This document shows, piece after piece, positions 1 to 64,000 of a DNA stretch of 64,000 nt. Source of the stretch: Paracoccus versutus. Its GTDB lineage: Bacteria; Pseudomonadota; Alphaproteobacteria; Rhodobacterales; Rhodobacteraceae. The notes under the pieces are model-generated. The model was not told the DNA's origin. It saw only the letters and a program-made list of their open reading frames with translations, and ran no database searches. The position numbers were made by a program, and so were the translations under genes. Numbering within the stretch: position 1 is the stretch's first letter; each line of letters starts with the position of its first letter. The DNA lies in assembly GCF_000763885.1 (NCBI RefSeq), contig NZ_JRKO01000002.1, positions 1-64,000 of the forward strand, written 5' to 3'.

Positions 1-1207
1 GGTCGGCGGCCAGCGGCGGGCCGGGGGTTTCGGCGCGTTCGGGGACATGGCTTTCGCGCGGCAGCGGGCGGCTGATCGCAGCCGTGCCGAAGCGCGCCGC
101 CAGCCGGTCCACCAGCCGCGCCAGCGCCAGCCCCTGGGGCGCGGCGCCGTCCAGGCCGGGCTGGGCCTGGGCCAGCGGCTCGACCGCCTCGGCGGCCAGC
201 CGGATCAGGTCGAAGCCATAGCCGGGGTCCAGCCGCTCCAGCCGGCCGTCGAACAGGCGCAGCAGGTGGCCGGGATCGCGCGTGGGCGCAGCCATGGCGA
301 CGCGGATGTCGCGCCGCTCGCCATCGACGCGAAAGACCGACAGGCACAGCCGCCGGCAGCCGCGATCCGCCGCCGCCATCTGCGCGCAAAGCGCCTCCAG
401 CAAGCCGGGCAGCCAGTCGGATGGGTCCATCACCGGCTCGGCCAGCCGGGCCTCGGCGCTGTATTCGGGCTCGGGCTCGGGCGCGTCCAGCGGTTCGGCC
501 GCCCGCCCCAGCGCCTGGTCGAGCCGGACCAGCGGGTTGTCCTGCGGCAGGGCGCGGGCAAAGCGGCGCATCAGCGACAGGCGCGGAATGGCGGCCAGGT
601 CGCCGATGGTCCTTAGCCCCAGCCGGCGCAAGAGCAGCAGGGTCTCGTCCGACAGCCGCAGCCCCGCGACCGGCAGCGGCGCTAGCGCCGGCAGCGGATC
701 GGTGCAGATCGCGCGCTCGGGGCCAAGGCGGGCCAGCGCCCAGGCCGCGCCGCGCGTCGGCGCCAGCGCCAGCCCGGCCGTCAGCCCGGCGCGGGCGAAG
801 CCGGCCTGGATCTGGGCCAGCATCGCCGCCTCGCCGCCGAACAGATGCGCGGCGCCGGTGGTGTCGAGGACGATGCCGTCATCGCCGTCGGGCGTGCTGT
901 ATGGCCCCCAGCGTCGCGCCCAGAAGGCCAGCCGCGCCAGCCTGGCCGCGTCGCGGTCGGGCTCGGCCGGCTCGATGCGCAATGCGGGGCAGATGGCGCG
1001 GCAATCCACGGCGCGGGCGCCGATCCGGGCGCCCGCCTGCTCGGCGGCCCGGTTCGCGGCATGGATCACGGGCCCATGCGGGCCGGGCGCGGCCAGGGCC
1101 AGCGGGATCTCGTCAGGCCAGGCGTCGCCCCGGCGCGCGGCCCGGCTCTGCCAGCTCTCGATCGCGAGGCGGGGCAGAGAAATCGAGACGATCCGCCGCC
1201 CGGTCAT
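1..1207 (-). CDS. imuB: Y-family DNA polymerase-like mutasome protein ImuB (partial)
   Basis: About 402 residues are visible, and the C-terminal part runs off the left edge of the window. The protein opens with a beta strand followed by PRLAIESW, where active Y-family polymerases carry their first catalytic acidic motif. This loss of the acidic residues is typical of ImuB, which acts as a beta-clamp-binding scaffold in SOS mutagenesis with ImuA and DnaE2. The segment GIVLDTTGAAHLFGGE (around residues 130-145) and the later helix-hairpin-helix-like LRLSDETLLLLRRLGLRTIG region fit the family. The ATG lies inside the 3' end of imuA (95-bp overlap), so the two are co-transcribed. dnaE2 would be expected further left, outside the window. 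Confidence 0.88.
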   Translation of the reverse strand, partial: MTGRRIVSISLPRLAIESWQSRAARRGDAWPDEIPLALAAPGPHGPVIHAANRAAEQAGARIGARAVDCRAICPALRIEPAEPDRDAARLARLAFWARRWGPYSTPDGDDGIVLDTTGAAHLFGGEAAMLAQIQAGFARAGLTAGLALAPTRGAAWALARLGPERAICTDPLPALAPLPVAGLRLSDETLLLLRRLGLRTIGDLAAIPRLSLMRRFARALPQDNPLVRLDQALGRAAEPLDAPEPEPEYSAEARLAEPVMDPSDWLPGLLEALCAQMAAADRGCRRLCLSVFRVDGERRDIRVAMAAPTRDPGHLLRLFDGRLERLDPGYGFDLIRLAAEAVEPLAQAQPGLDGAAPQGLALARLVDRLAARFGTAAISRPLPRESHVPERAETPGPPLAAD

Positions 1208-1790
1208 GGCGCGCCACCCAGGTCGAGGGGGGCCGGCCGCGCGCCCGGAACAGTTCCGCCAGCCAGCGCGGCTCGCCCGGCGCCTGCGGGTCGTCCGGGT
1301 CGGGGACCGAGGGCAGCGGCGCCAGCCGCCAGCGCATCCGCGCCGCGCTGGGTTCGGGCCGGGCGGCATGGCGGATCAGCCAGCAGGGCAGGCCCGCCGC
1401 CTCGGCCCGCAGCGCAAGGCGGCGGCTGGCGGTAAAGCTCAGCGCCGGGGCGGGGCCATGGATCTCGCCCACCACGGCGGCAAGGGCGCGGCCTTGCAGC
1501 CCGTCCTCCAGCGCGGCCAGCACATCGGCGGGGCGCGTCAGGTCCAGCCGCAGCAGATCGCGGCCCATGCCGGGCAGGAAGGGGGCGCCGAACTCGGCCC
1601 GGCTCAGCCGGTCCTGCGCCCAAAGCACCAGCCCCGGCGGCAGGGCGGCCAGGACGAATCCAGGCGCCGCCCCCGCCAGCGGACGGGTGCCGAAGGCTTC
1701 GGACAGGGTCGGCGCGGTCGGCTGCGGCGCCGCGGGGACTGGCGCCCGTCCGAAAGGCGCCACCCCGGATGGGAAAGGGCGAGCGGACAT
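1113..1790 (-). CDS. imuA: SOS mutasome protein ImuA (RecA/SulA-like)
   Basis: This is a 225-residue protein of the ImuA family. These RecA-fold-like proteins lack RecA activity and work with ImuB and the error-prone polymerase DnaE2 in damage-induced mutagenesis. The identification rests on its position directly upstream of imuB, its size, and family-like segments such as LSRAEFGAPFLPGMG and GEIHGPAPALSFTASRR. I chose the ATG at 1790; a TTG twelve bases upstream would add four residues. A LexA-type box lies 15 bp before the ATG. No strong Shine-Dalgarno is visible. The family is poorly conserved, so single-protein recognition is weaker than the context. Confidence 0.82.
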   Translation of the reverse strand: MSARPFPSGVAPFGRAPVPAAPQPTAPTLSEAFGTRPLAGAAPGFVLAALPPGLVLWAQDRLSRAEFGAPFLPGMGRDLLRLDLTRPADVLAALEDGLQGRALAAVVGEIHGPAPALSFTASRRLALRAEAAGLPCWLIRHAARPEPSAARMRWRLAPLPSVPDPDDPQAPGEPRWLAELFRARGRPPSTWVARHDRAADRLDFSAPPRDRELAEPGRAPGRRLA

Positions 1791-1805
1791 GGTTTCAGTC
1801 AATGT

Positions 1806-1820
1806 GTTCCTGATTTGTTC
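1806..1820 (-). promoter_or_regulatory. LexA (SOS) box GTTC-N7-GTTC
   Basis: A perfect direct repeat GTTC, seven bases (ctgattt), GTTC lies 15 bp upstream of the imuA ATG. This is the established alphaproteobacterial LexA recognition pattern. The site sits in the divergent region shared with the small-protein/ku operon, about 100 bp from that operon's start. It could in principle influence both directions, but its position fits repression of imuAB best. Confidence 0.85.
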
Positions 1821-1822
1821 CT

Positions 1823-1839
1823 ATCCCTTGTCCAGGGAT
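1823..1839. repeat. Short inverted repeat in the imuA/ku divergent promoter
   Basis: Arms ATCCCT and AGGGAT (6 bp each, perfect) flank TGTCC and start two bases after the LexA box. It may be an operator or a coincidence; nothing else supports a function. Confidence 0.3.
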
Positions 1840-1922
1840 TCGTCAATCCGGCCGCGCCAGGGAACATTGCACCGCCAGCGCGGTTGAGACCCCTGACGCC
1901 AGAGATGCAGGAGGAAAGCACC

Positions 1923-2201
1923 ATGGCCCATGCAAGCCGCAAGAAATTCGGGGCAGGGCAGCAGGATCAGGGCAAGGGCGACGCCTCGGGCGGCATGACC
2001 CCCGGCACGGCCGAGAACCTGCCCGAGAACGAGGTTCTGTCCAACCGCGACACCGCGCGGCATTCGCAGCAGCGCGGGCTAGACAGCCGGCATGTGCAGA
2101 ACCAGCAGCACCACGACCACGCCGGCAACCGCGAGCACGCGGAGGGGGACGACCTGCCCGACCGCCGCCCGGATGACGGGCCCATCCGCGACGAACCCTG
2201 A
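1923..2201 (+). CDS. Small hydrophilic protein translationally coupled to Ku
   Basis: This 92-residue protein has a strong AGGAGGAAAG ribosome-binding site seven bases before the ATG. It has no membrane segment, signal peptide or cysteine. It is rich in Gly, Gln, Asn, Asp, His and Arg, so it is probably disordered, and it is acidic at the C-terminus. The central stretch ENEVLSNRDTARHSQQRGLD followed by VQNQQHHDHAGNR looks like the conserved core. I recall similar small hypothetical proteins in alphaproteobacteria but could not check this. Its TGA overlaps the ATG of ku (TGATG), which indicates coupled translation. Its function is unknown; a role with Ku/LigD is inferred from position only. 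Confidence 0.75.
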   Translation: MAHASRKKFGAGQQDQGKGDASGGMTPGTAENLPENEVLSNRDTARHSQQRGLDSRHVQNQQHHDHAGNREHAEGDDLPDRRPDDGPIRDEP

Positions 2202-3007
2202 TGGCGCCGCGTTCCTTCTGGAAGGGCTATCTGAAGCTGTCGCTGGTCACTTGCCCGGTGTCGATGATGCCGGCCACCGGCGAGGGCGAGAAGCTGCGCT
2301 TCCACACGCTCAACGCCCGCACCGGCAACCGCGTCGTCAGCCGCTATGTCGATGCCGAGACCGGCAAGCCCGTGGCCGAGGAGGACGAGGTCAAGGGCTA
2401 TCCCCGCGGCGAGGACGACCACGTGCTGCTGGAGGATGACGAGATCGCCTCGGTGGCGCTGGAAAGCGCCCGCACCATCGACATCGACATGTTCGTGCCG
2501 GCCGATTCGATCGGCTGGATCTGGTATGACAAGCCGCATTACCTGGTGCCGGACGATCCCATCGGCGAGGAAGCCTATGGCGTGATCCGCGACGCCATGG
2601 GCGCGACCGGGACGGTGGGCATCTCGCGGCTGGTGCTTTACCGCCGCGAGCGCGCGGTGATGCTGGAGCCGCGCGACAAGGGCATCGTGCTGTGGACCCT
2701 GCGCTATGGCGACGAGGTGCGGCCCGAGGCGGATTACTTCGACCGGATCGGCGACGAAAAGGTCGATGCCGGGCTGCTGAAGCTGGTCACGCGGCTGATC
2801 GAGGAGCGCAGCGTGCCCTGGGAGCCCTCGCTGGTGGCCGATCCGGTGCAGGAGAAGCTTCTGGACATCATCGCGGCCAAGACCAAGGGACGCAAGCGCG
2901 CGGCCAGGGCGAAGCCCGAGGCGCCGGCCACGGCGGGCAATGTCATCAACATCATGGAGGCGCTGAAGAAAAGCATCGCCTCGGAAAGCAAGCCCAGGCG
3001 GCGCTAG
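2201..3007 (+). CDS. ku: Non-homologous end-joining protein Ku
   Basis: This 268-residue bacterial Ku forms a homodimeric ring that binds DNA double-strand ends and recruits LigD. The typical N-terminus (FWKGYLKLSLVTCPV, residues 6-20) is followed by the Ku core to about residue 220. The C-terminus is basic (KTKGRKRAARAK, and a final SKPRRR), which in other Ku proteins contributes to DNA threading and LigD stimulation. The start overlaps the stop of the upstream small gene. The TAG stop overlaps the stop of the convergent ligD in a shared CTAG. The length is usual for the family. Confidence 0.96.
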   Translation: MAPRSFWKGYLKLSLVTCPVSMMPATGEGEKLRFHTLNARTGNRVVSRYVDAETGKPVAEEDEVKGYPRGEDDHVLLEDDEIASVALESARTIDIDMFVPADSIGWIWYDKPHYLVPDDPIGEEAYGVIRDAMGATGTVGISRLVLYRRERAVMLEPRDKGIVLWTLRYGDEVRPEADYFDRIGDEKVDAGLLKLVTRLIEERSVPWEPSLVADPVQEKLLDIIAAKTKGRKRAARAKPEAPATAGNVINIMEALKKSIASESKPRRR

Positions 3008-5547
3008 CCGGCCTTCCGGCGGCGGCTGCGCGGCGCCTCGAGCGGTGCGGCGGCGGCGCGGAACCCGTCCCAGGGGTCCGAGCCCAGCGTGGCCAGCCGC
3101 GTCGGCATGTTCTGCAGGGTGAACCAGGCCGGGCCGATGCCGGCGTCCAGCTCGTCCCAGCGCAGCGGGGCCGAGACGGCGGCGCCGGGCCGGGCGCGGG
3201 TGGAATAGGCGGCGACGGCTGTCGCGCCGCGCTGGTTGCGCAGATAGTCGATCAGGATCCTGCCCCGCCGCCGCGCCTTGCTGATGGTCGAGACATAGCG
3301 GCCGGGATCGTCGGCGGCCATGGCATCGGCCAGTGCCTTGGTGAAGGCCTTGACCGCCGGCCATTCCGCCTGCGGGCGCAGGGGCGCGACCACATGCAGC
3401 CCCTTGCCGCCCGAGGTCTTGACGAAACCGGCAAGGCCGTGATCCTCGAGCCGCCGGCGCAACTCCCGCGCCGCCTCGACCACCAGCGGCCAGGCGACGC
3501 CTTCGCCGGGGTCGAGGTCCATGGTGATCATGTCCGGCCGTTCCCAATCGGCGGCGGTCGCGCCCCAGGGGTGGATCTCCAGCGCGGCCGATTGCACCAG
3601 CCCCATCAGCCCGTCCAGATCCTCGATGCCGATCAGCGGCTCGCCCTGCGGCTCCTTGGGATCGCGCAGCAGCGAGATATGCGGGTTCAGCCCCTTCCAG
3701 GCGTGCTTCTGGAAGAACCGCTCGCCGTCGATGCCGTTCGGGCAGCGCAGCAGCGCCAGCGGCCGGCCGGTGATCCAGGGCGCGATCCAGCGCCAGACCT
3801 CGGCATGGTAATCGGCAAGCCCTTCCTTGGTCACGCCTTCCTCGGGCCAATAGAGCCGGTCGGGATGGGTCAGCCGCACCCGCCGCCGCTGCGGCGCCGG
3901 GTGTTTCGCGGCAGGCTTCGCGGTTTCGCGCACGATCTCGGCCGCGGGCTTGTCCTCGCGCAGGCCGCGGAAGGCGGCGTGGCGCAGGTGGCCGTCGGCG
4001 GTCCAGGCGCGGAACTCGACCTCGGCCACCAGTTCGGGGCGGACATAGCGGGCCTGCCGCGCCTCGTCGGCGGTCAGGCGGGCGGCAAAGGGGCTGTCGG
4101 GGATGCGCATCCGCTCCAGCCGGCGGAACAGATCCTCGGCCACGGCGGCGGAAAAGCCGGTGCCGACGCGGCCGACATGCTGCAAGCCGCCCTGTTCGTA
4201 AACGCCCAGGATCAGCGAGCCGATGGCGCGGCGCGACACCGAGGAGGGGACATAGCCCGCGACCACGAATTCCTGCCGGGCCGAGCATTTCGACTTGATC
4301 CAGGCCCGGCCGCGCCCGGCGCGATAGGGGCCGTCGCGCAGCTTCGACACGATCCCCTCGAGGCTCAGCCGGCAGGCATGGCGCAGGACCAGTGCGCCGC
4401 CTTCGTCGAAATGGGTGCTGAACCGCAGGATGCCGCCTTCCTGGCCCAGAAGCCGGGCGAGCAGCGCCTTGCGCTCGACCAGCGGCACCCTGCACAGGTC
4501 GTATCCGTCCAGATAAAGCAGGTCGAAGGCGTAGAAGGCGAAGCGGTCGGATCGCCCGGCGCTGAGATCGGCCTGCAGGGCCGAGAAATCCGAGGCGCCG
4601 GCATCGGTCTCGACCACCAATTCGCCATCCAGGATGGCCGTGCCCACGGGCAGGTCGCGCAGGGCGGCGGGCACGGCCTTGCCGAAGCGCGTCGTCCAGT
4701 CCAGCCCGCTGCGGGTCAGAAGCTTGACCCGCCCCGCCTCGATCCGCGCTTGCAGGCGGTAGCCGTCGAACTTGATCTCGTGCAGCCAGCGTTCGCCCTG
4801 CGGGGCGGCCGAGGCCAGCGTGGCCAGCATCGGCTCGACGAAACCCGGCATCGCCGCCTTGCGCGCGCCCTTGACCGCCGCCGGTTCGGGCGGCTCGGGG
4901 TCCGGCTCCGGCGCGGCCCTGGGCTTTTTCGCCCGCCCGGCCGGCTTGCGGATGCGCCCGGTCTTCGAGGACCAGCCCGGCGCCTCGCCCGCGACATCGG
5001 CGATCTGCCGGCCGGTCTTGACCGATTCCGGCCGCTCGTCGAGGATGTCGGGCGCGTCCTTTGTCCGGGCGAATTCGTCCTCGCCCTTGATCAGCAGCCA
5101 GTTCTCGCGCTTTTCGCGCGGCTTGCCGCGCATGCGGACCAGATGCCAGCGGCCATGCAGCTTTTCGCCATGAAGGGTGAATTCCAGATGGCCCTTGGCA
5201 TAGCCCTGATGCGGATCGCCGACCGGCGTCCAGGTGCCGCGGTCCCACAGGATGACGGTGCCGCCGCCATATTCGCCCTTTGGGATGGTGCCCTCGAAAT
5301 CGCCATATTCCAACGGGTGGTTCTCGACATGCACCGCCAGGCGCTTTTCGTCGGGCACCAGGCTGGGCCCCTTGGCGACGGCCCAGCTTTTCAGCACCCC
5401 GTCCAGCTCCAGCCGGAAATCGTAATGCAGCCGCGTCGCCGCATGTTTCTGGACCACGAAGGCGTCGCCGCCCTTGCGGATGCGCCCGCCCTTGGGTTCC
5501 GGCGTCGCGGCGAAATCGCGTTTCTTGCGATAGGTCTCCAGCGCCAT
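3004..5547 (-). CDS. ligD: Multifunctional NHEJ DNA ligase LigD
   Basis: This 847-residue ATP-dependent ligase of bacterial end joining has all three modules. The 3'-phosphoesterase domain spans about residues 35-185 (HYDFRLELDG, then FEGTIPKGEYGGG). A charged Pro/Glu/Lys linker follows. The ligase domain has the adenylation motif EIKFDGYR with nucleophile Lys259, then an OB fold. The C-terminal primase/polymerase domain covers about residues 560-830 and contains the metal-binding ITMDLDPGEG. The order phosphoesterase-ligase-polymerase is the Pseudomonas-like arrangement. It faces ku tail to tail with overlapping stop codons, so the two partners are transcribed separately. About 460 bp of non-coding DNA precede it. 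Confidence 0.96.
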   Translation of the reverse strand: MALETYRKKRDFAATPEPKGGRIRKGGDAFVVQKHAATRLHYDFRLELDGVLKSWAVAKGPSLVPDEKRLAVHVENHPLEYGDFEGTIPKGEYGGGTVILWDRGTWTPVGDPHQGYAKGHLEFTLHGEKLHGRWHLVRMRGKPREKRENWLLIKGEDEFARTKDAPDILDERPESVKTGRQIADVAGEAPGWSSKTGRIRKPAGRAKKPRAAPEPDPEPPEPAAVKGARKAAMPGFVEPMLATLASAAPQGERWLHEIKFDGYRLQARIEAGRVKLLTRSGLDWTTRFGKAVPAALRDLPVGTAILDGELVVETDAGASDFSALQADLSAGRSDRFAFYAFDLLYLDGYDLCRVPLVERKALLARLLGQEGGILRFSTHFDEGGALVLRHACRLSLEGIVSKLRDGPYRAGRGRAWIKSKCSARQEFVVAGYVPSSVSRRAIGSLILGVYEQGGLQHVGRVGTGFSAAVAEDLFRRLERMRIPDSPFAARLTADEARQARYVRPELVAEVEFRAWTADGHLRHAAFRGLREDKPAAEIVRETAKPAAKHPAPQRRRVRLTHPDRLYWPEEGVTKEGLADYHAEVWRWIAPWITGRPLALLRCPNGIDGERFFQKHAWKGLNPHISLLRDPKEPQGEPLIGIEDLDGLMGLVQSAALEIHPWGATAADWERPDMITMDLDPGEGVAWPLVVEAARELRRRLEDHGLAGFVKTSGGKGLHVVAPLRPQAEWPAVKAFTKALADAMAADDPGRYVSTISKARRRGRILIDYLRNQRGATAVAAYSTRARPGAAVSAPLRWDELDAGIGPAWFTLQNMPTRLATLGSDPWDGFRAAAAPLEAPRSRRRKAG

Positions 5548-6005
5548 GGCTCAGCCGTCGCGTTGCTGAAAGCGGCCGGACCACGGGACGCGCAGGCCCG
5601 CTGCCGGCCGGTCCTGCCGCCCGATTGGCGGGTTGGTTCGGGCCTTTGCGGCAAGCGGTGGTCTCATGCTGGGGCCTCATTCCGGTTGAGGGGGCGTTCC
5701 GGCAGGGGGATTTTCCAAACCCCCTGCGCCGGCCTTGGTTCCCGTGCAAGGCGCAGGACCAAGCGAAACCGAGGCGGCCCGTTCGGCAGCCGTCCAGCCC
5801 CCGCCGTGTCCGGCAGCGGGGCCGCGACCGCCAGGGGCAGGGCCGCCTCGACCCCGGAAACCGCCGGCCGCGACCGGGACCGCCACCGCTTTTGCGATTG
5901 CGTCCCGACTTGTCGGGGCACGAGAGGGACATCGCTTGAGCCGGCCTGTGCTTCCAGGGTGAATGTGAACCGGCCAAGCGCGCGAATGTTCCCGCAAATG
6001 CGCGG
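5548..6005. other. 458-bp intergenic region between udgX and ligD
   Basis: I find no convincing gene here. Both neighbours are on the minus strand, so this region must hold the udgX 3' end and the ligD promoter. It contains one inverted repeat, GCAGGGGG (5702-5709) and CCCCCTGC (5720-5727) with a 10-base loop. This could be a weak terminator, but there is no T-run. Open frames across it have no ribosome-binding site and a non-protein-like composition. Confidence 0.6.
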
Positions 6006-6617
6006 TCAGCCGCCCACCAGCCCCCAGCCCCGCTTCAGATCGGCCCGGAACCGCCTGCGCCCGGTCTCCCGCTCGGCCGCATCGCGGATGCGCAGCAGCC
6101 AGGAGGGATGGATGGTCACGATCATCGGCATGCCGCCCTCCAGCCGGCGGATCTCGCCACGCAGGGACGAGATCGTCGCCGGTCGCCCCAGCAGGCTGCG
6201 CACCGCCGTCGCGCCCATCGCCACCAGGACGGCGGGGGCCACCAGCTTGAGTTCCTGCCCCAGCCACCATTTGCAGCGGTCGATCTCGCCGGCATTGGGG
6301 CGGCGGTGCAGGCGGCGCTTGCCGCGGGGCGCGAACTTGAAATGCTTGACGGCATTGGTGACGAAGACCTGCCCGCGCGGGATGCCCGCCTCGGCCAGGA
6401 TCTGGTCGAAAAGCTGCCCGGCCGGACCGACGAAGGGGCGGCCGGCAAGGTCTTCCTTGTCGCCGGGCTGTTCGCCCACCACCATCATCCGCGCCTGCCG
6501 GTGCCCTTCGCCCGGAACGACCTGCGTGGCGTGGAGATAAAGCGGGCAGCGCGTGCAGGCCGCCTCGGCCTGGGCCAGTTCGGCCAGCGAACCGGCCTCA
6601 ATTTCCGCGGTGGACAT
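6006..6617 (-). CDS. udgX: UdgX-type uracil-DNA glycosylase
   Basis: This 203-residue protein of the family-4-like uracil-DNA glycosylase superfamily carries the two signatures of UdgX. Motif A is GEQPGDKED (residues 48-56). The KRRLH insertion (residues 100-104) matches the KRRIH loop whose histidine bonds covalently to the abasic site in characterised UdgX. The Cys pair at 21/24 and Cys115 fit the iron-sulfur ligands; TIHPS (168-172) is the second catalytic motif. The start chosen at 6617 has AGGAGG nine bases upstream; an upstream in-frame start would add a basic tail without this site. The gene lies between ligD and the divergent gatB. Confidence 0.88.
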
Positions 6618-6815
6618 GCGCCGCCTCCTTCTGCGTCCCGCGGCCCGGCGGCCTGGACGCACGCAGCCGGGCGGCGTGGAAAAATCCCATGGCTTTCATC
6701 CCGTCCATGTCGGGGCCAACCTTCCGGCCGCGGCTTTGTTCCACCGCCCGCGCGACCCTTGCGAGCCGCGCGCCAAGCGCCTAGAAGGCGGGGCAGCCTT
6801 GCCAGGGGAAATGCC

Positions 6816-8333
6816 ATGCTTGACCATCTGACCTATACCGCCCCCGAACCGAAAACCATCCAGGGTGCGAAACAGGACTGGGAACTGGTCATCGGGCTGG
6901 AGGTCCATGCCCAGGTCGCCTCGAACGCCAAGCTGTTTTCCGGCGCCTCGACCGGCTTCGGGGCCGAGCCGAACAGCCATGTCGCCTTCGTCGACGCCGC
7001 CATGCCGGGGATGCTGCCGGTCATCAACGAATTCTGCGTGGCGCAGGCGGTCAAGACCGGGCTGGGCCTGAAGGCGGCGATCAACCTGGTCTCGGCCTTC
7101 GACCGCAAGAACTATTTCTATCCCGACCTGCCGCAGGGCTACCAGATCAGCCAGCTCTATCACCCCATCGTGGGCGAGGGCGAGGTGATCGTGGACATGG
7201 CCCCCGGCGTCGCCCGCCGCGTCAGGATCGAGCGCATCCACCTGGAACAGGATGCCGGCAAGTCGATCCACGACATGGACCCGAACATGTCCTTCGTGGA
7301 CCTGAACCGCACCGGCGTCGCGCTGATGGAGATCGTCAGCCGCCCCGACATCCGCGGCCCCGAGGAAGCGGCCGCCTATGTCGCGAAACTTCGCCAGATC
7401 ATGCGCTACCTGGGCACCTGCGACGGCAACATGCAGAACGGCAACCTGCGCGCCGACGTGAACGTCTCGGTCTGCGCGCCCGGCGCCTATGAGCGCTACC
7501 AGGAGACCGGCGATTTCAGCCATCTCGGCACCCGCTGCGAGATCAAGAACATGAACTCGCTGCGCTTCATCCAGGCCGCCATCGACTACGAGGCCCGCCG
7601 CCAGATCGCCATCATCGAGGACGGCGGCAAGGTGGTGCAGGAAACCCGGCTCTACGACCCCGACCGGGGCGAGACCCGCTCGATGCGCTCCAAGGAAGAG
7701 GCGCATGACTACCGCTATTTCCCCGATCCCGACCTGCTGCCGCTTGAGATCGAGCAGGGCTGGGTGGACGAGATCGCCGGCGCGATGCCGGAACTGCCGG
7801 ACGAGAAGAAGGCGCGTTTCGTCACCGAACTGGGCCTGTCCGAATACGATGCCGGCGTGCTGACCGCCGAGGTCGAAAGCGCCGACTATTTCGAGCAGGT
7901 CGCCGCCGGGCGCGACGGCAAGCAAGCGGCGAACTGGGTCATCAACGAGCTGTTCGGCCGGCTGAACAAGGAAGGGCTGAGCGTCGAGACCTCGCCCGTC
8001 TCGGCCGCCCAGCTGGGCGGCGTGATCGACCTGATCGGCTCGGGCGCGATCTCGGGCAAGATCGCCAAGGAGCTGTTCGAGATCCTGTGGACCGAAGGCG
8101 GCGATCCGGCCCAGATCGTCGAGGCGCGCGGCATGAAGCAGGTCACCGATCTGGGCGCCATCGAGGCGGCGGTGGACGAGATCATCGCCGCCAATCCGGC
8201 GCAGGTCGAAAAGGCGCGGGCCAATCCCAAGCTGGCCGGCTGGTTCGTGGGCCAGGTGCTGAAGGCCACCGGCGGCAAGGCCAACCCGGCCGCGGTGAAC
8301 GAACTGGTGGCCAAGAAGCTCGCCCTGGCCTGA
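6816..8333 (+). CDS. gatB: Aspartyl/glutamyl-tRNA amidotransferase subunit B
   Basis: The 505-residue GatB is the kinase/tRNA-binding subunit of GatCAB. It converts misacylated Glu-tRNA(Gln) and Asp-tRNA(Asn) to the correct amides. The N-terminal catalytic cradle starts with [12 protein letters not shown] (residues 23-34) and includes [19 protein letters not shown]. The C-terminal YqeY-like tail domain ends at [16 protein letters not shown]. The start at 6816 follows AGGGGAA; a nearby ATG at 6811 is out of frame. gatA and gatC are not adjacent. Confidence 0.97.
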
Positions 8334-8621
8334 TCCGCCGCGGACAGCCGGCCCACGCCGCGGCGCGGCTTGGGCGTGGCAGGGCAAGGGGCCTTTCCGG
8401 CCCCGCCCAGCCGCGCAAGGGCAAGCCCTTCGGCCGTTTTCCGCCACGTGGTCCGGCCTATCGGCAAGCCTCCGCCATTCCCGCCCGGCATGAAAAAGCC
8501 CGCATCTTTCCGCCGCGTCTGCGGTCTGCAGCAGCCTTCAATAGGGGCCAGCGGGAGATTGCCCATCCTGGGCGATATGCTCGTGCTGCGGCGTCGAGTT
8601 TGGTTATCAAGATCAGACCCC

Positions 8622-8654
8622 TGAGGGCGCCCTCAGCCATCGTTCAGGATGGCT
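8622..8654. repeat. Palindrome plus adjoining hairpin
   Basis: TGAGGGCGCCCTCA (8622-8635) is a perfect 14-bp palindrome. It shares its last base with a second inverted repeat, AGCCATC (8635-8641) and GATGGCT (8648-8654) around the loop GTTCAG. Confidence 0.6.
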
Positions 8655-8763
8655 GGCACGAGGTCTGGCCCGAGATAGACAAGCCGTCTGGCTGGCATCC
8701 GGGCCGGCAGCTGCTGATACCGGAGCCGTTTCGCGACTGGCCGCCTCGTCCCGCATCGCAGGC

Positions 8764-8781
8764 GGGTCATCCTCGGATGAC
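8764..8781. repeat. 8-bp inverted repeat with 2-bp spacer
   Basis: GGTCATCC (8764-8771), TC, GGATGACC (8774-8781). The short spacer suits a protein-binding site better than an RNA hairpin. No gene starts nearby. Confidence 0.5.
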
Positions 8782-8801
8782 CTTGGCGGACACTCCCCAT
8801 G

Positions 8802-8829
8802 GAAAAGGCCCCGCGCCGGAACGCGGGGC
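8802..8829 (-). terminator. Intrinsic terminator of the ppiB-ppiA operon
   Basis: On the minus strand a 9-bp GC-rich stem (8821-8829 pairing with 8806-8814, six-base loop) is followed by TTTT (8805-8802). It starts 22 bases after the ppiA stop codon. Confidence 0.85.
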
Positions 8830-8851
8830 CGTGGTCAGGCGGGGCCGGGGA

Positions 8852-9457
8852 TCACTCCTCGACCGTCACCTTGACCATGTAGTCGGGCTCGACCACCGCG
8901 CCATTGGCGGCCGGGTCGCCCTTCTTGATCGCGTTCAGCACGTCCCAGCCGTCGACCAGCTGGCCGACCACGGTATATTGCCCGTCCAGGAAGGTCGCCG
9001 GCGCCAGGTCGATGAAGAACTGGCTGTTGGCGCTGTTGGGATCCTGCGCCCGCGCCATGCCCACGGTGCCGGCCTGGAAGCTGACATCGTTGAACTCGGC
9101 CGCCAGGTCCGGCATGTTCGAGCCGCCCATGCCCGCCCGCGCGGTATCGCTGCCGTGCTTGCCGAATTCGACATCGCCGGTCTGGGCCATGAAGCCGTCG
9201 ATCACGCGATGGAACACCACCCCGTCATAGGCGCCCGATTTCGCCAGCGTCACCAGGCGCTCGACATGGTTCGGCGCCTTGTCGTTGTAAAGGTCCAGCA
9301 CGATCCGGCCCTTGGCGGCGCCCTTGGAATCGGCCACCTCGATCACCAGGTTCGGGCCCGGCCCGTCGGTGACGCCCGGCAGGCCCTCGGCCAGGACGGG
9401 ATGGGCGGCGGCGCCGGCGGCCAGCACCAGGGCGGGAACCAGCAGCTTATTCCACAT
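8852..9457 (-). CDS. ppiA: Exported cyclophilin-type peptidyl-prolyl isomerase
   Basis: This is a 201-residue cyclophilin with a cleavable signal peptide (hydrophobic LLVPALVLAAGAAAHPVLA, predicted cut after ALA), so it should act in the periplasm on prolyl bonds of exported proteins. The isomerase core includes FHRVIDGFMAQTGD and NSANSQFFIDLAP, carrying the catalytic-region Arg, Phe, Met and Gln residues of the family. The ATG at 9457 lies inside the 3' end of ppiB (11-base overlap), implying coupled translation; a TTG at 9466 is the alternative start. It looks like a diverged tandem duplicate of its neighbour with an added export signal. Confidence 0.93.
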   Translation of the reverse strand: MWNKLLVPALVLAAGAAAHPVLAEGLPGVTDGPGPNLVIEVADSKGAAKGRIVLDLYNDKAPNHVERLVTLAKSGAYDGVVFHRVIDGFMAQTGDVEFGKHGSDTARAGMGGSNMPDLAAEFNDVSFQAGTVGMARAQDPNSANSQFFIDLAPATFLDGQYTVVGQLVDGWDVLNAIKKGDPAANGAVVEPDYMVKVTVEE

Positions 9458-9956
9458 CGGCCGCAACCTTCACCGAGATCATCCGGTCGGGATTCGCCGG
9501 CGGCTCGCCGCGGGCGATCTTGTCGACATGCTCCATGCCCTCGATGACCCGGCCATAGACGGTATACTGGCCGTTCAGGAAATGGTTGTCCTTGAAATTG
9601 ATGAAGAACTGGCTGTTGGCCGAGTTCGGGTTCATCGAGCGCGCCGCGCCCAGCGTGCCGCGGTCATGCGGCAGGCGCGAGAACTCGGCCGGCAGGTCCG
9701 GCAGGTCCGAGCCGCCGGTGCCGGCGCGGCCCGGATTGTAGTTGTTCTCCATGTTGGCATGTTCCACGTCGCCGGTCTGGGCCATGAAGCCCTCGATCAC
9801 GCGGTGGAAGGCCACGTTGTCGTATTTCCCGGCGCGGGCCAGTTCCTTCATGCGCTCGGCATGTTTCGGCGCCACGTCGGGCAGCAGCTCGATCACCACC
9901 GGGCCGTCCTTCAGCTCGATGATGACCGTGTTCTCGGGATCCTTGATCTCGGCCAT
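9447..9956 (-). CDS. ppiB: Cytoplasmic cyclophilin-type peptidyl-prolyl isomerase
   Basis: This 169-residue cyclophilin has no signal peptide. It catalyses cis-trans isomerisation of prolyl bonds in the cytoplasm. The signature segments are FHRVIEGFMAQTGD (about residues 50-63), NSANSQFFINF and YTVYGRVIEGM. AGAAGGAGA precedes the ATG. It is the first gene of a two-gene operon with ppiA, and it is divergent from pgk with 179 bp between the start codons. The arrangement gives the cell matched cytoplasmic and periplasmic enzymes from one transcript. Confidence 0.95.
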   Translation of the reverse strand: MAEIKDPENTVIIELKDGPVVIELLPDVAPKHAERMKELARAGKYDNVAFHRVIEGFMAQTGDVEHANMENNYNPGRAGTGGSDLPDLPAEFSRLPHDRGTLGAARSMNPNSANSQFFINFKDNHFLNGQYTVYGRVIEGMEHVDKIARGEPPANPDRMISVKVAADVE

Positions 9957-10135
9957 GGGGGGTCTCCTTCTGATGGCTTGGGCAAAGGCATAAGCGTTTC
10001 GCCCCGCCCAGACAACGCCCGCCGGCGCCGCGCGTTTCGCCGCATGCCCGGCTTCTGCCGCCGGTTGACGAAAATGTCATGATGCGGGAAAACCCCGGCG
10101 GGGGACGGTCAGCCCAACATGAAAGGGACATGAGC

Positions 10136-11332
10136 ATGGCGGATTTCAACACGATCGACGACCTGGAGCTTGACGGCAAGGTGGTGCTTGTCCGCGTGGA
10201 CGTGAACGTCCCGGTCGAAAACGGCCAGGTCAGCGATGCCACGCGGATCGAAAAGATCGTGCCCACCGTCAAGGACATCCAGGCCAAGGGCGGCATCCCG
10301 GTGCTGCTGGCGCATTTCGACCGCCCCAAGGGCAAGCGCGTGGACAGCATGAGCCTGAAGGTGGTGGTGCCCTCGCTCGAGCGCGCCCTGGGCCAGGAGG
10401 TCAAGTTCGCGGACGAGGCCATCGGCGGGCCGGCCAAGCGCGCCGTGGCCGACCTGAAGCCGGGCGATGTCCTGCTCTTGGAAAACACCCGCTTCTATCC
10501 GGGCGAGGAAACCAACGACGCGACCTGCGCCGCCTCGCTGGCCGCCCTGGGCCAGGTCTATGTCAACGACGCCTTCTCGGCCGCGCATCGGGCGCATGCC
10601 TCGACCGAAGGGATCGCGCGGCTCCTGCCCGCCGCGGCCGGCCGGCTGATGGAGGCGGAGCTGAAGGCGCTGGACGCCGCGCTCGGCAATCCGCAGCGCC
10701 CGGTCGCGGCCGTGGTCGGCGGCGCCAAGGTCTCGACCAAGCTCGACCTGCTCGGCAACCTGATCGAGAAGGTGGACCACCTGGTCATCGGCGGCGGCAT
10801 GGCCAACACCTTCCTGGTCGCCCAGGGCATCGAGGTCGGCAAGTCGCTGGCCGAGCGCGACATGGCCGATACCGCGCGCGAGATCATGGCCAAGGCGGAA
10901 AAGACCGGCTGCACCATCCACCTGCCGGTGGACGTGGTGGTGGCGCGCGAATTCAAGGCCGGCGCCGACAGCGAGACGGTGGCGGCGGACGCCTGCCCGG
11001 CGGACGCGATGATCCTGGACGCCGGCGCCGCCACGGTGGCGAAGATCCGCGAGGTCTTCGAGGCCAGCCGCACGCTGATCTGGAACGGCCCGCTCGGCGC
11101 CTTCGAGATCCCGCCCTTCGATGCCGCGACCAATGCCGCGGCGCAAGAGGCGGCGCGGCTGACCCGCGAGGGCAAGCTGATCTCGGTCGCCGGCGGCGGC
11201 GATACGGTGGCGGCGCTGAACAAGGCCGGGGTCTCGGGCGATTTCACCTTCATCTCGACCGCGGGCGGCGCCTTCCTGGAATGGATGGAGGGCAAGGAAT
11301 TGCCCGGCGTGGCGGCCCTGCAAAAGCGCTGA
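10136..11332 (+). CDS. pgk: Phosphoglycerate kinase
   Basis: This 398-residue enzyme interconverts 1,3-bisphosphoglycerate + ADP and 3-phosphoglycerate + ATP in glycolysis and the Calvin cycle. The N-terminal substrate domain shows the [14 protein letters not shown] signature. The nucleotide domain has [10 protein letters not shown] and the C-terminal [14 protein letters not shown] chose the ATG at 10136 because GAAAGGGA lies seven bases upstream; the ATG at 10130 is only one base from that site. fbaB follows downstream, so two glycolytic/gluconeogenic genes lie together, separated by one small gene on the opposite strand. Confidence 0.97.
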
Positions 11333-11352
11333 GCCCTGCCTGACGGGCTGCG

Positions 11353-11376
11353 AAAGGGCCCTTTGCGGGGCCTTTT
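11353..11376 (+). terminator. Probable intrinsic terminator of pgk
   Basis: AAAGGGCCC and GGGGCCTTT form a stem with one internal G-G mismatch, followed by TTTT, 20 bases after the pgk stop. Confidence 0.5.
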
Positions 11377-11390
11377 CCGCCCGGAAATCT

Positions 11391-11426
11391 TGGGCCTTAA
11401 ATCCTGGGCCTTAAATCCTGGGCCTT
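11391..11426 (+). repeat. 14-bp tandem repeat, 2.6 copies
   Basis: The unit TGGGCCTTAAATCC occurs twice perfectly (11391-11404 and 11405-11418) and then as a partial third copy, TGGGCCTT (11419-11426). It lies between the pgk terminator and the 3' end of the convergent small gene. It resembles a slippage-prone microrepeat, not a CRISPR. Confidence 0.8.
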
Positions 11427-11487
11427 GCCGGATTGGCGCATCCGCGTCGGCGGCAGGGGGCACGGATGCGTCCCCTGCCGGCTGCGG

Positions 11488-11703
11488 TCAGTTCCCCTCG
11501 GCCGGCGCGGCTTCGCCGGCCGGCACGACCGGCGCGGTCGCGGCGGGCGGCGCATTGCGCGAGACGTCGCGCGAGTCGGTGTCGAGGAACAGGATGTAGA
11601 GAAAGGCCCCGATCGAGACCACGAAGGCCAGTCCCAGCACCAGGAAGAAGGGCCGGTTCTGGCGGATCTGTTCGGGAATGCCGTCGGGGCCTTCGTTCGC
11701 CAT
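11488..11703 (-). CDS. Small single-pass membrane protein, unknown function
   Basis: This 71-residue protein has one clear transmembrane segment (PFFLVLGLAFVVSIGAFLYI, about residues 18-37). A charged N-terminal tail (GPDGIPEQIRQN) comes before it and an Ala/Pro-rich C-terminal tail after it. GGGGGGAA precedes the ATG. Codon use matches the neighbours. It is divergent from fbaB and convergent with pgk. I do not recognise the family. Confidence 0.72.
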   Translation of the reverse strand: MANEGPDGIPEQIRQNRPFFLVLGLAFVVSIGAFLYILFLDTDSRDVSRNAPPAATAPVVPAGEAAPAEGN

Positions 11704-11771
11704 TGGAAATTCCCCCCAATTGCCCCTCCGTTCCAGCGCAAGAGCAACGCCCGGCGCCGGCAGGGGGTTCC

Positions 11772-11791
11772 GTTAGCGCAATCGCGATTGC
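11772..11791. promoter_or_regulatory. GTTAGCGC half-site overlapping a 14-bp palindrome upstream of fbaB
   Basis: GTTAGCGC (11772-11779) is joined to the perfect palindrome GCAATCGCGATTGC (11778-11791), 62 bp before the fbaB ATG. The same octamer lies upstream of fumC and glpX. LacI-type regulators of central carbon metabolism in Rhodobacterales (CceR/GluR class) use TAGCGCTA-centred sites, which makes this a candidate operator. Confidence 0.4.
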
Positions 11792-11841
11792 CCTTGCCGG
11801 CTGGTCTGTTAATCAGCCCGCATTCAGACATGGAGTTCCCG

Positions 11842-12771
11842 ATGCAGATGACCGATACCGTCCGCAAGATCCTCGCCAATTACGAGGGCGAAGCGCCGGG
11901 TGTGAAGGCACAGCTGGCCCGCATGCTGATGACCGGCAAGCTGGCCGGCACCGGCAAGATGATCATCCTGCCCGTGGACCAGGGGTTCGAGCATGGCCCC
12001 GCGCGCAGCTTTGCGCCGAACCCGGCCGGCTATGACCCGCATTACCATTACCAGCTGGCGATCGACGCCGGGCTCAACGCCTATGCCGCGCCCCTGGGCA
12101 TGATCGAGGCGGGCGCCGACACCTTCGCCGGCCAGATCCCCACGATCCTGAAAGTGAACTCGGCCAATTCGCTGATGTCGGACACGGCCGGCAAGAACCA
12201 GGCGATCACCGCCTCGGTCGACGATGCGCTGCGGCTGGGCTGCTCGGCCATCGGCTTCACCATCTATCCGGGCTCGGACATGGCGCTCGACATGATCGAG
12301 GAGATCGTCGAGATGCGCAAGGAAGCCGCCGCCAAGGGCGTGGCGACCGTGATCTGGTCCTATCCGCGCGGCGAGGCGATCAGCAAGGACGGCGAGACGG
12401 CGATCGACATCGCCGCCTATGCCGCCCAGATCGCGGCGCTGATCGGCGCCCATGTCATCAAGATCAAGCTTTCGACCGACCACCTGGAACTGGGCGAGGC
12501 GAAAAAGGTCTACGAGGCCAAGGGCATCGACATTTCGACCCAGGCCAAGCGCGTGGCGCATTGCATGCAGTCGGCCTTCAACGGCCGCCGCATCGTGGTG
12601 TTCTCGGGCGGGGCGGCCAAGGGCGCGGATGCGGTCTTCGACGATGCCCGCGCCATCCGGGACGGTGGCGGCAACGGCTCGATCATCGGCCGCAACAGCT
12701 TCCAGCGCTCGCGCGAGGATGCGCTGGAGATGCTGGGCAAGCTGGTGGACATCTACCTGGGCAAGGCCTGA
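11842..12771 (+). CDS. fbaB: Class I (DhnA/FbaB-type) fructose-bisphosphate aldolase
   Basis: This 309-residue aldolase cleaves fructose-1,6-bisphosphate to dihydroxyacetone phosphate and glyceraldehyde-3-phosphate through a Schiff base. Family features are MIILPVDQGFEHGP (residues 40-53) and HVIKIKLSTD (204-213), in which a lysine (207 or 209) is the likely Schiff-base residue. The phosphate-binding VFSGGAAKGA and GNGSIIGRNSFQR lie near the C-terminus. TGGAG precedes the ATG at 11842. No metal-binding class II signature is present. A GTTAGCGC/palindrome element lies upstream and a dispersed 3' element follows the stop. Confidence 0.93.
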   Translation: MQMTDTVRKILANYEGEAPGVKAQLARMLMTGKLAGTGKMIILPVDQGFEHGPARSFAPNPAGYDPHYHYQLAIDAGLNAYAAPLGMIEAGADTFAGQIPTILKVNSANSLMSDTAGKNQAITASVDDALRLGCSAIGFTIYPGSDMALDMIEEIVEMRKEAAAKGVATVIWSYPRGEAISKDGETAIDIAAYAAQIAALIGAHVIKIKLSTDHLELGEAKKVYEAKGIDISTQAKRVAHCMQSAFNGRRIVVFSGGAAKGADAVFDDARAIRDGGGNGSIIGRNSFQRSREDALEMLGKLVDIYLGKA

Positions 12772-12776
12772 TTGCC

Positions 12777-12793
12777 GTGGGGCTCTGCCCCAC
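12777..12793 (+). terminator. Hairpin after fbaB, part of a 3' element
   Basis: GTGGGG-CTCTG-CCCCAC, a perfect 6-bp stem, begins five bases after the stop and runs into the AGTATTTT element. The same hairpin-plus-element arrangement occurs after other genes in this window. Confidence 0.5.
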
Positions 12794-12794
12794 A

Positions 12795-12822
12795 CCCCGG
12801 AGTATTTTCAGAACGAAGAAGG
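12795..12822 (+). repeat. Dispersed 3' element, copy 1 (after fbaB)
   Basis: CCCCGGAGTATTTT followed by cAGAACGAAGAAGG, in the sense of fbaB, 23 bases after its stop. Confidence 0.8.
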
Positions 12823-12899
12823 GGCGTCCGGTTCGGGGCGCCCTTTTCCTTTGGCCTCGGAAGCCCTAGGTTCTGCGCCACAAGCAGAAGGATGGGTGC

Positions 12900-14012
12900 A
12901 TGTCGTTTTTCTCGAAGCTGCGCGACCGGCTGACGCGGTCCTCGTCGAAGATCGGCGCGGGGCTGGACGAGATCGTCTCGGACGGCGCCGGCGAGGAAAA
13001 GCCGGCATCGGCATCCGAACGGCCCGCCGGGCTGGCGCCGGCGCCCGCCCCGGCGGCGCAGCCCATGCCGGCCCCGGTCGCGGAGCCCCAACCCACCGCC
13101 GATCCTGCCGCATCGCCCGACGCGCGTCCGGGGATGCTGGGCCGCATCTTCGGCCGCGCGCCCGCCATTGCCGAGCCGCGCCGCGAACTGGACGACGAGA
13201 TGCTGGAGCAGCTCGAGGAGATGCTGATCCAGGCCGACATGGGGGTCGAGACGGCGCTGCGCGTCACCGCCAATATCGCCGAGGGCCGCATGGGGCGCCG
13301 CATTTCCGCCACCGAGCTGAAGGAGCTTCTGGCCGGCGAGATCGCCCGCATCATGACGCCGGTGGCCAAGCCGCTGCCGCTTTATCCCAAGCGGCCGCAG
13401 GTGGTGCTGGTGGTGGGCGTGAACGGCTCGGGCAAGACCACGACCATCGGCAAGCTCGCCAGCCAGTTCAAGGCGGCGGGCAAGAAGGTGGTGATCGCCG
13501 CGGGCGACACCTTCCGCGCCGCCGCCGTCGAGCAATTGCAGGTCTGGGGCCAGCGTGCCGGCGTGCCGGTGATGACCGCGCCCGAGGGCACCGACCCAGC
13601 AAGCCTTGCCTTCGACGCCATGACCAGGGCCGAGGCCGAGGGCGCCGACCTCCTGATGATCGACACCGCCGGCCGCTTGCAGAACCGCCAGGACCTGATG
13701 GAGGAACTGGCCAAGATCGTGCGCGTCATCCGCAAGAAGGACCCCAGCGCACCGCACAACACCCTGCTGGTGCTGGACGCCACCACCGGCCAGAACGCGC
13801 TGAGCCAGGTCGAGACCTTCCGGAAGCTGGCCGATGTCTCGGGCCTGGTCATGACCAAGCTGGACGGCACCGCGCGCGGCGGCGTGCTGGTAGCCCTGGC
13901 CGACCGTTTCGGCCTGCCGATCCATGCCATCGGCGTGGGCGAGCAGATCGACGATCTCGACGCTTTCGACGCCCGCGAATTCGCCCGCGCGCTGGTCGGG
14001 CTCGGGGACTGA
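12900..14012 (+). CDS. ftsY: Signal recognition particle receptor FtsY
   Basis: This 370-residue SRP GTPase receptor docks ribosome-SRP complexes at the inner membrane for co-translational insertion. An Ala/Pro-rich acidic N-terminal region (residues 1-95) precedes the helical N domain. The G domain has the P-loop GVNGSGKTT (173-181), DTFRAAAVEQLQ, the G3 motif DTAGRLQNR and the G4 motif TKLDGTARGG. The N-terminus begins with a short amphipathic helix (SFFSKLRDRLT) suited to membrane contact. It is a single gene followed by a convergent exported protein. Confidence 0.97.
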   Translation: MSFFSKLRDRLTRSSSKIGAGLDEIVSDGAGEEKPASASERPAGLAPAPAPAAQPMPAPVAEPQPTADPAASPDARPGMLGRIFGRAPAIAEPRRELDDEMLEQLEEMLIQADMGVETALRVTANIAEGRMGRRISATELKELLAGEIARIMTPVAKPLPLYPKRPQVVLVVGVNGSGKTTTIGKLASQFKAAGKKVVIAAGDTFRAAAVEQLQVWGQRAGVPVMTAPEGTDPASLAFDAMTRAEAEGADLLMIDTAGRLQNRQDLMEELAKIVRVIRKKDPSAPHNTLLVLDATTGQNALSQVETFRKLADVSGLVMTKLDGTARGGVLVALADRFGLPIHAIGVGEQIDDLDAFDAREFARALVGLGD

Positions 14013-14018
14013 CCCCGG

Positions 14019-14040
14019 CTTCTTCGTTCTTCAAATACCC
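14019..14040 (-). repeat. Dispersed 3' element, copy 2 (after the 14067 gene)
   Basis: On the minus strand it reads GGGTATTTGAAGAACGAAGAAG, 26 bases beyond the stop of the minus-strand exported protein. The bases before it (GCGGTCGCAT) also occur before the copy at 46059. Confidence 0.8.
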
Positions 14041-14066
14041 ATGCGACCGCACAACCGGCGCGGGCG

Positions 14067-14438
14067 TCACGGCTTGACGAGATGCGCGTCCGTCCTGGTG
14101 TCCTCGACCGGCGCCACATTGCCCGCCGGGTCGGCCATGGGCTCGACCACGTCCTGCGGCGGCGTAAAGGGCGCGGTCAGCTCGGCGGTTCCCGCCTGCT
14201 TGTCATAGATGCAGACATAGCGGTCCACCCCGCCATCGGCCAGCGTGGTGATCAAGAGCGCTGCGCCATAGCTTTCCGAGCCGAAGGGGTTGACCTCGAT
14301 CGCCGTCTCGCCCGCCTCGGGCGCCAGCGCCGTGCAGGCGCTCTCGACATCCTTGCGGAACTGCTCCCAGGCCTCTTCGGACGAGGCCAGCGCGGGGCTT
14401 GCGGACAGGATCAGCATCAGGGCGGCCAGGCGCATCAT
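14067..14438 (-). CDS. Small exported protein of unknown function
   Basis: This 123-residue protein has a signal peptide (MMRLAALMLILSASPALA, cut after ALA). The mature part has two cysteines (in ESACTAL and RYVCIYDK) that could form a disulfide in the periplasm. It ends in a Pro/Asp-rich tail. AGGGAGAAAG lies just upstream; the first or second ATG (14438 or 14435) may be used. I do not recognise the family; it has the look of a small periplasmic beta protein. Confidence 0.8.
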   Translation of the reverse strand: MMRLAALMLILSASPALASSEEAWEQFRKDVESACTALAPEAGETAIEVNPFGSESYGAALLITTLADGGVDRYVCIYDKQAGTAELTAPFTPPQDVVEPMADPAGNVAPVEDTRTDAHLVKP

Positions 14439-14490
14439 CTTTCTCCCTTGGCGGTGCGGGACATCAACGCTTCCGCCCGGCCGCGGGTTT

Positions 14491-15168
14491 CTAAAGCCCG
14501 AGCCGCGCCGCGAAATCGCGCACCTCGGCCTCGTCCCCCGCTGCGCGCGAGCGCAGAAGCGTCGCCTGCGAGCGCAGGATCGGTTCCTCGCCGATGATCT
14601 TCAGGTGATTGGCCCGCAGCGTCTCCCCGGACGAGGTGATGTCGGCGATGGCCTCGGCGGTCAGGTTGGCCACCGTGCCCTCGGTCGCGCCCTGGCTGTC
14701 CACCAGCTGGTAATCCGCGACTTCCTCGGCCGAGAGCCAGGCGCGCACCAGCCGGTGATACTTGGTGGCGATGCGCAGGCGAAAGCCGTGTTCGGCGCGG
14801 AAATCGCGGGCGATGGTGGCGAAATCGTCCAGCGTTTCGCAATCAGACCAGCAGGCCGGCACGGCGAGGATCAGGTCGGCATGGCCGAAGCCCATCGGCG
14901 CCAGTTCCTCGACATGGCTGCGCCAGCCCGCCAGCTTCTCGCGGATCAGGTCGGTGCCGGTCACGCCCAGGTGGATGCGGCCGGCCATGAGTTCGCGCGG
15001 GATCTCGCCCGCCGACAGCAGCACCAGCGCGACATTGTCCGCCCCATCGACCCGGCCGGCATATTCGCGGTCCGAGCCGGCGCGCGACAGGGTCACGCCA
15101 CGGGCGGCGAACCAGTCGAAACATTGCTCCATCAGCCGCCCCTTGGACGGCACGCCCAGCCGGATCAT
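14491..15168 (-). CDS. hisG: ATP phosphoribosyltransferase catalytic subunit, short form
   Basis: This 225-residue HisG performs the first step of histidine synthesis, ATP + PRPP to phosphoribosyl-ATP. It is the short form, which lacks the C-terminal regulatory domain and needs HisZ. Visible features are GVPSKGRLMEQ at the N-terminus, GRIHLGVTGTDLIRE, and the PRPP-binding SQGATEGTVANLTAEAIADI around residues 160-180. Its ATG overlaps the hisZ stop (ATGA), giving a coupled hisS-hisZ-hisG operon. Confidence 0.96.
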   Translation of the reverse strand: MIRLGVPSKGRLMEQCFDWFAARGVTLSRAGSDREYAGRVDGADNVALVLLSAGEIPRELMAGRIHLGVTGTDLIREKLAGWRSHVEELAPMGFGHADLILAVPACWSDCETLDDFATIARDFRAEHGFRLRIATKYHRLVRAWLSAEEVADYQLVDSQGATEGTVANLTAEAIADITSSGETLRANHLKIIGEEPILRSQATLLRSRAAGDEAEVRDFAARLGL

Positions 15169-16232
15169 CCGATGCCTCCCAGTTCATGGACCAGACCCGG
15201 CCGGATGATGCCGCCGACCGCGGGGATCGAGCGGCCCTGCGCCTGTCCCAGCACCGCCGCCAGCGCGTCGTAGCGCCCGCCCGAGGCGACCGGCGGCCAG
15301 TCCGCGCGCCCCGCCGCGGCAAAGCTGAAGGTCATGCCGTCGTAATATTCCATCGTGTGCCGGCCGTGGCTGGCGTCGAAATGGATGGCGCCCACGTCGA
15401 TGCCGCGTGCCGACAGCGCCGCCAGGTTGCGCTCCAGCCGGTCCACGGCCTCGGCGATGTCGGGGATCTCGGCGGCGAGGGCGCGGAGCTGCCGCAGCGC
15501 CTCGGGCGCCGGGGCCTCGATGGCGAAAAGCCGCTCCAGCCGCTCGACCCATTGTGGCGGCAGCGGGGCCTCGGCGGCGTCGCTGCGCAGCCGGTCGATG
15601 CGGGCCTGCATCTCGGCCGGCGAACGCAGCCCGGTCCAGGGCGCGGCGCTTTCGGGAAACTCCCGCGGCTCGGCCGGGGCGGCAAAGCGCGCGAGCGCCT
15701 TGGCAAAGCGGTGCGGCCGCCAGATGTGATGCAGAAGCGCGGCGCGGCGGGCGCCGGACAGCGGCAGGGCGCGCACCGCATCCATCAGCAGGTCCATGTC
15801 GCCCATGCTGGCCTGCAGTCGCAGGGGCGCGAGGATGTGGTGGAAGAGGGCAAAGACCTCGGCATCGGCCTCGGGGTCGCGGGCGAAAAGCTCGAAGCCG
15901 GCCTGCAGGTATTCGTTGTCGCGCGGATGCTCGGGCCGGGTCTCGCCATGGTCCTGCTTGCGAAACACCTCGCCCAGGTAGCAATAGCGGGCGGGCTCGG
16001 CGCCGTTCGCCATATGCATCTGCACCACCGGCACGGTGAAGTCGGGGCGCAGCATCATCTCGCCCCGGATCGGGTCTTGCGTCACATAGGCGCGGGCGCG
16101 GATGTCTTCGCCGTAAAGGTCCAGCAGCGTCTCGGCCGGCAGCAGCAGGTCGGGCGCCACTTCCTCGGCGCCCGCGGCGCGAAAGGCGGCCAGGATCTGC
16201 TGGCCGATGGCCTGTTTCTCGCGCTTGCTCAT
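15165..16232 (-). CDS. hisZ: ATP phosphoribosyltransferase regulatory subunit HisZ
   Basis: This 355-residue paralogue of the histidyl-tRNA synthetase catalytic core has no aminoacylation role. It forms a hetero-octamer with short HisG and carries histidine feedback inhibition. Motif-2-like [18 protein letters not shown] and [20 protein letters not shown] are visible. It lacks the anticodon-binding domain of HisS, which fits its shorter length. The start overlaps the hisS stop (ATGA) and its own stop overlaps the hisG start. Confidence 0.95.
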
Positions 16233-17713
16233 CCCAGGATACGCCGGACTTCCGCGACCAGGTCGGCGCGGGCGACCTCGGTCTGGGCGGGCTGGGCCTT
16301 CCATTCCTCGTGGCTGGCCTCGGCGGCGATCCTGGCGCCGAGGACCAGGTCCTTGACCTGCACCACGCCGCGCGCCGCCTCGTCCCCGCCCTGGATGACG
16401 GCGACGGGGGCATTGCGCTTGTCGGCATATTTCAACTGGTTGCCGAAGTTCTTGGGGTTGCCCAGATAGACCTCGGCCCGGATGCCGGCCTGGCGCAGCT
16501 CGGCGGCCATGGCCTGGTAATCGGCCATGCGCTCTCGGTCCATGACGGTGACGACGACCGGGCCCTGCGCGGTCCCGCCCATCAGCCCCTTGGCGCGCAG
16601 GGCGGCGAGCAGGCGGTCCACGCCGATGGAAACCCCGGTTGCCGGCACCTTCTGGCCGGTGAAGCGTTCCACCAGCCCGTCGTAGCGCCCGCCGCCGGCG
16701 ACCGAGCCGAACTGGCGCTTGCGGCCCTTGTCGTCCAGGATCTCGAAGGTCAGCTCGGCTTCGAAGACCGGGCCGGTGTAATAGCCCAGGCCGCGCACGA
16801 TCGAGGGGTCGATGACGGCGCGATCCTCGCCCACGCCCATGGCGGAAAGCATCTCGGCGATCTGGGCCAGTTCCTCGACCCCCTCGGCGCCGGTGGCCGA
16901 GGCGCCGACGGCGGCGCGCAGGTTCGAAAGCGTCTCGGCGTTGTCCGCGCCCTTGGAGGTCAGGAAGGCGAGGACCGGCCCGGCCTGTTCGGGGGCCAGC
17001 CCCACGCCCTCGATGAAGGCGCCGGAATCGTCCTTGCGGCCGGTGGTCAGAAGCTGGCGCACCCCGTCCTCGCCGACCTTGTCGAACTTGTCGATGGTGC
17101 GCAGCACGTCGTCGGCGGGCTTGCCCTGCGCGACGCCCATGGCCTCCAGGATGCCGTTCAGCACCTTGCGGTTGTTGATGCGGATCAGGTAGTCGCCGCG
17201 AGCGATGCCGGCATGTTCCAGCGCCGCCGCCAGCATGGCGCAGATCTCGGCATCCGCCGCGACCGAGGCCGAGCCCACGGTATCGGCGTCGCATTGGTAG
17301 AACTGGCGGAAGCGGCCGGGACCGGGCTTTTCGTTGCGCCAGACCGGGCCCATGGCATAGCGGCGATAGGGCGAGGGCAGGTCGTTGCGGAACTGCGCGG
17401 CGACGCGGGCCAAGGGCGCCGTCAGGTCATAGCGCAGCGCCAGCCAGTCGCCGGAGCCGCCGCCGGGGACGTCCGATTCCTGCCAGGCGAAGACGCCGGC
17501 ATTGGGCCGGTCCACGTCGGGCAGGAACTTTCCCAGCGCCTCGACGGTTTCCACGGCACTGGTTTCCAGGGGCTCGAAGCCGTGGCGATGATAGATCTCG
17601 GCGATGCGGTCCAGCATCTGCTTGCGTTCGGTCACGTCCGCGCCGAAATAGTCGCGGAACCCCTTGGGCGTCTCGGCCTTGGGACGGGGCTGTTTCTTCT
17701 GATCTTTCGCCAT
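16229..17713 (-). CDS. hisS: Histidyl-tRNA synthetase
   Basis: This 494-residue class II synthetase charges tRNA(His). Motif 1 is around [20 protein letters not shown], motif 2 is [23 protein letters not shown], and motif 3 is in the [13 protein letters not shown] region. The histidine-specific [15 protein letters not shown] and the C-terminal anticodon domain ([20 protein letters not shown] onward) are present. It is the first gene of the hisS-hisZ-hisG operon, which links tRNA charging to regulated histidine synthesis. Confidence 0.97.
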
Positions 17714-17761
17714 GGTTTGCCTCGGGCTTTTCCATGCGGCGGTCTAGCGGATGGAGGATGG

Positions 17762-17977
17762 ATGGACAAGCAGACGCAGGAACGGATCGAACGGCTGGAG
17801 GAGGCTGCGGCCTATCTGGCGCGCAGTGTCGAGGATCTGTCGGGCATCGTCGCCCGGCAGGAAGCCCAGATCGCGCGGATGGCGCGCCATGTCGGCCTGT
17901 TGATGGAGCGCGAGGCGGAACGCGAGGCCGAGGCGGGGACCGTGCCCCTGGCCGACCAGCGGCCGCCGCATTGGTGA
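17762..17977 (+). CDS. slyX: SlyX family protein
   Basis: This 71-residue protein is mostly one coiled coil (about residues 3-50: RIERLEEAAAYLARSVEDLS) and ends in the PPHW C-terminus typical of SlyX proteins. Their biochemical role is not established. GGAGG lies five bases before the ATG. It is divergent from hisS (48 bp between start codons). A hairpin cluster and a dispersed 3' element follow. Confidence 0.88.
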   Translation: MDKQTQERIERLEEAAAYLARSVEDLSGIVARQEAQIARMARHVGLLMEREAEREAEAGTVPLADQRPPHW

Positions 17978-18020
17978 GGGGGTAAGGGGCGCTGCCCCTC
18001 GCCCCCGTTCCGGGGGCTCA

Positions 18021-18050
18021 CCCCGGAGTATTTGGAGAACAGAGAAATCA
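18021..18050 (+). repeat. Dispersed 3' element, copy 3 (after slyX)
   Basis: CCCCGGAGTATTTGG followed by AGAACAGAGAAATCA, in the sense of slyX. Two GC-rich hairpins (GGGGCGCTGCCCC and GCCCCCGTTCCGGGGGC) lie between the stop codon and the element. Its last three bases are the stop codon of the convergent DUF4177 gene. Confidence 0.8.
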
Positions 18051-18524
18051 GCGGCTGGCCGGGCCCAGGCGCGGGCCCGCGGGGGCCGGGGCTTGCGGTG
18101 CGCTCAGCGGCGGTTCCGCCATGCGCGGGCGCAGGTTCGGCGCGGCCGGGGCCGCGGGTTTCGGCGCCGCCCGCATCGGCTGGCTGAACGGGCCGCGGGC
18201 GGGGGGCTCGGGTTCCGGCTGGGACTCGGCTGGGGCCGGCTGCGGCTGCGGTTGCTGCTGCGTTGCGGCGGTGGGCCGCTCTTCGGCCTGGGCGAGCGGG
18301 CGGCGGAAGACCAGCAGGTTGTGATAGACCGTGGTGCGGCTGGTCAGGCCCGAGCGTTCCTCGGCCGGCAGGGTTTCGGCGCGGACATAGTCCCAGCCGT
18401 CGCGGGCCATCTCGTTCAGGACATCGGCGAGGGTGGCGGCGAAACGCTCGATGCCGCTGCGCGCGCCCCTGGTCTTTTCGCCGCGCGCGGGGGCGGGGAT
18501 GACGGTGTATTCATAGCTGCTCAT
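18048..18524 (-). CDS. DUF4177 domain protein with proline-rich tail
   Basis: In this 158-residue protein the N-terminal half (YEYTVIPAPARGEKTRG through RTTVYHNLLVFRRP, residues 4-76) matches the small DUF4177 fold: beta strand, the helix ERFAATLADVLNEMARDGWDYV, then strands. The second half is a low-complexity Pro/Ala/Gln/Glu tail that is probably disordered. There is no signal peptide or membrane segment. The function is unknown. The stop codon lies inside the dispersed 3' element of the convergent slyX. Confidence 0.82.
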   Translation of the reverse strand: MSSYEYTVIPAPARGEKTRGARSGIERFAATLADVLNEMARDGWDYVRAETLPAEERSGLTSRTTVYHNLLVFRRPLAQAEERPTAATQQQPQPQPAPAESQPEPEPPARGPFSQPMRAAPKPAAPAAPNLRPRMAEPPLSAPQAPAPAGPRLGPASR

Positions 18525-18643
18525 GCATGGGCCTTTCCTTTGCGCCGCAGGTTAGGCGAGATGCGCCGGCAAGGGAAGCGCCGGGCCGCGCGTTGCACGC
18601 GGCCGTGAGGGGCGGGCCGGGGAGGGGCCCGGCCAGCCTGCGC

Positions 18644-19888
18644 CTATCCCAGCTGCACCATGCGGTGCTTCTTCTTGCCGACCGAGACCTTCAGCCCGTC
18701 GCCGATCAGCGCCGCGTCGACCGCCAGCTGCGGGTCGCTGACGGCTTCGTTGTTGAGCCGCAGCCCCCCTTCGGCGATCAGGCGCTTGGCCTCCTTGCCC
18801 GAGGCGGTGATGCCGGTCTGCGCCAGCAGCTGCACCACGGTCAGGCCCGAGGCCAGCGCGTCGGCGCTGACCGTCACCACCTCGAGATCGCCGCCGGCGC
18901 CGCCCTGCTCGAAGACTTCGCGCGCGGTCGCCTCGGCCGAGGCCGCCGTCTCGGCGCCGTGCAGCAGCGTCGTCACCTCATTGGCCAGGATGATCTTGGC
19001 CGCGTTGATCTCGGAGCCCGAAAGCGCGCCGAGGCGGTCGCATTCCTTGACCGGCAGCTCGGTGTAGAGTTTCAGGAACCGGCCCACATCGGCGTCGGTG
19101 GTGTTGCGCCAGAACTGCCAGAATTCGTAGGGCGACAGCATGGCGCCGTTCAGCCAGACCGCGCCGCCGGCCGACTTGCCCATCTTGCGCCCGTCCGAGG
19201 TGGTCAGCAAGGGCGAGGTCAGGCCCCAGATCTCGGCATCCAGCACCCGGCGGGTCAGGTCGATGCCGTTGACGATGTTGCCCCATTGGTCCGAGCCGCC
19301 CATCTGCAGCCGGCAGCCGTAGCGCCGGTAAAGCTCGAGGAAGTCATAGGCCTGCAGGATCATGTAGTTGAATTCGAGGAAGCTCAGCGATTGCTCGCGG
19401 TCGAGCCGCGACTTGACCGATTCGAAGCTCAGCATGCGGTTGACGCTGAAATGCCGGCCGATGTCGCGCAGGAAGTCGAGGTAGTTCAGGCTGTCCAGCC
19501 ATTCGGCATTGTTGAGCATCATCGCATGGCCGTCGCCATAGTCGAGGTAGCGGGCGAAGACCTGCTGCATGCCGTCGATGTTGGACTGGATCGCGTCCGG
19601 GGTCAGCAGCGGGCGTTCCTCGCTGCGGAAGCTGGGATCGCCGACCTTGGTGGTGCCGCCGCCCATCAGCGTGATCGGGCGGTTGCCGGTCTTCTGGAAC
19701 CAGCGCAGCATCATGATGTTCAGAAGGTGCCCGACATGCAGGCTGGCCGCCGTCGCGTCATAGCCGATATATGCCGTCACCGGGCCTTCGATCAGGGCCT
19801 CGTCCAGCGCCTGCATGTCGGTGCAGTCCGCCAGGTAGCCACGCTCGATCATCACGTTCAGGAAATCGGATTTGGCACGGTAGGTCAT
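18644..19888 (-). CDS. tyrS: Tyrosyl-tRNA synthetase
   Basis: This 414-residue class I synthetase charges tRNA(Tyr). The HIGH-like motif is [15 protein letters not shown]. The tyrosine pocket includes [15 protein letters not shown] and [13 protein letters not shown]. The KMSKS-type loop is [17 protein letters not shown]-terminal S4-type RNA-binding domain ([20 protein letters not shown]) is present. The start at 19888 has AAAGGAAAA upstream; the reading frame stays open further but would add an unrelated leader. It is divergent from anmK with 58 bp between the start codons. Confidence 0.97.
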
Positions 19889-19946
19889 GGGCTTTTCCTT
19901 TCGACTGGCGCGGATATACCGGGGGAAGGGCCGAAGGGAAAGCAGG

Positions 19947-21050
19947 ATGATCCAAGCGCTGGGGATGATGTCGGGCACCTCGCTGGACGGGGTGGACGCG
20001 GCGATGATCGAGACCGACGGGACGCGGATCGCCGGTTTCGGCCGCAGCGCCTATCGCGCCTATTCCGGCAACGAATCCGGCCTGCTGCACGCGGCGCTGG
20101 GGCAATGGCCGGGCGGGCCGGACGTGGCGGATGCCGCCGCGCTGTCGGTCGCCGCCCATGCCGCGCTGGCCGAAGGGTTCCCCGATGCGGAACTGGTCGG
20201 CTATCACGGCCAGACGCTGGCGCATGATCCGGGGGCGCGCGGCACGCATCAGGCCGGCGATGGCGCGGCGCTGGCCGCGCAGCTGGGCCGGCCGGTGGTC
20301 TGGGATTTCCGCAGCGAGGACGTGCGGCAAGGCGGTGAGGGGGCGCCGCTTGCGCCCTTCTTCCACTGGGCCTGCGCGGAGTGGGCGATGGGGCGGGGGC
20401 TTTTGCCGCGCGCGCCGGTGGCCTTCCTGAACCTGGGCGGCGTGGGCAACCTGACATGGGTCGATCCCGCCGCCGGGGCGCCCGAGGCGCCGGGGGCCTG
20501 CATCGCCTTCGACACCGGCCCGGCCAATGCGCCCGTGAACGACCTGATGTGCGCCCGGCGCGGGCTGGCGCGGGACGAGGGCGGGCGGCTCGCCTTGCAG
20601 GGCAGGCCGGACGAGGGTGTCGTCGCCCGCTTCCTGGAACATCCGCATTTCGCCCGGCCGCTGCCGAAGTCGCTGGACCGCGACGCTTTCCCCACGCTTG
20701 CGGCCGAGGTGGCGGGGCTTTCGGACGCCGATGCGGCGGCGACGCTGACCCATGCCGCGGCCGCGGCGGTGGCGGCGGGGGTGGCGGCCCTGGAGCGGGC
20801 GCCGGGGCTGGTCCTGGTCTGCGGCGGCGGGCGACACAATGCCGCGATGATGGCGGCGCTGGCGGCGCGGCTGCCGGTCCGCGTCGCGCCGGTCGAGGAG
20901 GTCGGGCTCGATGGCGACATGCTCGAGGCGCAGGCCTTCGGCTGGCTGGCGGTGCGGGTGCTGCGCGGGCTGCCGACCTCGGGGCCGGGAACCACCGGGG
21001 CGCCGGGGCCGGTCTGCGGCGGGCGCATCAGCCATCCGCCGCGGCGCTGA
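19947..21050 (+). CDS. anmK: Anhydro-N-acetylmuramic acid kinase
   Basis: The 367-residue AnmK hydrolyses and phosphorylates 1,6-anhydro-MurNAc to MurNAc-6-phosphate in cell-wall recycling. The family signature [15 protein letters not shown] (residues 6-20), the ATP-binding [10 protein letters not shown], the IAFDTGPAN loop and the C-terminal [11 protein letters not shown] are all present. AGCAGG lies upstream of the ATG. nagZ, which releases the substrate class used here, lies at the far end of the window, so both recycling enzymes are encoded within 45 kb but not together. Confidence 0.95.
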
Positions 21051-21071
21051 GGCGGCCTGCGGCCGGGGCGC

Positions 21072-21098
21072 GATCACAGGCGGATTTCCGCCTTGTGA
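21072..21098 (+). terminator. Long hairpin after anmK
   Basis: ATCACAGGCGG (21072-21082) pairs with CCGCCTTGTGAT (21087-21098) with one bulged T and a four-base loop, followed by TGTTT. It lies 21 bases after the anmK stop. The stem is strong but the T-run is weak. Confidence 0.5.
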
Positions 21099-21205
21099 TT
21101 GTTTCGGCGCCATTTCGCGGGAACGATGCGGCGGACGGTGACGTTGGACGGGCATATGACGGCACCCGCCGTCCGTGACAACGACAACCGGAAAGGACAT
21201 CGTCC

Positions 21206-22027
21206 ATGAAACCTCTTGTCATCGCCGCCACCACCCTGGCCCTTGCCGGTTCTGCCTTTGCGCAGACCGAGACCACGCCGCCGGCCGAGATGCCCGCCGA
21301 GCAGGTCGAAGACGCCGCGACCGCGACCGAGCAGGCGGCCGACCAGGCCGAGCAGGCCGCCGATCAGGCGGAACAGGCTGCCGACCAGGCGGCCGAGGAA
21401 ACCGGCGACGCCGCGGCCGACGCCGCCCAGGACGCCGCCGAGGCCGCCGATGCGGCCAGCGATGCCGCCAATGATGCGACCGGCGCCGCCGCCGGCATGG
21501 GCGCCGCCCCCGGCGCGCCTGCGGGCGACGCCGTGCCCGAAGCGGCCGAGGATGCCGCGACCGATGCCGCCGGCGCCGCCGAGGAAGCCGCCGATGCCGC
21601 GGGCGACGCGGCCGATGCCGCCGCGGATGCCTCGGCCGAGGCGCCGGTGACGCCGCCCGACGTCAACCCGCCGGCGATCTCGGAGGCCGAGCCGGGCGTG
21701 CTGTCGAGCTGGCTGACCAGCCGCCGCATCTGGACCACCAACCAGCCCTCGACCACCGAATGGACCGAGCCCGCGCTCGAGGAGCGACCGGCTGAATGGC
21801 AGGACATCGCCAAGGTGAACGACATCGTGCTGGATGATTCGGCCCAGGTCGTCGGCTATGTCGCCGATATCGGCGGCTTCCTGGGCATCGGCGCCAAGAA
21901 GGTGCTGCTGGGCGTGGATGCGATCCACCTGGTGACCATCAGCAACGACACCTTCTTCGCCACCAACTACACCAAGGCCGAGCTGGAGGCCCTGCCGGAT
22001 TTCGACGAGAAGACCGTGCGGAAATAA
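21206..22027 (+). CDS. Exported PRC-barrel protein with Ala/Asp/Glu repeat region
   Basis: This 273-residue protein has a signal peptide (PLVIAATTLALAGSAFA, cut before QTETT). Residues about 25-150 are low-complexity with heptad-like EQAADQA and DAADAA units, strongly acidic and probably an extended helix or disordered stalk. The C-terminal 100 residues form a PRC-barrel (ERPAEWQDIAKVNDIVLDDS, then VGYVADIGGFLGIGAKKVLLGVDAIHL). PRC-barrels bind protein partners or RNA. Here the domain should lie in the periplasm. The Ala-rich repeat may vary in length between strains. Confidence 0.85.
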   Translation: MKPLVIAATTLALAGSAFAQTETTPPAEMPAEQVEDAATATEQAADQAEQAADQAEQAADQAAEETGDAAADAAQDAAEAADAASDAANDATGAAAGMGAAPGAPAGDAVPEAAEDAATDAAGAAEEAADAAGDAADAAADASAEAPVTPPDVNPPAISEAEPGVLSSWLTSRRIWTTNQPSTTEWTEPALEERPAEWQDIAKVNDIVLDDSAQVVGYVADIGGFLGIGAKKVLLGVDAIHLVTISNDTFFATNYTKAELEALPDFDEKTVRK

Positions 22028-22055
22028 GGCTTGCGGCCGTTTTCGGACCAAAGCG

Positions 22056-22086
22056 GGGCGCCTTTCGGGGCGCCCTTGCATTTTTT
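22056..22086 (+). terminator. Intrinsic terminator of the PRC-barrel gene
   Basis: GGGCGCC (22056-22062) pairs with GGCGCCC (22069-22075). CTTGCA and then TTTTTT (22081-22086) follow. It begins 28 bases after the stop codon. Confidence 0.6.
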
Positions 22087-22169
22087 GCACAAGATCGGCC
22101 TTGACGGCATCCGCCGCCATGCGTAAACCCCCTCGCACCCCGGACGGCGATCCGGGGGAAGTGGTCTGC

Positions 22170-22246
22170 GCGGTTGTAGCTCAGTTGGTTAGAGTACCGG
22201 CCTGTCACGCCGGGGGTCGCGGGTTCGAGCCCCGTCAACCGCGCCA
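22170..22246 (+). tRNA. tRNA-Asp (GUC), copy 1
   Basis: A 77-nt cloverleaf with encoded CCA: acceptor GCGGTTG/CAACCGC, discriminator G, D-arm AGCTCAGTTGGTTAGAGT, anticodon arm CCGGC-CTGTCAC-GCCGG with anticodon GTC at 22204-22206, and T-arm GCGGGTTCGAGCCCCGT. It is identical to the second copy 28 bp downstream. Confidence 0.97.
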
Positions 22247-22274
22247 CCACCACCATATATCGCCGAAAAGATGC

Positions 22275-22351
22275 GCGGTTGTAGCTCAGTTGGTTAGAGT
22301 ACCGGCCTGTCACGCCGGGGGTCGCGGGTTCGAGCCCCGTCAACCGCGCCA
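22275..22351 (+). tRNA. tRNA-Asp (GUC), copy 2
   Basis: This is a 77-nt exact duplicate of the preceding tRNA gene, with encoded CCA and anticodon GTC at 22309-22311. Both are probably one transcript ending at the terminator at 22383. Confidence 0.97.
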
Positions 22352-22382
22352 TCTTTCCCCTTCATCCTCCATGGCTTCGCGG

Positions 22383-22404
22383 CCGCGCTTCCGGCGCGGT
22401 TTTT
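22383..22404 (+). terminator. Intrinsic terminator of the tRNA-Asp pair
   Basis: CCGCGC-TTCCG-GCGCGG is followed directly by TTTTT, 31 bases after the second tRNA. Confidence 0.8.
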
Positions 22405-22405
22405 C

Positions 22406-22430
22406 GGGTATTTGGGGAACGAAGAAGCCG
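22406..22430 (+). repeat. Dispersed 3' element, copy 4 (after tRNA-Asp)
   Basis: GGGTATTTGGGGAACGAAGAAGCCG begins two bases after the terminator T-run. This is the only copy behind RNA genes. Confidence 0.8.
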
Positions 22431-22518
22431 GCCGGCGGTCGCGCCCGGCAGCGGCGCAAGGGGCTTTTCAAGCCGCCTCAATTCCCTATGCTGGCCCCCA
22501 ATCACGACGGAGGACGCC

Positions 22519-22983
22519 ATGGCACGCGGAATAGATTACGGCGGAATGATGCACCGGGCCATGCAGCGGCTGATCGCGGATGTGCTGCAAACGGTGGCCA
22601 CCGAGGGGCTGCCGGGCGAGCATCATTTCTTCATCACCTTCGACACCCGCGATTCGCAGGTGCAGATGGCCGACTGGCTGCGCGAGCGCTATCCCGACGA
22701 GATGACCATCGTCATCCAGCATTGGTTCGAGGATCTCTCGGTCACGCCCGAGGGCTTTCACATCACGCTGAATTTCGGCAATTCGCCCGAGCCGCTCTAT
22801 ATCCCCTTCGACGCGCTGCGCACCTTCGTGGACCCTTCGGTCGAGTTCGGCCTGCGTTTCGAGAACCACGAAGAGGAAGAGGACGAGCCCGAAGAGGAAG
22901 AACCGCCCGTGGCCGAGGCGCCGGGCGAGGAGGGCGCGAAGGGCGGCGCCGAGGTGGTCAGCCTGGACAAATGGCGCAAGTGA
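22519..22983 (+). CDS. sspB: ClpXP adaptor SspB (alphaproteobacterial type)
   Basis: The 154-residue SspB delivers ssrA-tagged and other substrates to ClpXP. The substrate-binding core spans about residues 1-115 (HHFFITFDTRDSQVQMADWL, then PLYIPFDALRTFVDPSVEFGL). A strongly acidic linker (EEEEDEPEEEEPP) follows. The C-terminal ClpX-tethering motif is AEVVSLDKWRK. GGAGGA precedes the ATG. It lies just upstream of fumC, 92 bp apart. Confidence 0.94.
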   Translation: MARGIDYGGMMHRAMQRLIADVLQTVATEGLPGEHHFFITFDTRDSQVQMADWLRERYPDEMTIVIQHWFEDLSVTPEGFHITLNFGNSPEPLYIPFDALRTFVDPSVEFGLRFENHEEEEDEPEEEEPPVAEAPGEEGAKGGAEVVSLDKWRK

Positions 22984-22988
22984 GGCGC

Positions 22989-22997
22989 TGTTAGCGC
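22989..22997 (+). promoter_or_regulatory. GTTAGCGC half-site upstream of fumC
   Basis: TGTTAGCGC lies 78 bp before the fumC ATG. The opposite half-site is degenerate (ATGGC). It shares the octamer with sites upstream of fbaB and glpX. Confidence 0.35.
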
Positions 22998-23075
22998 ATG
23001 GCATACCACGGCATGCCGATTGCCAATCCGCGCCATCGGGCCTAGAACCCTCGCAACACCGTGAGGGAGCATGCC

Positions 23076-24473
23076 ATGACCAAGACCACCCGCACCGAGA
23101 CCGACAGCTTCGGCCCGCTGGAGGTGCCCGCCGACAAGTATTGGGGCGCCCAGACCCAGCGCTCGATCCAGAACTTCCCGATCGGCTGGGAACGCCAGCC
23201 GGTGCCGATCATCCGCGCGCTGGGGGCGATCAAGCAGGCCGCGGCCGAGGTGAACATGGCCAGCGGCAAGCTGGACCCGGCCATCGGCAAGGCCATGGTG
23301 CAGGCGGCCGCGGAAGTGGTGGCGGGCAAGTTCGACGACAACTTCCCGCTGGTGGTCTGGCAGACCGGCTCGGGCACGCAGTCGAACATGAACGCCAACG
23401 AGGTGATCTCGAACCGCGCCATCGAGATCCTGGGCGGCGAGATGGGCTCGAAGAAGCCGGTCCATCCGAACGACCACGTGAACATGGGCCAGTCGTCGAA
23501 CGACACCTTCCCGACCGCCATGCATGTCGCCATCGCCATGCAGGCGCGCGACGTGCTGCTGCCGGGGTTGGAAAAGCTGCACAAGGCGCTGGTCGCGAAG
23601 TCCGGGGAATTCAAGGACATCATCAAGATCGGCCGCACCCATACCCAGGATGCGACGCCCCTGACCCTGGGCCAGGAATTCGGCGGCTATGCGCATCAGG
23701 TCCAGAAGGGCATCGAGCGGGTGAAGCTGGCCCTGGGCGACATCCACGAGCTGGCGCAGGGCGGCACCGCCGTCGGCACCGGGCTGAACACGAAAAAGGG
23801 CTGGGACACGGCCATCGCCGCCAAGATCGCCGAGATCACCGGCCTGCCCTTTGTCACCGCGCCGAACAAGTTCGAGGCGCTGGCCGCGCATGACGCGATG
23901 GTGTTCTTCTCGGGCGCGCTGAAGACCGTGGCCGCCTCTCTGTTCAAGATCGCCAACGACATGCGGCTGCTGGGCTCGGGTCCGCGCTCGGGCCTGGGCG
24001 AGCTGATCCTGCCCGAGAACGAGCCGGGCTCGTCGATCATGCCCGGCAAGGTCAACCCGACCCAGGCCGAGGCGCTGACCATGGTCTGCGCCCATGTCAT
24101 GGGCAATGACGCCGCCATCGGCTTCGCCGGTTCGCAGGGCCATTTCGAGCTGAACGTCTACAACCCGATGATGAGCTACAACGTGCTGCAATCCATGCAG
24201 CTTCTGGGCGATGCGGCGGGTTCGTTCACCGACAACATGGTCGTGGGCACCGAGGCGAACATCCCCCGCATCGAGAAGCTGATGAAGGAATCGCTGATGC
24301 TGGTGACGGCGCTGGCGCCGACCATCGGCTATGACAATGCGACCAAGGTGGCCAAGACCGCGCACAAGAACGGCACCACGCTGCGCGAGGAGGCGATCGC
24401 GCTCGGCTTCGTCGACGGCGAGACCTTCGACCGCATCGTGCGGCCCGAGCAGATGATCGGCCCGGAAGACTGA
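23076..24473 (+). CDS. fumC: Class II fumarate hydratase
   Basis: This 465-residue homotetrameric, iron-independent fumarase interconverts fumarate and malate in the TCA cycle. It has [18 protein letters not shown], the [15 protein letters not shown] region, and the superfamily signature [15 protein letters not shown] (around residues 320-335). GAGGGAG lies six bases before the ATG; a GTG at 23061 is a less likely start. Two small genes (DUF4169 and an RHH protein) follow closely. Confidence 0.97.
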
Positions 24474-24475
24474 TC

Positions 24476-24682
24476 TTGGCCGGGTCCGGTTCAGGCAGGG
24501 TCGTGAACCTGCGGGCGGCGCGCAAATCCGCCGCCCGCGATTCCGCCCGCAGGCAGGGCGACGAGAATGCGGCGAAATTCGGCCGCAGCAAGGTCCAGAA
24601 GCTGGCCGAGCAGGACGCCGCCGCGCGCGCCGCCCGGCACCTGGACCAGCATCGCAAGGGGCCGGAGCAAGGCGATGAGTGA
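24476..24682 (+). CDS. DUF4169 family protein
   Basis: This small basic protein (68 residues if the TTG at 24476 starts it) has the DUF4169 pattern VVNLRAARKSAARD, then NAAKFGRSKVQ, then HLDQHRK. The start is uncertain because family members usually begin two or three residues before VVNL, so the GTG at about 24503 is an alternative. It begins directly after fumC and overlaps the next gene by 8 bases. The function is unknown; it is charged and helical. Confidence 0.8.
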   Translation: MAGSGSGRVVNLRAARKSAARDSARRQGDENAAKFGRSKVQKLAEQDAAARAARHLDQHRKGPEQGDE

Positions 24683-24923
24683 CCTGCCGCCGCTGCCGCC
24701 GATGTCCGCGCCGGTGAAGCGCTCGATCACCATCGGCGGGCATCGCACCTCGGTCAGCCTGGAGGATGCCTTCTGGCGCGAGCTGCGCGGCATGGCCCGC
24801 GCCGGCGGCCGCACCACCGCCGCGCTGATCGCCCAGATCGACGCCGCCCGCCCGCCCGAGGTGGGGCTGGCCACCGCCCTGCGGCTTTACGTGCTGGCCG
24901 AGATCGTCAAGAATCGGGCGTAA
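24675..24923 (+). CDS. Ribbon-helix-helix domain protein
   Basis: This 82-residue protein has the ribbon-helix-helix core: strand KRSITIGGHRTSVSL (about residues 14-28), helix EDAFWRELRGMARAGG, then RTTAALIAQIDAAR. It is probably a dimeric DNA-binding protein. Unlike toxin-linked RHH antitoxins there is no toxin next to it; it is coupled to the DUF4169 gene behind fumC. The target is unknown and could be its own operon. Confidence 0.82.
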   Translation: MSDLPPLPPMSAPVKRSITIGGHRTSVSLEDAFWRELRGMARAGGRTTAALIAQIDAARPPEVGLATALRLYVLAEIVKNRA

Positions 24924-24940
24924 TGCTTGCGGCCTGCGCC

Positions 24941-24969
24941 TTGGCTGACTAAAAGCCGCTGCACATATC
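24941..24969 (+). promoter_or_regulatory. Candidate sigma-70-type promoter of yebC
   Basis: TTGGCT (24941-24946), a 17-bp spacer, CATATC (24964-24969), 20 bp before the yebC ATG, so a short leader would result. Confidence 0.3.
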
Positions 24970-24988
24970 CAAATTTCCGGGAAATACC

Positions 24989-25729
24989 ATGGCAGGCCAT
25001 TCCAAATGGGCCAATATCCAGCATCGCAAGGGCAAGCAGGACAAGCTGCGCTCGAAGCTGTTTTCGAAACTGGCCAAAGAAATCACCGTCGCCGCCAAGA
25101 TGGGCGACCCTGACCCCGACAAGAACCCGCGGCTGCGCCTTGCGGTGAAGGAAGCCAAGTCGAACTCGATGCCGAAGGACGTGATCGACCGCGCCATCAA
25201 GAAGTCGCAGGGCGGCGATGCCGAGAGCTATGACGAGATCCGCTACGAGGGCTATGGCCCCAACGGCATCGCCATCATCGTCGAGGCGATGACCGACAAC
25301 CGCAACCGCACCGCGTCGAACGTGCGCAGCTATTTCACCAAATATGGCGGCGACCTGGGCCAGACCGGCTCGGTCAGCTTCATGTTCGACCGCAAGGGCG
25401 AGATCCTGTATCCGGCCGGCGCGGGCGATGCCGACACGGTGATGCTGGCCGCGATCGAGGCCGGGGCCGAGGATGTCGAAAGCGACGAGGACGGGCACTG
25501 GATCTATACCTCGGACACCGACCTGGCCGAGGTCTCGAATGCGCTGGAGGCTTCCCTGGGCGAATCCGAGCATGCCAAGCTGATCTGGAAGCCGCAGGCG
25601 CCGACCGAGATCGACCTGGAAACCGCGCAGAAGCTGATGAAGCTGATCGACGCGCTGGAAGAGGACGACGACGTGCAGAACGTCACCGGGAATTTCGACA
25701 TTCCCGAGGATGTGGCGGCGCAGCTTTGA
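24989..25729 (+). CDS. yebC: YebC/PmpR (TACO1) family protein
   Basis: This 246-residue protein begins with the family hallmark [17 protein letters not shown] (residues 2-18). YebC-like proteins were long listed as transcription regulators. Recent work on the family points to a ribosome-associated role relieving stalls at proline-rich sequences. The acidic domain 2 ([19 protein letters not shown]) and domain 3 are complete. It is a single gene, followed 16 bp later by a dispersed 3' element. Confidence 0.95.
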
Positions 25730-25744
25730 ATTTCCGCCTCCGGC

Positions 25745-25772
25745 GGGGGTATTTGGGGAACAGAGAAATCAG
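25745..25772 (+). repeat. Dispersed 3' element, copy 5 (after yebC)
   Basis: GGGGGTATTTGGGGAACAGAGAAATCAG, with a small hairpin (CCGCC-TCC-GGCGG) immediately before it. Its 3' end reaches into the convergent LysR gene's last codons. Confidence 0.8.
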
Positions 25773-26635
25773 GGTCGCAGTTCTGCTGCGGCCCTTTTCC
25801 TTATGGCGGCGGTCAGCGGGGCGAGGGCGGGCGCCATGGCGCGCTGCACATGCCAGTAGAGCGCCACGTCCAGGGCCAGGTCGGGGAGCAGCGGTTGCAG
25901 CCGGCCGTCGCGCAGCGCCGGGGCGGCCATGGCCTCGGGGACCATGCCCCAGCCGAGGCCGAGCTCGATGGCGCGGGCAAAGGGTTCCGAGGCCGGGATC
26001 AGGTGGCCCGCCAGGTGCAGCGGCCCGCCTATGGCCCTGTGCGCCCAGCGTGATTGCAGCGCGTCCTTGGCGTTGAAGATGACGGCGGGGGCGGCGCGCA
26101 GCGTGGCCTCGGTCACGCCGTCGGGGAAGTGCCGGGCGCGGAAATCGGGGGTGGCCAGCGCCAGGTAGCGCATGGCGCCCAAGGGCAGCGCGTCGCAGCC
26201 CGGCACCGGGTCGGGGTCGGAGCTGATCGCCGCCGAGACCTGGCCCTGGCGCAGCCAGTCGCCGGCATGGTCCTGGTCGTCCAGCACCAGGTCGTAGAGC
26301 GCCGGCAGTGCCGCCATCACCGGCAGGAACCAGGTCGCCAGGCTGTCGGCATTGACCGCGAGCCGCAGCACCGCCGGTCCGGGCGGGCGCAGGCTGGCGG
26401 CGAGCGTGGTTTCCAGCAGCCGCACCTGGTCCAGATGCTGCATCAGCCGCAGCCCGGTTTCGGTGCCGCGGGCCGGCGGGCCGCGATGGACCAGCACCTG
26501 GCCCACCCGCTCTTCCAGCCCCTTGATGCGCTGCGACACTGCCGAGGGGGTGACGCCGAGCGCTGCCGCCGCCGCCTCGAAGCTGCCGCGGCGGATGATC
26601 TCGGCCAGCACGGCCAGGGCGGCATAGTCGAGCAT
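25769..26635 (-). CDS. argP: ArgP/LysG-like LysR-type regulator
   Basis: This 288-residue LysR regulator has an N-terminal winged helix (LDYAALAVLAEIIRRGSFEA, then LGVTPSAVSQRIKGLEERVG, residues 2-45) and a C-terminal effector domain. The sequence style and the divergent lysE-type exporter (84 bp between start codons) identify it as the lysine/arginine-sensing activator of that exporter. The ATG at 26635 gives the normal LysR N-terminus; an upstream start would add 20 atypical residues. Confidence 0.88.
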   Translation of the reverse strand: MLDYAALAVLAEIIRRGSFEAAAAALGVTPSAVSQRIKGLEERVGQVLVHRGPPARGTETGLRLMQHLDQVRLLETTLAASLRPPGPAVLRLAVNADSLATWFLPVMAALPALYDLVLDDQDHAGDWLRQGQVSAAISSDPDPVPGCDALPLGAMRYLALATPDFRARHFPDGVTEATLRAAPAVIFNAKDALQSRWAHRAIGGPLHLAGHLIPASEPFARAIELGLGWGMVPEAMAAPALRDGRLQPLLPDLALDVALYWHVQRAMAPALAPLTAAIRKRAAAELRP

Positions 26636-26718
26636 TAAGGCAACCTTAACCAGCGTAACGATTTTGAATTTGCCTGAAGTGACGGGCCAGGGCAAGACGG
26701 CGGGCGAAGGAGAGCCGC

Positions 26719-27318
26719 ATGCATGCCTATTTCGCCGGTCTTGGCACCGCCCTGTCGCTGATCGTCGCCATCGGGGCGCAGAACGCCTTCGTGCTGAAGC
26801 AGGGGCTGATGCGCCGGCACGTGCTGGCCACCTGCGCCTTTTGCGCGGTCTCGGATGCGGTGCTGATCACCGCGGGGGTGCTGGGCGCAGGCGCCATCGC
26901 CGCGCAGGCGCCCTGGTTCCTGGGGGCGATGCGCTGGGGCGGGGCGGCCTTCCTGCTGGCCTATGGCGCGCGCGCCTTTCGCGCCGCCTGGCGCGGCGGC
27001 GAGGCGCTGCGGGCCGGGCAGGGCCCTGCCGCGGGGCTGGGCGCCACGCTTCTGGTGCTGGCGGGGCTGACCTGGCTCAACCCGCATGTCTGGCTGGATA
27101 CGGTGGTGCTGATCGGCTCGGTCTCGGCGGGGTGGGAGAACAAGCCGGGCTTCGTCGCCGGCGCGGTCTCGGGCTCGGTGCTGTTCTTCTTTGCGCTGGG
27201 TTACGGCGCGCGCTGGCTGTCGCCGCTGTTCGCGCGGCCGGCGGCCTGGCGGGTGCTGGACGGGCTGGTCGGGCTGGTGATGTGGTCGATCGCCCTGGGC
27301 CTGCTGCTGGGCGGCTGA
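26719..27318 (+). CDS. lysE: LysE/ArgO-type basic amino acid exporter
   Basis: This 199-residue inner-membrane protein has about six transmembrane segments. The LysE/ArgO signature is GAQNAFVLKQGLMR (residues 18-31), and LTWLNPHVWLDTVVLIGS is the conserved mid-protein motif. It exports lysine and/or arginine under the control of the divergent LysR gene. GGAGAG lies upstream. Whether lysine or arginine is preferred cannot be read from the sequence. Confidence 0.92.
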   Translation: MHAYFAGLGTALSLIVAIGAQNAFVLKQGLMRRHVLATCAFCAVSDAVLITAGVLGAGAIAAQAPWFLGAMRWGGAAFLLAYGARAFRAAWRGGEALRAGQGPAAGLGATLLVLAGLTWLNPHVWLDTVVLIGSVSAGWENKPGFVAGAVSGSVLFFFALGYGARWLSPLFARPAAWRVLDGLVGLVMWSIALGLLLGG

Positions 27319-27345
27319 GCCTTGCGCCGGCCGTGCCGGCAGGGC

Positions 27346-28275
27346 ATGGCTGTGGGGATGAGCAGGACAACCCATTCCCTTGCGCGCAACGACCTGCCGG
27401 GCATCCTGTGGATGCTGGCGGCGGGTCTGTGCTTCGTCGCGGTCAACGGCACGGTGCGCTGGCTGGGGCAGGCGCTGCCGGCGGCCGAGGGCGCCTTCAT
27501 CCGCTTCGCCTTCGGGCTGCTGTTCCTGGTCCCGGCGCTGGCGCCGGCGCTGCGGCAGGGCTTTGCCCCGCGCATCTGGGCGCTTTTCGCGCTGCGCGGC
27601 GGGCTGCATGTGCTGGCGGTGATCCTGTGGTTCTATGCCATGGCCCGCATCACCGTGGCCGAGGTCACCGCCATCGGCTTTCTCAACCCGGTCGTGGTCA
27701 CGCTGGGCGCGGCGCTGCTGATGGGCGAGCGGATCTCGTGGCGGCGCGGGCTGGCCATCGCCGTGGCGCTGGCGGGGGCGATGATCGTGCTGCGGCCCGG
27801 CATCCGCGCGCTGGAGCCTGGCCACCTGGCGCAGCTGGGCGCCGCGGTGATCTTTGGCGGCTCCTACCTGGTGGCCAAGCGGCTGTCGGAACTGGTGCCG
27901 GCCTCGGTCGTGGTGGCGATGATGTCGCTGACGGTCTGCATCGGCCTGGCGCCGGTCGCGGCGCTGGTCTGGGTGCCGCCGACGCTGGCGCAATGCGCGG
28001 TGCTGGCCTGCACCGCCTTTTTCGCCACCGCCGGGCATTACGCGATGACGCGGGCCTTTGCCGCCGCGCCCCTGACGGTGACGCAGCCCGTCACCCTGCT
28101 GCAGCTGATCTGGGCCAGCCTTCTGGGCGCGCTGGCCTTTGCCGAGCCGGTCGACCTGTGGGTGCTGGTCGGCGGCGCGATCATGATCGGCGCCATCAGC
28201 TATATCACCTGGCGCGAGGCGCGGCTGCGGCGCCCCACGATCACCCCGCCGGCCGAGGCGACGCGGGAAAGCTAG
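27346..28275 (+). CDS. EamA/DMT-superfamily transporter
   Basis: This is a ten-helix membrane protein of about 309 residues with two EamA repeats (first from GILWMLAAGLCFVAVNGTVR, second from AQLGAAVIFGGSYLVAKRLS). The substrate is unknown; DMT permeases export metabolites or amino acids. The start is unclear: the ATG at 27346 has AGGG close by, the ATG at 27358 gives a protein four residues shorter. The TAG stop is shared with the convergent choV in a CTAG. Confidence 0.88.
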   Translation: MAVGMSRTTHSLARNDLPGILWMLAAGLCFVAVNGTVRWLGQALPAAEGAFIRFAFGLLFLVPALAPALRQGFAPRIWALFALRGGLHVLAVILWFYAMARITVAEVTAIGFLNPVVVTLGAALLMGERISWRRGLAIAVALAGAMIVLRPGIRALEPGHLAQLGAAVIFGGSYLVAKRLSELVPASVVVAMMSLTVCIGLAPVAALVWVPPTLAQCAVLACTAFFATAGHYAMTRAFAAAPLTVTQPVTLLQLIWASLLGALAFAEPVDLWVLVGGAIMIGAISYITWREARLRRPTITPPAEATRES

Positions 28276-29336
28276 GCCGGGTGTTCCAGCGCGCCGCCGG
28301 CCTGGCCGCGCTGCACCACCAGGCGCGACATGATGCCCTGCCGCGTCACCCGGCCGCCGCCCTGCAAGGGCAGCATCTCGGCGCCGGTCTCGGTCATGGC
28401 CTGGATGACCTGGCGCACCGGGGTCTGGCGGTCGATGGGGGTGCCGGTGGCCTCGCCCGGCTCGGCCATGTCCTCGGCCCTCAGCACCGCCAAGGGGTTC
28501 ATGTGGGCGACGAAATCCTCGACATAGGCGTTCGCCGGATGGGCGATGATCTCGCGCGCGGTGCCGACCTGGACGATGCGGCCGCCCTCCATCAGCGCGA
28601 TGCGGTTGCCGATGCGGAACGCCTCGTCGAGGTCGTGGCTGACGAAGACGATGGTGCGGCGGAACCGCTTCTGCAATTCCAGCAATTCGTCCTGCAGCCG
28701 GTTGCGGATCAGCGGGTCCAGCGCCGAGAAGGGCTCGTCCATCAACAGGATCGGCGCCTCGGTGGCGAAGGCGCGCGCCAGGCCCACGCGCTGCTGCATG
28801 CCGCCCGACAGGTCGCCCACCTTGCGCTCGGCCCAGTCGGCCAGGCCGACGGTGGCCAGCTGCGCATCGACGCGGCGGCGGCGTTCGGCGGCGGGGATGC
28901 CGGCCAGCTCCAGCCCCAGCCCGACGTTCTCGCGCACCGAGCGCCAGGGCAGCAGGCCGAATTGCTGGAAGACCATGGCGATGCATTCGCGGCGCAGCCG
29001 GCGCAGCTCGGCGCCCGAGGCCTTGGTCACCGAGGCCATGCGGTCGCCGTCCCAGACCCGCACCTCGCCGCGGCAGACCGGGTTGAGCCCGTTCACCGCC
29101 CGCAGGAGCGTGGACTTGCCCGAGCCGGAAAGGCCCATCAGCACCAGGATCTCGCCCTCGCGCACGGTCAGCGAGCAGTTGTGGACGCCCAGCACCTGCC
29201 CGGTCTCGGCCTTGATCGGGCCGCGGTCCAGGCCCTGGTCCATCAGCGGCAGCGCGGCCTGGGGCGCGTCGCCGAAGACGATGTTCACATTGTCGAACTC
29301 GACCGCGTTATGCGCGGCTTGCCTGGCCTCAGTCAT
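28272..29336 (-). CDS. choV: Choline ABC transporter ATP-binding protein
   Basis: The 354-residue ATPase of the ChoXWV choline importer has Walker A GLSGSGKST, signature LSGGMQQRV, Walker B ILLMDEPFSALD and switch VSHDLDEAFRIG. The N-terminal extension before the nucleotide-binding domain and the C-terminal CBS-like regulatory part (about residues 290-354) fit the glycine-betaine/choline OpuAA class. Its start overlaps the 3' end of choW by 8 bases. Its stop overlaps that of the convergent EamA gene. Confidence 0.94.
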   Translation of the reverse strand: MTEARQAAHNAVEFDNVNIVFGDAPQAALPLMDQGLDRGPIKAETGQVLGVHNCSLTVREGEILVLMGLSGSGKSTLLRAVNGLNPVCRGEVRVWDGDRMASVTKASGAELRRLRRECIAMVFQQFGLLPWRSVRENVGLGLELAGIPAAERRRRVDAQLATVGLADWAERKVGDLSGGMQQRVGLARAFATEAPILLMDEPFSALDPLIRNRLQDELLELQKRFRRTIVFVSHDLDEAFRIGNRIALMEGGRIVQVGTAREIIAHPANAYVEDFVAHMNPLAVLRAEDMAEPGEATGTPIDRQTPVRQVIQAMTETGAEMLPLQGGGRVTRQGIMSRLVVQRGQAGGALEHPA

Positions 29337-30180
29337 GGCGCCCCCTTACCCGCAGCATCCGGTCCAGCATGATCGCGACCACCACGATGATGAAGCCGCT
29401 TTCGAAACCCAGCGCCGTGTTCACGCTGTTCAGCGCCCGGACCACCGGCACGCCCAGCCCCGAGGCGCCGACCAGCGCCGCGATGACGACCATGGACAGC
29501 GACAGCATGATGGTCTGGTTCAGGCCCGCCATGATCTGCGGCGTGGCGCTTGGCAGCTCGACCTTCCATAGCAGCTGGCGCGGGGTGGCGCCGAAGGCGG
29601 TGGCGGCCTCGACCAGCGCCCTGGGCGTCGAGGAGATGCCCAGATGCGTCAGCCGGATCGGCGCCGGCAGCACGAAGATCACCGTGGCGATCAGGCCGGG
29701 CACCATGCCGATGCCGAAGAAGACGATGGCCGGGATCAGGTAGACGAAGGTCGGCAGCGTCTGCATCAGGTCCAGCACCGGCCGCATCCAGGCGTAAAGC
29801 CGCGGCCGGTGCGCGGCGGCGATGCCCATGGGCACGCCGATCGCCATGCAGACGACGCAGGCGGCAAGCACCAGGGTGAGCGACTGCATCGTCTCTTTCC
29901 AATAGCCCTGGTTGAGGATGAACAGGAAGCCCAGGGCGACCAGCAGGCAGGTCTTCCAGCTGCGCTGCAAGGCCCAGGTCAGGGCCACGGCCAGCAGGGT
30001 GAAGACCAGCGGATGCGGGAATTCCAGCATCCTCAGGATGCCGCCGATCAGCCCCTCCATCAGTCGCGAGATGAAGTTGAAAACGACCGCGGCATGGGCG
30101 TTGAGCCAGTCGAAGATCGCCTTGGCGGTCCGGCCCACCGGGATCTTGGTCTCGGTCAGGAATGCGGTCAGTTGGTCCAT
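29329..30180 (-). CDS. choW: Choline ABC transporter permease
   Basis: This 283-residue permease belongs to the OpuAB/ProW class. Its TMD loop for ATPase coupling is GATPRQLLWKVELPSATPQIMAG. At least six hydrophobic segments are visible, including the C-terminal ALGFESGFIIVVVAIMLDRML. The start at 30180 has AAAGGGA upstream; a longer frame is open but would add a basic, non-membrane leader. A GC-rich hairpin lies between choX and choW, so their stoichiometry may differ. Confidence 0.94.
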   Translation of the reverse strand: MDQLTAFLTETKIPVGRTAKAIFDWLNAHAAVVFNFISRLMEGLIGGILRMLEFPHPLVFTLLAVALTWALQRSWKTCLLVALGFLFILNQGYWKETMQSLTLVLAACVVCMAIGVPMGIAAAHRPRLYAWMRPVLDLMQTLPTFVYLIPAIVFFGIGMVPGLIATVIFVLPAPIRLTHLGISSTPRALVEAATAFGATPRQLLWKVELPSATPQIMAGLNQTIMLSLSMVVIAALVGASGLGVPVVRALNSVNTALGFESGFIIVVVAIMLDRMLRVRGRHD

Positions 30181-30308
30181 GCGTCCCTTTCTTTCTGCCG
30201 TGCGGGATCGTCGGGGCTCCAGGGGGTTGCGCCGCAGGGTCGCGGCGGCACGGCCCGGACGCGCCATCCCGGCCAGGGTAGAGAAAACCGTCCCATGAGC
30301 AAGGCGGA

Positions 30309-30332
30309 GCAGGCGGCGGCGCCCCCGCCTGC
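30309..30332 (-). terminator. Hairpin between choX and choW (attenuator-like)
   Basis: GCAGGCGG and CCGCCTGC form an 8-bp stem with an 8-base loop seven bases after the choX stop. There is no T-run. It could protect the choX message or reduce read-through into choWV, as is common behind binding-protein genes. Confidence 0.45.
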
Positions 30333-30339
30333 CCGGCCC

Positions 30340-31293
30340 TTATTCGGAAAGCAGCTTGTCCAGCGCCGCCTGCGCATCGCTGCCATCGGCGGCGGTGACG
30401 CCCGCGATCCAGGGCTGCGCCGCTTCCGGGTTGGTGCGGAGCCATTTCAGCGCCGCCTCGGCCGGCTGCATACCGTCGTTCAGGATCAGGCCCATGACCT
30501 CGTTCTCCATGGGCAGGGTGAATTCCAGGTTCTGCAGGAACTTGCCGACGTTCGGGCAGGTCTCGGCATAGCCGGCGCGGGTATTGGTATCGACGCGCGC
30601 GCCGCCGAAATCGGGGCCGAAGACCTCGTCCCCGCCGGCCAGGTAGGTCATCTGGAACTGGCTGTTCATCGGATGCGGCTCCCAGCCCAGGAAGACGACC
30701 GGCTTGCCGGCGGCCTCGGCGCGCGCGACCTGCGCCAGCATCCCCTGTTCGCTGCTTTCGACGACCTCGAAGGTGCCCAGGTCGAACTTGTTCTCGGCCA
30801 CCATCTCCAGCAGCAGGCGGTTGCCGTCGTTGCCCGGCTCGATGCCGTAGATCTTGCCCTCCAGCGCGTCCTTGTGCGCGGCGATCCCGGCGAAATCGGC
30901 GATGCCCAGCTCGGCCCCGGCCTTGTTCGTCGCCAGCGTGTATTTCGCCCCGGTCAGGTTGGTGCGCAGGATGTCCACGGTGCCCGCCTCGCGATAGGGG
31001 GCGATGTCGGCCTCCATCGTCGGCATCCAGTTGCCCAGGAACACGTCCACGTCGTCGGTGGACAGCGCCGTATAGGTCACGGGCACCGACAGGATCTTGG
31101 TTTCGGTCTGATACCCCAGCGCCCCCAGCACGGTCGAGGCCAGCGCGGTGGTGGCGCTGATGTCGGACCAGCCCACGTCCGAGAAGACGACCTTGCGGCA
31201 CTCCATCGGCTCTTGCGCCGCAGCGATGCCGGCCGTGGCGAGCGAGGCGACCAGCCCGGCGGCAAGAGCTGCGGAAGTGCGGCGAAATGTCAT
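30340..31293 (-). CDS. choX: Periplasmic choline-binding protein
   Basis: This 317-residue substrate-binding protein has a signal peptide (LAAGLVASLATAGIAAA, cut before QEPME). It is of the ProX/ChoX class. The aromatic and acidic residues of the quaternary-amine box appear in DVGWSDISATTA, NWMPTMEAD and LGWEPHPMNSQF. It captures choline for ChoWV import. AGGAGATAAAG precedes the ATG. It is divergent from betI with the operator at 31338-31361 between them. Confidence 0.95.
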   Translation of the reverse strand: MTFRRTSAALAAGLVASLATAGIAAAQEPMECRKVVFSDVGWSDISATTALASTVLGALGYQTETKILSVPVTYTALSTDDVDVFLGNWMPTMEADIAPYREAGTVDILRTNLTGAKYTLATNKAGAELGIADFAGIAAHKDALEGKIYGIEPGNDGNRLLLEMVAENKFDLGTFEVVESSEQGMLAQVARAEAAGKPVVFLGWEPHPMNSQFQMTYLAGGDEVFGPDFGGARVDTNTRAGYAETCPNVGKFLQNLEFTLPMENEVMGLILNDGMQPAEAALKWLRTNPEAAQPWIAGVTAADGSDAQAALDKLLSE

Positions 31294-31337
31294 CTTTATC
31301 TCCTAGGTTCGTTGACGGGTGATGTGATTAAGGCTTT

Positions 31338-31361
31338 CATTGATTGACGAGTCAATCAATG
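31338..31361. promoter_or_regulatory. BetI operator (perfect 24-bp inverted repeat)
   Basis: CATTGATTGAC and GTCAATCAATG are perfect 11-bp arms around GA. They are centred between choX and betI, 45 bp from the choX start and 62 bp from the betI start. The core resembles the known enterobacterial BetI box TTGATTGGACGTTCAAT. It should let BetI repress both divergent transcripts until choline is present. Confidence 0.85.
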
Positions 31362-31423
31362 ATCTGCCAGATACGGGTCTCTTGCACGAATTTTCCAACG
31401 GAATTGCACCATGGTGTCCTGTC

Positions 31424-31993
31424 ATGCCCAAGCTTGGCGCTGAACCTATCCGAAAAGCGGCGCTGATCAACGCCGCGATTGCCACGGTGGGCCGGGCGGG
31501 CTCGCTGGACGTCACCGTGGCGCAGATCGCGCGCGCGGCGGGCATGTCCTCGGCGCTCGCGCATCACTATTTCGGCTCGAAGGAGCGGATCTTCCTGGCG
31601 GCGATGCGGCATATCCTGGCGCAATACGGCGACTCGACCCGCGCTGCGCTGCGCGGTGCCGAAACGCCGCAGGAGCGGCTGCGCGCCATCATCGCCGCCA
31701 GTTTCGACGCCGCCAATTTCGAGCACGACACCATCGCCGCCTGGCTGAACTTCTATGCGCTGGCGCTGGTCGAGCCCGAGGCGGCGCGGCTGTTGCGGGT
31801 CTATCACCGCCGGCTCGCCTCGAACCTGCTGACGGCCTTGCGCCCGCTGGCCGGGGCGGGGGCCGAGCCCATCGCCCGCACGCTGGGGGCGCTGATCGAC
31901 GGGCTTTACCTGCGCGCGGCGCTGTCCAACGAGGCCGATGCCGCCGCCGCCGAACGAACCACGCTGGACTATCTGGAAAAGGTGCTGCCATGA
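31424..31993 (+). CDS. betI: TetR-family choline-responsive repressor BetI
   Basis: This 189-residue TetR regulator has the N-terminal helix-turn-helix [28 protein letters not shown] (about residues 31-58), near-identical in style to known BetI. The C-terminal ligand domain senses choline. The start at 31424 yields the usual BetI N-terminus ([10 protein letters not shown]). No strong ribosome-binding site is visible; the upstream ATG at 31340 lies within the operator and is unlikely. Its stop overlaps the betB start (ATGA). Confidence 0.94.
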
Positions 31994-33435
31994 GCCATGA
32001 CGCGCAACCGCCGGCAAGCCTTTACATCGACGGCGCCCATGTCGAGGGCGAGGGCGCGGCGCTGCCGGTGCATTACCCCTATGACGGCGCGGTGATCGCG
32101 CGGCTGCGCGAGGCGTCCCCGGCGCAGGTGGCGCAGGCGACCGCCGCCGCTGCCGCCGCGCAGCCGGCCTGGGCGGCGCTGCGCCCGGTCGAGCGCGGCC
32201 GGGTGCTGGTCCGGGCGGCGCAGATCATCCGCGAACGGGGCGAGGAACTGGCGCGGCTGGAGACGCTGGACACCGGCAAGCCGATCCAGGAGACGCGGGT
32301 GGCCGACTGGCCCTCGGGCGCCGATGCGCTGGAATATTTCGGCGGGCTGGCGCCGACCGTCACCGGGCAGATGATCCCGCTGGGCGGCGATTTCGTCTAT
32401 ACGATTCGCGAACCGCTGGGGGTCTGCGCCGGCATCGGCGCCTGGAACTATCCCAGCCAGATCGCCTGCTGGAAGGCGGCGCCTGCCTTGGCCATGGGCA
32501 ATGCCATGGTCTTCAAGCCCAGTGAGGAAACCCCGCTGGGCGCCCTGAAGCTGGCCGAGATCCTGGCCGAGGCCGGGTTGCCGGCCGGCATCTTCAACGT
32601 GGTGCAGGGCAGCGGCGCGGTCGGTGCGGCGCTGGTGACGGATCCGCGCGTGGCCAAGGTGTCGCTGACCGGCTCGGTCGCGACCGGGCAAAGGGTCTAT
32701 GCCGCGGTGGCCGAGGGCATGCGGCATGTGACGATGGAACTGGGCGGCAAGTCGCCGCTGGTCGTCTTCGACGACGCCTCGCTGGAGGATGCGGTCGGCG
32801 CGGCGATGCTGGCGAATTTCTATTCCTCGGGCCAGATCTGCTCGAACGGGACGCGGGTCTTCGTGCAGCAGGGCATCCTGCCCGCCTTCCTGGACCGGCT
32901 GGCCGAGCGGGTGGCCAGGATCAGGATCGGCGATCCGCTGGACGAGGCGACCCAGCACGGCCCCATCGTCAGCCCAGGCCAGGCGGCGAAGATCCGCGCT
33001 GCCATCCAACGCGGATGCGACGAGGGCGCGCGGCTGGTCTGCGGCGGGCCGGGCGAGGGCGCCTTCGTGCCGCCCACGGTCTTTGCCGATGCTTTGGATG
33101 ACATGTGGATCGTGCGCGAGGAGATATTCGGCCCGGTCATGTCGGTGCTGGGTTTCGCGACCGAGGAGGAGGCCGTCGCCCGTGCCAATGCCTCGCCCTA
33201 TGGACTGGCGGCCGGGGTGTTCACCCGCGACCTGGCGCGTGGCCACCGGGTCGCGGCGGCCTTGCAGGCCGGGACCACCTGGATCAATGCCTATAACCTG
33301 ACCCCGGTCGAGGCGCCCTTTGGCGGCGTCAAGCTGTCGGGGATCGGGCGCGAGAACTCGGCCGCGGCCATCGAGCATTATTCGCAGCTGAAATCGGTCT
33401 ATGTCGGCATGGGAGGCGTCGATGCGCCCTATTGA
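31990..33435 (+). CDS. betB: Betaine aldehyde dehydrogenase
   Basis: This 481-residue NAD(P)-dependent aldehyde dehydrogenase oxidises betaine aldehyde to glycine betaine, the second step from choline. The catalytic residues are Glu250 in [10 protein letters not shown] and Cys284 in SSGQICSNG. The cofactor-binding VFKPSEETP and [10 protein letters not shown] are present. The length is typical. It is translationally coupled to betI and followed by a dispersed 3' element before betA. Confidence 0.96.
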
Positions 33436-33465
33436 TCGGCGCCGCGCCGGCAGCACGGTCGGCAT

Positions 33466-33490
33466 GGGTATTTGGACAACGAAGAAGCCC
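33466..33490 (+). repeat. Dispersed 3' element, copy 6 (between betB and betA)
   Basis: GGGTATTTGGACAACGAAGAAGCCC, 30 bases after the betB stop and 26 bases before the betA start. This copy lies inside an operon, so it does not always mark its end. Confidence 0.8.
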
Positions 33491-33516
33491 GCCAGGGCGA
33501 TGCAGGGGAGGCAGGC

Positions 33517-35169
33517 GTGATCCCGGATTACGTGATCGTCGGCGCCGGCTCGGCCGGCTGCGCGCTGGCTTACCGGCTGGTGATGGCCGGCAAGCGCGTG
33601 GACATCGTCGAATATGGCGGCAGCGATGTCGGGCCCTTCATCCAGATGCCGGCGGCGCTGTCTTATCCGATGAACATGCGCCGCTATGACTGGGGGTTTT
33701 CGTCCGAGCCCGAGCCGCATCTGGGCGGGCGGCGGCTGGTCACGCCGCGCGGCAAGGTGGTCGGGGGGTCGAGTTCGATCAACGGCATGGTCTTCGTGCG
33801 CGGCCATGCCAGGGATTTCGACTTCTGGGCCGAGAGCGGGGCGGCGGGCTGGGCCTATGCCGACGTGCTGCCCTATTTCAAGCGCATGGAGACCTCGCAT
33901 GGCGCGGTCAGCGACTATCGCGGCAGCGAGGGGCCGCTGCATGTGACGCGCGGTTCGCGCAAGAACCCGCTGTTCGACGCCTTCATCCGCGCCGGGCGCG
34001 AGGCCGGCTATCCGACGACCGAGGATTACAACGGCGCCCGCCAGGAAGGCTTCGGCGCCATGGAGGCGACGATCTGGGAGGGGCGGCGCTGGTCGGCCGC
34101 CAATGCCTATCTGCGCCCGGCGCAGGAGACCGGGCTGCTGCGGCTGCGGCGCGGGCTGGCGCGGCGGGTGGTCTTCGAGGACGGCCGCGCCGTGGGCGTC
34201 GAGGTCGGCAACACCCGCGGCATCACCGTGTTCCGCGCGCGGCAGGAGGTGATTCTTTCGGCCAGCTCGATCAATACGCCGAAGCTTCTGATGCTGTCGG
34301 GCATCGGCCCGGCCGGGCATCTGCGCGCGTATGGCATCGAGATCCTGGCGGACCGGCCGGGCGTGGGCGCGAATCTCCAGGACCACCTGGAGGTCTACAT
34401 GCAATATACCGCGACCCAGCCGGTCACGCTCTACAAGCACTGGAACCTGTGGGGGAAGGGCTCGATCGGGGCGCAATGGCTGGCGACGGGGACGGGCCTC
34501 GGGGCCTCGAACCAGTTCGAGAGCTGCGGCTTCATCCGTTCGGCCGCCGGGGTGGAATACCCGGATATCCAGTATCACTTCCTGCCCTTGGCCGTGCGCT
34601 ACGACGGCCGGGCGGCGGCCGAGGGGCACGGCTTCCAGGTCCATGTCGGGCCGATGCGGTCGAAGTCGCGCGGCACGGTGCGGCTGAAATCCGCCGATCC
34701 CAAGCAGGCGCCCGAGATCCGCTTCAACTACATGTCGCATCCCGACGACTGGGCCGAGTTCCGCGCCTGCGTGCGGCTGACGCGCGAGATCTTTGCCCAG
34801 CCCGCCTTCGCCGCCTACAAGGGCCACGAGATCCAGCCCGGCGAGGGCGTGGTGAGCGACGACCAGATCGACGCCTTCATCCGCGACCATGCCGAGTCGG
34901 CATTCCACCCCTGCGGCACGGCGCGGATGGGCGCGGCCGACGACCCCTTGGCGGTGGTCGACCCGGAACTGCGGGTGATCGGGGTCGAGGGGCTACGCGT
35001 CGCGGACAGCTCGGTCTTTCCGCGCATCACCAACGGCAACCTGAATGCGCCCTCGATCATGACCGGCGAGAAGGCCGCCGATCACATCCTGGGCGCGGGG
35101 ATGCTGGCGCCGCTGAACCTGGGGCCGGAGATGGCGCCGGATTGGCAGATCGCCCAGCGTTCCGCCTAG
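33517..35169 (+). CDS. betA: Choline dehydrogenase
   Basis: This 550-residue GMC-family flavoprotein oxidises choline to betaine aldehyde at the membrane. The FAD-binding GAGSAG (residues 9-14) is followed by the GMC signature [19 protein letters not shown]. The catalytic His is in [12 protein letters not shown] and the second active-site motif is [10 protein letters not shown] chose the GTG at 33517, preceded by AGGGGAGG, because it gives the usual short leader before the Rossmann strand. An ATG at 33472 would start inside the dispersed element. Confidence 0.95.
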
Positions 35170-35170
35170 T

Positions 35171-35695
35171 TCAGGAATCCTTGGGGTTTTTCAGCAGGTC
35201 GGCAAGCCCGGCGAAGGGCTTGCGCGCCTCTTCCTCGGGCGGGGGTTCGGGGGCGTCGAGCGCCGCGCCCTTGGCCCGCGGGTAAAGCGGCAGCGCCAGC
35301 GCCAGCGCCTCGGTCATGATCGCCTCGATGTCGATGAACTGGCCCAGGGGCTCCAGATCCTCGTCCGGCATCTCGACCTCGTCGCCTTCGGGCGTGCCGG
35401 CATGGGGCGAAAAGACGCGGTGCAGGGATTCGCGCAATTCGGTCTCGACCGGGGCCAGCGTCACCACGCAGGGCTGCACGACGCGGGCCGAAAGCGTCCC
35501 CGTCACCTCCCAGGCGTCGCTGGCCACGGCGCGGATGCGGCCGGAAAAATCCAGCCGGGGCAGGGCGATCAGCCCCAGCTCTGCCGCCAGCGCCCGGCGG
35601 GCGGCCGCTGTGGGGGCCAGCGCGAAATCGGTCGGCTGGCGCGGGTTCAGATGGGCCACCCGGAACCGGGTCTGCGGGGCTTTGGAATCGGTCAT
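35171..35695 (-). CDS. yceD: DUF177/YceD family protein
   Basis: This 174-residue YceD-like protein of the family linked to 23S rRNA/ribosome maturation has the conserved segments RALAAELGLIALPRLDFSG and VVQPCVVTLAPVETEL, with an acidic C-terminal part (DEDLEPLGQFIDIEAIMTEAL). In most bacteria yceD is followed by rpmF (ribosomal protein L32) and plsX. Here the next gene is the convergent betA, one base away, so the usual partners are missing from this place. It is divergent from bamE. Confidence 0.9.
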   Translation of the reverse strand: MTDSKAPQTRFRVAHLNPRQPTDFALAPTAAARRALAAELGLIALPRLDFSGRIRAVASDAWEVTGTLSARVVQPCVVTLAPVETELRESLHRVFSPHAGTPEGDEVEMPDEDLEPLGQFIDIEAIMTEALALALPLYPRAKGAALDAPEPPPEEEARKPFAGLADLLKNPKDS

Positions 35696-35809
35696 CGGTG
35701 GCCTTTCGCGGGCAAAACCGCCCTTGGTCTGGATATTCTTGAGCGTGGGGCATGAGTTTGCTAAGCCGGTCGCGCGGCGTCAACAGGCGCGTAAGAGGGC
35801 AGAGAAAAG

Positions 35810-36265
35810 ATGAAGATTTCCCGGCGGCAGCTCATGGCTTTTGCACTGGCCGCACCTCTGGGCCTTTCCGCCTGCCAGGCCACCTATCGCAACCACGGCT
35901 ATATCCCGCCCGAGGAGCAGCTGGCCCAGGTCGTCGTCGGCCAGACCCCGCAGGCCGAGCTGGAAGGGCTGATCGGCCGGCCTTCGGCGCAGGGGCTGCT
36001 GACCGGCTCGGCCTGGTATTACGTGGGCTCGCGCTGGCAGTTCTACGGCCCGCGCGAACCGCGCGAGATCGACCGCCAGGTGGTTGCCATCAGCTTCGCC
36101 GAAAGCGGCGTGGTCAGCAATGTCGAGCGCTTCGGGCTGGAGCGCGGGCAGGTCGTGGTGCTGTCGCGCCGCGTCACCGATACCGGCGTGACCAGCCTTG
36201 GCCTGATCCGCCAGCTTCTGGGCAATGTCGGCCGCGTCCAGGCCGGGGATTTCCTGGGCGATTGA
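35810..36265 (+). CDS. bamE: BamE/SmpA-type outer-membrane lipoprotein
   Basis: This 151-residue lipoprotein has a signal peptide ending in the lipobox LSAC (Cys22), followed by a BamE/OmlA domain. The domain has the typical QLAQVVVGQTPQAELEGLIGRPS and SAWYYVGSRWQFYGPREPREIDRQVVAISF strands. It should act in the BAM complex that inserts outer-membrane proteins. The N-terminus has twin Arg residues (SRRQL), but the Sec/lipoprotein route is more likely. Divergence from yceD is a familiar arrangement in alphaproteobacteria. Confidence 0.9.
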   Translation: MKISRRQLMAFALAAPLGLSACQATYRNHGYIPPEEQLAQVVVGQTPQAELEGLIGRPSAQGLLTGSAWYYVGSRWQFYGPREPREIDRQVVAISFAESGVVSNVERFGLERGQVVVLSRRVTDTGVTSLGLIRQLLGNVGRVQAGDFLGD

Positions 36266-36277
36266 TCGGGGTGGGGC

Positions 36278-36303
36278 GGGGCGCCTTGTCGGGCGTCCCC
36301 TTT
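36278..36303 (+). terminator. Probable terminator between convergent bamE and msrB
   Basis: GGGGCGCC pairs with GGCG(T)CCCC with one bulged T, followed by TTT. The stem begins 12 bases after the bamE stop. Confidence 0.45.
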
Positions 36304-36319
36304 CGCGGCTTGGCGCCCT

Positions 36320-36718
36320 TCAGCCCGGCTCCGGCACGAAGCGCAGCGCCACGCCGTTGATGCAATAGCGCAGGCCCGTCGGTGGCGGGCCGTCGGGGAA
36401 GACATGGCCCAGATGCGCGTCGCAGCGGTGGCAGCGCACCTCGGTGCGGATCATGCCGTGGCTGGTGTCGCGATGCTCGTCGATGTCGCCCGCCGGGCTG
36501 GGGCGGGAAAAGCTGGGCCAGCCGCAATGGCTTTCGAACTTGGCGTCGCCCTCGAACAGCCGGGCGCCGCAGCAGGCGCATTCGTAATGCCCCGGCCCCT
36601 TGGGAAAGCCCGGATGCGAGAACGGCCGCTCGGTCCCCGCCTGCCGCGTCACGCGATAGGTTTCGGCGTCCAGCGCTGCCCGCCATTCCGCGTCGCTCTT
36701 GATGATCCGTTCCGACAT
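36320..36718 (-). CDS. msrB: Peptide-methionine (R)-S-oxide reductase
   Basis: The 132-residue MsrB reduces R-methionine sulfoxide in proteins. The zinc-binding CxxC pairs are CACCGARLF and CHRC. The catalytic Cys is in [13 protein letters not shown], and the substrate pocket is HCGWPSF. There is no signal peptide, so it is cytoplasmic. It is divergent from olsB and convergent with bamE. Confidence 0.95.
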
Positions 36719-36817
36719 CTTGGCCCTTCAATCCTGCCATGCTGCTGTTACAAGATAGGCGCAGTATGGATGTTAACAAGTCGGAGCGGGCCGGTTTACG
36801 GGCCGGGCGGGAACGCC

Positions 36818-37579
36818 ATGATTTCACTCAGCAAGGGCCGTTACCAGGTCGGCTTTGCCGAAGGCCCCGCAGAGATCCGCGAGGCGCAGCGGCTGCGCTG
36901 GCTTTGCTTTCTGGGCCGGCGCGGTGCGGGCGCGGGGGATGGCGAGCCGCCGCTGGATGCCGACGATTACGACGACCGATGCAGCCATGTGCTGATTCGC
37001 GACAAGGCCGGCGGCAGGCTGGTCGCGTGCTTTCGCATGCTGACGCTGACCTGCGGCGCCCAGATCGGCGACAGCTATTCCGCGCGCCATTACAACCTGT
37101 CGCGGCTGCGCGATTTCCGCGGCCCCATGGTCGAGATCGGCCGCTTCTGCATCCACCCGGAATGGCACGACCCGGACATCCTGCGCCTGGCCTGGGGCGC
37201 GCTGGCGCGGCATGTCGACGACGCGCGCATCGAGATGCTGTTCGGCTGCTCCAGCTTTGCCGGCACCGACATCCACGGCTACGAGGACGTGTTCGCCATG
37301 CTGCGCGAGCGGCATCTGGCGCCGAAGCGCTGGCTGCCGCGGGTCAAGGCGCCGCAGGTGTTTCGCTTTGCCCGCGCGTTGCGGCTGCGCAAGGCGGACC
37401 CGCGCCGGGCGATGGCGGCGATGCCGCCGCTTCTGCGCTCATACCTCGCCATGGGGGGCTGGGTCAGCGACCATGCGGTGGTGGATCGGCAGATGGATAC
37501 GCTGCATGTCTTCACCGGGCTGGAGATCCGGGCCATTCCCCCGGAACGGGCGAAACTGTTGCGCGCGGCCGGGGCGTAA
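36818..37579 (+). CDS. olsB: Ornithine-acyl-ACP N-acyltransferase (OlsB-like GNAT)
   Basis: This 253-residue GNAT-fold protein of the OlsB group acylates ornithine to lyso-ornithine lipid, a phosphorus-free membrane lipid precursor. Family features are [52 protein letters not shown] and the [21 protein letters not shown] block. The second enzyme, OlsA, is not adjacent. GGCGGGAAC precedes the ATG. tgt follows 44 bp downstream and may be co-transcribed. Confidence 0.88.
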
Positions 37580-37623
37580 GGGCGGCTTTGCATCCGCCGG
37601 CGAAACCCCCTATCTGCGCAGGC

Positions 37624-38754
37624 ATGAGCGACAGATTCCAATTCACCGTCCACGCCACCGACGGCCGCGCCCGCAGCGGCGTGATCCAGACCCCGCGGGG
37701 CGAGATCCGCACCCCCGCCTTCATGCCCGTGGGCACCGCCGCCACGGTCAAGGCGATGCTGCCCGAATCGGTCCGCGCCACCGGCGCCGACATCCTGCTG
37801 GGCAACACCTATCACCTGATGCTGCGCCCCGGCGCCGAACGCATCGCCCGGCTGGGCGGGCTGCACAAGTTCATGAACTGGCCGCGCCCGATCCTGACCG
37901 ATTCGGGCGGCTTCCAGGTCATGTCGCTGGCGGGCCTGCGCAAGCTGACGGAAGAGGGCGTGACCTTCTCCAGCCATGTCGACGGCTCCAAGCACCACCT
38001 TTCGCCCGAGACCAGCATGGAGATCCAGCGCCTGCTGGGCTCGGACATCGTCATGGCCTTCGACGAATGCCCGGCGCTGCCCGCGACCGAGGAGGAGGTG
38101 GCGAAATCCATGCGCATGTCGATGCGTTGGGCCGAGCGTAGCCGCGACGCCTTCGGCGACCGGCCGGGACATGCGCTGTTCGGCATCATGCAGGGCGGCG
38201 TCACCCGCGAATTGCGCGAGGAATCGGCCGAGGCGCTGAAGGCGATCGGCTTCGACGGCTATGCCATCGGCGGTCTCGCCGTGGGCGAGGGGCAGGAGGC
38301 GATGTTCGGCGTGTTGGACTATGCGCCGGGCTTCTTGCCGCAGGACAAGCCGCGCTACCTGATGGGCGTGGGCAAGCCCGACGACATCGTCGGCGCGGTG
38401 GTTCGCGGGGTGGACATGATGGATTGCGTGCTGCCCTCGCGCTCGGGGCGCACGGGGCAGGCCTGGACCCGGCGCGGGCAGGTCAACATCAAGAACGCCC
38501 GCCATGCCGACGACCCGCGCCCGCTGGACGCCGATTGCAGCTGCCCGGCCTGCACCGGCTACAGCCGCGCCTATCTGCATCACGTCTTCCGCGCCGGTGA
38601 GATGATCTCGGGGATGCTGCTGACCTGGCACAACCTGCATTACTTCCAGGAGCTGATGGCCGGGCTGCGCGACGCCATCGCGGGCGGAACCCTGGCCAAG
38701 TTCGTTGCCCGATTCGAGGCAATGCGGGCACAGGGCGACATCGAACCGCGTTGA
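37624..38754 (+). CDS. tgt: tRNA-guanine transglycosylase
   Basis: This 376-residue enzyme exchanges guanine-34 for preQ1 in tRNAs for Asp, Asn, His and Tyr. The first catalytic Asp is in [12 protein letters not shown], and the nucleophile Asp is in [13 protein letters not shown]. Zinc ligands are in [17 protein letters not shown]. The two tRNA-Asp genes in this window, with GUC anticodons, encode substrates of this enzyme. Confidence 0.97.
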
Positions 38755-38770
38755 AACGCCGGGTCGTGCC

Positions 38771-38796
38771 TTGAATTTCGGCGAACCTTCGATAAT
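38771..38796 (+). promoter_or_regulatory. Candidate promoter of rnd
   Basis: TTGAAT (38771-38776) and GATAAT (38791-38796), 14 bp apart; reading the -10 as TAATCC gives 16 bp. It lies 47 bp before the rnd ATG. Confidence 0.3.
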
Positions 38797-38842
38797 CCCG
38801 AAGGGAATCGCCGGCGGAAGGACCGCCCCCTGAAGGAACCCT

Positions 38843-40051
38843 ATGCCCGCAAAAGCAACGAACGATCAAAAGCCCGAGATCCGCACCCTGACCACCACGG
38901 CCGAACTGGCCGAGTTCTGCGCCCTGGCCAAGACCCAGCCCTATGTCACGCTCGACACCGAATTCCTGCGCGAGCGGACCTATTATTCCCGGCTTTGCCT
39001 GATCCAGGCCGCGCTGCCCCCGGCCTCGGCCGCGAAGGCGGCGGGGGGCTCGGCGGTGCTGATCGACCCGCTGGTCGAGGGGCTGTCGCTCGAGCCGCTC
39101 TACGACCTTTTCCGCCACAAGGCGACGGTCAAGGTATTCCATGCCGCGCGGCAGGATCTGGAGATCTTCTTCCACGACGCGGGCGTGATGCCCGATCCGC
39201 TGTTCGACACCCAGATCGCCGCCATGGTCTGCGGCTTTGGCGAGCAGGTCGGCTACGAAACGCTGGTCAAGAAGATCGCGCGCCAGCCGCTGGACAAGTC
39301 GTCGCGCTTTACCGACTGGTCGCACCGGCCGCTGTCGGATGCGCAGGCGGCCTATGCGCTGGCCGACGTGACGCATCTGCGGGCGATCTACGAGTTCCTC
39401 TCGACCCAGCTCGACAAGACCGGGCGCGCGCCCTGGCTGGCCGAAGAGGTCGCGGTGCTTCTGAACCCCGAAACCTACATCACCCGCCCGGAAGAGGCGT
39501 GGGAGCGGGTGCGCACCCGCTCCGGCTCGCCCCGCTTCCTGGCCGTGGTGCGCGAGTTGGCGCGTTTCCGCGAGACCTATGCGCAGGAACGCGACATTCC
39601 GCGCGCCCGCGTGTTCAAGGACGACGCGCTGATCGAGCTGGCCTCGACCAAGCCGCTGTCCGAGGCCGACCTGGCCAAGTCGCGGCTGCTTCTGCGCGAC
39701 GCACGCCGCGGCGAGATCGCCAATGGCATCCTTTCGGCCGTCAAGGCCGGGGTCGAGGCCAAGGATCTGCCCAAGCCCGCCCCCGACGAGCCGGGCCGGC
39801 CGGGCAATGCCGCGCTGGCGGAGCTGCTGCGGGTGCTGCTGAAGGCCAAGGCCGATGCGGCCGGGGTGGCGCCGCGGCTGATCGCCTCGGCCTCGGATCT
39901 GGACGCCATCGCCTCGGGCATGCGCGACCTACCGGCGCTGTCGGGCTGGCGTGCCGAGGTTTTCGGCCGCGACGCGCTGCGGCTGGCGGCCGGCGAGATC
40001 GCGCTTTCGGCGCAGGGCGGCGCGGTCAAGGTTGTGCCGGTCGCGCCCTAG
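38843..40051 (+). CDS. rnd: Ribonuclease D
   Basis: This 402-residue 3'-5' exoribonuclease acts in tRNA 3'-end maturation. The DEDD exonuclease motifs are VTLDTEFLRERTYY (Exo I), KVFHAARQDLEIFF (Exo II) and SDAQAAYALADVTHL (Exo III). HRDC-like domains follow in the C-terminal half. A short AAGGAACCC site precedes the ATG. The TAG stop is shared with the convergent mgtC gene in CTAG. Confidence 0.95.
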   Translation: MPAKATNDQKPEIRTLTTTAELAEFCALAKTQPYVTLDTEFLRERTYYSRLCLIQAALPPASAAKAAGGSAVLIDPLVEGLSLEPLYDLFRHKATVKVFHAARQDLEIFFHDAGVMPDPLFDTQIAAMVCGFGEQVGYETLVKKIARQPLDKSSRFTDWSHRPLSDAQAAYALADVTHLRAIYEFLSTQLDKTGRAPWLAEEVAVLLNPETYITRPEEAWERVRTRSGSPRFLAVVRELARFRETYAQERDIPRARVFKDDALIELASTKPLSEADLAKSRLLLRDARRGEIANGILSAVKAGVEAKDLPKPAPDEPGRPGNAALAELLRVLLKAKADAAGVAPRLIASASDLDAIASGMRDLPALSGWRAEVFGRDALRLAAGEIALSAQGGAVKVVPVAP

Positions 40052-40548
40052 TCCTCTTCCCCCTCCGCCACGTCGCGGGCGGCGGGGCTGACCAGGACGC
40101 GGATCAGATACAGCACCACCATGGCCATGGCGGTGGCCATCAGCGCCAGGCGCAGGTCGCCGGTGCCGCAGCACAGGCCGATGGCGCCGCAAAGCCACAT
40201 CGAGGCGCCGGTGGTGATGCCGCGCACATTGCCCTTGTTGATGACGATGGACCCCGCGGCCAGGAAGGCCACGCCCGCCGTCACCGCCTCGATCAGCCGC
40301 AAGGGGTCGGTGCGCTGCTGCTGCTCGTTCACCGGGCTGAAATCGACCAGTTCCATCGCCACCAGCGTAAAGCAGGCCGCGGCCAGCGCGATCAGCATAT
40401 GGGTGCGCAGCCCGGCGGCGCGGGATTTCACCTCGCGCTCCCAGCCGATCACCCCGCCCAGCAGAACCGCCATGGTCAGCCGCAAGGCGACCACGCCGGC
40501 GGGCAGGCTCATGGGGCGCGAGAACTCGCCCGCCAGCATGTCCAGCAT
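40048..40548 (-). CDS. mgtC: MgtC/SapB family membrane protein
   Basis: This 166-residue inner-membrane protein has about five hydrophobic segments and the MgtC signature [17 protein letters not shown] followed by [21 protein letters not shown]. Relatives help survival under low Mg2+ and modulate F1Fo ATPase; the role here is unknown. It starts 4 bp after the hisE stop, so it is the last gene of the hisA-hisF-hisE transcript. Its stop overlaps that of rnd. Confidence 0.9.
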
Positions 40549-40552
40549 ATTG

Positions 40553-40879
40553 TCACTTTCGAGACGCTTTTTCCTCGATCCCCGAACGCCCCTCGCGGCG
40601 GTCGAGTTCATTTTCCACGTCGGAAAGCGTCACGTCGCGCGCCGCCAGCATGACCAGCAGGTGGTAAAGCGTATCGGCCGCCTCGGAAATCAGCCGCTCG
40701 CGGTCGCCCTTGACCGCCTCGATGATCGCCTCGACGGCCTCTTCGCCGAATTTCTCGGCGCATTTCTCGGGGCCCTTGGCCAGCAGCTTGGCGGTCCAGC
40801 TGCTTTCGGGATCGGCGCCCTTGCGCGCGGCGATTGTCCCGGCCAGGCGGTGCAGGCCGGTGGGCAGGGGATCGCTCAT
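40553..40879 (-). CDS. hisE: Phosphoribosyl-ATP pyrophosphatase
   Basis: The 108-residue HisE catalyses the second step of histidine synthesis. The all-alpha MazG-like fold shows [20 protein letters not shown] and [17 protein letters not shown] with the metal-binding acidic residues. It is a stand-alone enzyme, not fused to HisI. The ATG overlaps the hisF stop (ATGA). hisI is not in this window. Confidence 0.95.
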
Positions 40880-41637
40880 GTCAGCCGCACCGGGATGCCG
40901 GCGGCGGCCAGATGCTCCTTGGCCTCGCGGATGGTGAAGGTGCCGAAATGGAAGATCGAGGCGGCCAGGACCGCCGAGGCATGGCCCTCCAGCACGCCCT
41001 CGGCCAGATGCTCCAGCATGCCGACCCCGCCCGAGGCGATCACCGGGATGCCGACCGCATCGGCCACGGCGCGGGTCAGCGGGATGTTGAAGCCCGACTT
41101 GGTGCCGTCGCGGTCCATGCTGGTCAGCAGGATCTCGCCCGCGCCCCTGGCGGCGACGGTGCGGGCGAACTCCACGGCGTCGATGCCGGTGGGCTTGCGG
41201 CCGCCATGGGTGAAGATCTCCCACTTGCCCGGCGCCACGGTCTTGGCGTCGATGGCGCAGACGATGCACTGGCTGCCGAAGCGGTCGGCGGCCTCGGCGA
41301 TCACGTTCGGGTCGGCGACGGCGGCCGAGTTGAAGCTGACCTTGTCCGCGCCCGCCAGCAGCAGGTCGCGCACGTCCTTGTGGCTGCGCACGCCGCCGCC
41401 CACGGTCAGCGGCACGAAGCAGGCCTCGGCGGTGCGCGTCACCAGGTCGTACATGGTGCCGCGATTCTCATGCGTGGCATGGATGTCGAGAAAACAGATC
41501 TCGTCCGCGCCGGCGGCGTCATAGGCGCGCGCCGCCTCGACCGGGTCGCCGGCATCGACGAGATCGACGAAGTTCACGCCCTTGACCACGCGGCCATCGG
41601 CGACATCCAGGCAGGGGATCACACGGGTCTTCAGCAT
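40876..41637 (-). CDS. hisF: Imidazole glycerol phosphate synthase, cyclase subunit
   Basis: The 253-residue (beta/alpha)8 HisF uses ammonia from HisH to make imidazole-glycerol phosphate and AICAR. The first catalytic Asp is in [19 protein letters not shown] (residues 5-23); the second Asp is in [15 protein letters not shown]. The phosphate-binding VIASGGVG and [11 protein letters not shown] are present. It lies between hisA and hisE on one transcript. Confidence 0.97.
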
Positions 41638-41664
41638 GATGCCTTGTTACCTCGCCCCGCGCGC

Positions 41665-42381
41665 TCAGGCCAGCGCCTTCAGCGCCGCATGAAGGTCGAT
41701 GGCGCCGTCGTAGAGCGCCCGGCCCGAGATCGCCCCGGCGATGACCCCGGTCGCGCGCAGCGCCAGCAGATCCTGCATCGAGGAAACCCCGCCCGAGGCG
41801 ATGACCGGAATGTTGACCGCCCGCGCCAGGGCCTCGGTCGCGGCGATGTTGGGGCCGGCCATGGCGCCGTCGCGGTCGATGTCGGTATAGATGATCGCGG
41901 CAACGCCCGCGTCCTGGAAGCGATGCGCCAGGTCGACGGCCATCACGTCGGTCTCCTCGGCCCAGCCGCGGGTCGCGACCCGGCCGTTGCGGGCGTCGAT
42001 GCCGACGGCGATCTTGCCGGGGAAAGCCATCGCCGCCTCGCGCACCAGGTCGGGCTGCTCGACCGCCACCGTGCCCAGGATCACCCGCGCCAGGCCGCGC
42101 TCCAGCCAGGCCTCGATGGTGGCCATGTCGCGGATGCCGCCGCCCAGCTGGGCGGGCACGTCGATGGCGGCCAGGATCGCCTCGACCGCGGCGCCATTGA
42201 CCGGCTTGCCGGCGAAGGCGCCGTTCAGGTCGACCAGATGCAGCCATTCCGCCCCGGCATCCTGGAAGGCGCGGGCCTGCGCGGCGGGGTCCGAGCCGAA
42301 GACGGTCGCCGCCTCCATGTCGCCGCGCAGCAGGCGCACGCAATTGCCGTCCTTGAGGTCGATCGCGGGATAAAGGATCAT
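41665..42381 (-). CDS. hisA: ProFAR isomerase HisA
   Basis: This 238-residue (beta/alpha)8 isomerase is a paralogue of HisF. The catalytic Asp pair is in [14 protein letters not shown] (residues 4-17) and [28 protein letters not shown] and [14 protein letters not shown] form the phosphate sites. AGGAGA precedes the ATG. It heads hisA-hisF-hisE-mgtC; hisB-hisH lie just beyond a gene on the opposite strand. Confidence 0.96.
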
Positions 42382-42540
42382 CGCATCTCTCCTGATAGCG
42401 TGGCGCCCCTTTGCCACAGCCGGCGGCGGACCGAAAGGCCCCGGATCCGCCGGCCGCGACCTCACGTCAGGCTTGATCGGCGGCCCGGGGCGCGCCCATC
42501 CTGCGCCCCGGACCATAACCCTGGGGAGGGGGGAATCACC

Positions 42541-42927
42541 ATGAGGACATTGGCTCTTGCCACGCTGCTCGCGCTTGCGGGCGCCACCGCGCAGGCCCAG
42601 GGCATCGGCGGCATCTTCCAGACCCAGGCCAATGACGACGGCAATGTCGGCATGGTCGAGTTCTACGACTGCGGCGGCAAGTATTGCGGCCGGCTGGTCA
42701 GAAGCTTCGACAAGGCGGGCAAGCAGATCAAGTCGCCCCATGACGGCAAGAACATCGTCGCCGGCATGGCCGATGAGGGCGGCGGCAAGTTCTCGGGCGG
42801 CACGATCTGGGATCCCGGCGCCGACAAGACCTACAAGTCGAAGATGCAGCTCGACGGCAAGACGCTGAACGTCTCGGGCTGCGTCGCGGTCTTCTGCAAG
42901 ACGCAGCAATGGGTGCGGGTCAAATAG
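42541..42927 (+). CDS. DUF2147 exported protein
   Basis: This 128-residue protein has a signal peptide ([16 protein letters not shown], cut before QGIGG). It has the DUF2147 fold: [20 protein letters not shown], then [21 protein letters not shown], ending [19 protein letters not shown]. The four cysteines probably form disulfides in the periplasm. The function is unknown. It interrupts the his genes on the opposite strand. GGGGAGGGGG lies upstream of the ATG. Confidence 0.9.
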
Positions 42928-42950
42928 CCGCCCGGCTTCCGCTGCGGCTT

Positions 42951-42976
42951 TCTCCGTTTTCCAAATACTCCGGGGG
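42951..42976 (-). repeat. Dispersed 3' element, copy 7 (after hisH)
   Basis: On the minus strand it reads CCCCCGGAGTATTTGGAAAACGGAGA. It lies 62 bases after the hisH stop and behind a GGGGGC-TCT-GCCCCC hairpin and a second long hairpin (GGGGCCTGAAAGG type). Confidence 0.8.
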
Positions 42977-43038
42977 ACGCCTTTCAGGCCCCGTCGAGGG
43001 GCCTGAAAGGCGGGGGGCAGAGCCCCCGCCCCCGCCCG

Positions 43039-43668
43039 TCACGGGCGCCAGCGCAGGAAGTTGCCGATGATGCGCAGCCCCACGGCCTGCGACTTCTCGG
43101 GGTGGAACTGGGTGCCGACGATGTTGTCCCGCCCGACCACCGCCGTCACCGGTCCGCCGTAATCGGCGGTCGCCAGCAGATGCGCGGGATCGGCGACCCG
43201 GAACTGCCAGCCATGCACGAAATAGGCATGGTCGCCCGTCGCGATCCCGTCGAGCAGCGGGTGCGGGCGCAGCACCCTGAGGTCGTTCCAGCCCATATGC
43301 GGCACTTTCAGGCCGGGCGCCCGGATCGCCTCGATCTCGCCGCCGATCCAGCCCAGCCCCGCGGTGTCGCGATATTCGTGCCCGATCTCGGCCAGCATCT
43401 GCATGCCGACGCAGATGCCCATGAAGGGCACGGCGCGGGCGATCACCGCCTCGTGCAGCGCCTCGACCATGCCCGGCACGGCGTCGAGCGCCGCCCGGCA
43501 GGCCGGAAAGGCGCCGTCGCCCGGCAGCACGATGCGATCGGCGCGCGCGACCTCGGCCGGGTCGGATGTCACCACCACCTCGGCCCCCGCCTCGCGCCCC
43601 ATCAGCGCAAAGGCCTTTTCGGCCGAATGCAGGTTGCCGCTGTCGTAATCGACCAGCGCCACCCGCAT
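43039..43668 (-). CDS. hisH: Imidazole glycerol phosphate synthase, glutaminase subunit
   Basis: This 209-residue class I glutaminase supplies ammonia to HisF. The nucleophile Cys is in FMGICVGMQMLAE, and the catalytic His/Glu are in IVGTQFHPEKSQ. LVDYDSGNLHSAEKAF is the N-terminal hallmark. The start shares a base with the hisB stop (TGATG). Separation from hisA/hisF by the DUF2147 gene means the two subunits of one enzyme come from different transcripts unless read-through occurs. Confidence 0.97.
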   Translation of the reverse strand: MRVALVDYDSGNLHSAEKAFALMGREAGAEVVVTSDPAEVARADRIVLPGDGAFPACRAALDAVPGMVEALHEAVIARAVPFMGICVGMQMLAEIGHEYRDTAGLGWIGGEIEAIRAPGLKVPHMGWNDLRVLRPHPLLDGIATGDHAYFVHGWQFRVADPAHLLATADYGGPVTAVVGRDNIVGTQFHPEKSQAVGLRIIGNFLRWRP

Positions 43669-44255
43669 CACAGCGCGCCCTTGGTCGAGGGCAGCACGCC
43701 CGCCATGCGCGGGTCGGGCTCGACCGCCTCGCGCAGGGCGCGGGCGACGGCCTTGAAGGCCGCCTCGGCGATGTGATGGGCGTTGAGCCCGTGCAGCCGG
43801 TCGACATGCAGCGTGATCCCGCCATGGGTCGCAAGCGCCTGGAAGAATTCCCGCACCAACTCGGTGTCGAAGCTGCCGATCTTCTGCGCCGGGAAATCCA
43901 CGTTCCAGACCAGATAGGGCCGCGCCGACAGATCCAGCGCCGCGCGCACCAGCGCATCGTCCATCGCCAGGTGGAAGGCGCCATAGCGGCGGATGCCCCG
44001 CTTGTCGCCTAGCGCCTGCGTCAGCGCCTGGCCGATGGCGATGCCGGTATCCTCGACCGTGTGGTGGTCGTCGATATGCAGGTCTCCCCTGGCCCGCACG
44101 GTTAGGTCGATCAGCGAATGCCGGGCCAGCTGGTCCAGCATGTGGTCGAAGAACCCGACGCCGGTCCGGTTGTCGTAGCGGCCGCTGCCGTCGAGGTCCA
44201 GTTCGACCTCGATCTGCGTCTCGGCCGTCTCGCGGGTGATCTTTGCGCGGCGCAT
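43668..44255 (-). CDS. hisB: Imidazoleglycerol-phosphate dehydratase
   Basis: This 195-residue manganese dehydratase is the monofunctional form, without a phosphatase domain. The metal ligands are in [13 protein letters not shown] and [11 protein letters not shown], repeated in [15 protein letters not shown]. The start at 44255 follows GGAGAGA and gives the usual length; an ATG at 44273 would add six residues. It is divergent from the coiled-coil/zapA operon. Confidence 0.96.
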
Positions 44256-44445
44256 CGCGTCTCTCTCCATCATGCAGGCTTGCCGCCTTATAGGGTCCGA
44301 TCCGGCGGCTGAAAAGCCGATGCGGCGCCGCAGGCCCGGCGAGAAAACCCCGCCGCGTCCCGCCCGTCCTTGTCATATGGCCGGTGCAATGCGAAAAGTG
44401 GTGGGCGAGCCCCGAAGGACAAGCGACCCGAAAGGATCCTGGCCG

Positions 44446-45006
44446 ATGAGAGATGATCTGAACGTCAGTGAAAAACGGCTGATCGCGGCCCTGGACCGCA
44501 TCGACCAGTTCCTGGACCGTACCGCCGCGTCGCGGCATGCCCCGCAGCCCGTCCCGGCGAATGCGGAGGCCGCCTCGCAGCTGCACGAGCTTCAGGCCGA
44601 AAACCGCCGCCTTTCGCAAGAGCTTGCCGCCCTGCACGAGCACCAGTCCGTCACGCTTTCGGACTGCGAGCAGAGGCTGGCCGAGGCGCATCGGCGCTTG
44701 GTCGAGGCCGGGGAGGAGGCCGCGCGGCTTTCGGCCGCCAACGAGGCGCTGGCCGAGGCCAACCGCGCCCTGATCGCGGCGCAGCAGGGGGACGGCGCGC
44801 AGGACGAGGCCCGCCGCGCGCTGGAGGCCGAGGTCGAATCGCTGCGCGCCGCCCGCGCGGCCGAGGTCGCGCAGATGGGCGAGATCGTCGATGCGCTGGA
44901 CCGCATGATCGAGGCCCCCGCCCCCGCGGCGGGCGTTTCGGAGACGGCGCCGGCGCCGGACACGGCCGAGCATGCCGATGCGGCGCTGGACGAGGGAAGG
45001 GGTTGA
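44446..45006 (+). CDS. Coiled-coil protein upstream of zapA (ZauP-like candidate)
   Basis: This 186-residue protein is mostly coiled coil (about residues 45-160: LHELQAENRRLSQELAALHE and later heptads). The N-terminus is short and basic and the C-terminal tail is Ala/Pro-rich. There is no signal or membrane segment. It lies 3 bp before zapA, the same arrangement as Caulobacter zauP-zapA, where the coiled-coil partner helps ZapA focus the Z-ring. The sequence alone would not identify it, so the assignment is positional. Confidence 0.72.
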   Translation: MRDDLNVSEKRLIAALDRIDQFLDRTAASRHAPQPVPANAEAASQLHELQAENRRLSQELAALHEHQSVTLSDCEQRLAEAHRRLVEAGEEAARLSAANEALAEANRALIAAQQGDGAQDEARRALEAEVESLRAARAAEVAQMGEIVDALDRMIEAPAPAAGVSETAPAPDTAEHADAALDEGRG

Positions 45007-45009
45007 ACC

Positions 45010-45372
45010 ATGGCGGAAGTGGATTTCTCGATCGGGCACAAGTCCTATACCCTGGCCTGCCAGGAGGGCGAGGAGCGGCTGCTCAAGCGCGCCGCCGGCC
45101 TGCTGGATGCCGAGGCGCGGGTGATTCTGGAACAGGCCGGCCGGATGCCCGAGCCGCGGCTTTTGCTGCTGTCGGGGCTGATGCTGGCCGACCGCACCTC
45201 GGCGCTGGAGGATCGCCTGGCCTCGCTGGAGCGCGAGCTGGCGCGGCTGAAGGCCAACCCGCAGCGCGTCGAGGTGCCGGTGGTGCCCGAGAGCCTGGGC
45301 GAGGCCATGGCGGAACTGGCCGCGCGGGCCGAGGCCCTGGCGCAGAAGGCCGAGGACCAGCTGGCGGACTGA
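45010..45372 (+). CDS. zapA: Cell division protein ZapA
   Basis: This 120-residue FtsZ-ring-associated protein cross-links FtsZ filaments. The N-terminal ZapA head has VDFSIGHKSYTLACQEGEEERLL-like spacing (EVDFSIGHKSYTLACQEGEE, residues 3-22) and the LLDAEARVILE helix. The C-terminal coiled coil (ALEDRLASLERELARLK onward) mediates tetramers. It is directly behind the coiled-coil gene and followed 17 bases later by a dispersed 3' element. Confidence 0.93.
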   Translation: MAEVDFSIGHKSYTLACQEGEERLLKRAAGLLDAEARVILEQAGRMPEPRLLLLSGLMLADRTSALEDRLASLERELARLKANPQRVEVPVVPESLGEAMAELAARAEALAQKAEDQLAD

Positions 45373-45389
45373 GTGCCGGCGCCGCCGAT

Positions 45390-45417
45390 CCCGGAGTATT
45401 TGCAAAACCGTGAAGGG
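45390..45417 (+). repeat. Dispersed 3' element, copy 8 (after zapA)
   Basis: CCCGGAGTATTTGC followed by AAAACCGTGAAGGG. It is the most diverged copy in the tail, but the GGAGTATTTG core is intact. Confidence 0.75.
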
Positions 45418-45449
45418 GCGGGCTGCGGGGTGCGCGCCCGTGCCCCCTT

Positions 45450-45477
45450 TTGGCCGGTGCGGTCCTGGCTGTATAGC
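45450..45477 (+). promoter_or_regulatory. Candidate sigma-70-type promoter of the YqhA gene
   Basis: TTGGCC (45450-45455), a 16-bp spacer, TATAGC (45472-45477), 29 bp before the ATG. Confidence 0.35.
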
Positions 45478-45506
45478 GCGGGCCGACCATCCATTCAGGA
45501 GCATTC

Positions 45507-46031
45507 ATGGAACGCCTTCTCGAACGCAGCCTTTTCGCCAGCCGCTGGATGATGGCGCCGATCTATGTCGGTCTGGCGCTGTCTCTGCTCATCCTGCTTT
45601 GGGTCTTTGCGCTGGAGCTTTGGCATCTGATCGGCATCCTGCCGGTGATGACGGTCAACGATGCGGTGCTGGGGGTGCTGGCGCTGATCGACCTGAGCCT
45701 GGCGGCGAACCTCCTGCTGATCGTGATATTCTCGGGCTACGAGAATTTCGTCAGCCGCATGGACCTGAGCGAACACGAGGACCGGCCGGAGTGGCAGGGC
45801 GAGGTGGATTTCTCGGCGCTGAAGCTGAAGCTGGTGGCCTCGATCGTGGCGATCTCGGGCATCCACCTGCTGAAGGTGTTCATGGATGTCGGCAAATACG
45901 CCCCCGAGCAGATCCGCTGGATGGTGGTGATCCACCTGGTCTTCGTGATCTCGGGCGTGCTGCTGGCGGCGATGGACTGGATCGCGAGCCACGGCAAGAC
46001 GCTGAAGAAGGCCAAGGCGTCCCAGGCCTGA
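45507..46031 (+). CDS. yqhA: YqhA/UPF0114 family membrane protein
   Basis: This 174-residue inner-membrane protein has about four transmembrane segments. The family N-terminus is ERLLERSLFASRWMMAPIY, and FSGYENFVSRMD is the conserved central motif. The C-terminal pair of helices is around VVIHLVFVISGVLLAAMDW. The function is unknown across the family. CAGGAG lies six bases before the ATG. Confidence 0.9.
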   Translation: MERLLERSLFASRWMMAPIYVGLALSLLILLWVFALELWHLIGILPVMTVNDAVLGVLALIDLSLAANLLLIVIFSGYENFVSRMDLSEHEDRPEWQGEVDFSALKLKLVASIVAISGIHLLKVFMDVGKYAPEQIRWMVVIHLVFVISGVLLAAMDWIASHGKTLKKAKASQA

Positions 46032-46058
46032 GCCCTTGTGCCGGCTGCGCGGTCGCAT

Positions 46059-46083
46059 GAGTATTTGGGGAACGAAGAAGGGC
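46059..46083 (+). repeat. Dispersed 3' element, copy 9 (after yqhA)
   Basis: GAGTATTTGGGGAACGAAGAAGGGC, 27 bases after the stop. The preceding GCGGTCGCAT is shared with copy 2. Confidence 0.8.
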
Positions 46084-46221
46084 AGGGGCGGCGCATGATC
46101 GGCGGCGCCCCTTTTCGCTTTGGCGGATTTTTGGCCGGGCGGGCGGCGCGGACCCTTGCGACTTTGCCCGCCATGGCTATAACCCCGGACGATTTATCAG
46201 CCGCCAGCCCGAGGGACCGTC

Positions 46222-49554
<3,333 letters not shown>

Positions 49555-50096
49555 GACCGATCTGGCCGGTTGGAGGAGGTCGGGGTGATTCCGCGCCCCG
49601 GTCCCGGCCGGCAAGGCATGGAAGGCTGGCGACCCGCCGGGAAAATGCGACGGCTGAACGGGGGGACCGATCCGGTTCCGCAACGCCACGATCCGCAAGG
49701 GCGAACCGGCCGGCGCTTTCATCGGCGCCGCCGAGGGCGATCCGCTGAAACTCGTCAGGCGCCCCGCCTGCAATCATGCGGTGGCGACAGGTGATCGCCT
49801 GGCCGCTTCCCGGCGCGGCTTCATCTGTCGGGGTGGCGACATTCGTCCGGCAGGATGATTAAACCCGGCGACGGCTTTACGATTTGCGCAAGGCGGGCGA
49901 CCCGCTTGGTCCATGCTGGGGCGACGGAATACGAAATCATCGCGTTCCCCGCGCAAAAGACGCCATCTGCCCCAAGGCGGCAGGGCGCGCGCGGCTGGCC
50001 GATGGCGCCCGAGACGGCGGCATGAGCGGTTGCCTTCATGGTCCGCGAATTGCAGGGCAATCGCAGCTTTCAAGCCATCGAAAATAGGGGATGAAG
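49555..50096. other. 542-bp intergenic region between carB and tRNA-Glu
   Basis: I find no complete gene. A 61-codon open frame between in-frame stops (about 49660-49859) reads somewhat protein-like (IRKGEPAGAFIGAAEGDPLK) but has no start codon or ribosome-binding site, so it may be a gene remnant. No clear carB terminator is visible. The region lies on the 3' side of tRNA-Glu, where mobile elements often integrate, but I see no integrase or attachment duplication. Confidence 0.5.
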
Positions 50097-50171
50097 TGGC
50101 AGCCCGTAGGGGAGTCGAACCCCTCTTTTCAGGTTGAAAACCTGACGTCCTAACCGATAGACGAACGGGCC
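50097..50171 (-). tRNA. tRNA-Glu (UUC)
   Basis: A 75-nt cloverleaf on the minus strand with encoded CCA: acceptor GGCCCGT with ACGGGCT (a G-U closing pair), anticodon arm CAGGT-TTTTCAA-CCTG with anticodon TTC, and T-arm GAGGGGTTCGACTCCCCT. It is the only tRNA-Glu in the window. Confidence 0.97.
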
Positions 50172-50293
50172 ACTTTTTCGTATCCGCCGGGTCTTGCCCT
50201 GCGGCGTGGGGCGGTATTTAGGTTCTCTGCCGCGGGGCTGCAAGCGGAAAAATCACCTTGCGCCAAAGTTTTTTCCCGGCCGGTGGCGGGGGC

Positions 50294-52042
50294 TCAACCC
50301 ACCGGCGCGGCGTCGTCCAGGCGCAGCCGCACCCGCTCGCGCCCGCCCCATTGCGTGAGCTCCAGCTTGCCCGCCAGGTGGAAGCGGCGACCCCTTGCGC
50401 CCAGCAGCGCGGGGCCCAGCGGGCCGTTCATCGCGCCCCAGGCCACCGCCTCCAGGGCTTGGCTGCCGGGGCTGCGGAAGCGCAGGCGCAGGTGGCTGTC
50501 GCCCATCGCCCCGGCGCTGTCGATCAGCTGCTCGGCAAAGGCGAAGCGCGGCGCCGGCGCGGCCTGGCCGAAGGGGCCGGCGCGCTCCAGCATCTGCATC
50601 AGCTCGACCGTGGCGCCCGAGGGGTCCAGAAGCCCCGAGATGCGCAGCTCGCCCGCGCCGGGACGCTCGGCCATCTCGCGCGAAAGCAGCTGCGACAGGC
50701 GCTCCATGGCCGCGGGGATCCTGGCCTCCTCGATGGTCAGGCCGGCCGCCATCGCATGCCCGCCGCCCTTCAAGAGCAGCCCCTCGGCCGAAAGGCGCTG
50801 GATGGCGCGGCCCAGGTCCACGCCGGGCACCGAGCGGGCCGAGCCCTTGCCGATGCCGCGCTCGACCCCGATCACCACCGCGGGCAGGCCGGTCGCCTCT
50901 TTCACCCGCGCGGCGACGATGCCGACGACGCCGGGATGCCAACCGTCGCCCGCCGCCCAGGCGACCAGGCTGTCGCCGGCCCGGGCGCGCGCCTCGACCT
51001 GGGCCAGGGCCTCGTCGCGCACGGCGGCCTCGATGGCGCGGCGGTCGCGATTCAGCGCGTCCAGCTCGGCCGCCAGCCGCTCGGCCTGGCGGCCGTCGGT
51101 GCAGGACAGGCACAGCGCCCCCAGGTCGGCACGGCCGACGCGGCCGCCGGCATTGATCCGCGGTCCCAGCAGGAAGCCCAGGTGAAAGGCGTTCGGTGCC
51201 GAATCGAGCCGCGCCACGTCGGACAGCGCCACCAGGCCGGGACGCTCGCGCCGGGCCATGACCAGCAGCCCCTGCCGCACGAAGGCGCGGTTCACCCCCA
51301 CCAGCGGCGCCACGTCGGCCACCGTCGCCAGCGCCACCAGGTCCAGCAGCGGGATCAGGTCGGGCTGCGGATGACCGCCCCGGCGCAGCAGGCTGTTGCA
51401 GCGCACCAGGGTCAGGAACACCACGCCGGCGGCGCAGAGATGGCCAAGGCTGCCATCCTCGTCGGCGCGATTCGGGTTCACCACGGCCGCGACCTGCGGC
51501 AGGGTCTCGCCGCCCTGGTGGTGGTCCAGCACGATCACGTCGCAGGTCGAGGCCGCAAGTGCCTCGTGGCTGAGCGTGCCGCAATCGACGCAGACGATCA
51601 GGTCGTGATCCTGCGACAGCCCCGCGATGGCGGGGGCGTTGGGCCCATAGCCCTCGTCGATTCGGTCGGGGATGTAGAGCGTGGCATCGCGCCCCTGCCG
51701 GCGCAGCCAGTCCAGCAGCAGCGCCGCCGAGGCGCCGCCATCCACGTCGTAATCGGCGAAGATGGCGATGCGCTGGCCGGCCAGAAGGGCGGCGACCAGC
51801 CGCTCGGCGGCCTTGTCCATGTCGCGCAGGCTCAGGGGGTCGGGCAGCAGGTCGCGCAGCTTGGGATCGAGGTAAAGCGGCGCCTCATGCGGGGGCACGC
51901 CGCGCGCGGCCAGAACCCGGCTGACGGGCAGGGGCAGGCGGCTGTCCTGGGCCAGCGCCTCGGCGGCGCGTTCCAGCATGGCGTCGGGACCGCGCCAGAG
52001 GCGGCCGGTCAGCGAGGAGGTAACGGAAAGAAAGGCGGTCAT
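50294..52042 (-). CDS. recJ: Single-strand-specific 5'-3' exonuclease RecJ
   Basis: The 582-residue RecJ resects 5' ends in RecF-pathway recombination and mismatch or base-excision repair. The DHH phosphoesterase motifs include FADYDVDGGASAALLL (motif I), CVDCGTLSHEAL and VLDHHQGG (DHH, motif III). The DHHA1 domain includes GKGSARSVPGVDL and LLKGGGHAMAAGLT. I chose the ATG at 52042; an in-frame ATG at 52060 adds six residues. It lies 51 bp behind glpX on the same strand. Confidence 0.96.
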   Translation of the reverse strand: MTAFLSVTSSLTGRLWRGPDAMLERAAEALAQDSRLPLPVSRVLAARGVPPHEAPLYLDPKLRDLLPDPLSLRDMDKAAERLVAALLAGQRIAIFADYDVDGGASAALLLDWLRRQGRDATLYIPDRIDEGYGPNAPAIAGLSQDHDLIVCVDCGTLSHEALAASTCDVIVLDHHQGGETLPQVAAVVNPNRADEDGSLGHLCAAGVVFLTLVRCNSLLRRGGHPQPDLIPLLDLVALATVADVAPLVGVNRAFVRQGLLVMARRERPGLVALSDVARLDSAPNAFHLGFLLGPRINAGGRVGRADLGALCLSCTDGRQAERLAAELDALNRDRRAIEAAVRDEALAQVEARARAGDSLVAWAAGDGWHPGVVGIVAARVKEATGLPAVVIGVERGIGKGSARSVPGVDLGRAIQRLSAEGLLLKGGGHAMAAGLTIEEARIPAAMERLSQLLSREMAERPGAGELRISGLLDPSGATVELMQMLERAGPFGQAAPAPRFAFAEQLIDSAGAMGDSHLRLRFRSPGSQALEAVAWGAMNGPLGPALLGARGRRFHLAGKLELTQWGGRERVRLRLDDAAPVG

Positions 52043-52093
52043 GCGGGCTTCATCCCCCATGACCGCCTGCTGTTCAAGCCCGTCCGGCAGCGT

Positions 52094-53059
52094 TTACCGG
52101 ATCGGGTTGCGATAGATCATGCGCCGGACCGAGCCGGTCTTGGAGCGCATCAGGATGGTTTCGGTCTGCAGGTAATGCGGCTCGCGCTTGACGCCGGCCA
52201 CGATCGAGCCGTTCGTCACCCCGGTCGCGGCAAAGATCACGTCCGCCGTCACCATCTCGTCGCGCGAATAGATGCGGTCCAGGTCGGTGATGCCGGCCTT
52301 GGCGGCGCGGCCGCGCTCGTCGTCGTTGCGAAACAGCAGCTTGCCCCACATCTGCCCGCCCATGCATTTCAGCGCCGAGGCGGCCAGCACCCCCTCGGGC
52401 GCGCCGCCCGAACCCATGTACATGTCGATGCCGGTCAGTTCGGCCTCGGCGCAATGGATGACGCCGGCCACGTCGCCATCGGTGATCAGCCGGATCGCCG
52501 CGCCGGTCGAGCGGACCTCGGCCACCAGATCCTCGTGCCGCGGCCGCTCCAGGATGCAGACGGTGATGTCGCTGTCCTTGACGCCGCCGGCCTTGGCCAG
52601 GGCGCGCACCCGCTCGGACGGGGTCATGTCCAGGCTGACCACGTCCTTGGGATAGCCGGGGCCGATGGCCAGCTTTTCCATGTAGACATCGGGCGCGTGC
52701 AGCAGCGTGCCGCGCGGCGCCATGGCGATCACGGTCAGCGCGTTCGGCATGTCCTTGGCGGTCAGCGTCGTGCCCTCCAGCGGGTCCAGCGCGATGTCGA
52801 CCGCGGGGCCCTGGCCGGTGCCGACCTCCTCGCCGATGAACAGCATCGGCGCCTCGTCCCGCTCGCCCTCGCCGATGACGACGACGCCCTTGATGTCGAG
52901 CATGTTCAGCTGGTCGCGCATCGCGTTGACGGCGGCCTGGTCGGCCGCCTTCTCGTCGCCGCGGCCGATCAGCCGCGCCGAGGCATGGGCGGCCGCCTCG
53001 CTCACGCGGGCAAGGCCGAGCGACAACATGCGATCGTTGAAATCCTTGGGCGAGGTCAT
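52094..53059 (-). CDS. glpX: Class II fructose-1,6-bisphosphatase
   Basis: The 321-residue GlpX dephosphorylates fructose-1,6-bisphosphate in gluconeogenesis and the Calvin cycle. The metal/phosphatase motifs are VVIGEGERDEAPML and DIALDPLEGTTLTA. The substrate region is ITDGDVAGVIHCAE and MGSGGAPEGVLAASALKC. It is the lithium-sensitive, GlpX-type enzyme. A GTTAGCGC half-site lies 70 bp upstream, between bolA and this gene. Confidence 0.96.
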   Translation of the reverse strand: MTSPKDFNDRMLSLGLARVSEAAAHASARLIGRGDEKAADQAAVNAMRDQLNMLDIKGVVVIGEGERDEAPMLFIGEEVGTGQGPAVDIALDPLEGTTLTAKDMPNALTVIAMAPRGTLLHAPDVYMEKLAIGPGYPKDVVSLDMTPSERVRALAKAGGVKDSDITVCILERPRHEDLVAEVRSTGAAIRLITDGDVAGVIHCAEAELTGIDMYMGSGGAPEGVLAASALKCMGGQMWGKLLFRNDDERGRAAKAGITDLDRIYSRDEMVTADVIFAATGVTNGSIVAGVKREPHYLQTETILMRSKTGSVRRMIYRNPIR

Positions 53060-53129
53060 GCGGAAATTCCTTGTGCTTTCTGGCTTTCCGGGCTTCTACG
53101 CCCGGTGCCCCGGCCCGGCAAGCCTGCGC

Positions 53130-53137
53130 GCGCTAAC
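53130..53137 (-). promoter_or_regulatory. GTTAGCGC half-site upstream of glpX
   Basis: On the minus strand GTTAGCGC lies 70 bp before the glpX ATG, in the 81-bp gap after bolA. It is the third occurrence of this octamer in the window, and each one precedes a central-carbon gene. Confidence 0.35.
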
Positions 53138-53140
53138 GGG

Positions 53141-53392
53141 TCAGTTTTCCGCCAGTTCCAGCGCCAGCGCATGGATGCGCGGCACGATGTCGCCCAAGCT
53201 GGCATGCACCAGCCGGTGGCGCGCCACATGGCCCAGCCCGGCAAAGCGGGCGCTGGCCATACGGATGCGGAAATGCGTCTCGCCGCCCTCGCGCCAGCCG
53301 CCATGGCCGCGATGGCTCTCGCTTTCGTCGATGATTTCCAGCCGCGACGGCTGAAGCTCGGCCAGTCTTTTCCGCATCTCGTCGGCAATCAT
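53141..53392 (-). CDS. bolA: BolA family protein
   Basis: This 83-residue protein has the BolA fold (LQPSRLEIIDESESHRGHGGW, then THFRIRMASARFAGLGHVARHRLVHASLGD). The His in the GHGG loop and the C-terminal invariant His (RLVHASL) are the iron-sulfur-ligand-type residues through which BolA pairs with monothiol glutaredoxins. GAAAGGGGG lies upstream. It is divergent from the J-domain gene, which is the usual alphaproteobacterial order. Confidence 0.92.
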   Translation of the reverse strand: MIADEMRKRLAELQPSRLEIIDESESHRGHGGWREGGETHFRIRMASARFAGLGHVARHRLVHASLGDIVPRIHALALELAEN

Positions 53393-53461
53393 GCGCTTGC
53401 CCCCTTTCATGTCCCGCGAAATAGCCTAAACTGCCTGTCCCGTTCAGGACAAGGCAGGCAG

Positions 53462-54088
53462 ATGAGCAACAGCGACCCGTTCGGATTCGACATTTCCGCG
53501 GCCTCGGACAAGAAACGCCGGGCCAAGGGCCGGCGCGGCATGTCCGGCGCCTTCGAAACCTCGACGCGGCGATGCGACAAGGAGGGCTGCGACCAGCCTG
53601 GCCAGTACCGCGCGCCGAAATCGCCCCGCGCGCTGGACGAATACTATTGGTTCTGCAAGGAACATGTGCGCGAATACAACCTGAACTGGAACTATTTCCA
53701 GGGCCAGTCCGAGGCCGAGTTCCAGGAGTTCCTGGACAATGCCACGGTCTGGGAGCGCCCGACCAAGCCCTTCGGCCGCGCCGCGCAGGAACAGAAATGG
53801 GCGCGCCACGGCATCGACGACCCGCTGGAGATCCTGGGCGCGAACGGCACCAACCCCGAGATGCGCACCCGCACCGCGCGGAAGCTCCCGCCGACCGAGC
53901 GCCGGGCGCTGGAGATCCTCGAGGCCAAGGAGACCTGGACCCGCGCCGAGATCCGCAAGCAATACAAGTCCCTGGTCAAGGATCTGCATCCCGACATGAA
54001 CGGCGGCGACCGCTCGGACGAGGACCGCCTCCAGGAGGTGGTCTGGGCCTGGGACCAGATCAAGGACAGCCGCAGCTTCAAGGATTGA
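53462..54088 (+). CDS. J-domain (DnaJ-like) protein
   Basis: This 208-residue protein has its J domain at the C-terminus (about residues 148-208), with the DnaK-stimulating HPD in KDLHPDMNGGD. The N-terminal part carries a zinc-site-like pair (RRCDKEGCDQPGQY and WFCKEHVREYN) conserved in alphaproteobacterial relatives. It is probably a specialised DnaK co-chaperone. It is not classical DnaJ, because the G/F region and the central zinc-finger repeats are missing. It is divergent from bolA. Confidence 0.9.
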   Translation: MSNSDPFGFDISAASDKKRRAKGRRGMSGAFETSTRRCDKEGCDQPGQYRAPKSPRALDEYYWFCKEHVREYNLNWNYFQGQSEAEFQEFLDNATVWERPTKPFGRAAQEQKWARHGIDDPLEILGANGTNPEMRTRTARKLPPTERRALEILEAKETWTRAEIRKQYKSLVKDLHPDMNGGDRSDEDRLQEVVWAWDQIKDSRSFKD

Positions 54089-54091
54089 AGG

Positions 54092-54110
54092 ATGGGGGCT
54101 TTGCGCCCCC
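54092..54110 (+). terminator. Hairpin after the J-domain gene
   Basis: T-GGGGGC-TTTGC-GCCCCC-A, a 7-bp stem four bases after the stop. A dispersed 3' element follows at 54139. Confidence 0.5.
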
Positions 54111-54138
54111 ACGCCCGCCGGGCAAGCCCGACGGGCTT

Positions 54139-54171
54139 CCCCCGCAGGATATTTTTCCACGAAAGAAAGGG
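54139..54171 (+). repeat. Dispersed 3' element, copy 10 (after the J-domain gene)
   Basis: CCCCCGCAGGATATTTTTCC followed by ACGAAAGAAAGGG. This is a variant with GGATATTT in place of GGAGTATTT. It faces copy 11 in inverted orientation. Confidence 0.75.
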
Positions 54172-54184
54172 AAGTAGGCGCCCT

Positions 54185-54214
54185 GGCTTCTTTCGTGTCC
54201 AAATATCCTGGGGG
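54185..54214 (-). repeat. Dispersed 3' element, copy 11 (after metK)
   Basis: On the minus strand CCCCCAGGATATTTGGACAC is followed by GAAAGAAGCC, 36 bases after the metK stop. It has the same GGATATTT variant as copy 10. The two convergent genes each have their own sense-oriented copy. Confidence 0.8.
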
Positions 54215-54228
54215 AGCGCGGAACGCGC

Positions 54229-54243
54229 GGGGGCAAAGCCCCC
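54229..54243 (-). terminator. Hairpin after metK
   Basis: GGGGGC-(3 bases)-GCCCCC, a 6-bp stem starting 7 bases after the metK stop. No T-run directly follows; the dispersed element does. Confidence 0.5.
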
Positions 54244-54250
54244 TGCGGCC

Positions 54251-55417
54251 TTACAGTTCGCGCTTGATCGCCTCGACAAGGTCGGTCCGTTCCCAGGAGA
54301 AGCCGCCATCGGCATCGGGCGCGCGGCCGAAATGGCCATAGGCGGCGGTGCGGCGATAGATCGGGCGGCAAAGCGCCAGATGCTCGCGGATTCCGCGCGG
54401 CGTCAGGTCCATGGCGCGCGAGACGGCGCGCTCGATCTCGGTCTCGGGGATCTCGCTGGTGCCGAAGGTGTCGGCATAGATCGACAGCGGCTTGGCCACG
54501 CCGATGGCATAGGACAGCTGGATCACGCAGCGTTTTGCCAGGCCCGCGGCGACCACGTTCTTGGCCAGGTAGCGCGCGGCATAGGCGGCCGAGCGGTCCA
54601 CCTTGGTCGGATCCTTGCCCGAGAAGGCGCCGCCGCCATGCGGCGCTGCGCCGCCATAGGTGTCGACGATGATCTTGCGCCCGGTCAGGCCGGCGTCGCC
54701 GTCCGGCCCGCCGATGACGAAGGTGCCCGTCGGGTTCACCCACCATTCCGTATTCTCGGTCAGCCATTCCGCGGGCAGCACCTCGCGGATATAGGGCTCG
54801 ACGATGGCGCGGATGTCGTCCGAGCCCTGGCTTTCGTCCTTGTGCTGGTGCGACAGCACCAGGCTGGTGATCTCGACCGGCTTGCCGTTCTCGTAGCGCA
54901 GGCTCAGCTGGGACTTCGCATCCGGGCCCAGCGTCGGCTCGGCGCCGGATTTGCGCGCCTCGGCCAGGCGGCGCAGGATCGCATGCGCATATTGGATCGG
55001 CGCGGGCATCAGTTCCGGCGTCTCGTCCACGGCGTAGCCGAACATGATGCCCTGGTCGCCGGCGCCGTCGCGGTCCACGCCCTGGCTGATATGGGCGGAT
55101 TGCTCGTGCAGGTAGTTGTGGACGTGGCAGGTGTTCCAGTGGAACTTTTCCTGCTCATAGCCGATGTCGCGGATCGTCTCGCGGGCGATCTCGCTGATGC
55201 GGCCCATGTATTCGCCCAGCTTCTTCTGGTCGGTCAGGCCGATCTCGCCCCCGATCACCACGGTGCCGGTCGTCGCGAAGGTTTCGCAGGCGACGCGGGC
55301 GGCCGGATCCTCGGCCAGCAGCGCGTCCAGCACGGCGTCCGAGATCTGGTCGCACAATTTGTCGGGGTGGCCCTCGGAGACGGATTCCGAGGTGAACACA
55401 TAGTTCTGTCTGGCCAT
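54251..55417 (-). CDS. metK: S-adenosylmethionine synthetase
   Basis: The 388-residue MetK makes SAM from methionine and [21 protein letters not shown] (residues 10-27) is the N-terminal signature, DQGIMFGYA follows in the middle, and [19 protein letters not shown] is the phosphate-binding loop. The ATG at 55417 lies directly after a SAM/SAH-type riboswitch whose GGAGCA doubles as the ribosome-binding site. It is downstream of lnt on the same strand, 85 bp away. Confidence 0.97.
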
Positions 55418-55420
55418 GAA

Positions 55421-55469
55421 GATGCTCCGTTGAAATGACGCCGCCACGCCAGGAAGCCGTTGTGACGGT
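55421..55469 (-). promoter_or_regulatory. SAM/SAH riboswitch upstream of metK
   Basis: On the minus strand GTCACAACGGCTTCCTGGCG is followed by TGGC, a variable loop and GGAGCATC just before the metK ATG. This matches the compact SAM/SAH motif known from Rhodobacterales metK leaders. P1 is GUCAC paired with GUGGC. The pseudoknot pairs the GCUUCC segment with the Shine-Dalgarno GGAGC. Ligand binding should hide the ribosome-binding site and lower metK translation. Confidence 0.88.
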
Positions 55470-55502
55470 CAGGCGAAGCGTTAGTGGACGCGCCCGCCGC
55501 CG

Positions 55503-57044
55503 TCAACTGCGCAACTTGCGCCGCGGCCCCAGGGCGGCCAGCAGAAAGGCCGCCAGCGCCATCGCCACGGCCGGCCAGTCGCCGAGCTGCGACCAGGGCG
55601 TGGGCGGCAGCGCCGCGGGCAGGGCGGTGTCGATGCGGCCGGCGCGGTTCAGGCCCAGCGTGGCGCGCAAGGCCCCCCGCGCGTCGATCACCGCCGAGAC
55701 GCCGGTATTCGCCGCCCGCATCAGCGGCAGGCCTGATTCGATGGCGCGCAGCCGGGCCTGGGCCAGGTGCTGCCACGGGCCGGAAAGCTGGCCGAACCAG
55801 GCGTCGTTGGTGACTTGCAGAAGCCAGCCCGGCCGGTTTTCCCCCGCGATCAGGTGGTGCGAGAACACGGCCTCGTAGCAGATCAGCGGCTGCATCGGCG
55901 GCAGGCCGGGCAGGCGCATGACCTGCGGGCCGGGACCGGCGGAATAGCCGAAACCGTGCTGGGCGGCAAAGGCGCGGATGCCGAACTGTGCCATCATGTC
56001 GCCCCAGGGCGTGTATTCGCCAAAGGGAACCAGGTGGAACTTGTCGTAGACGGGACCGATTCCTTCGGCCGAGAACTCGGTCAGGCTGTTGAAGTAGCGG
56101 CTGCCCTCGACCCGCTGGATGCCCAGCACGACCGGGGCGCCGACATAGGCGGCGATGTCCTGCGACGCGGTGCCGGATTGTTCGAGCAGGAAGTTCACCG
56201 CCGTCTCGGGCCAGATCACCGCGTCCGGCGGCGGCAGGTCGGGATCGCGGATGGCCGAAAGGTCGAGCAGGCGGCGGAAGAACACCTCGGACCACCAGGG
56301 ATCCCATTTCAGCGCCTGGGTGGCGTCCGGCTGGATCAGGCGCAGGCGCAGGCCGGTATCGGGCGGCAGGGGCTGGGCCAGGCGCGCCAGCCCCGCGCTC
56401 CAGGCGGTGGCGACGACCAGAGCGGCCAGCACCGTGCCGGGCAGGGCCGGGAACCGGCCGGGGCGGCGAAAGCACAGGGGTAGGGCGGCGGCCAGCATGG
56501 TCAGGCCGGACAGCCCGATCGCGCCCAGGGTGGCCGCGACCTGCCCGGCGGGGGTGTCGATCCAGACATGGCCAGCCAGCGCCCAGGGCAGGCCGGTAAA
56601 GATCCAGCCTCGCATCCAGTCCGACAGCACCATCAGCGCGGCGAAGCCCAGCCCCTGGCGGGGAAAGCCCGGCGCGAGGCGCACGGCGAGCCAGGCGGGC
56701 ACGGTCCAGAACAACGCCCCGCCCGCCGCGGTCAGCACCAGCGCAAAGGGGGCCATCCAGCCGTAGGTCTCGGGCTCGACCAGGAAGGGCTCGACGATCC
56801 AGGCCATCGCCAGCGCGAAATGGCCCAGCCCGGCGGCAAAGGCGTGCCAGGCGGCAGCGCGGGGCGTTTCCGCCCGCGCGACCTGCCGGCATAGCAGGGC
56901 CAGCGCCAGCAGCGTCAGCGGCCAGAGATCCCAGGGCGCCTGACCCAGCGCGGCCATGGCCCCCAGCCCCACGCCAAGGGCGAGCATCGCCCAGGACGGG
57001 CGCCCGCGTCGCGAGGATGGCGTGAAGGCCGAAAGGGCCGCCAT
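55503..57044 (-). CDS. lnt: Apolipoprotein N-acyltransferase
   Basis: The 513-residue Lnt adds the third acyl chain to lipoproteins at the periplasmic face. Several N-terminal membrane helices (residues 18-210) precede a nitrilase-type catalytic domain. Its Glu is in VIWPETAVNF, its Lys in VYDKFHLVPFGEYTPWGDMM and its Cys in PLICYEAVFSHH. A final C-terminal helix (AVAMALAAFLLAAL) is present. The start is 9 bases after the helicase stop, so the two genes are co-transcribed. Confidence 0.95.
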   Translation of the reverse strand: MAALSAFTPSSRRGRPSWAMLALGVGLGAMAALGQAPWDLWPLTLLALALLCRQVARAETPRAAAWHAFAAGLGHFALAMAWIVEPFLVEPETYGWMAPFALVLTAAGGALFWTVPAWLAVRLAPGFPRQGLGFAALMVLSDWMRGWIFTGLPWALAGHVWIDTPAGQVAATLGAIGLSGLTMLAAALPLCFRRPGRFPALPGTVLAALVVATAWSAGLARLAQPLPPDTGLRLRLIQPDATQALKWDPWWSEVFFRRLLDLSAIRDPDLPPPDAVIWPETAVNFLLEQSGTASQDIAAYVGAPVVLGIQRVEGSRYFNSLTEFSAEGIGPVYDKFHLVPFGEYTPWGDMMAQFGIRAFAAQHGFGYSAGPGPQVMRLPGLPPMQPLICYEAVFSHHLIAGENRPGWLLQVTNDAWFGQLSGPWQHLAQARLRAIESGLPLMRAANTGVSAVIDARGALRATLGLNRAGRIDTALPAALPPTPWSQLGDWPAVAMALAAFLLAALGPRRKLRS

Positions 57045-57053
57045 GGAACCGGC

Positions 57054-59240
57054 TCAGGCCCCGGCGGTGGTGTCGTCCGGGCTCGGCGCGGCATCGGCGC
57101 CGGGTGCGTCGGGGGCGGCCGCTTCGGCCTCGGCCGCCTTGGCCTTGGTCTTGCGCGGCGCGCGAGGCTTGGCCGGCTTTTTCGCCGCCTTGCGGGCGGG
57201 CTTGGCGGCGGGCTCGGCCTCGGCCGCGGCGTCCGGCTGTTCGGGCGCGGGCTGATCCGCCTCTGCCGGAGCCTCCGCGGCGGCGGGCTCGGCCTTGGCC
57301 TTGGGGGTGCGCGGCTTGCGCTTGCGGACGGGCTTTTCCTTGGCCTCGGGCTCGGCTACCGGCTCGGCGGCGGCTTCCACGGGCACGGGTTCGGGGGCCG
57401 TTTCCGGTTCGGGGGCCGATTCCGCTGCCGGTTCCGCGGGCTGGATCGCCGGCTCGGCCAGGGCTTCGGCCGGGGCCGGAGTCGGGGCCTCGGCGGGCGT
57501 GGGTGCGGGCACGACGGTCGGCTCGGCGGTCGGCTCGGCGGCGGCGGTCTCGGCAGGCTGCGCGGCCGCCTTGGTCCGGGCGGATTCCCCCCGGCGGCGT
57601 TTGCCGGGCCTGCGTTCGGCGGACGGCTGTTCGGCAGGCTGGCGCTCGGCGGCGCCTTCGGCCGGCTCGGGTGCCACCTCGTCACGCAGGGGCTCGGCCG
57701 TGGCCTTTTCGACCGGGGATTCCTCGATCGGGTCGCGGAAGCCGGGGCGGAAGCTGCGGGTCAGGAATTCGGGCATATGCTCGCCCATGCCCATGACCGG
57801 ATGGCGGTCGGTGCGGCGATCCTCGCGCCGGTCGTGACGCTCGCCATGGCGTTCGCGACGTTCGTCCCGGCGCTCGTCCCGGCGTTCCTCGCGGGGGGCG
57901 CGGTCGTGCCGGCGCTCGGCCTGTTCGACGGGCTTGGCCTCGGCGCGGGGCTCGTGGGCCTGGACGGGCGCCTGGGCGCGCTGTTCGCTGTCGTCGCGCC
58001 GGCCCCGGCGGTCGCGGTCGCGCCCGCGTTCCTTGCGGCCGGATTCGCGCGCCGGGCGCGGCGCGCCCTGGGCGGCGGTGGAAAGGGCAAAGCCCTCGGG
58101 CACCGGCGCGCGGGGCAGGGTCTGCTTGACCAGCGATTCGATGGCGCCCAGGTATTTCTCGTCCGCGGGGGTCGCGATGGAAATCGCGGTGCCCAGCCGC
58201 CCGGCGCGGCCGGTGCGGCCGATGCGGTGGACATAGTCCTCGGCATGGCTGGGCAGGTCGAAGTTGAACACATGGCTGACCGCCGGGATGTCGAGCCCGC
58301 GCGCCGCCACGTCCGAGGCGATCAGGAAGCGCAGCGTCCCTTCGCGGAACCCGTCCAGCGTCGCCATGCGGTGGCGCTGGTCCAGGTCGCCGTGGATCGG
58401 CGCGGCGTCGAAGCCATGCGCCTTGAGCGACTTGGCGACGATGTCCACCTCGGTCTTGCGGTTGCAGAAGATGATGGCGTTCTTGAGCCCCTCGCCCTCG
58501 GCGCGGATCAGCGCGCGCAGCAATTCGCGCTTCTGCTTGGCGGTCTGGTCGCGGCGGGTGGGAGTGATCTCGATCAGCTTCTGGGTGATCGTCTCGCTGG
58601 TGGTGGCCTGGCGGGCGACCTCGATGCGCTCGGGCGCATGCAGGAAGGTGTCGGTGATGCGCTCGATCTCGGGCGCCATGGTGGCGCTGAAGAACAGCGT
58701 CTGCCGGGTGAAGGGCGTCAGCTGGAAGATGCGCTCGATGTCGGGGATGAAGCCCATGTCGAGCATGCGGTCGGCCTCGTCCACCACCATGATCTGCACG
58801 CCGGTCAGCAAGAGCTTGCCGCGCTCGAAATGATCCAGCAGCCGGCCGGGCGTCGCGATCAGCACGTCGACGCCGCGGTCGATCAGCTTGTCCTGTTCCC
58901 CGAAGCTGACGCCGCCGATCAGCAGCGCCTTGGTCAGCCGGGTGTGCTTGGCGTAGATGTCGAAGTTCTCGGCCACCTGGGCGGCCAGTTCGCGCGTCGG
59001 GCACAGCACCAGCGACCGCGGCATCCGCGCCCGCGCCCGGCCGCGGCCCAGCAGGGTGATCATCGGCAGGGTGAAGCTGGCGGTCTTGCCGGTGCCGGTC
59101 TGGGCGATGCCCAGCACGTCGCGCCCTTCCAGCGCCGGGGGAATCGCCCCGGCCTGGATCGGCGTGGGCGTTTCATACCCCGCCTCGGAGATGGCTTTCA
59201 GAACCTTGGGGTCCAGCTTCAGATCGGAAAACTTGGTCAT
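57054..59240 (-). CDS. DEAD-box RNA helicase with very long low-complexity tail
   Basis: This 728-residue protein has a RhlE/DeaD-like helicase core at about residues 1-370: Q motif ([10 protein letters not shown]), [11 protein letters not shown] (46-56), [29 protein letters not shown] and [13 protein letters not shown]. The remaining roughly 350 residues are low-complexity: first Arg/Glu/Asp/His-rich ([20 protein letters not shown]), then Ala/Pro/Glu-rich, then Lys/Ala-rich near the end. Such tails bind RNA and promote condensates. The tail is unusually long for the family. It is divergent from argS. Confidence 0.93.
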
Positions 59241-59497
59241 TCAGGGCTTTCGTATCAATGCGCGGAACCAGCCCGCGCCGTTCATGCGTCCATCGCCGCC
59301 ATCCGGGAAACCGGATTTTCGCGGCGGGTCGGGACGCAATTTCCGCACGCCCCTCGCCTTGCCTGCCGGATGCAGACAGGGCGGGCCTAGCGGAAAACCC
59401 GCTCTTCGTCAATCTGATGCGCGACTGCCGTTCGGCGGGCCGGTTGACGGCCCCCTTGGGCAGGCGCTATCCCCGGACGATCTTACGGATGGAAGCC

Positions 59498-61243
59498 ATG
59501 AACCTTTTCTCGGATATCCGCGCGCTGGTCCTTGATGCGCTGGCGCAGATGGAACAGGCGGGCGCGCTGCCCGCGGGCCTCGACACCGCCAATGTGACGG
59601 TCGAGCCGCCGCGGGACGCCGCGCATGGCGACATGGCCACCAATGCCGCCATGGTGCTGGCCAAGCCCGCCGGCCTGAAGCCGCGCGACATCGCCGAGGC
59701 GCTGGCCGCCCGCCTGGCCGCCGATCCGCGCATCGCCTCGGCCGAGGTGGCGGGGCCGGGCTTCCTGAACCTGCGCCTGGCGCCGGGCGAATGGCAGGGC
59801 GTCGTGCGCGCCGCGCTGGCCGAGGGCGGGGATTACGGCCGCTCGGACATGGGCAAGGGCCAGCGGATCAACGTGGAATTCGTCAGCGCCAACCCGACCG
59901 GACCGATGCATGTCGGCCACACCCGCGGCGCGGTCTTTGGCGACGCTCTGGCGGCGCTTCTGGATTTCTCGGGGCATGCGGTCACGCGCGAATACTATAT
60001 CAACGACGGCGGCGCCCAGGTCGATGTGCTGGCGCGTTCCGCCTATGAACGCTATCGCGAGGCCAACGGGCTGGAGCCCGAGATCCGCGAGGGGCTTTAT
60101 CCCGGCGACTACCTGATCCCGGTGGGCGAGGCGCTGAAGGCGAAATACGGCACCAGCCTGCTGGAGCGGCCGGAATCGGAATGGCTGGCCGAGGTGCGCG
60201 ATTTCGCCACCCAGGCGATGATGGACATGATCCGCGAGGATCTGGCGCTGCTCAACGTCCACATGGACGTGTTTTCCAGCGAGAAGGCGCTTTACGGCAC
60301 CGGCCGGATCGAGGCCGCGATCGAGCGGCTGCGCCAGGCCGGGCTGATCTATGAAGGCGTGCTGGAGCCGCCCAAGGGCAAGACCCCCGAGGATTGGGAG
60401 CCGCGCGAGCAGACGCTGTTCCGCTCGACCGCGCATGGCGACGACGTGGACCGGCCGGTCAAGAAATCCGACGGCTCCTGGACCTATTTCGCGCCCGACA
60501 TCGCCTATCACTGGGACAAGATCGAGCGCGGCTTCGACGCGCTGATCGACGTGTTCGGCGCCGACCATGGCGGCTATGTCAAGCGCATGACCGCGGCGGT
60601 CAAGGCGCTGTCGAACGGCCGCGTGCCGCTGGACGTCAAGCTGATCCAGCTGGTCAAGCTGTTCAAGAACGGCGAGCCCTTCAAGATGTCCAAGCGCGCC
60701 GGCACCTTCGTCACCCTGCGCGACGTGGTCGAGCAGGCGGGCGCGGACGTGACCCGCTTCCACATGCTGACGCGCAAGAACGACGCGGCGCTGGACTTCG
60801 ACTTCGACAAGGTGCTGGAGCAGTCCAAGGACAACCCGGTCTGGTATGTGCAATATGCCAGCGCGCGGGTGAACTCGGTCCTGACCAAGGCGGCGGCGAT
60901 GGGCGTCGATACCTCGGACGCGGCGCTGGCGCAGGCGGATCTGGCGCAATTGTCGCATCCGGCCGAGCTGGAACTGGCCCGCAAAGTTGCAGAATGGCCA
61001 CGCACGGTCGAAATCGCCGCCCGCGCGCATGAGCCGCACCGGATCGCGTTTTTCCTTTACGACATCGCATCCGAGCTGCATTCGCTGTGGAACCGCGGCA
61101 ATGACGAACCCGCCCTGCGCTTCCTGCAAGAGGGCGATCCGGTGGCCATGGCGGCGAAAATCGCGCTGGCACGGTCCGTTGGCGTTGTCATTTCGGCCGG
61201 TCTTGGTATCTTGGGGGTGACTCCGGCCAAAGAAATGCGCTGA
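59498..61243 (+). CDS. argS: Arginyl-tRNA synthetase
   Basis: The 581-residue class I ArgRS charges tRNA(Arg). The HIGH-type motif is in [20 protein letters not shown], and the KMSKS-type motif is [15 protein letters not shown]. The N-terminal Add-1 domain covers about residues 1-110 and a C-terminal helical anticodon domain is present. The start at 59498 gives the normal N-terminus; an ATG nine bases earlier is possible. It heads the argS-SPOR-nagZ-scpA series. Confidence 0.97.
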
Positions 61244-61311
61244 ATAACGGCGCCCTGCCGGGGACGAGCAGATAAACGAGCAGCGTCGGAACAACCGGCA
61301 GGCAGGCAGGA

Positions 61312-62478
61312 ATGACGGTAGTAGATTTCCGCTCTTCGGGCGGGTTTGACGGGTCGCAGCCCCACAGGCTGTCGCAGGGCTATCCCCATGCCGACGGGCA
61401 GCAGGGCTATGCCGAGGATTGGCAGGACCAGGACTGGCAGGACGGCGGCTGGGACGAACAGCACCCCTACGCCCATGCCGAATCGCTGGCCGAATCGCCT
61501 TCGCTCCTGGGGCGGATCACGCGACTGACGCATTACCTGGGGGCGCTGGTCTCGGTCGGGCTGATCGTGATCCTGGCGGTCTGGGGCTACAAGCTGGTGG
61601 TGCGCGACGTCTCGGGCGTGCCGGTGATCCGCGCCATCGAGGGCGAGGCCCGCACCGCGCCCGACAATCCGGGCGGCGAGCTGACCCAGCGCACCGGCCT
61701 GGCGGTGAACACGGTCGCTGCCGGCGCCGAAACCGCGGCGGTGGACCGCGTGGCCATCGCGCCCGCCGCGACGCCGCTTGACAGCCAGGACGTGCCCATG
61801 GGCGAGCTGGGCGCGACGGCGCAAGAGCCCTCGCATCCGATCGAGGCGCCGCTGATCGACGAAACCGCCCGCGTCATCGCCCGCCCCGACGGCGAGACCC
61901 TGGCCCAGCCCGATGCGGCCGCGGAAAGCGTCGCCAGCGCGGTGATCTCGGACGCGCCCGCCGCCGATGCGCCGGTGAACGAGGCCGTGACCGACCTGGC
62001 CGGCAACGAGACGCGCGACATGGCCATCACCACCGCGCTGGCCGAGGCCGGGGCCCAGCCGGTGCCGGGCGCCATCGCGCAATCGCCGCGTCCCGCACCC
62101 CGTCCGCGCCGCGTGGCCGCCGCCGCCCCGGCGGTCGCCAGCGATGCCGCGCCCGCGCGTGCCGCGGCCGAAAGCCGCCCCGCCGCCGCGCCCAAAACCC
62201 CGGCACCGGCACCTGCGCAGGTCGCCTCGGGCGCGCCGCTGGTGCAGATCGGCGCCTTCGACAGCGATGCGCTGGCACGGGGCGAATGGAACCGCGTCTC
62301 GGGCAAGTTCGGCGCGCTTTTCGCCGGCAAGGGCATGGTGGTCCAGGAACACAAGGCCAATGGCCGCAGCTTCTGGCGCCTGCGCGCCGCCGGCTTCGAA
62401 TCGCGCGACGAGGCGCGGCGCTTCTGCGCGGCGCTGATCGCCGAGGGCGTGGACTGCATCCCCGCCATGGCGAAATGA
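61312..62478 (+). CDS. SPOR-domain membrane protein
   Basis: This 388-residue bitopic protein has a Gln/Asp/Trp-rich cytoplasmic N-terminus (residues 1-70) and one transmembrane helix (LGALVSVGLIVILAVWGYKL, about 76-95). A long Ala/Pro-rich periplasmic linker leads to a C-terminal SPOR domain (about 305-388: PLVQIGAFDSDALARGEWNR through FESRDEARRFCAAL). SPOR domains bind denuded septal peptidoglycan, so it is probably a division-site protein. It lies between argS and nagZ, as commonly in Rhodobacterales. Confidence 0.9.
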   Translation: MTVVDFRSSGGFDGSQPHRLSQGYPHADGQQGYAEDWQDQDWQDGGWDEQHPYAHAESLAESPSLLGRITRLTHYLGALVSVGLIVILAVWGYKLVVRDVSGVPVIRAIEGEARTAPDNPGGELTQRTGLAVNTVAAGAETAAVDRVAIAPAATPLDSQDVPMGELGATAQEPSHPIEAPLIDETARVIARPDGETLAQPDAAAESVASAVISDAPAADAPVNEAVTDLAGNETRDMAITTALAEAGAQPVPGAIAQSPRPAPRPRRVAAAAPAVASDAAPARAAAESRPAAAPKTPAPAPAQVASGAPLVQIGAFDSDALARGEWNRVSGKFGALFAGKGMVVQEHKANGRSFWRLRAAGFESRDEARRFCAALIAEGVDCIPAMAK

Positions 62479-62487
62479 GCCGCTGAG

Positions 62488-63474
62488 ATGGCCGGCGCCA
62501 CCATCCTCGGCGGCATCGCCGGCCCGGAGCTGAGCCGGGCCGAGCGCGACTTCTTTCGCGCCGCCGATCCCTGGGGCTTCATCCTGTTTGCGCGCAACGT
62601 CGATACGCCGGACCGCCTGCGCCGGCTGACGGCCGAGCTGCGCGAGGCGTTGGGCCGCGACGCCCCGGTGCTGGTGGACCAGGAGGGCGGGCGGGTCCAG
62701 CGCATGCGCGCGCCGCATTGGACCGACTGGCCGGCGCCCCTGGACCAGGCGGGCCGGGGCGAGCGCGCCGTCTGGCTGCACCATCACCTGCTGGCGCAGG
62801 AATTGCGCGCCGTCGGCATCGACGCCGATTGCGCCCCGGTCCTGGACATGGCCCGCGACGAGACCCATCCCTTCCTGAAGAACCGCTGCCTCGGCTCGGA
62901 TGCCGAAACGGTGATCCGCCTGGGCCGGGCCGCGGCGCAGGCCATGCTGGCCGCCGGGGTGCTGCCGGTCGTCAAGCACATGCCCGGCCATGGCCGGGCG
63001 CGGGTGGACAGCCACAAGGACCTGCCGGTGGTCGAGGCTTCGCTGGACGAGCTGCGCGCCACCGATTTCGCCCCGTTCCGCGCGCTCGCCGACCTGCCCA
63101 TGGCGATGACCGCGCATATCCGCTTTGCCGCCATCGACGATGCGCCCGCCACCGCCTCGGCCGCCGTGATCGACCTGATCCGGCGCGAGATCGGCTTCGA
63201 CGGGCTGCTCATGTCCGACGACATCGGCATGCAGGCGCTGTCCGGCAGCCCGGCCGAGCGCGCCGCCGCCACCATCGCCGCCGGCTGCGACCTGGTGCTG
63301 TCCTGCAACGAGACCCCGGCGCAGATGGAAGAGATCGTCGCCGCCGCCGGCGCCATGGCGCCCCGCGCCGTCGCGCGGGCCGAGGCGGCGCTGGCGCTGC
63401 GCCGCGCGCCGGTGCAGCAGGATATTGCTTCGTTGCGGGCGGAACTGGCGGCGCTTGGCGGGCTGGCGGCCTGA
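62488..63474 (+). CDS. nagZ: Beta-N-acetylhexosaminidase NagZ
   Basis: This 328-residue GH3 enzyme removes GlcNAc from 1,6-anhydromuropeptides in cytoplasmic wall recycling. The signature KHMPGHGRARVDSHKDLP carries the flexible-loop catalytic His; the nucleophile Asp is in GLLMSDDIGMQAL. PVLVDQEGGRVQRM is the N-terminal sugar-binding motif. It starts 9 bases after the SPOR gene stop. Together with anmK at 20 kb it covers two steps of anhydromuropeptide salvage. Confidence 0.96.
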   Translation: MAGATILGGIAGPELSRAERDFFRAADPWGFILFARNVDTPDRLRRLTAELREALGRDAPVLVDQEGGRVQRMRAPHWTDWPAPLDQAGRGERAVWLHHHLLAQELRAVGIDADCAPVLDMARDETHPFLKNRCLGSDAETVIRLGRAAAQAMLAAGVLPVVKHMPGHGRARVDSHKDLPVVEASLDELRATDFAPFRALADLPMAMTAHIRFAAIDDAPATASAAVIDLIRREIGFDGLLMSDDIGMQALSGSPAERAAATIAAGCDLVLSCNETPAQMEEIVAAAGAMAPRAVARAEAALALRRAPVQQDIASLRAELAALGGLAA

Positions 63475-63534
63475 TCGGTTGACTAGCCCCGGTCTATCGC
63501 GGATTCTGCGCAGGTTCCCTAGCCTGGACGCGAC

Positions 63535-64000
63535 ATGACCAAGGTGCCCTACCTGACCCCCGTGCCCGACCCCGCGCCGGACCCGGCGCCGCATCTGCTG
63601 GGGCTTGGGCCGCAGGCCGTGGCCGAGCGCCGCGCCGAGGAGGTGCTGGTCGTCGATGTCTCGGGTTTCGAGGGGCCGCTGGACCTGCTGCTCACGCTGT
63701 CGCGCACGCAGAAGGTCGACCTGATGCAGGTTTCGGTGCTGGAGCTTGCCGACCAGTATCTGGCCTTCGTCGACGAGGCCCGCGCGCTGCGCATCGAGCT
63801 GGCCGCCGATTACCTGGTCATGGCCGCCTGGCTGGCCTATCTGAAATCCCGCCTGCTTCTGCCACCCGATCCCGAGGCCGAGGGCCCGTCGGCAGAGGAG
63901 ATGGCGGCGCATCTGGCCTTCCAGCTGGAACGGCTGAACGCCATGCGCGAGGCGGCGGCGCGGCTGATGGCGCGCGACCGGCTGGGGCAGGACCGTTTCG
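63535..64000 (+). CDS. scpA: Segregation and condensation protein A (partial)
   Basis: The first 155 residues of ScpA, the kleisin subunit of the SMC-ScpAB condensin, are visible; the gene runs off the right edge. After a Pro-rich leader (residues 1-35) comes the kleisin N-terminus FEGPLDLLLTLSRTQKVDL, then LELADQYLAFVDEARALRIE and AAWLAYLKSRLLLP, which contact the SMC neck. It is 60 bp behind nagZ; scpB is expected next. Confidence 0.94.
   Translation, partial: MTKVPYLTPVPDPAPDPAPHLLGLGPQAVAERRAEEVLVVDVSGFEGPLDLLLTLSRTQKVDLMQVSVLELADQYLAFVDEARALRIELAADYLVMAAWLAYLKSRLLLPPDPEAEGPSAEEMAAHLAFQLERLNAMREAAARLMARDRLGQDRF

Follow-up and report, generated by a model that had tools for sequence, protein, structure and literature searches.

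The 92-codon ORF that precedes ku in the Paracoccus versutus DNA analysed here probably belongs, as a copy linked to ku, to a family of general-stress proteins of alphaproteobacteria that are small, rich in glycine and probably disordered. With about the same, moderate confidence, we propose that a general-stress, hydrophilin-like gene has turned into the promoter-proximal translational leader of ku. The small protein is probably not a dedicated repair protein. The locus lies in a 64,000-nt stretch, the whole of which is called the window below, and its features are collected in Table 1. A strong ribosome-binding site and a TGATG overlap with ku, both pointed out in an earlier sequence-only reading of this DNA, are present, and the anti-Shine-Dalgarno pairing predicted for the small ORF is -10.3 kcal/mol. 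The frame of the divergent imuA-like gene is open to 1802, and the counterpart annotated in P. ferrooxidans starts at the base equivalent to 1790.

Table 1. Features around the small ORF and ku in the window.
Feature	Coordinates	Strand	Remarks
imuA-like gene	1113..1790	-	divergent from the small ORF; weak NF033429 match (E 0.003, 17.5 bits vs cut-off 150)
Presumed LexA-type box, GTTC-N7-GTTC	1806..1820	+	flanked by the imuA-like gene and the EcfG motif
EcfG-type general-stress promoter motif	1861..1885	+	-35 GGAAC 1861-1865, 17 nt, -10 GTT 1883-1885
Shine-Dalgarno AGGAGG of the 92-codon ORF	1909..1914	+	8 nt 5' of ATG 1923
Gene of the 92-aa, probably hydrophilin-like small protein	1923..2201	+	ATG 1923, TGA 2199-2201, stop codon included
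TGATG stop-start overlap of small ORF and ku	2199..2203	+	ku ATG at 2201
ku (non-homologous end joining Ku)	2201..3007	+	TIGR02772, 281 bits vs cut-off 150
ligD (DNA ligase D)	3004..5547	-	Pfam/NCBIfam scan; convergent with ku

On sequence grounds, the ORF is more than a chance reading frame, because it has matches in 22 other genomes of the genus and dN/dS ratios of 0.19-0.53 (21 pairs of seven members). Judged by these ratios it is under purifying selection; the ranges of coupled and uncoupled copies overlap, and the four intact coupled copies compared gave 0.19-0.47. A protein search (E up to 0.01) retrieved the small protein from 23 of the 61 genus genomes, 22 of them besides the window's own, at 93 to 51% identity, and a profile search of the same 61 genomes recovered the same 23 carriers. 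Matches were obtained in 5 of 248 genomes at the level of the wider taxonomic family and in 7 of 337 at class level, the own genome included each time, in scans that capped how many candidates were scored in each genome and in which absence weighs little. A scan of species genomes confirmed 150 stretches as relatives. The best 80 of these 150, termed the named loci, come from Paracoccus, Rubellimicrobium, Methylobacterium/Methylorubrum, Rhizobium, Mesorhizobium and others; in some, one flank is shorter than 6 kb, and the set overlaps the 61 genus genomes, so that counts from the two are not independent. Four candidates were dropped before counting: L002 (own genome, contig C4, E 0.057) and L025 (E 0.0016), which had no family match in tblastn, L029 (E 6e-4), the frame of which did not look like that of a family member, and L089 (E 6e-5).

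The conserved-looking core noticed beforehand is borne out by seven residues (L39, N41, R42, D43, R51, G52 and D54) that are invariant in both a 25-member and a 55-member alignment. In the latter, composed of the window protein and 54 of the best 80 of the 150 relatives, the invariant columns also include M1, G10, G17, K18 and G23. Searched against Pfam and NCBIfam, the window protein gave nothing above a curated cut-off (best NCBIfam E 0.16), and 25 members (window plus 24 relatives) gave a single Pfam match, at E 0.088 and below its cut-off. The Pfam and NCBIfam names that surfaced for the small protein were rejected as chance-level hits below the cut-offs. A conserved, uncharacterised alphaproteobacterial family, with 150 relatives confirmed in one species-genome scan, is defined and open to direct study.

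Hydrophilins and LEA-like proteins are defined by more than 6% glycine, strong hydrophilicity and disorder. The window protein had been described as hydrophilic and probably disordered, and the values agree: its GRAVY is -1.64, glycine accounts for 12% of its residues and its charge-hydropathy value of -0.115 falls on the disordered side, while disorder is also predicted by AlphaFold2 (55 sequences; mean pLDDT 59.6, pTM 0.17), which placed one low-confidence helix at residues 41-51. With hydrophilicity set here at GRAVY below -1, we found both GRAVY < -1 and Gly > 6% in 78 of the best 80 of the 150 relatives. As a control, the same cut-offs were applied to the 576 genes called in the loci; 47 passed, and 40 of these 47, by our reading of the list, belong to the small-protein family itself or to c2, c3 or c11. 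The labels c2 (about 65 aa) and c3 (about 85 aa) were coined here for two small hydrophilic families. According to these predictions the small protein is probably disordered and hydrophilin-like, hydrophilin being a class by composition that proves no function. In glycine content, GRAVY and predicted disorder it resembles hydrophilins and LEA-like protectants, but differs in having no Pfam or NCBIfam match above cut-off.

The promoter region connects the family to general stress control. PMC3892343 and PMC7083833 give the EcfG consensus as GGAAC-N16-CGTT, and the latter reports that the -10 element is flexible (PMC7083833). The window motif begins 62 nt before the ATG, and its -10 element reads GGTT, not CGTT. 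We found GGAAC-N15-19-GTT within 200 bp upstream of 28 of 31 family members, against a mean of 0.37 and a maximum of 3 of 31 in 300 dinucleotide-preserving shuffles. The three members missed (L085, L086 and L088) represent one genus; a DUF3008 gene was called directly upstream in two of them, and the upstream region of the third looks alike. Among the best 80 of the 150 relatives' loci, the motif was present within 250 bp in 44, comprising all 26 from Paracoccus, all 6 from Rubellimicrobium and 1 of 29 from Methylobacterium/Methylorubrum. It was absent within that distance in the other 36, 28 of which are from Methylobacterium/Methylorubrum, where the small gene may be second in an operon. An EcfG-type motif also lies within 150 bp of 66 of the 513 called genes in the loci studied, a figure that is no neutral background because the loci were picked around, and include, the small-protein family. 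The regulators are present as well: the anti-sigma factor NepR was found in 60 of the 61 genus genomes, and in the window genome PhyR (PhyR_sigma2 plus receiver), an ECF sigma factor and a HisKA_2 kinase are encoded around nepR.

Similar motifs precede ku genes that are not coupled to the small ORF. They occur within 320 bp upstream of 34 of the 62 distinct ku genes surveyed, and within 130 bp of 14 of the 20 uncoupled ku genes that are at least 50% identical to the window ku (19 from the genus and one from Xaviernesmea); ku itself is therefore likely a general-stress target. Two published studies describe EcfG dependence of ku in Sphingomonas melonis (PMC6599016) and of ku-ligD in Sphingopyxis granuli (PMC7083833). 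The Paracoccus system is like the alphaproteobacterial general stress response (PhyR-NepR-sigma EcfG) in its promoter motif, in the regulators carried by the genome and in having ku as a target. It differs from the regulon of the two sphingomonads in that the window ku has no motif of its own directly upstream and stands behind a small stress gene, joined to it by TGATG. The window genome holds a second ku (G000:C98:10220-10972), which has its own EcfG-type motif 60 nt upstream. As for the R. etli homologue, a partial, presumed locus tag had no match in the main text of the EcfG regulon paper, whose gene tables sit in the supplements.

Adjacency to ku is confined to part of the family. The small gene adjoins ku in 4 of the 23 genus carriers, namely the window genome (G000), G058, G059 and G011. 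Among the best 80 of the 150 relatives' loci, ku lies within 6 kb in three: Paracoccus sp. MKU1 and P. thiocyanatus, both coupled, and Xaviernesmea oryzae, where it is uncoupled and about 1.4 kb from the small gene. One Rhizobium locus has a ligase-domain match to LigD about 5 kb away. P. versutus UW1, P. versutus DSM 17099 and P. ferrooxidans each carry a further coupled unit on a large replicon, and all eight units examined (window, G058, G059, G011, P. thiocyanatus and these three replicons) have the TGATG coupling. Across the genus, ku was detected at E 1e-10 in 38 of 61 genomes, in 37 of them above the family cut-off. It was present in 19 of the 23 carriers of the small protein vs 19 of the 38 non-carriers (Fisher p 0.014); in the remaining four carriers (G020, G039, G041 and G047) there was no ku at E 1e-10. 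A shared stress lifestyle would account for this modest association as well as a functional link would.

Other neighbours are more regular. Tblastn counts, preferred here in view of the short genes that the ORF caller misses, placed c2 and/or c3 downstream on the same strand within 1.5 kb in 16 of 19 uncoupled genus loci, in none of the 4 coupled ones and in none of 8 outside the genus. One or both were within 1.5 kb downstream in 22 of the 26 named Paracoccus loci and in 23 of the best 80 of the 150 relatives' loci overall. In the coupled clade, ku occupies the position held elsewhere by c2-c3. Outside the genus, the Rhizobium etli copy adjoins treZ and malQ, and the Actibacterium copy has a Mn-catalase gene on one side and an SDR gene on the other, SOD and otsB being close by.

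In the coupled units, the two reading frames differ in their initiation signals. Pairing energies were computed with a generic anti-Shine-Dalgarno string. The small ORF gave -10.3 kcal/mol in G058, G059 and G011 as in the window, and -8.9 kcal/mol in P. thiocyanatus. The ku genes of these five units gave, as a set, +0.1, +0.1, +0.1, -1.7 and -3.0 kcal/mol, the window ku itself standing at +0.1, vs a median of -7.05 kcal/mol for 60 other ku genes. Rank tests returned p 0.0003 against the 60 others and p 0.0035 against 20 close relatives, values that do not come from independent genes because the five coupled ku genes form one clade. Pairing weaker than -3.0 kcal/mol was also seen in 5 of the 60 uncoupled ku genes (-2.7, -2.4, -2.2, -0.5 and +0.3) and in 13 of the 59 genes called in the window. 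The weak Shine-Dalgarno sequence of coupled ku suggests that its translation probably depends on ribosomes finishing the small ORF, from which ku would be reached by reinitiation. The weak site may predate the coupling, because one uncoupled ku with a value of -0.5 (L043, genome G048) is nested within the coupled branch of the ku tree.

That branch is starred, has six rows (97/90) and unites the coupled genes with L043, which is placed among them at an unstarred support of 84/72. The four intact coupled proteins can group together in the family tree (SH-aLRT 71), the nearest other row being the uncoupled copy of P. solventivorans. On the ku tree, a single origin of the coupling is possible. 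Where they overlap ku, the coupled copies end in DEP or AEP, and their last residues (about 82-92) have no counterpart in the P. solventivorans protein, which ends earlier. G011 has the ORF in two pieces, frames of 32 and 54 codons; an ATGA joins the two, the second runs into the TGATG at ku, and the ku product matches over its full length. This is the pattern expected if translation toward ku was kept and the protein lost, in a single case where a sequencing error is possible.

The preferred sequence of events can be stated as follows. Under stress, the PhyR-NepR-EcfG switch, whose genes are present, would free sigma-EcfG, which would transcribe from the motif at 1861-1885. Ribosomes would load at the AGGAGG, terminate at the TGA ending at 2201 and reinitiate at the overlapping ku ATG, so that Ku output would be set by translation of the small ORF. 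The small protein would act alone, as a hydrophilin-like protectant in drying or osmotic stress, with Ku and LigD mending breaks. This protectant step is suggested by its composition, predicted disorder and stress-gene neighbours. The small protein and Ku/LigD would then be products of one stress programme that share no complex.

The sequence-only reading had cast the small protein as a candidate end-joining accessory protein. In that capacity it would bind to Ku, LigD or DNA ends and modulate NHEJ, the coupling holding its ratio to Ku fixed. Such a role finds some favour in the TGATG recurring in all eight units, the higher frequency of ku in carriers, the purifying selection on the ORF and the tail of about residues 82-92 missing from the P. 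solventivorans copy. However, 19 of the 23 genus carriers do not have the gene next to ku and four have no ku found, and the survey of neighbours proposed in that reading, covering ku and ligD, gave two coupled loci and one more with ku within 6 kb among the best 80 of 150. The protein is moreover split in G011 beside an intact ku, and selection on coupled and uncoupled copies falls in overlapping ranges. The claim is thus unsupported for the family, and an accessory role is unlikely for the coupled copy. Homologues scattered without Ku beside unrelated stress genes had been named in advance as counting against it, and as far as distribution goes this is largely what the ku counts, the c2/c3 neighbours and the treZ/malQ and Mn-catalase, SOD and otsB neighbourhoods present. 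A dedicated Ku partner as the function of the whole family was rejected because of the distribution across the genus and the named loci. The coupled copy could nevertheless have acquired a function tied to Ku in this single clade. A specific form of this, which we regard as quite improbable, has a stress protein recruited to end joining in the P. versutus/P. thiocyanatus clade: residues about 82-92 would make contact with Ku or LigD, or else the disordered chain would concentrate or shield broken ends in drying cells, with coupling setting the ratio.

A second alternative is that in the coupled clade the peptide itself is irrelevant and only its translation matters, as a route for ribosomes to ku. 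The stop-start overlaps that G011 retains into ku despite its broken protein are what this would produce, and the weak Shine-Dalgarno pairing of the coupled ku genes agrees with it. It is nonetheless a rather unlikely account, since the dN/dS of the four intact coupled copies places their amino-acid sequence under selection, and G011 is one case that may reflect a sequencing error.

A further candidate for control of the unit is the GTTC-N7-GTTC sequence in Table 1, which we take to be a LexA-type box. It could place the small ORF and ku under SOS control, since it occupies the gap that separates the ORF from the divergent imuA-like gene and recurs in three near-identical P. versutus/P. ferrooxidans units. 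It is, however, nearer the imuA-like gene, the EcfG motif following 40 nt downstream, and, as the single match in the 64,000-nt window, compares with 0.74 expected by chance. Among 30 family upstream regions of 400 bp, the box was found in 4, those of the window and the three near-identical relatives; the 400 bp preceding the ORF lack it in the coupled G058, G059, G011 and P. thiocyanatus and in 22 uncoupled members, as do the 320 bp preceding each of the uncoupled ku genes surveyed. SOS control of the small ORF and ku is thus unsupported and, in our judgement, highly improbable. The box most likely serves the divergent imuA-like gene, because the four other coupled units lack it. The minus strand at 2-1790 of the window encodes the imuA-like gene and a Y-family polymerase (IMS domains), with dnaE next in P. 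ferrooxidans; the arrangement looks like an SOS mutagenesis cassette back to back with a stress-controlled ku unit.

End joining under general stress control would give the Paracoccus unit a parallel in Sinorhizobium meliloti, whose stress-inducible NHEJ was reportedly placed under that control by Dupuy et al. in 2017 and 2019. We know of no small protein coupled to ku in the S. meliloti system. Among the literature matches listed, which consisted of titles and the starts of abstracts and covered few subscription papers, no paper on the coupling of this gene to ku or on the small-protein family appeared. If the preferred reading holds, general stress signalling would set Ku dosage in the coupled Paracoccus through translation of a protectant-like gene, and drying protection and break repair would be produced together. 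It also cautions against assuming that a gene sharing an operon with ku encodes a repair protein.

Other small genes stand ahead of ku elsewhere. Two, of about 25 and 80 aa and membrane-like by eye, precede it in L052, L145, L148, L149 and L157, where the last upstream stop lies 3-4 nt before ku and the ku Shine-Dalgarno pairing is -2.7 to -3.5; one example of each had no Pfam match. Another ku, in L147, has a DUF3606 gene (1171-1353, minus strand) about 110 nt upstream of it, and this gene has an EcfG-type motif. It seems that ku has been placed behind small genes more than once, which hints that the identity of the upstream gene matters less than its expression signals. The c2, c3, DUF3606 and DUF3008 proteins are, like the small protein, short, hydrophilic and found in similar neighbourhoods, but they belong to different sequence families. 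One example each of c2, c3, c11 and c17 had no Pfam match. These four families make up a recurrent Paracoccus neighbourhood of the small-protein family (L093, L095, L097, L098, L100, L101 and L103, around 9000-11500), which also contains a PAP2-like phosphatase and CO-dehydrogenase-like subunits, names assigned by eye.
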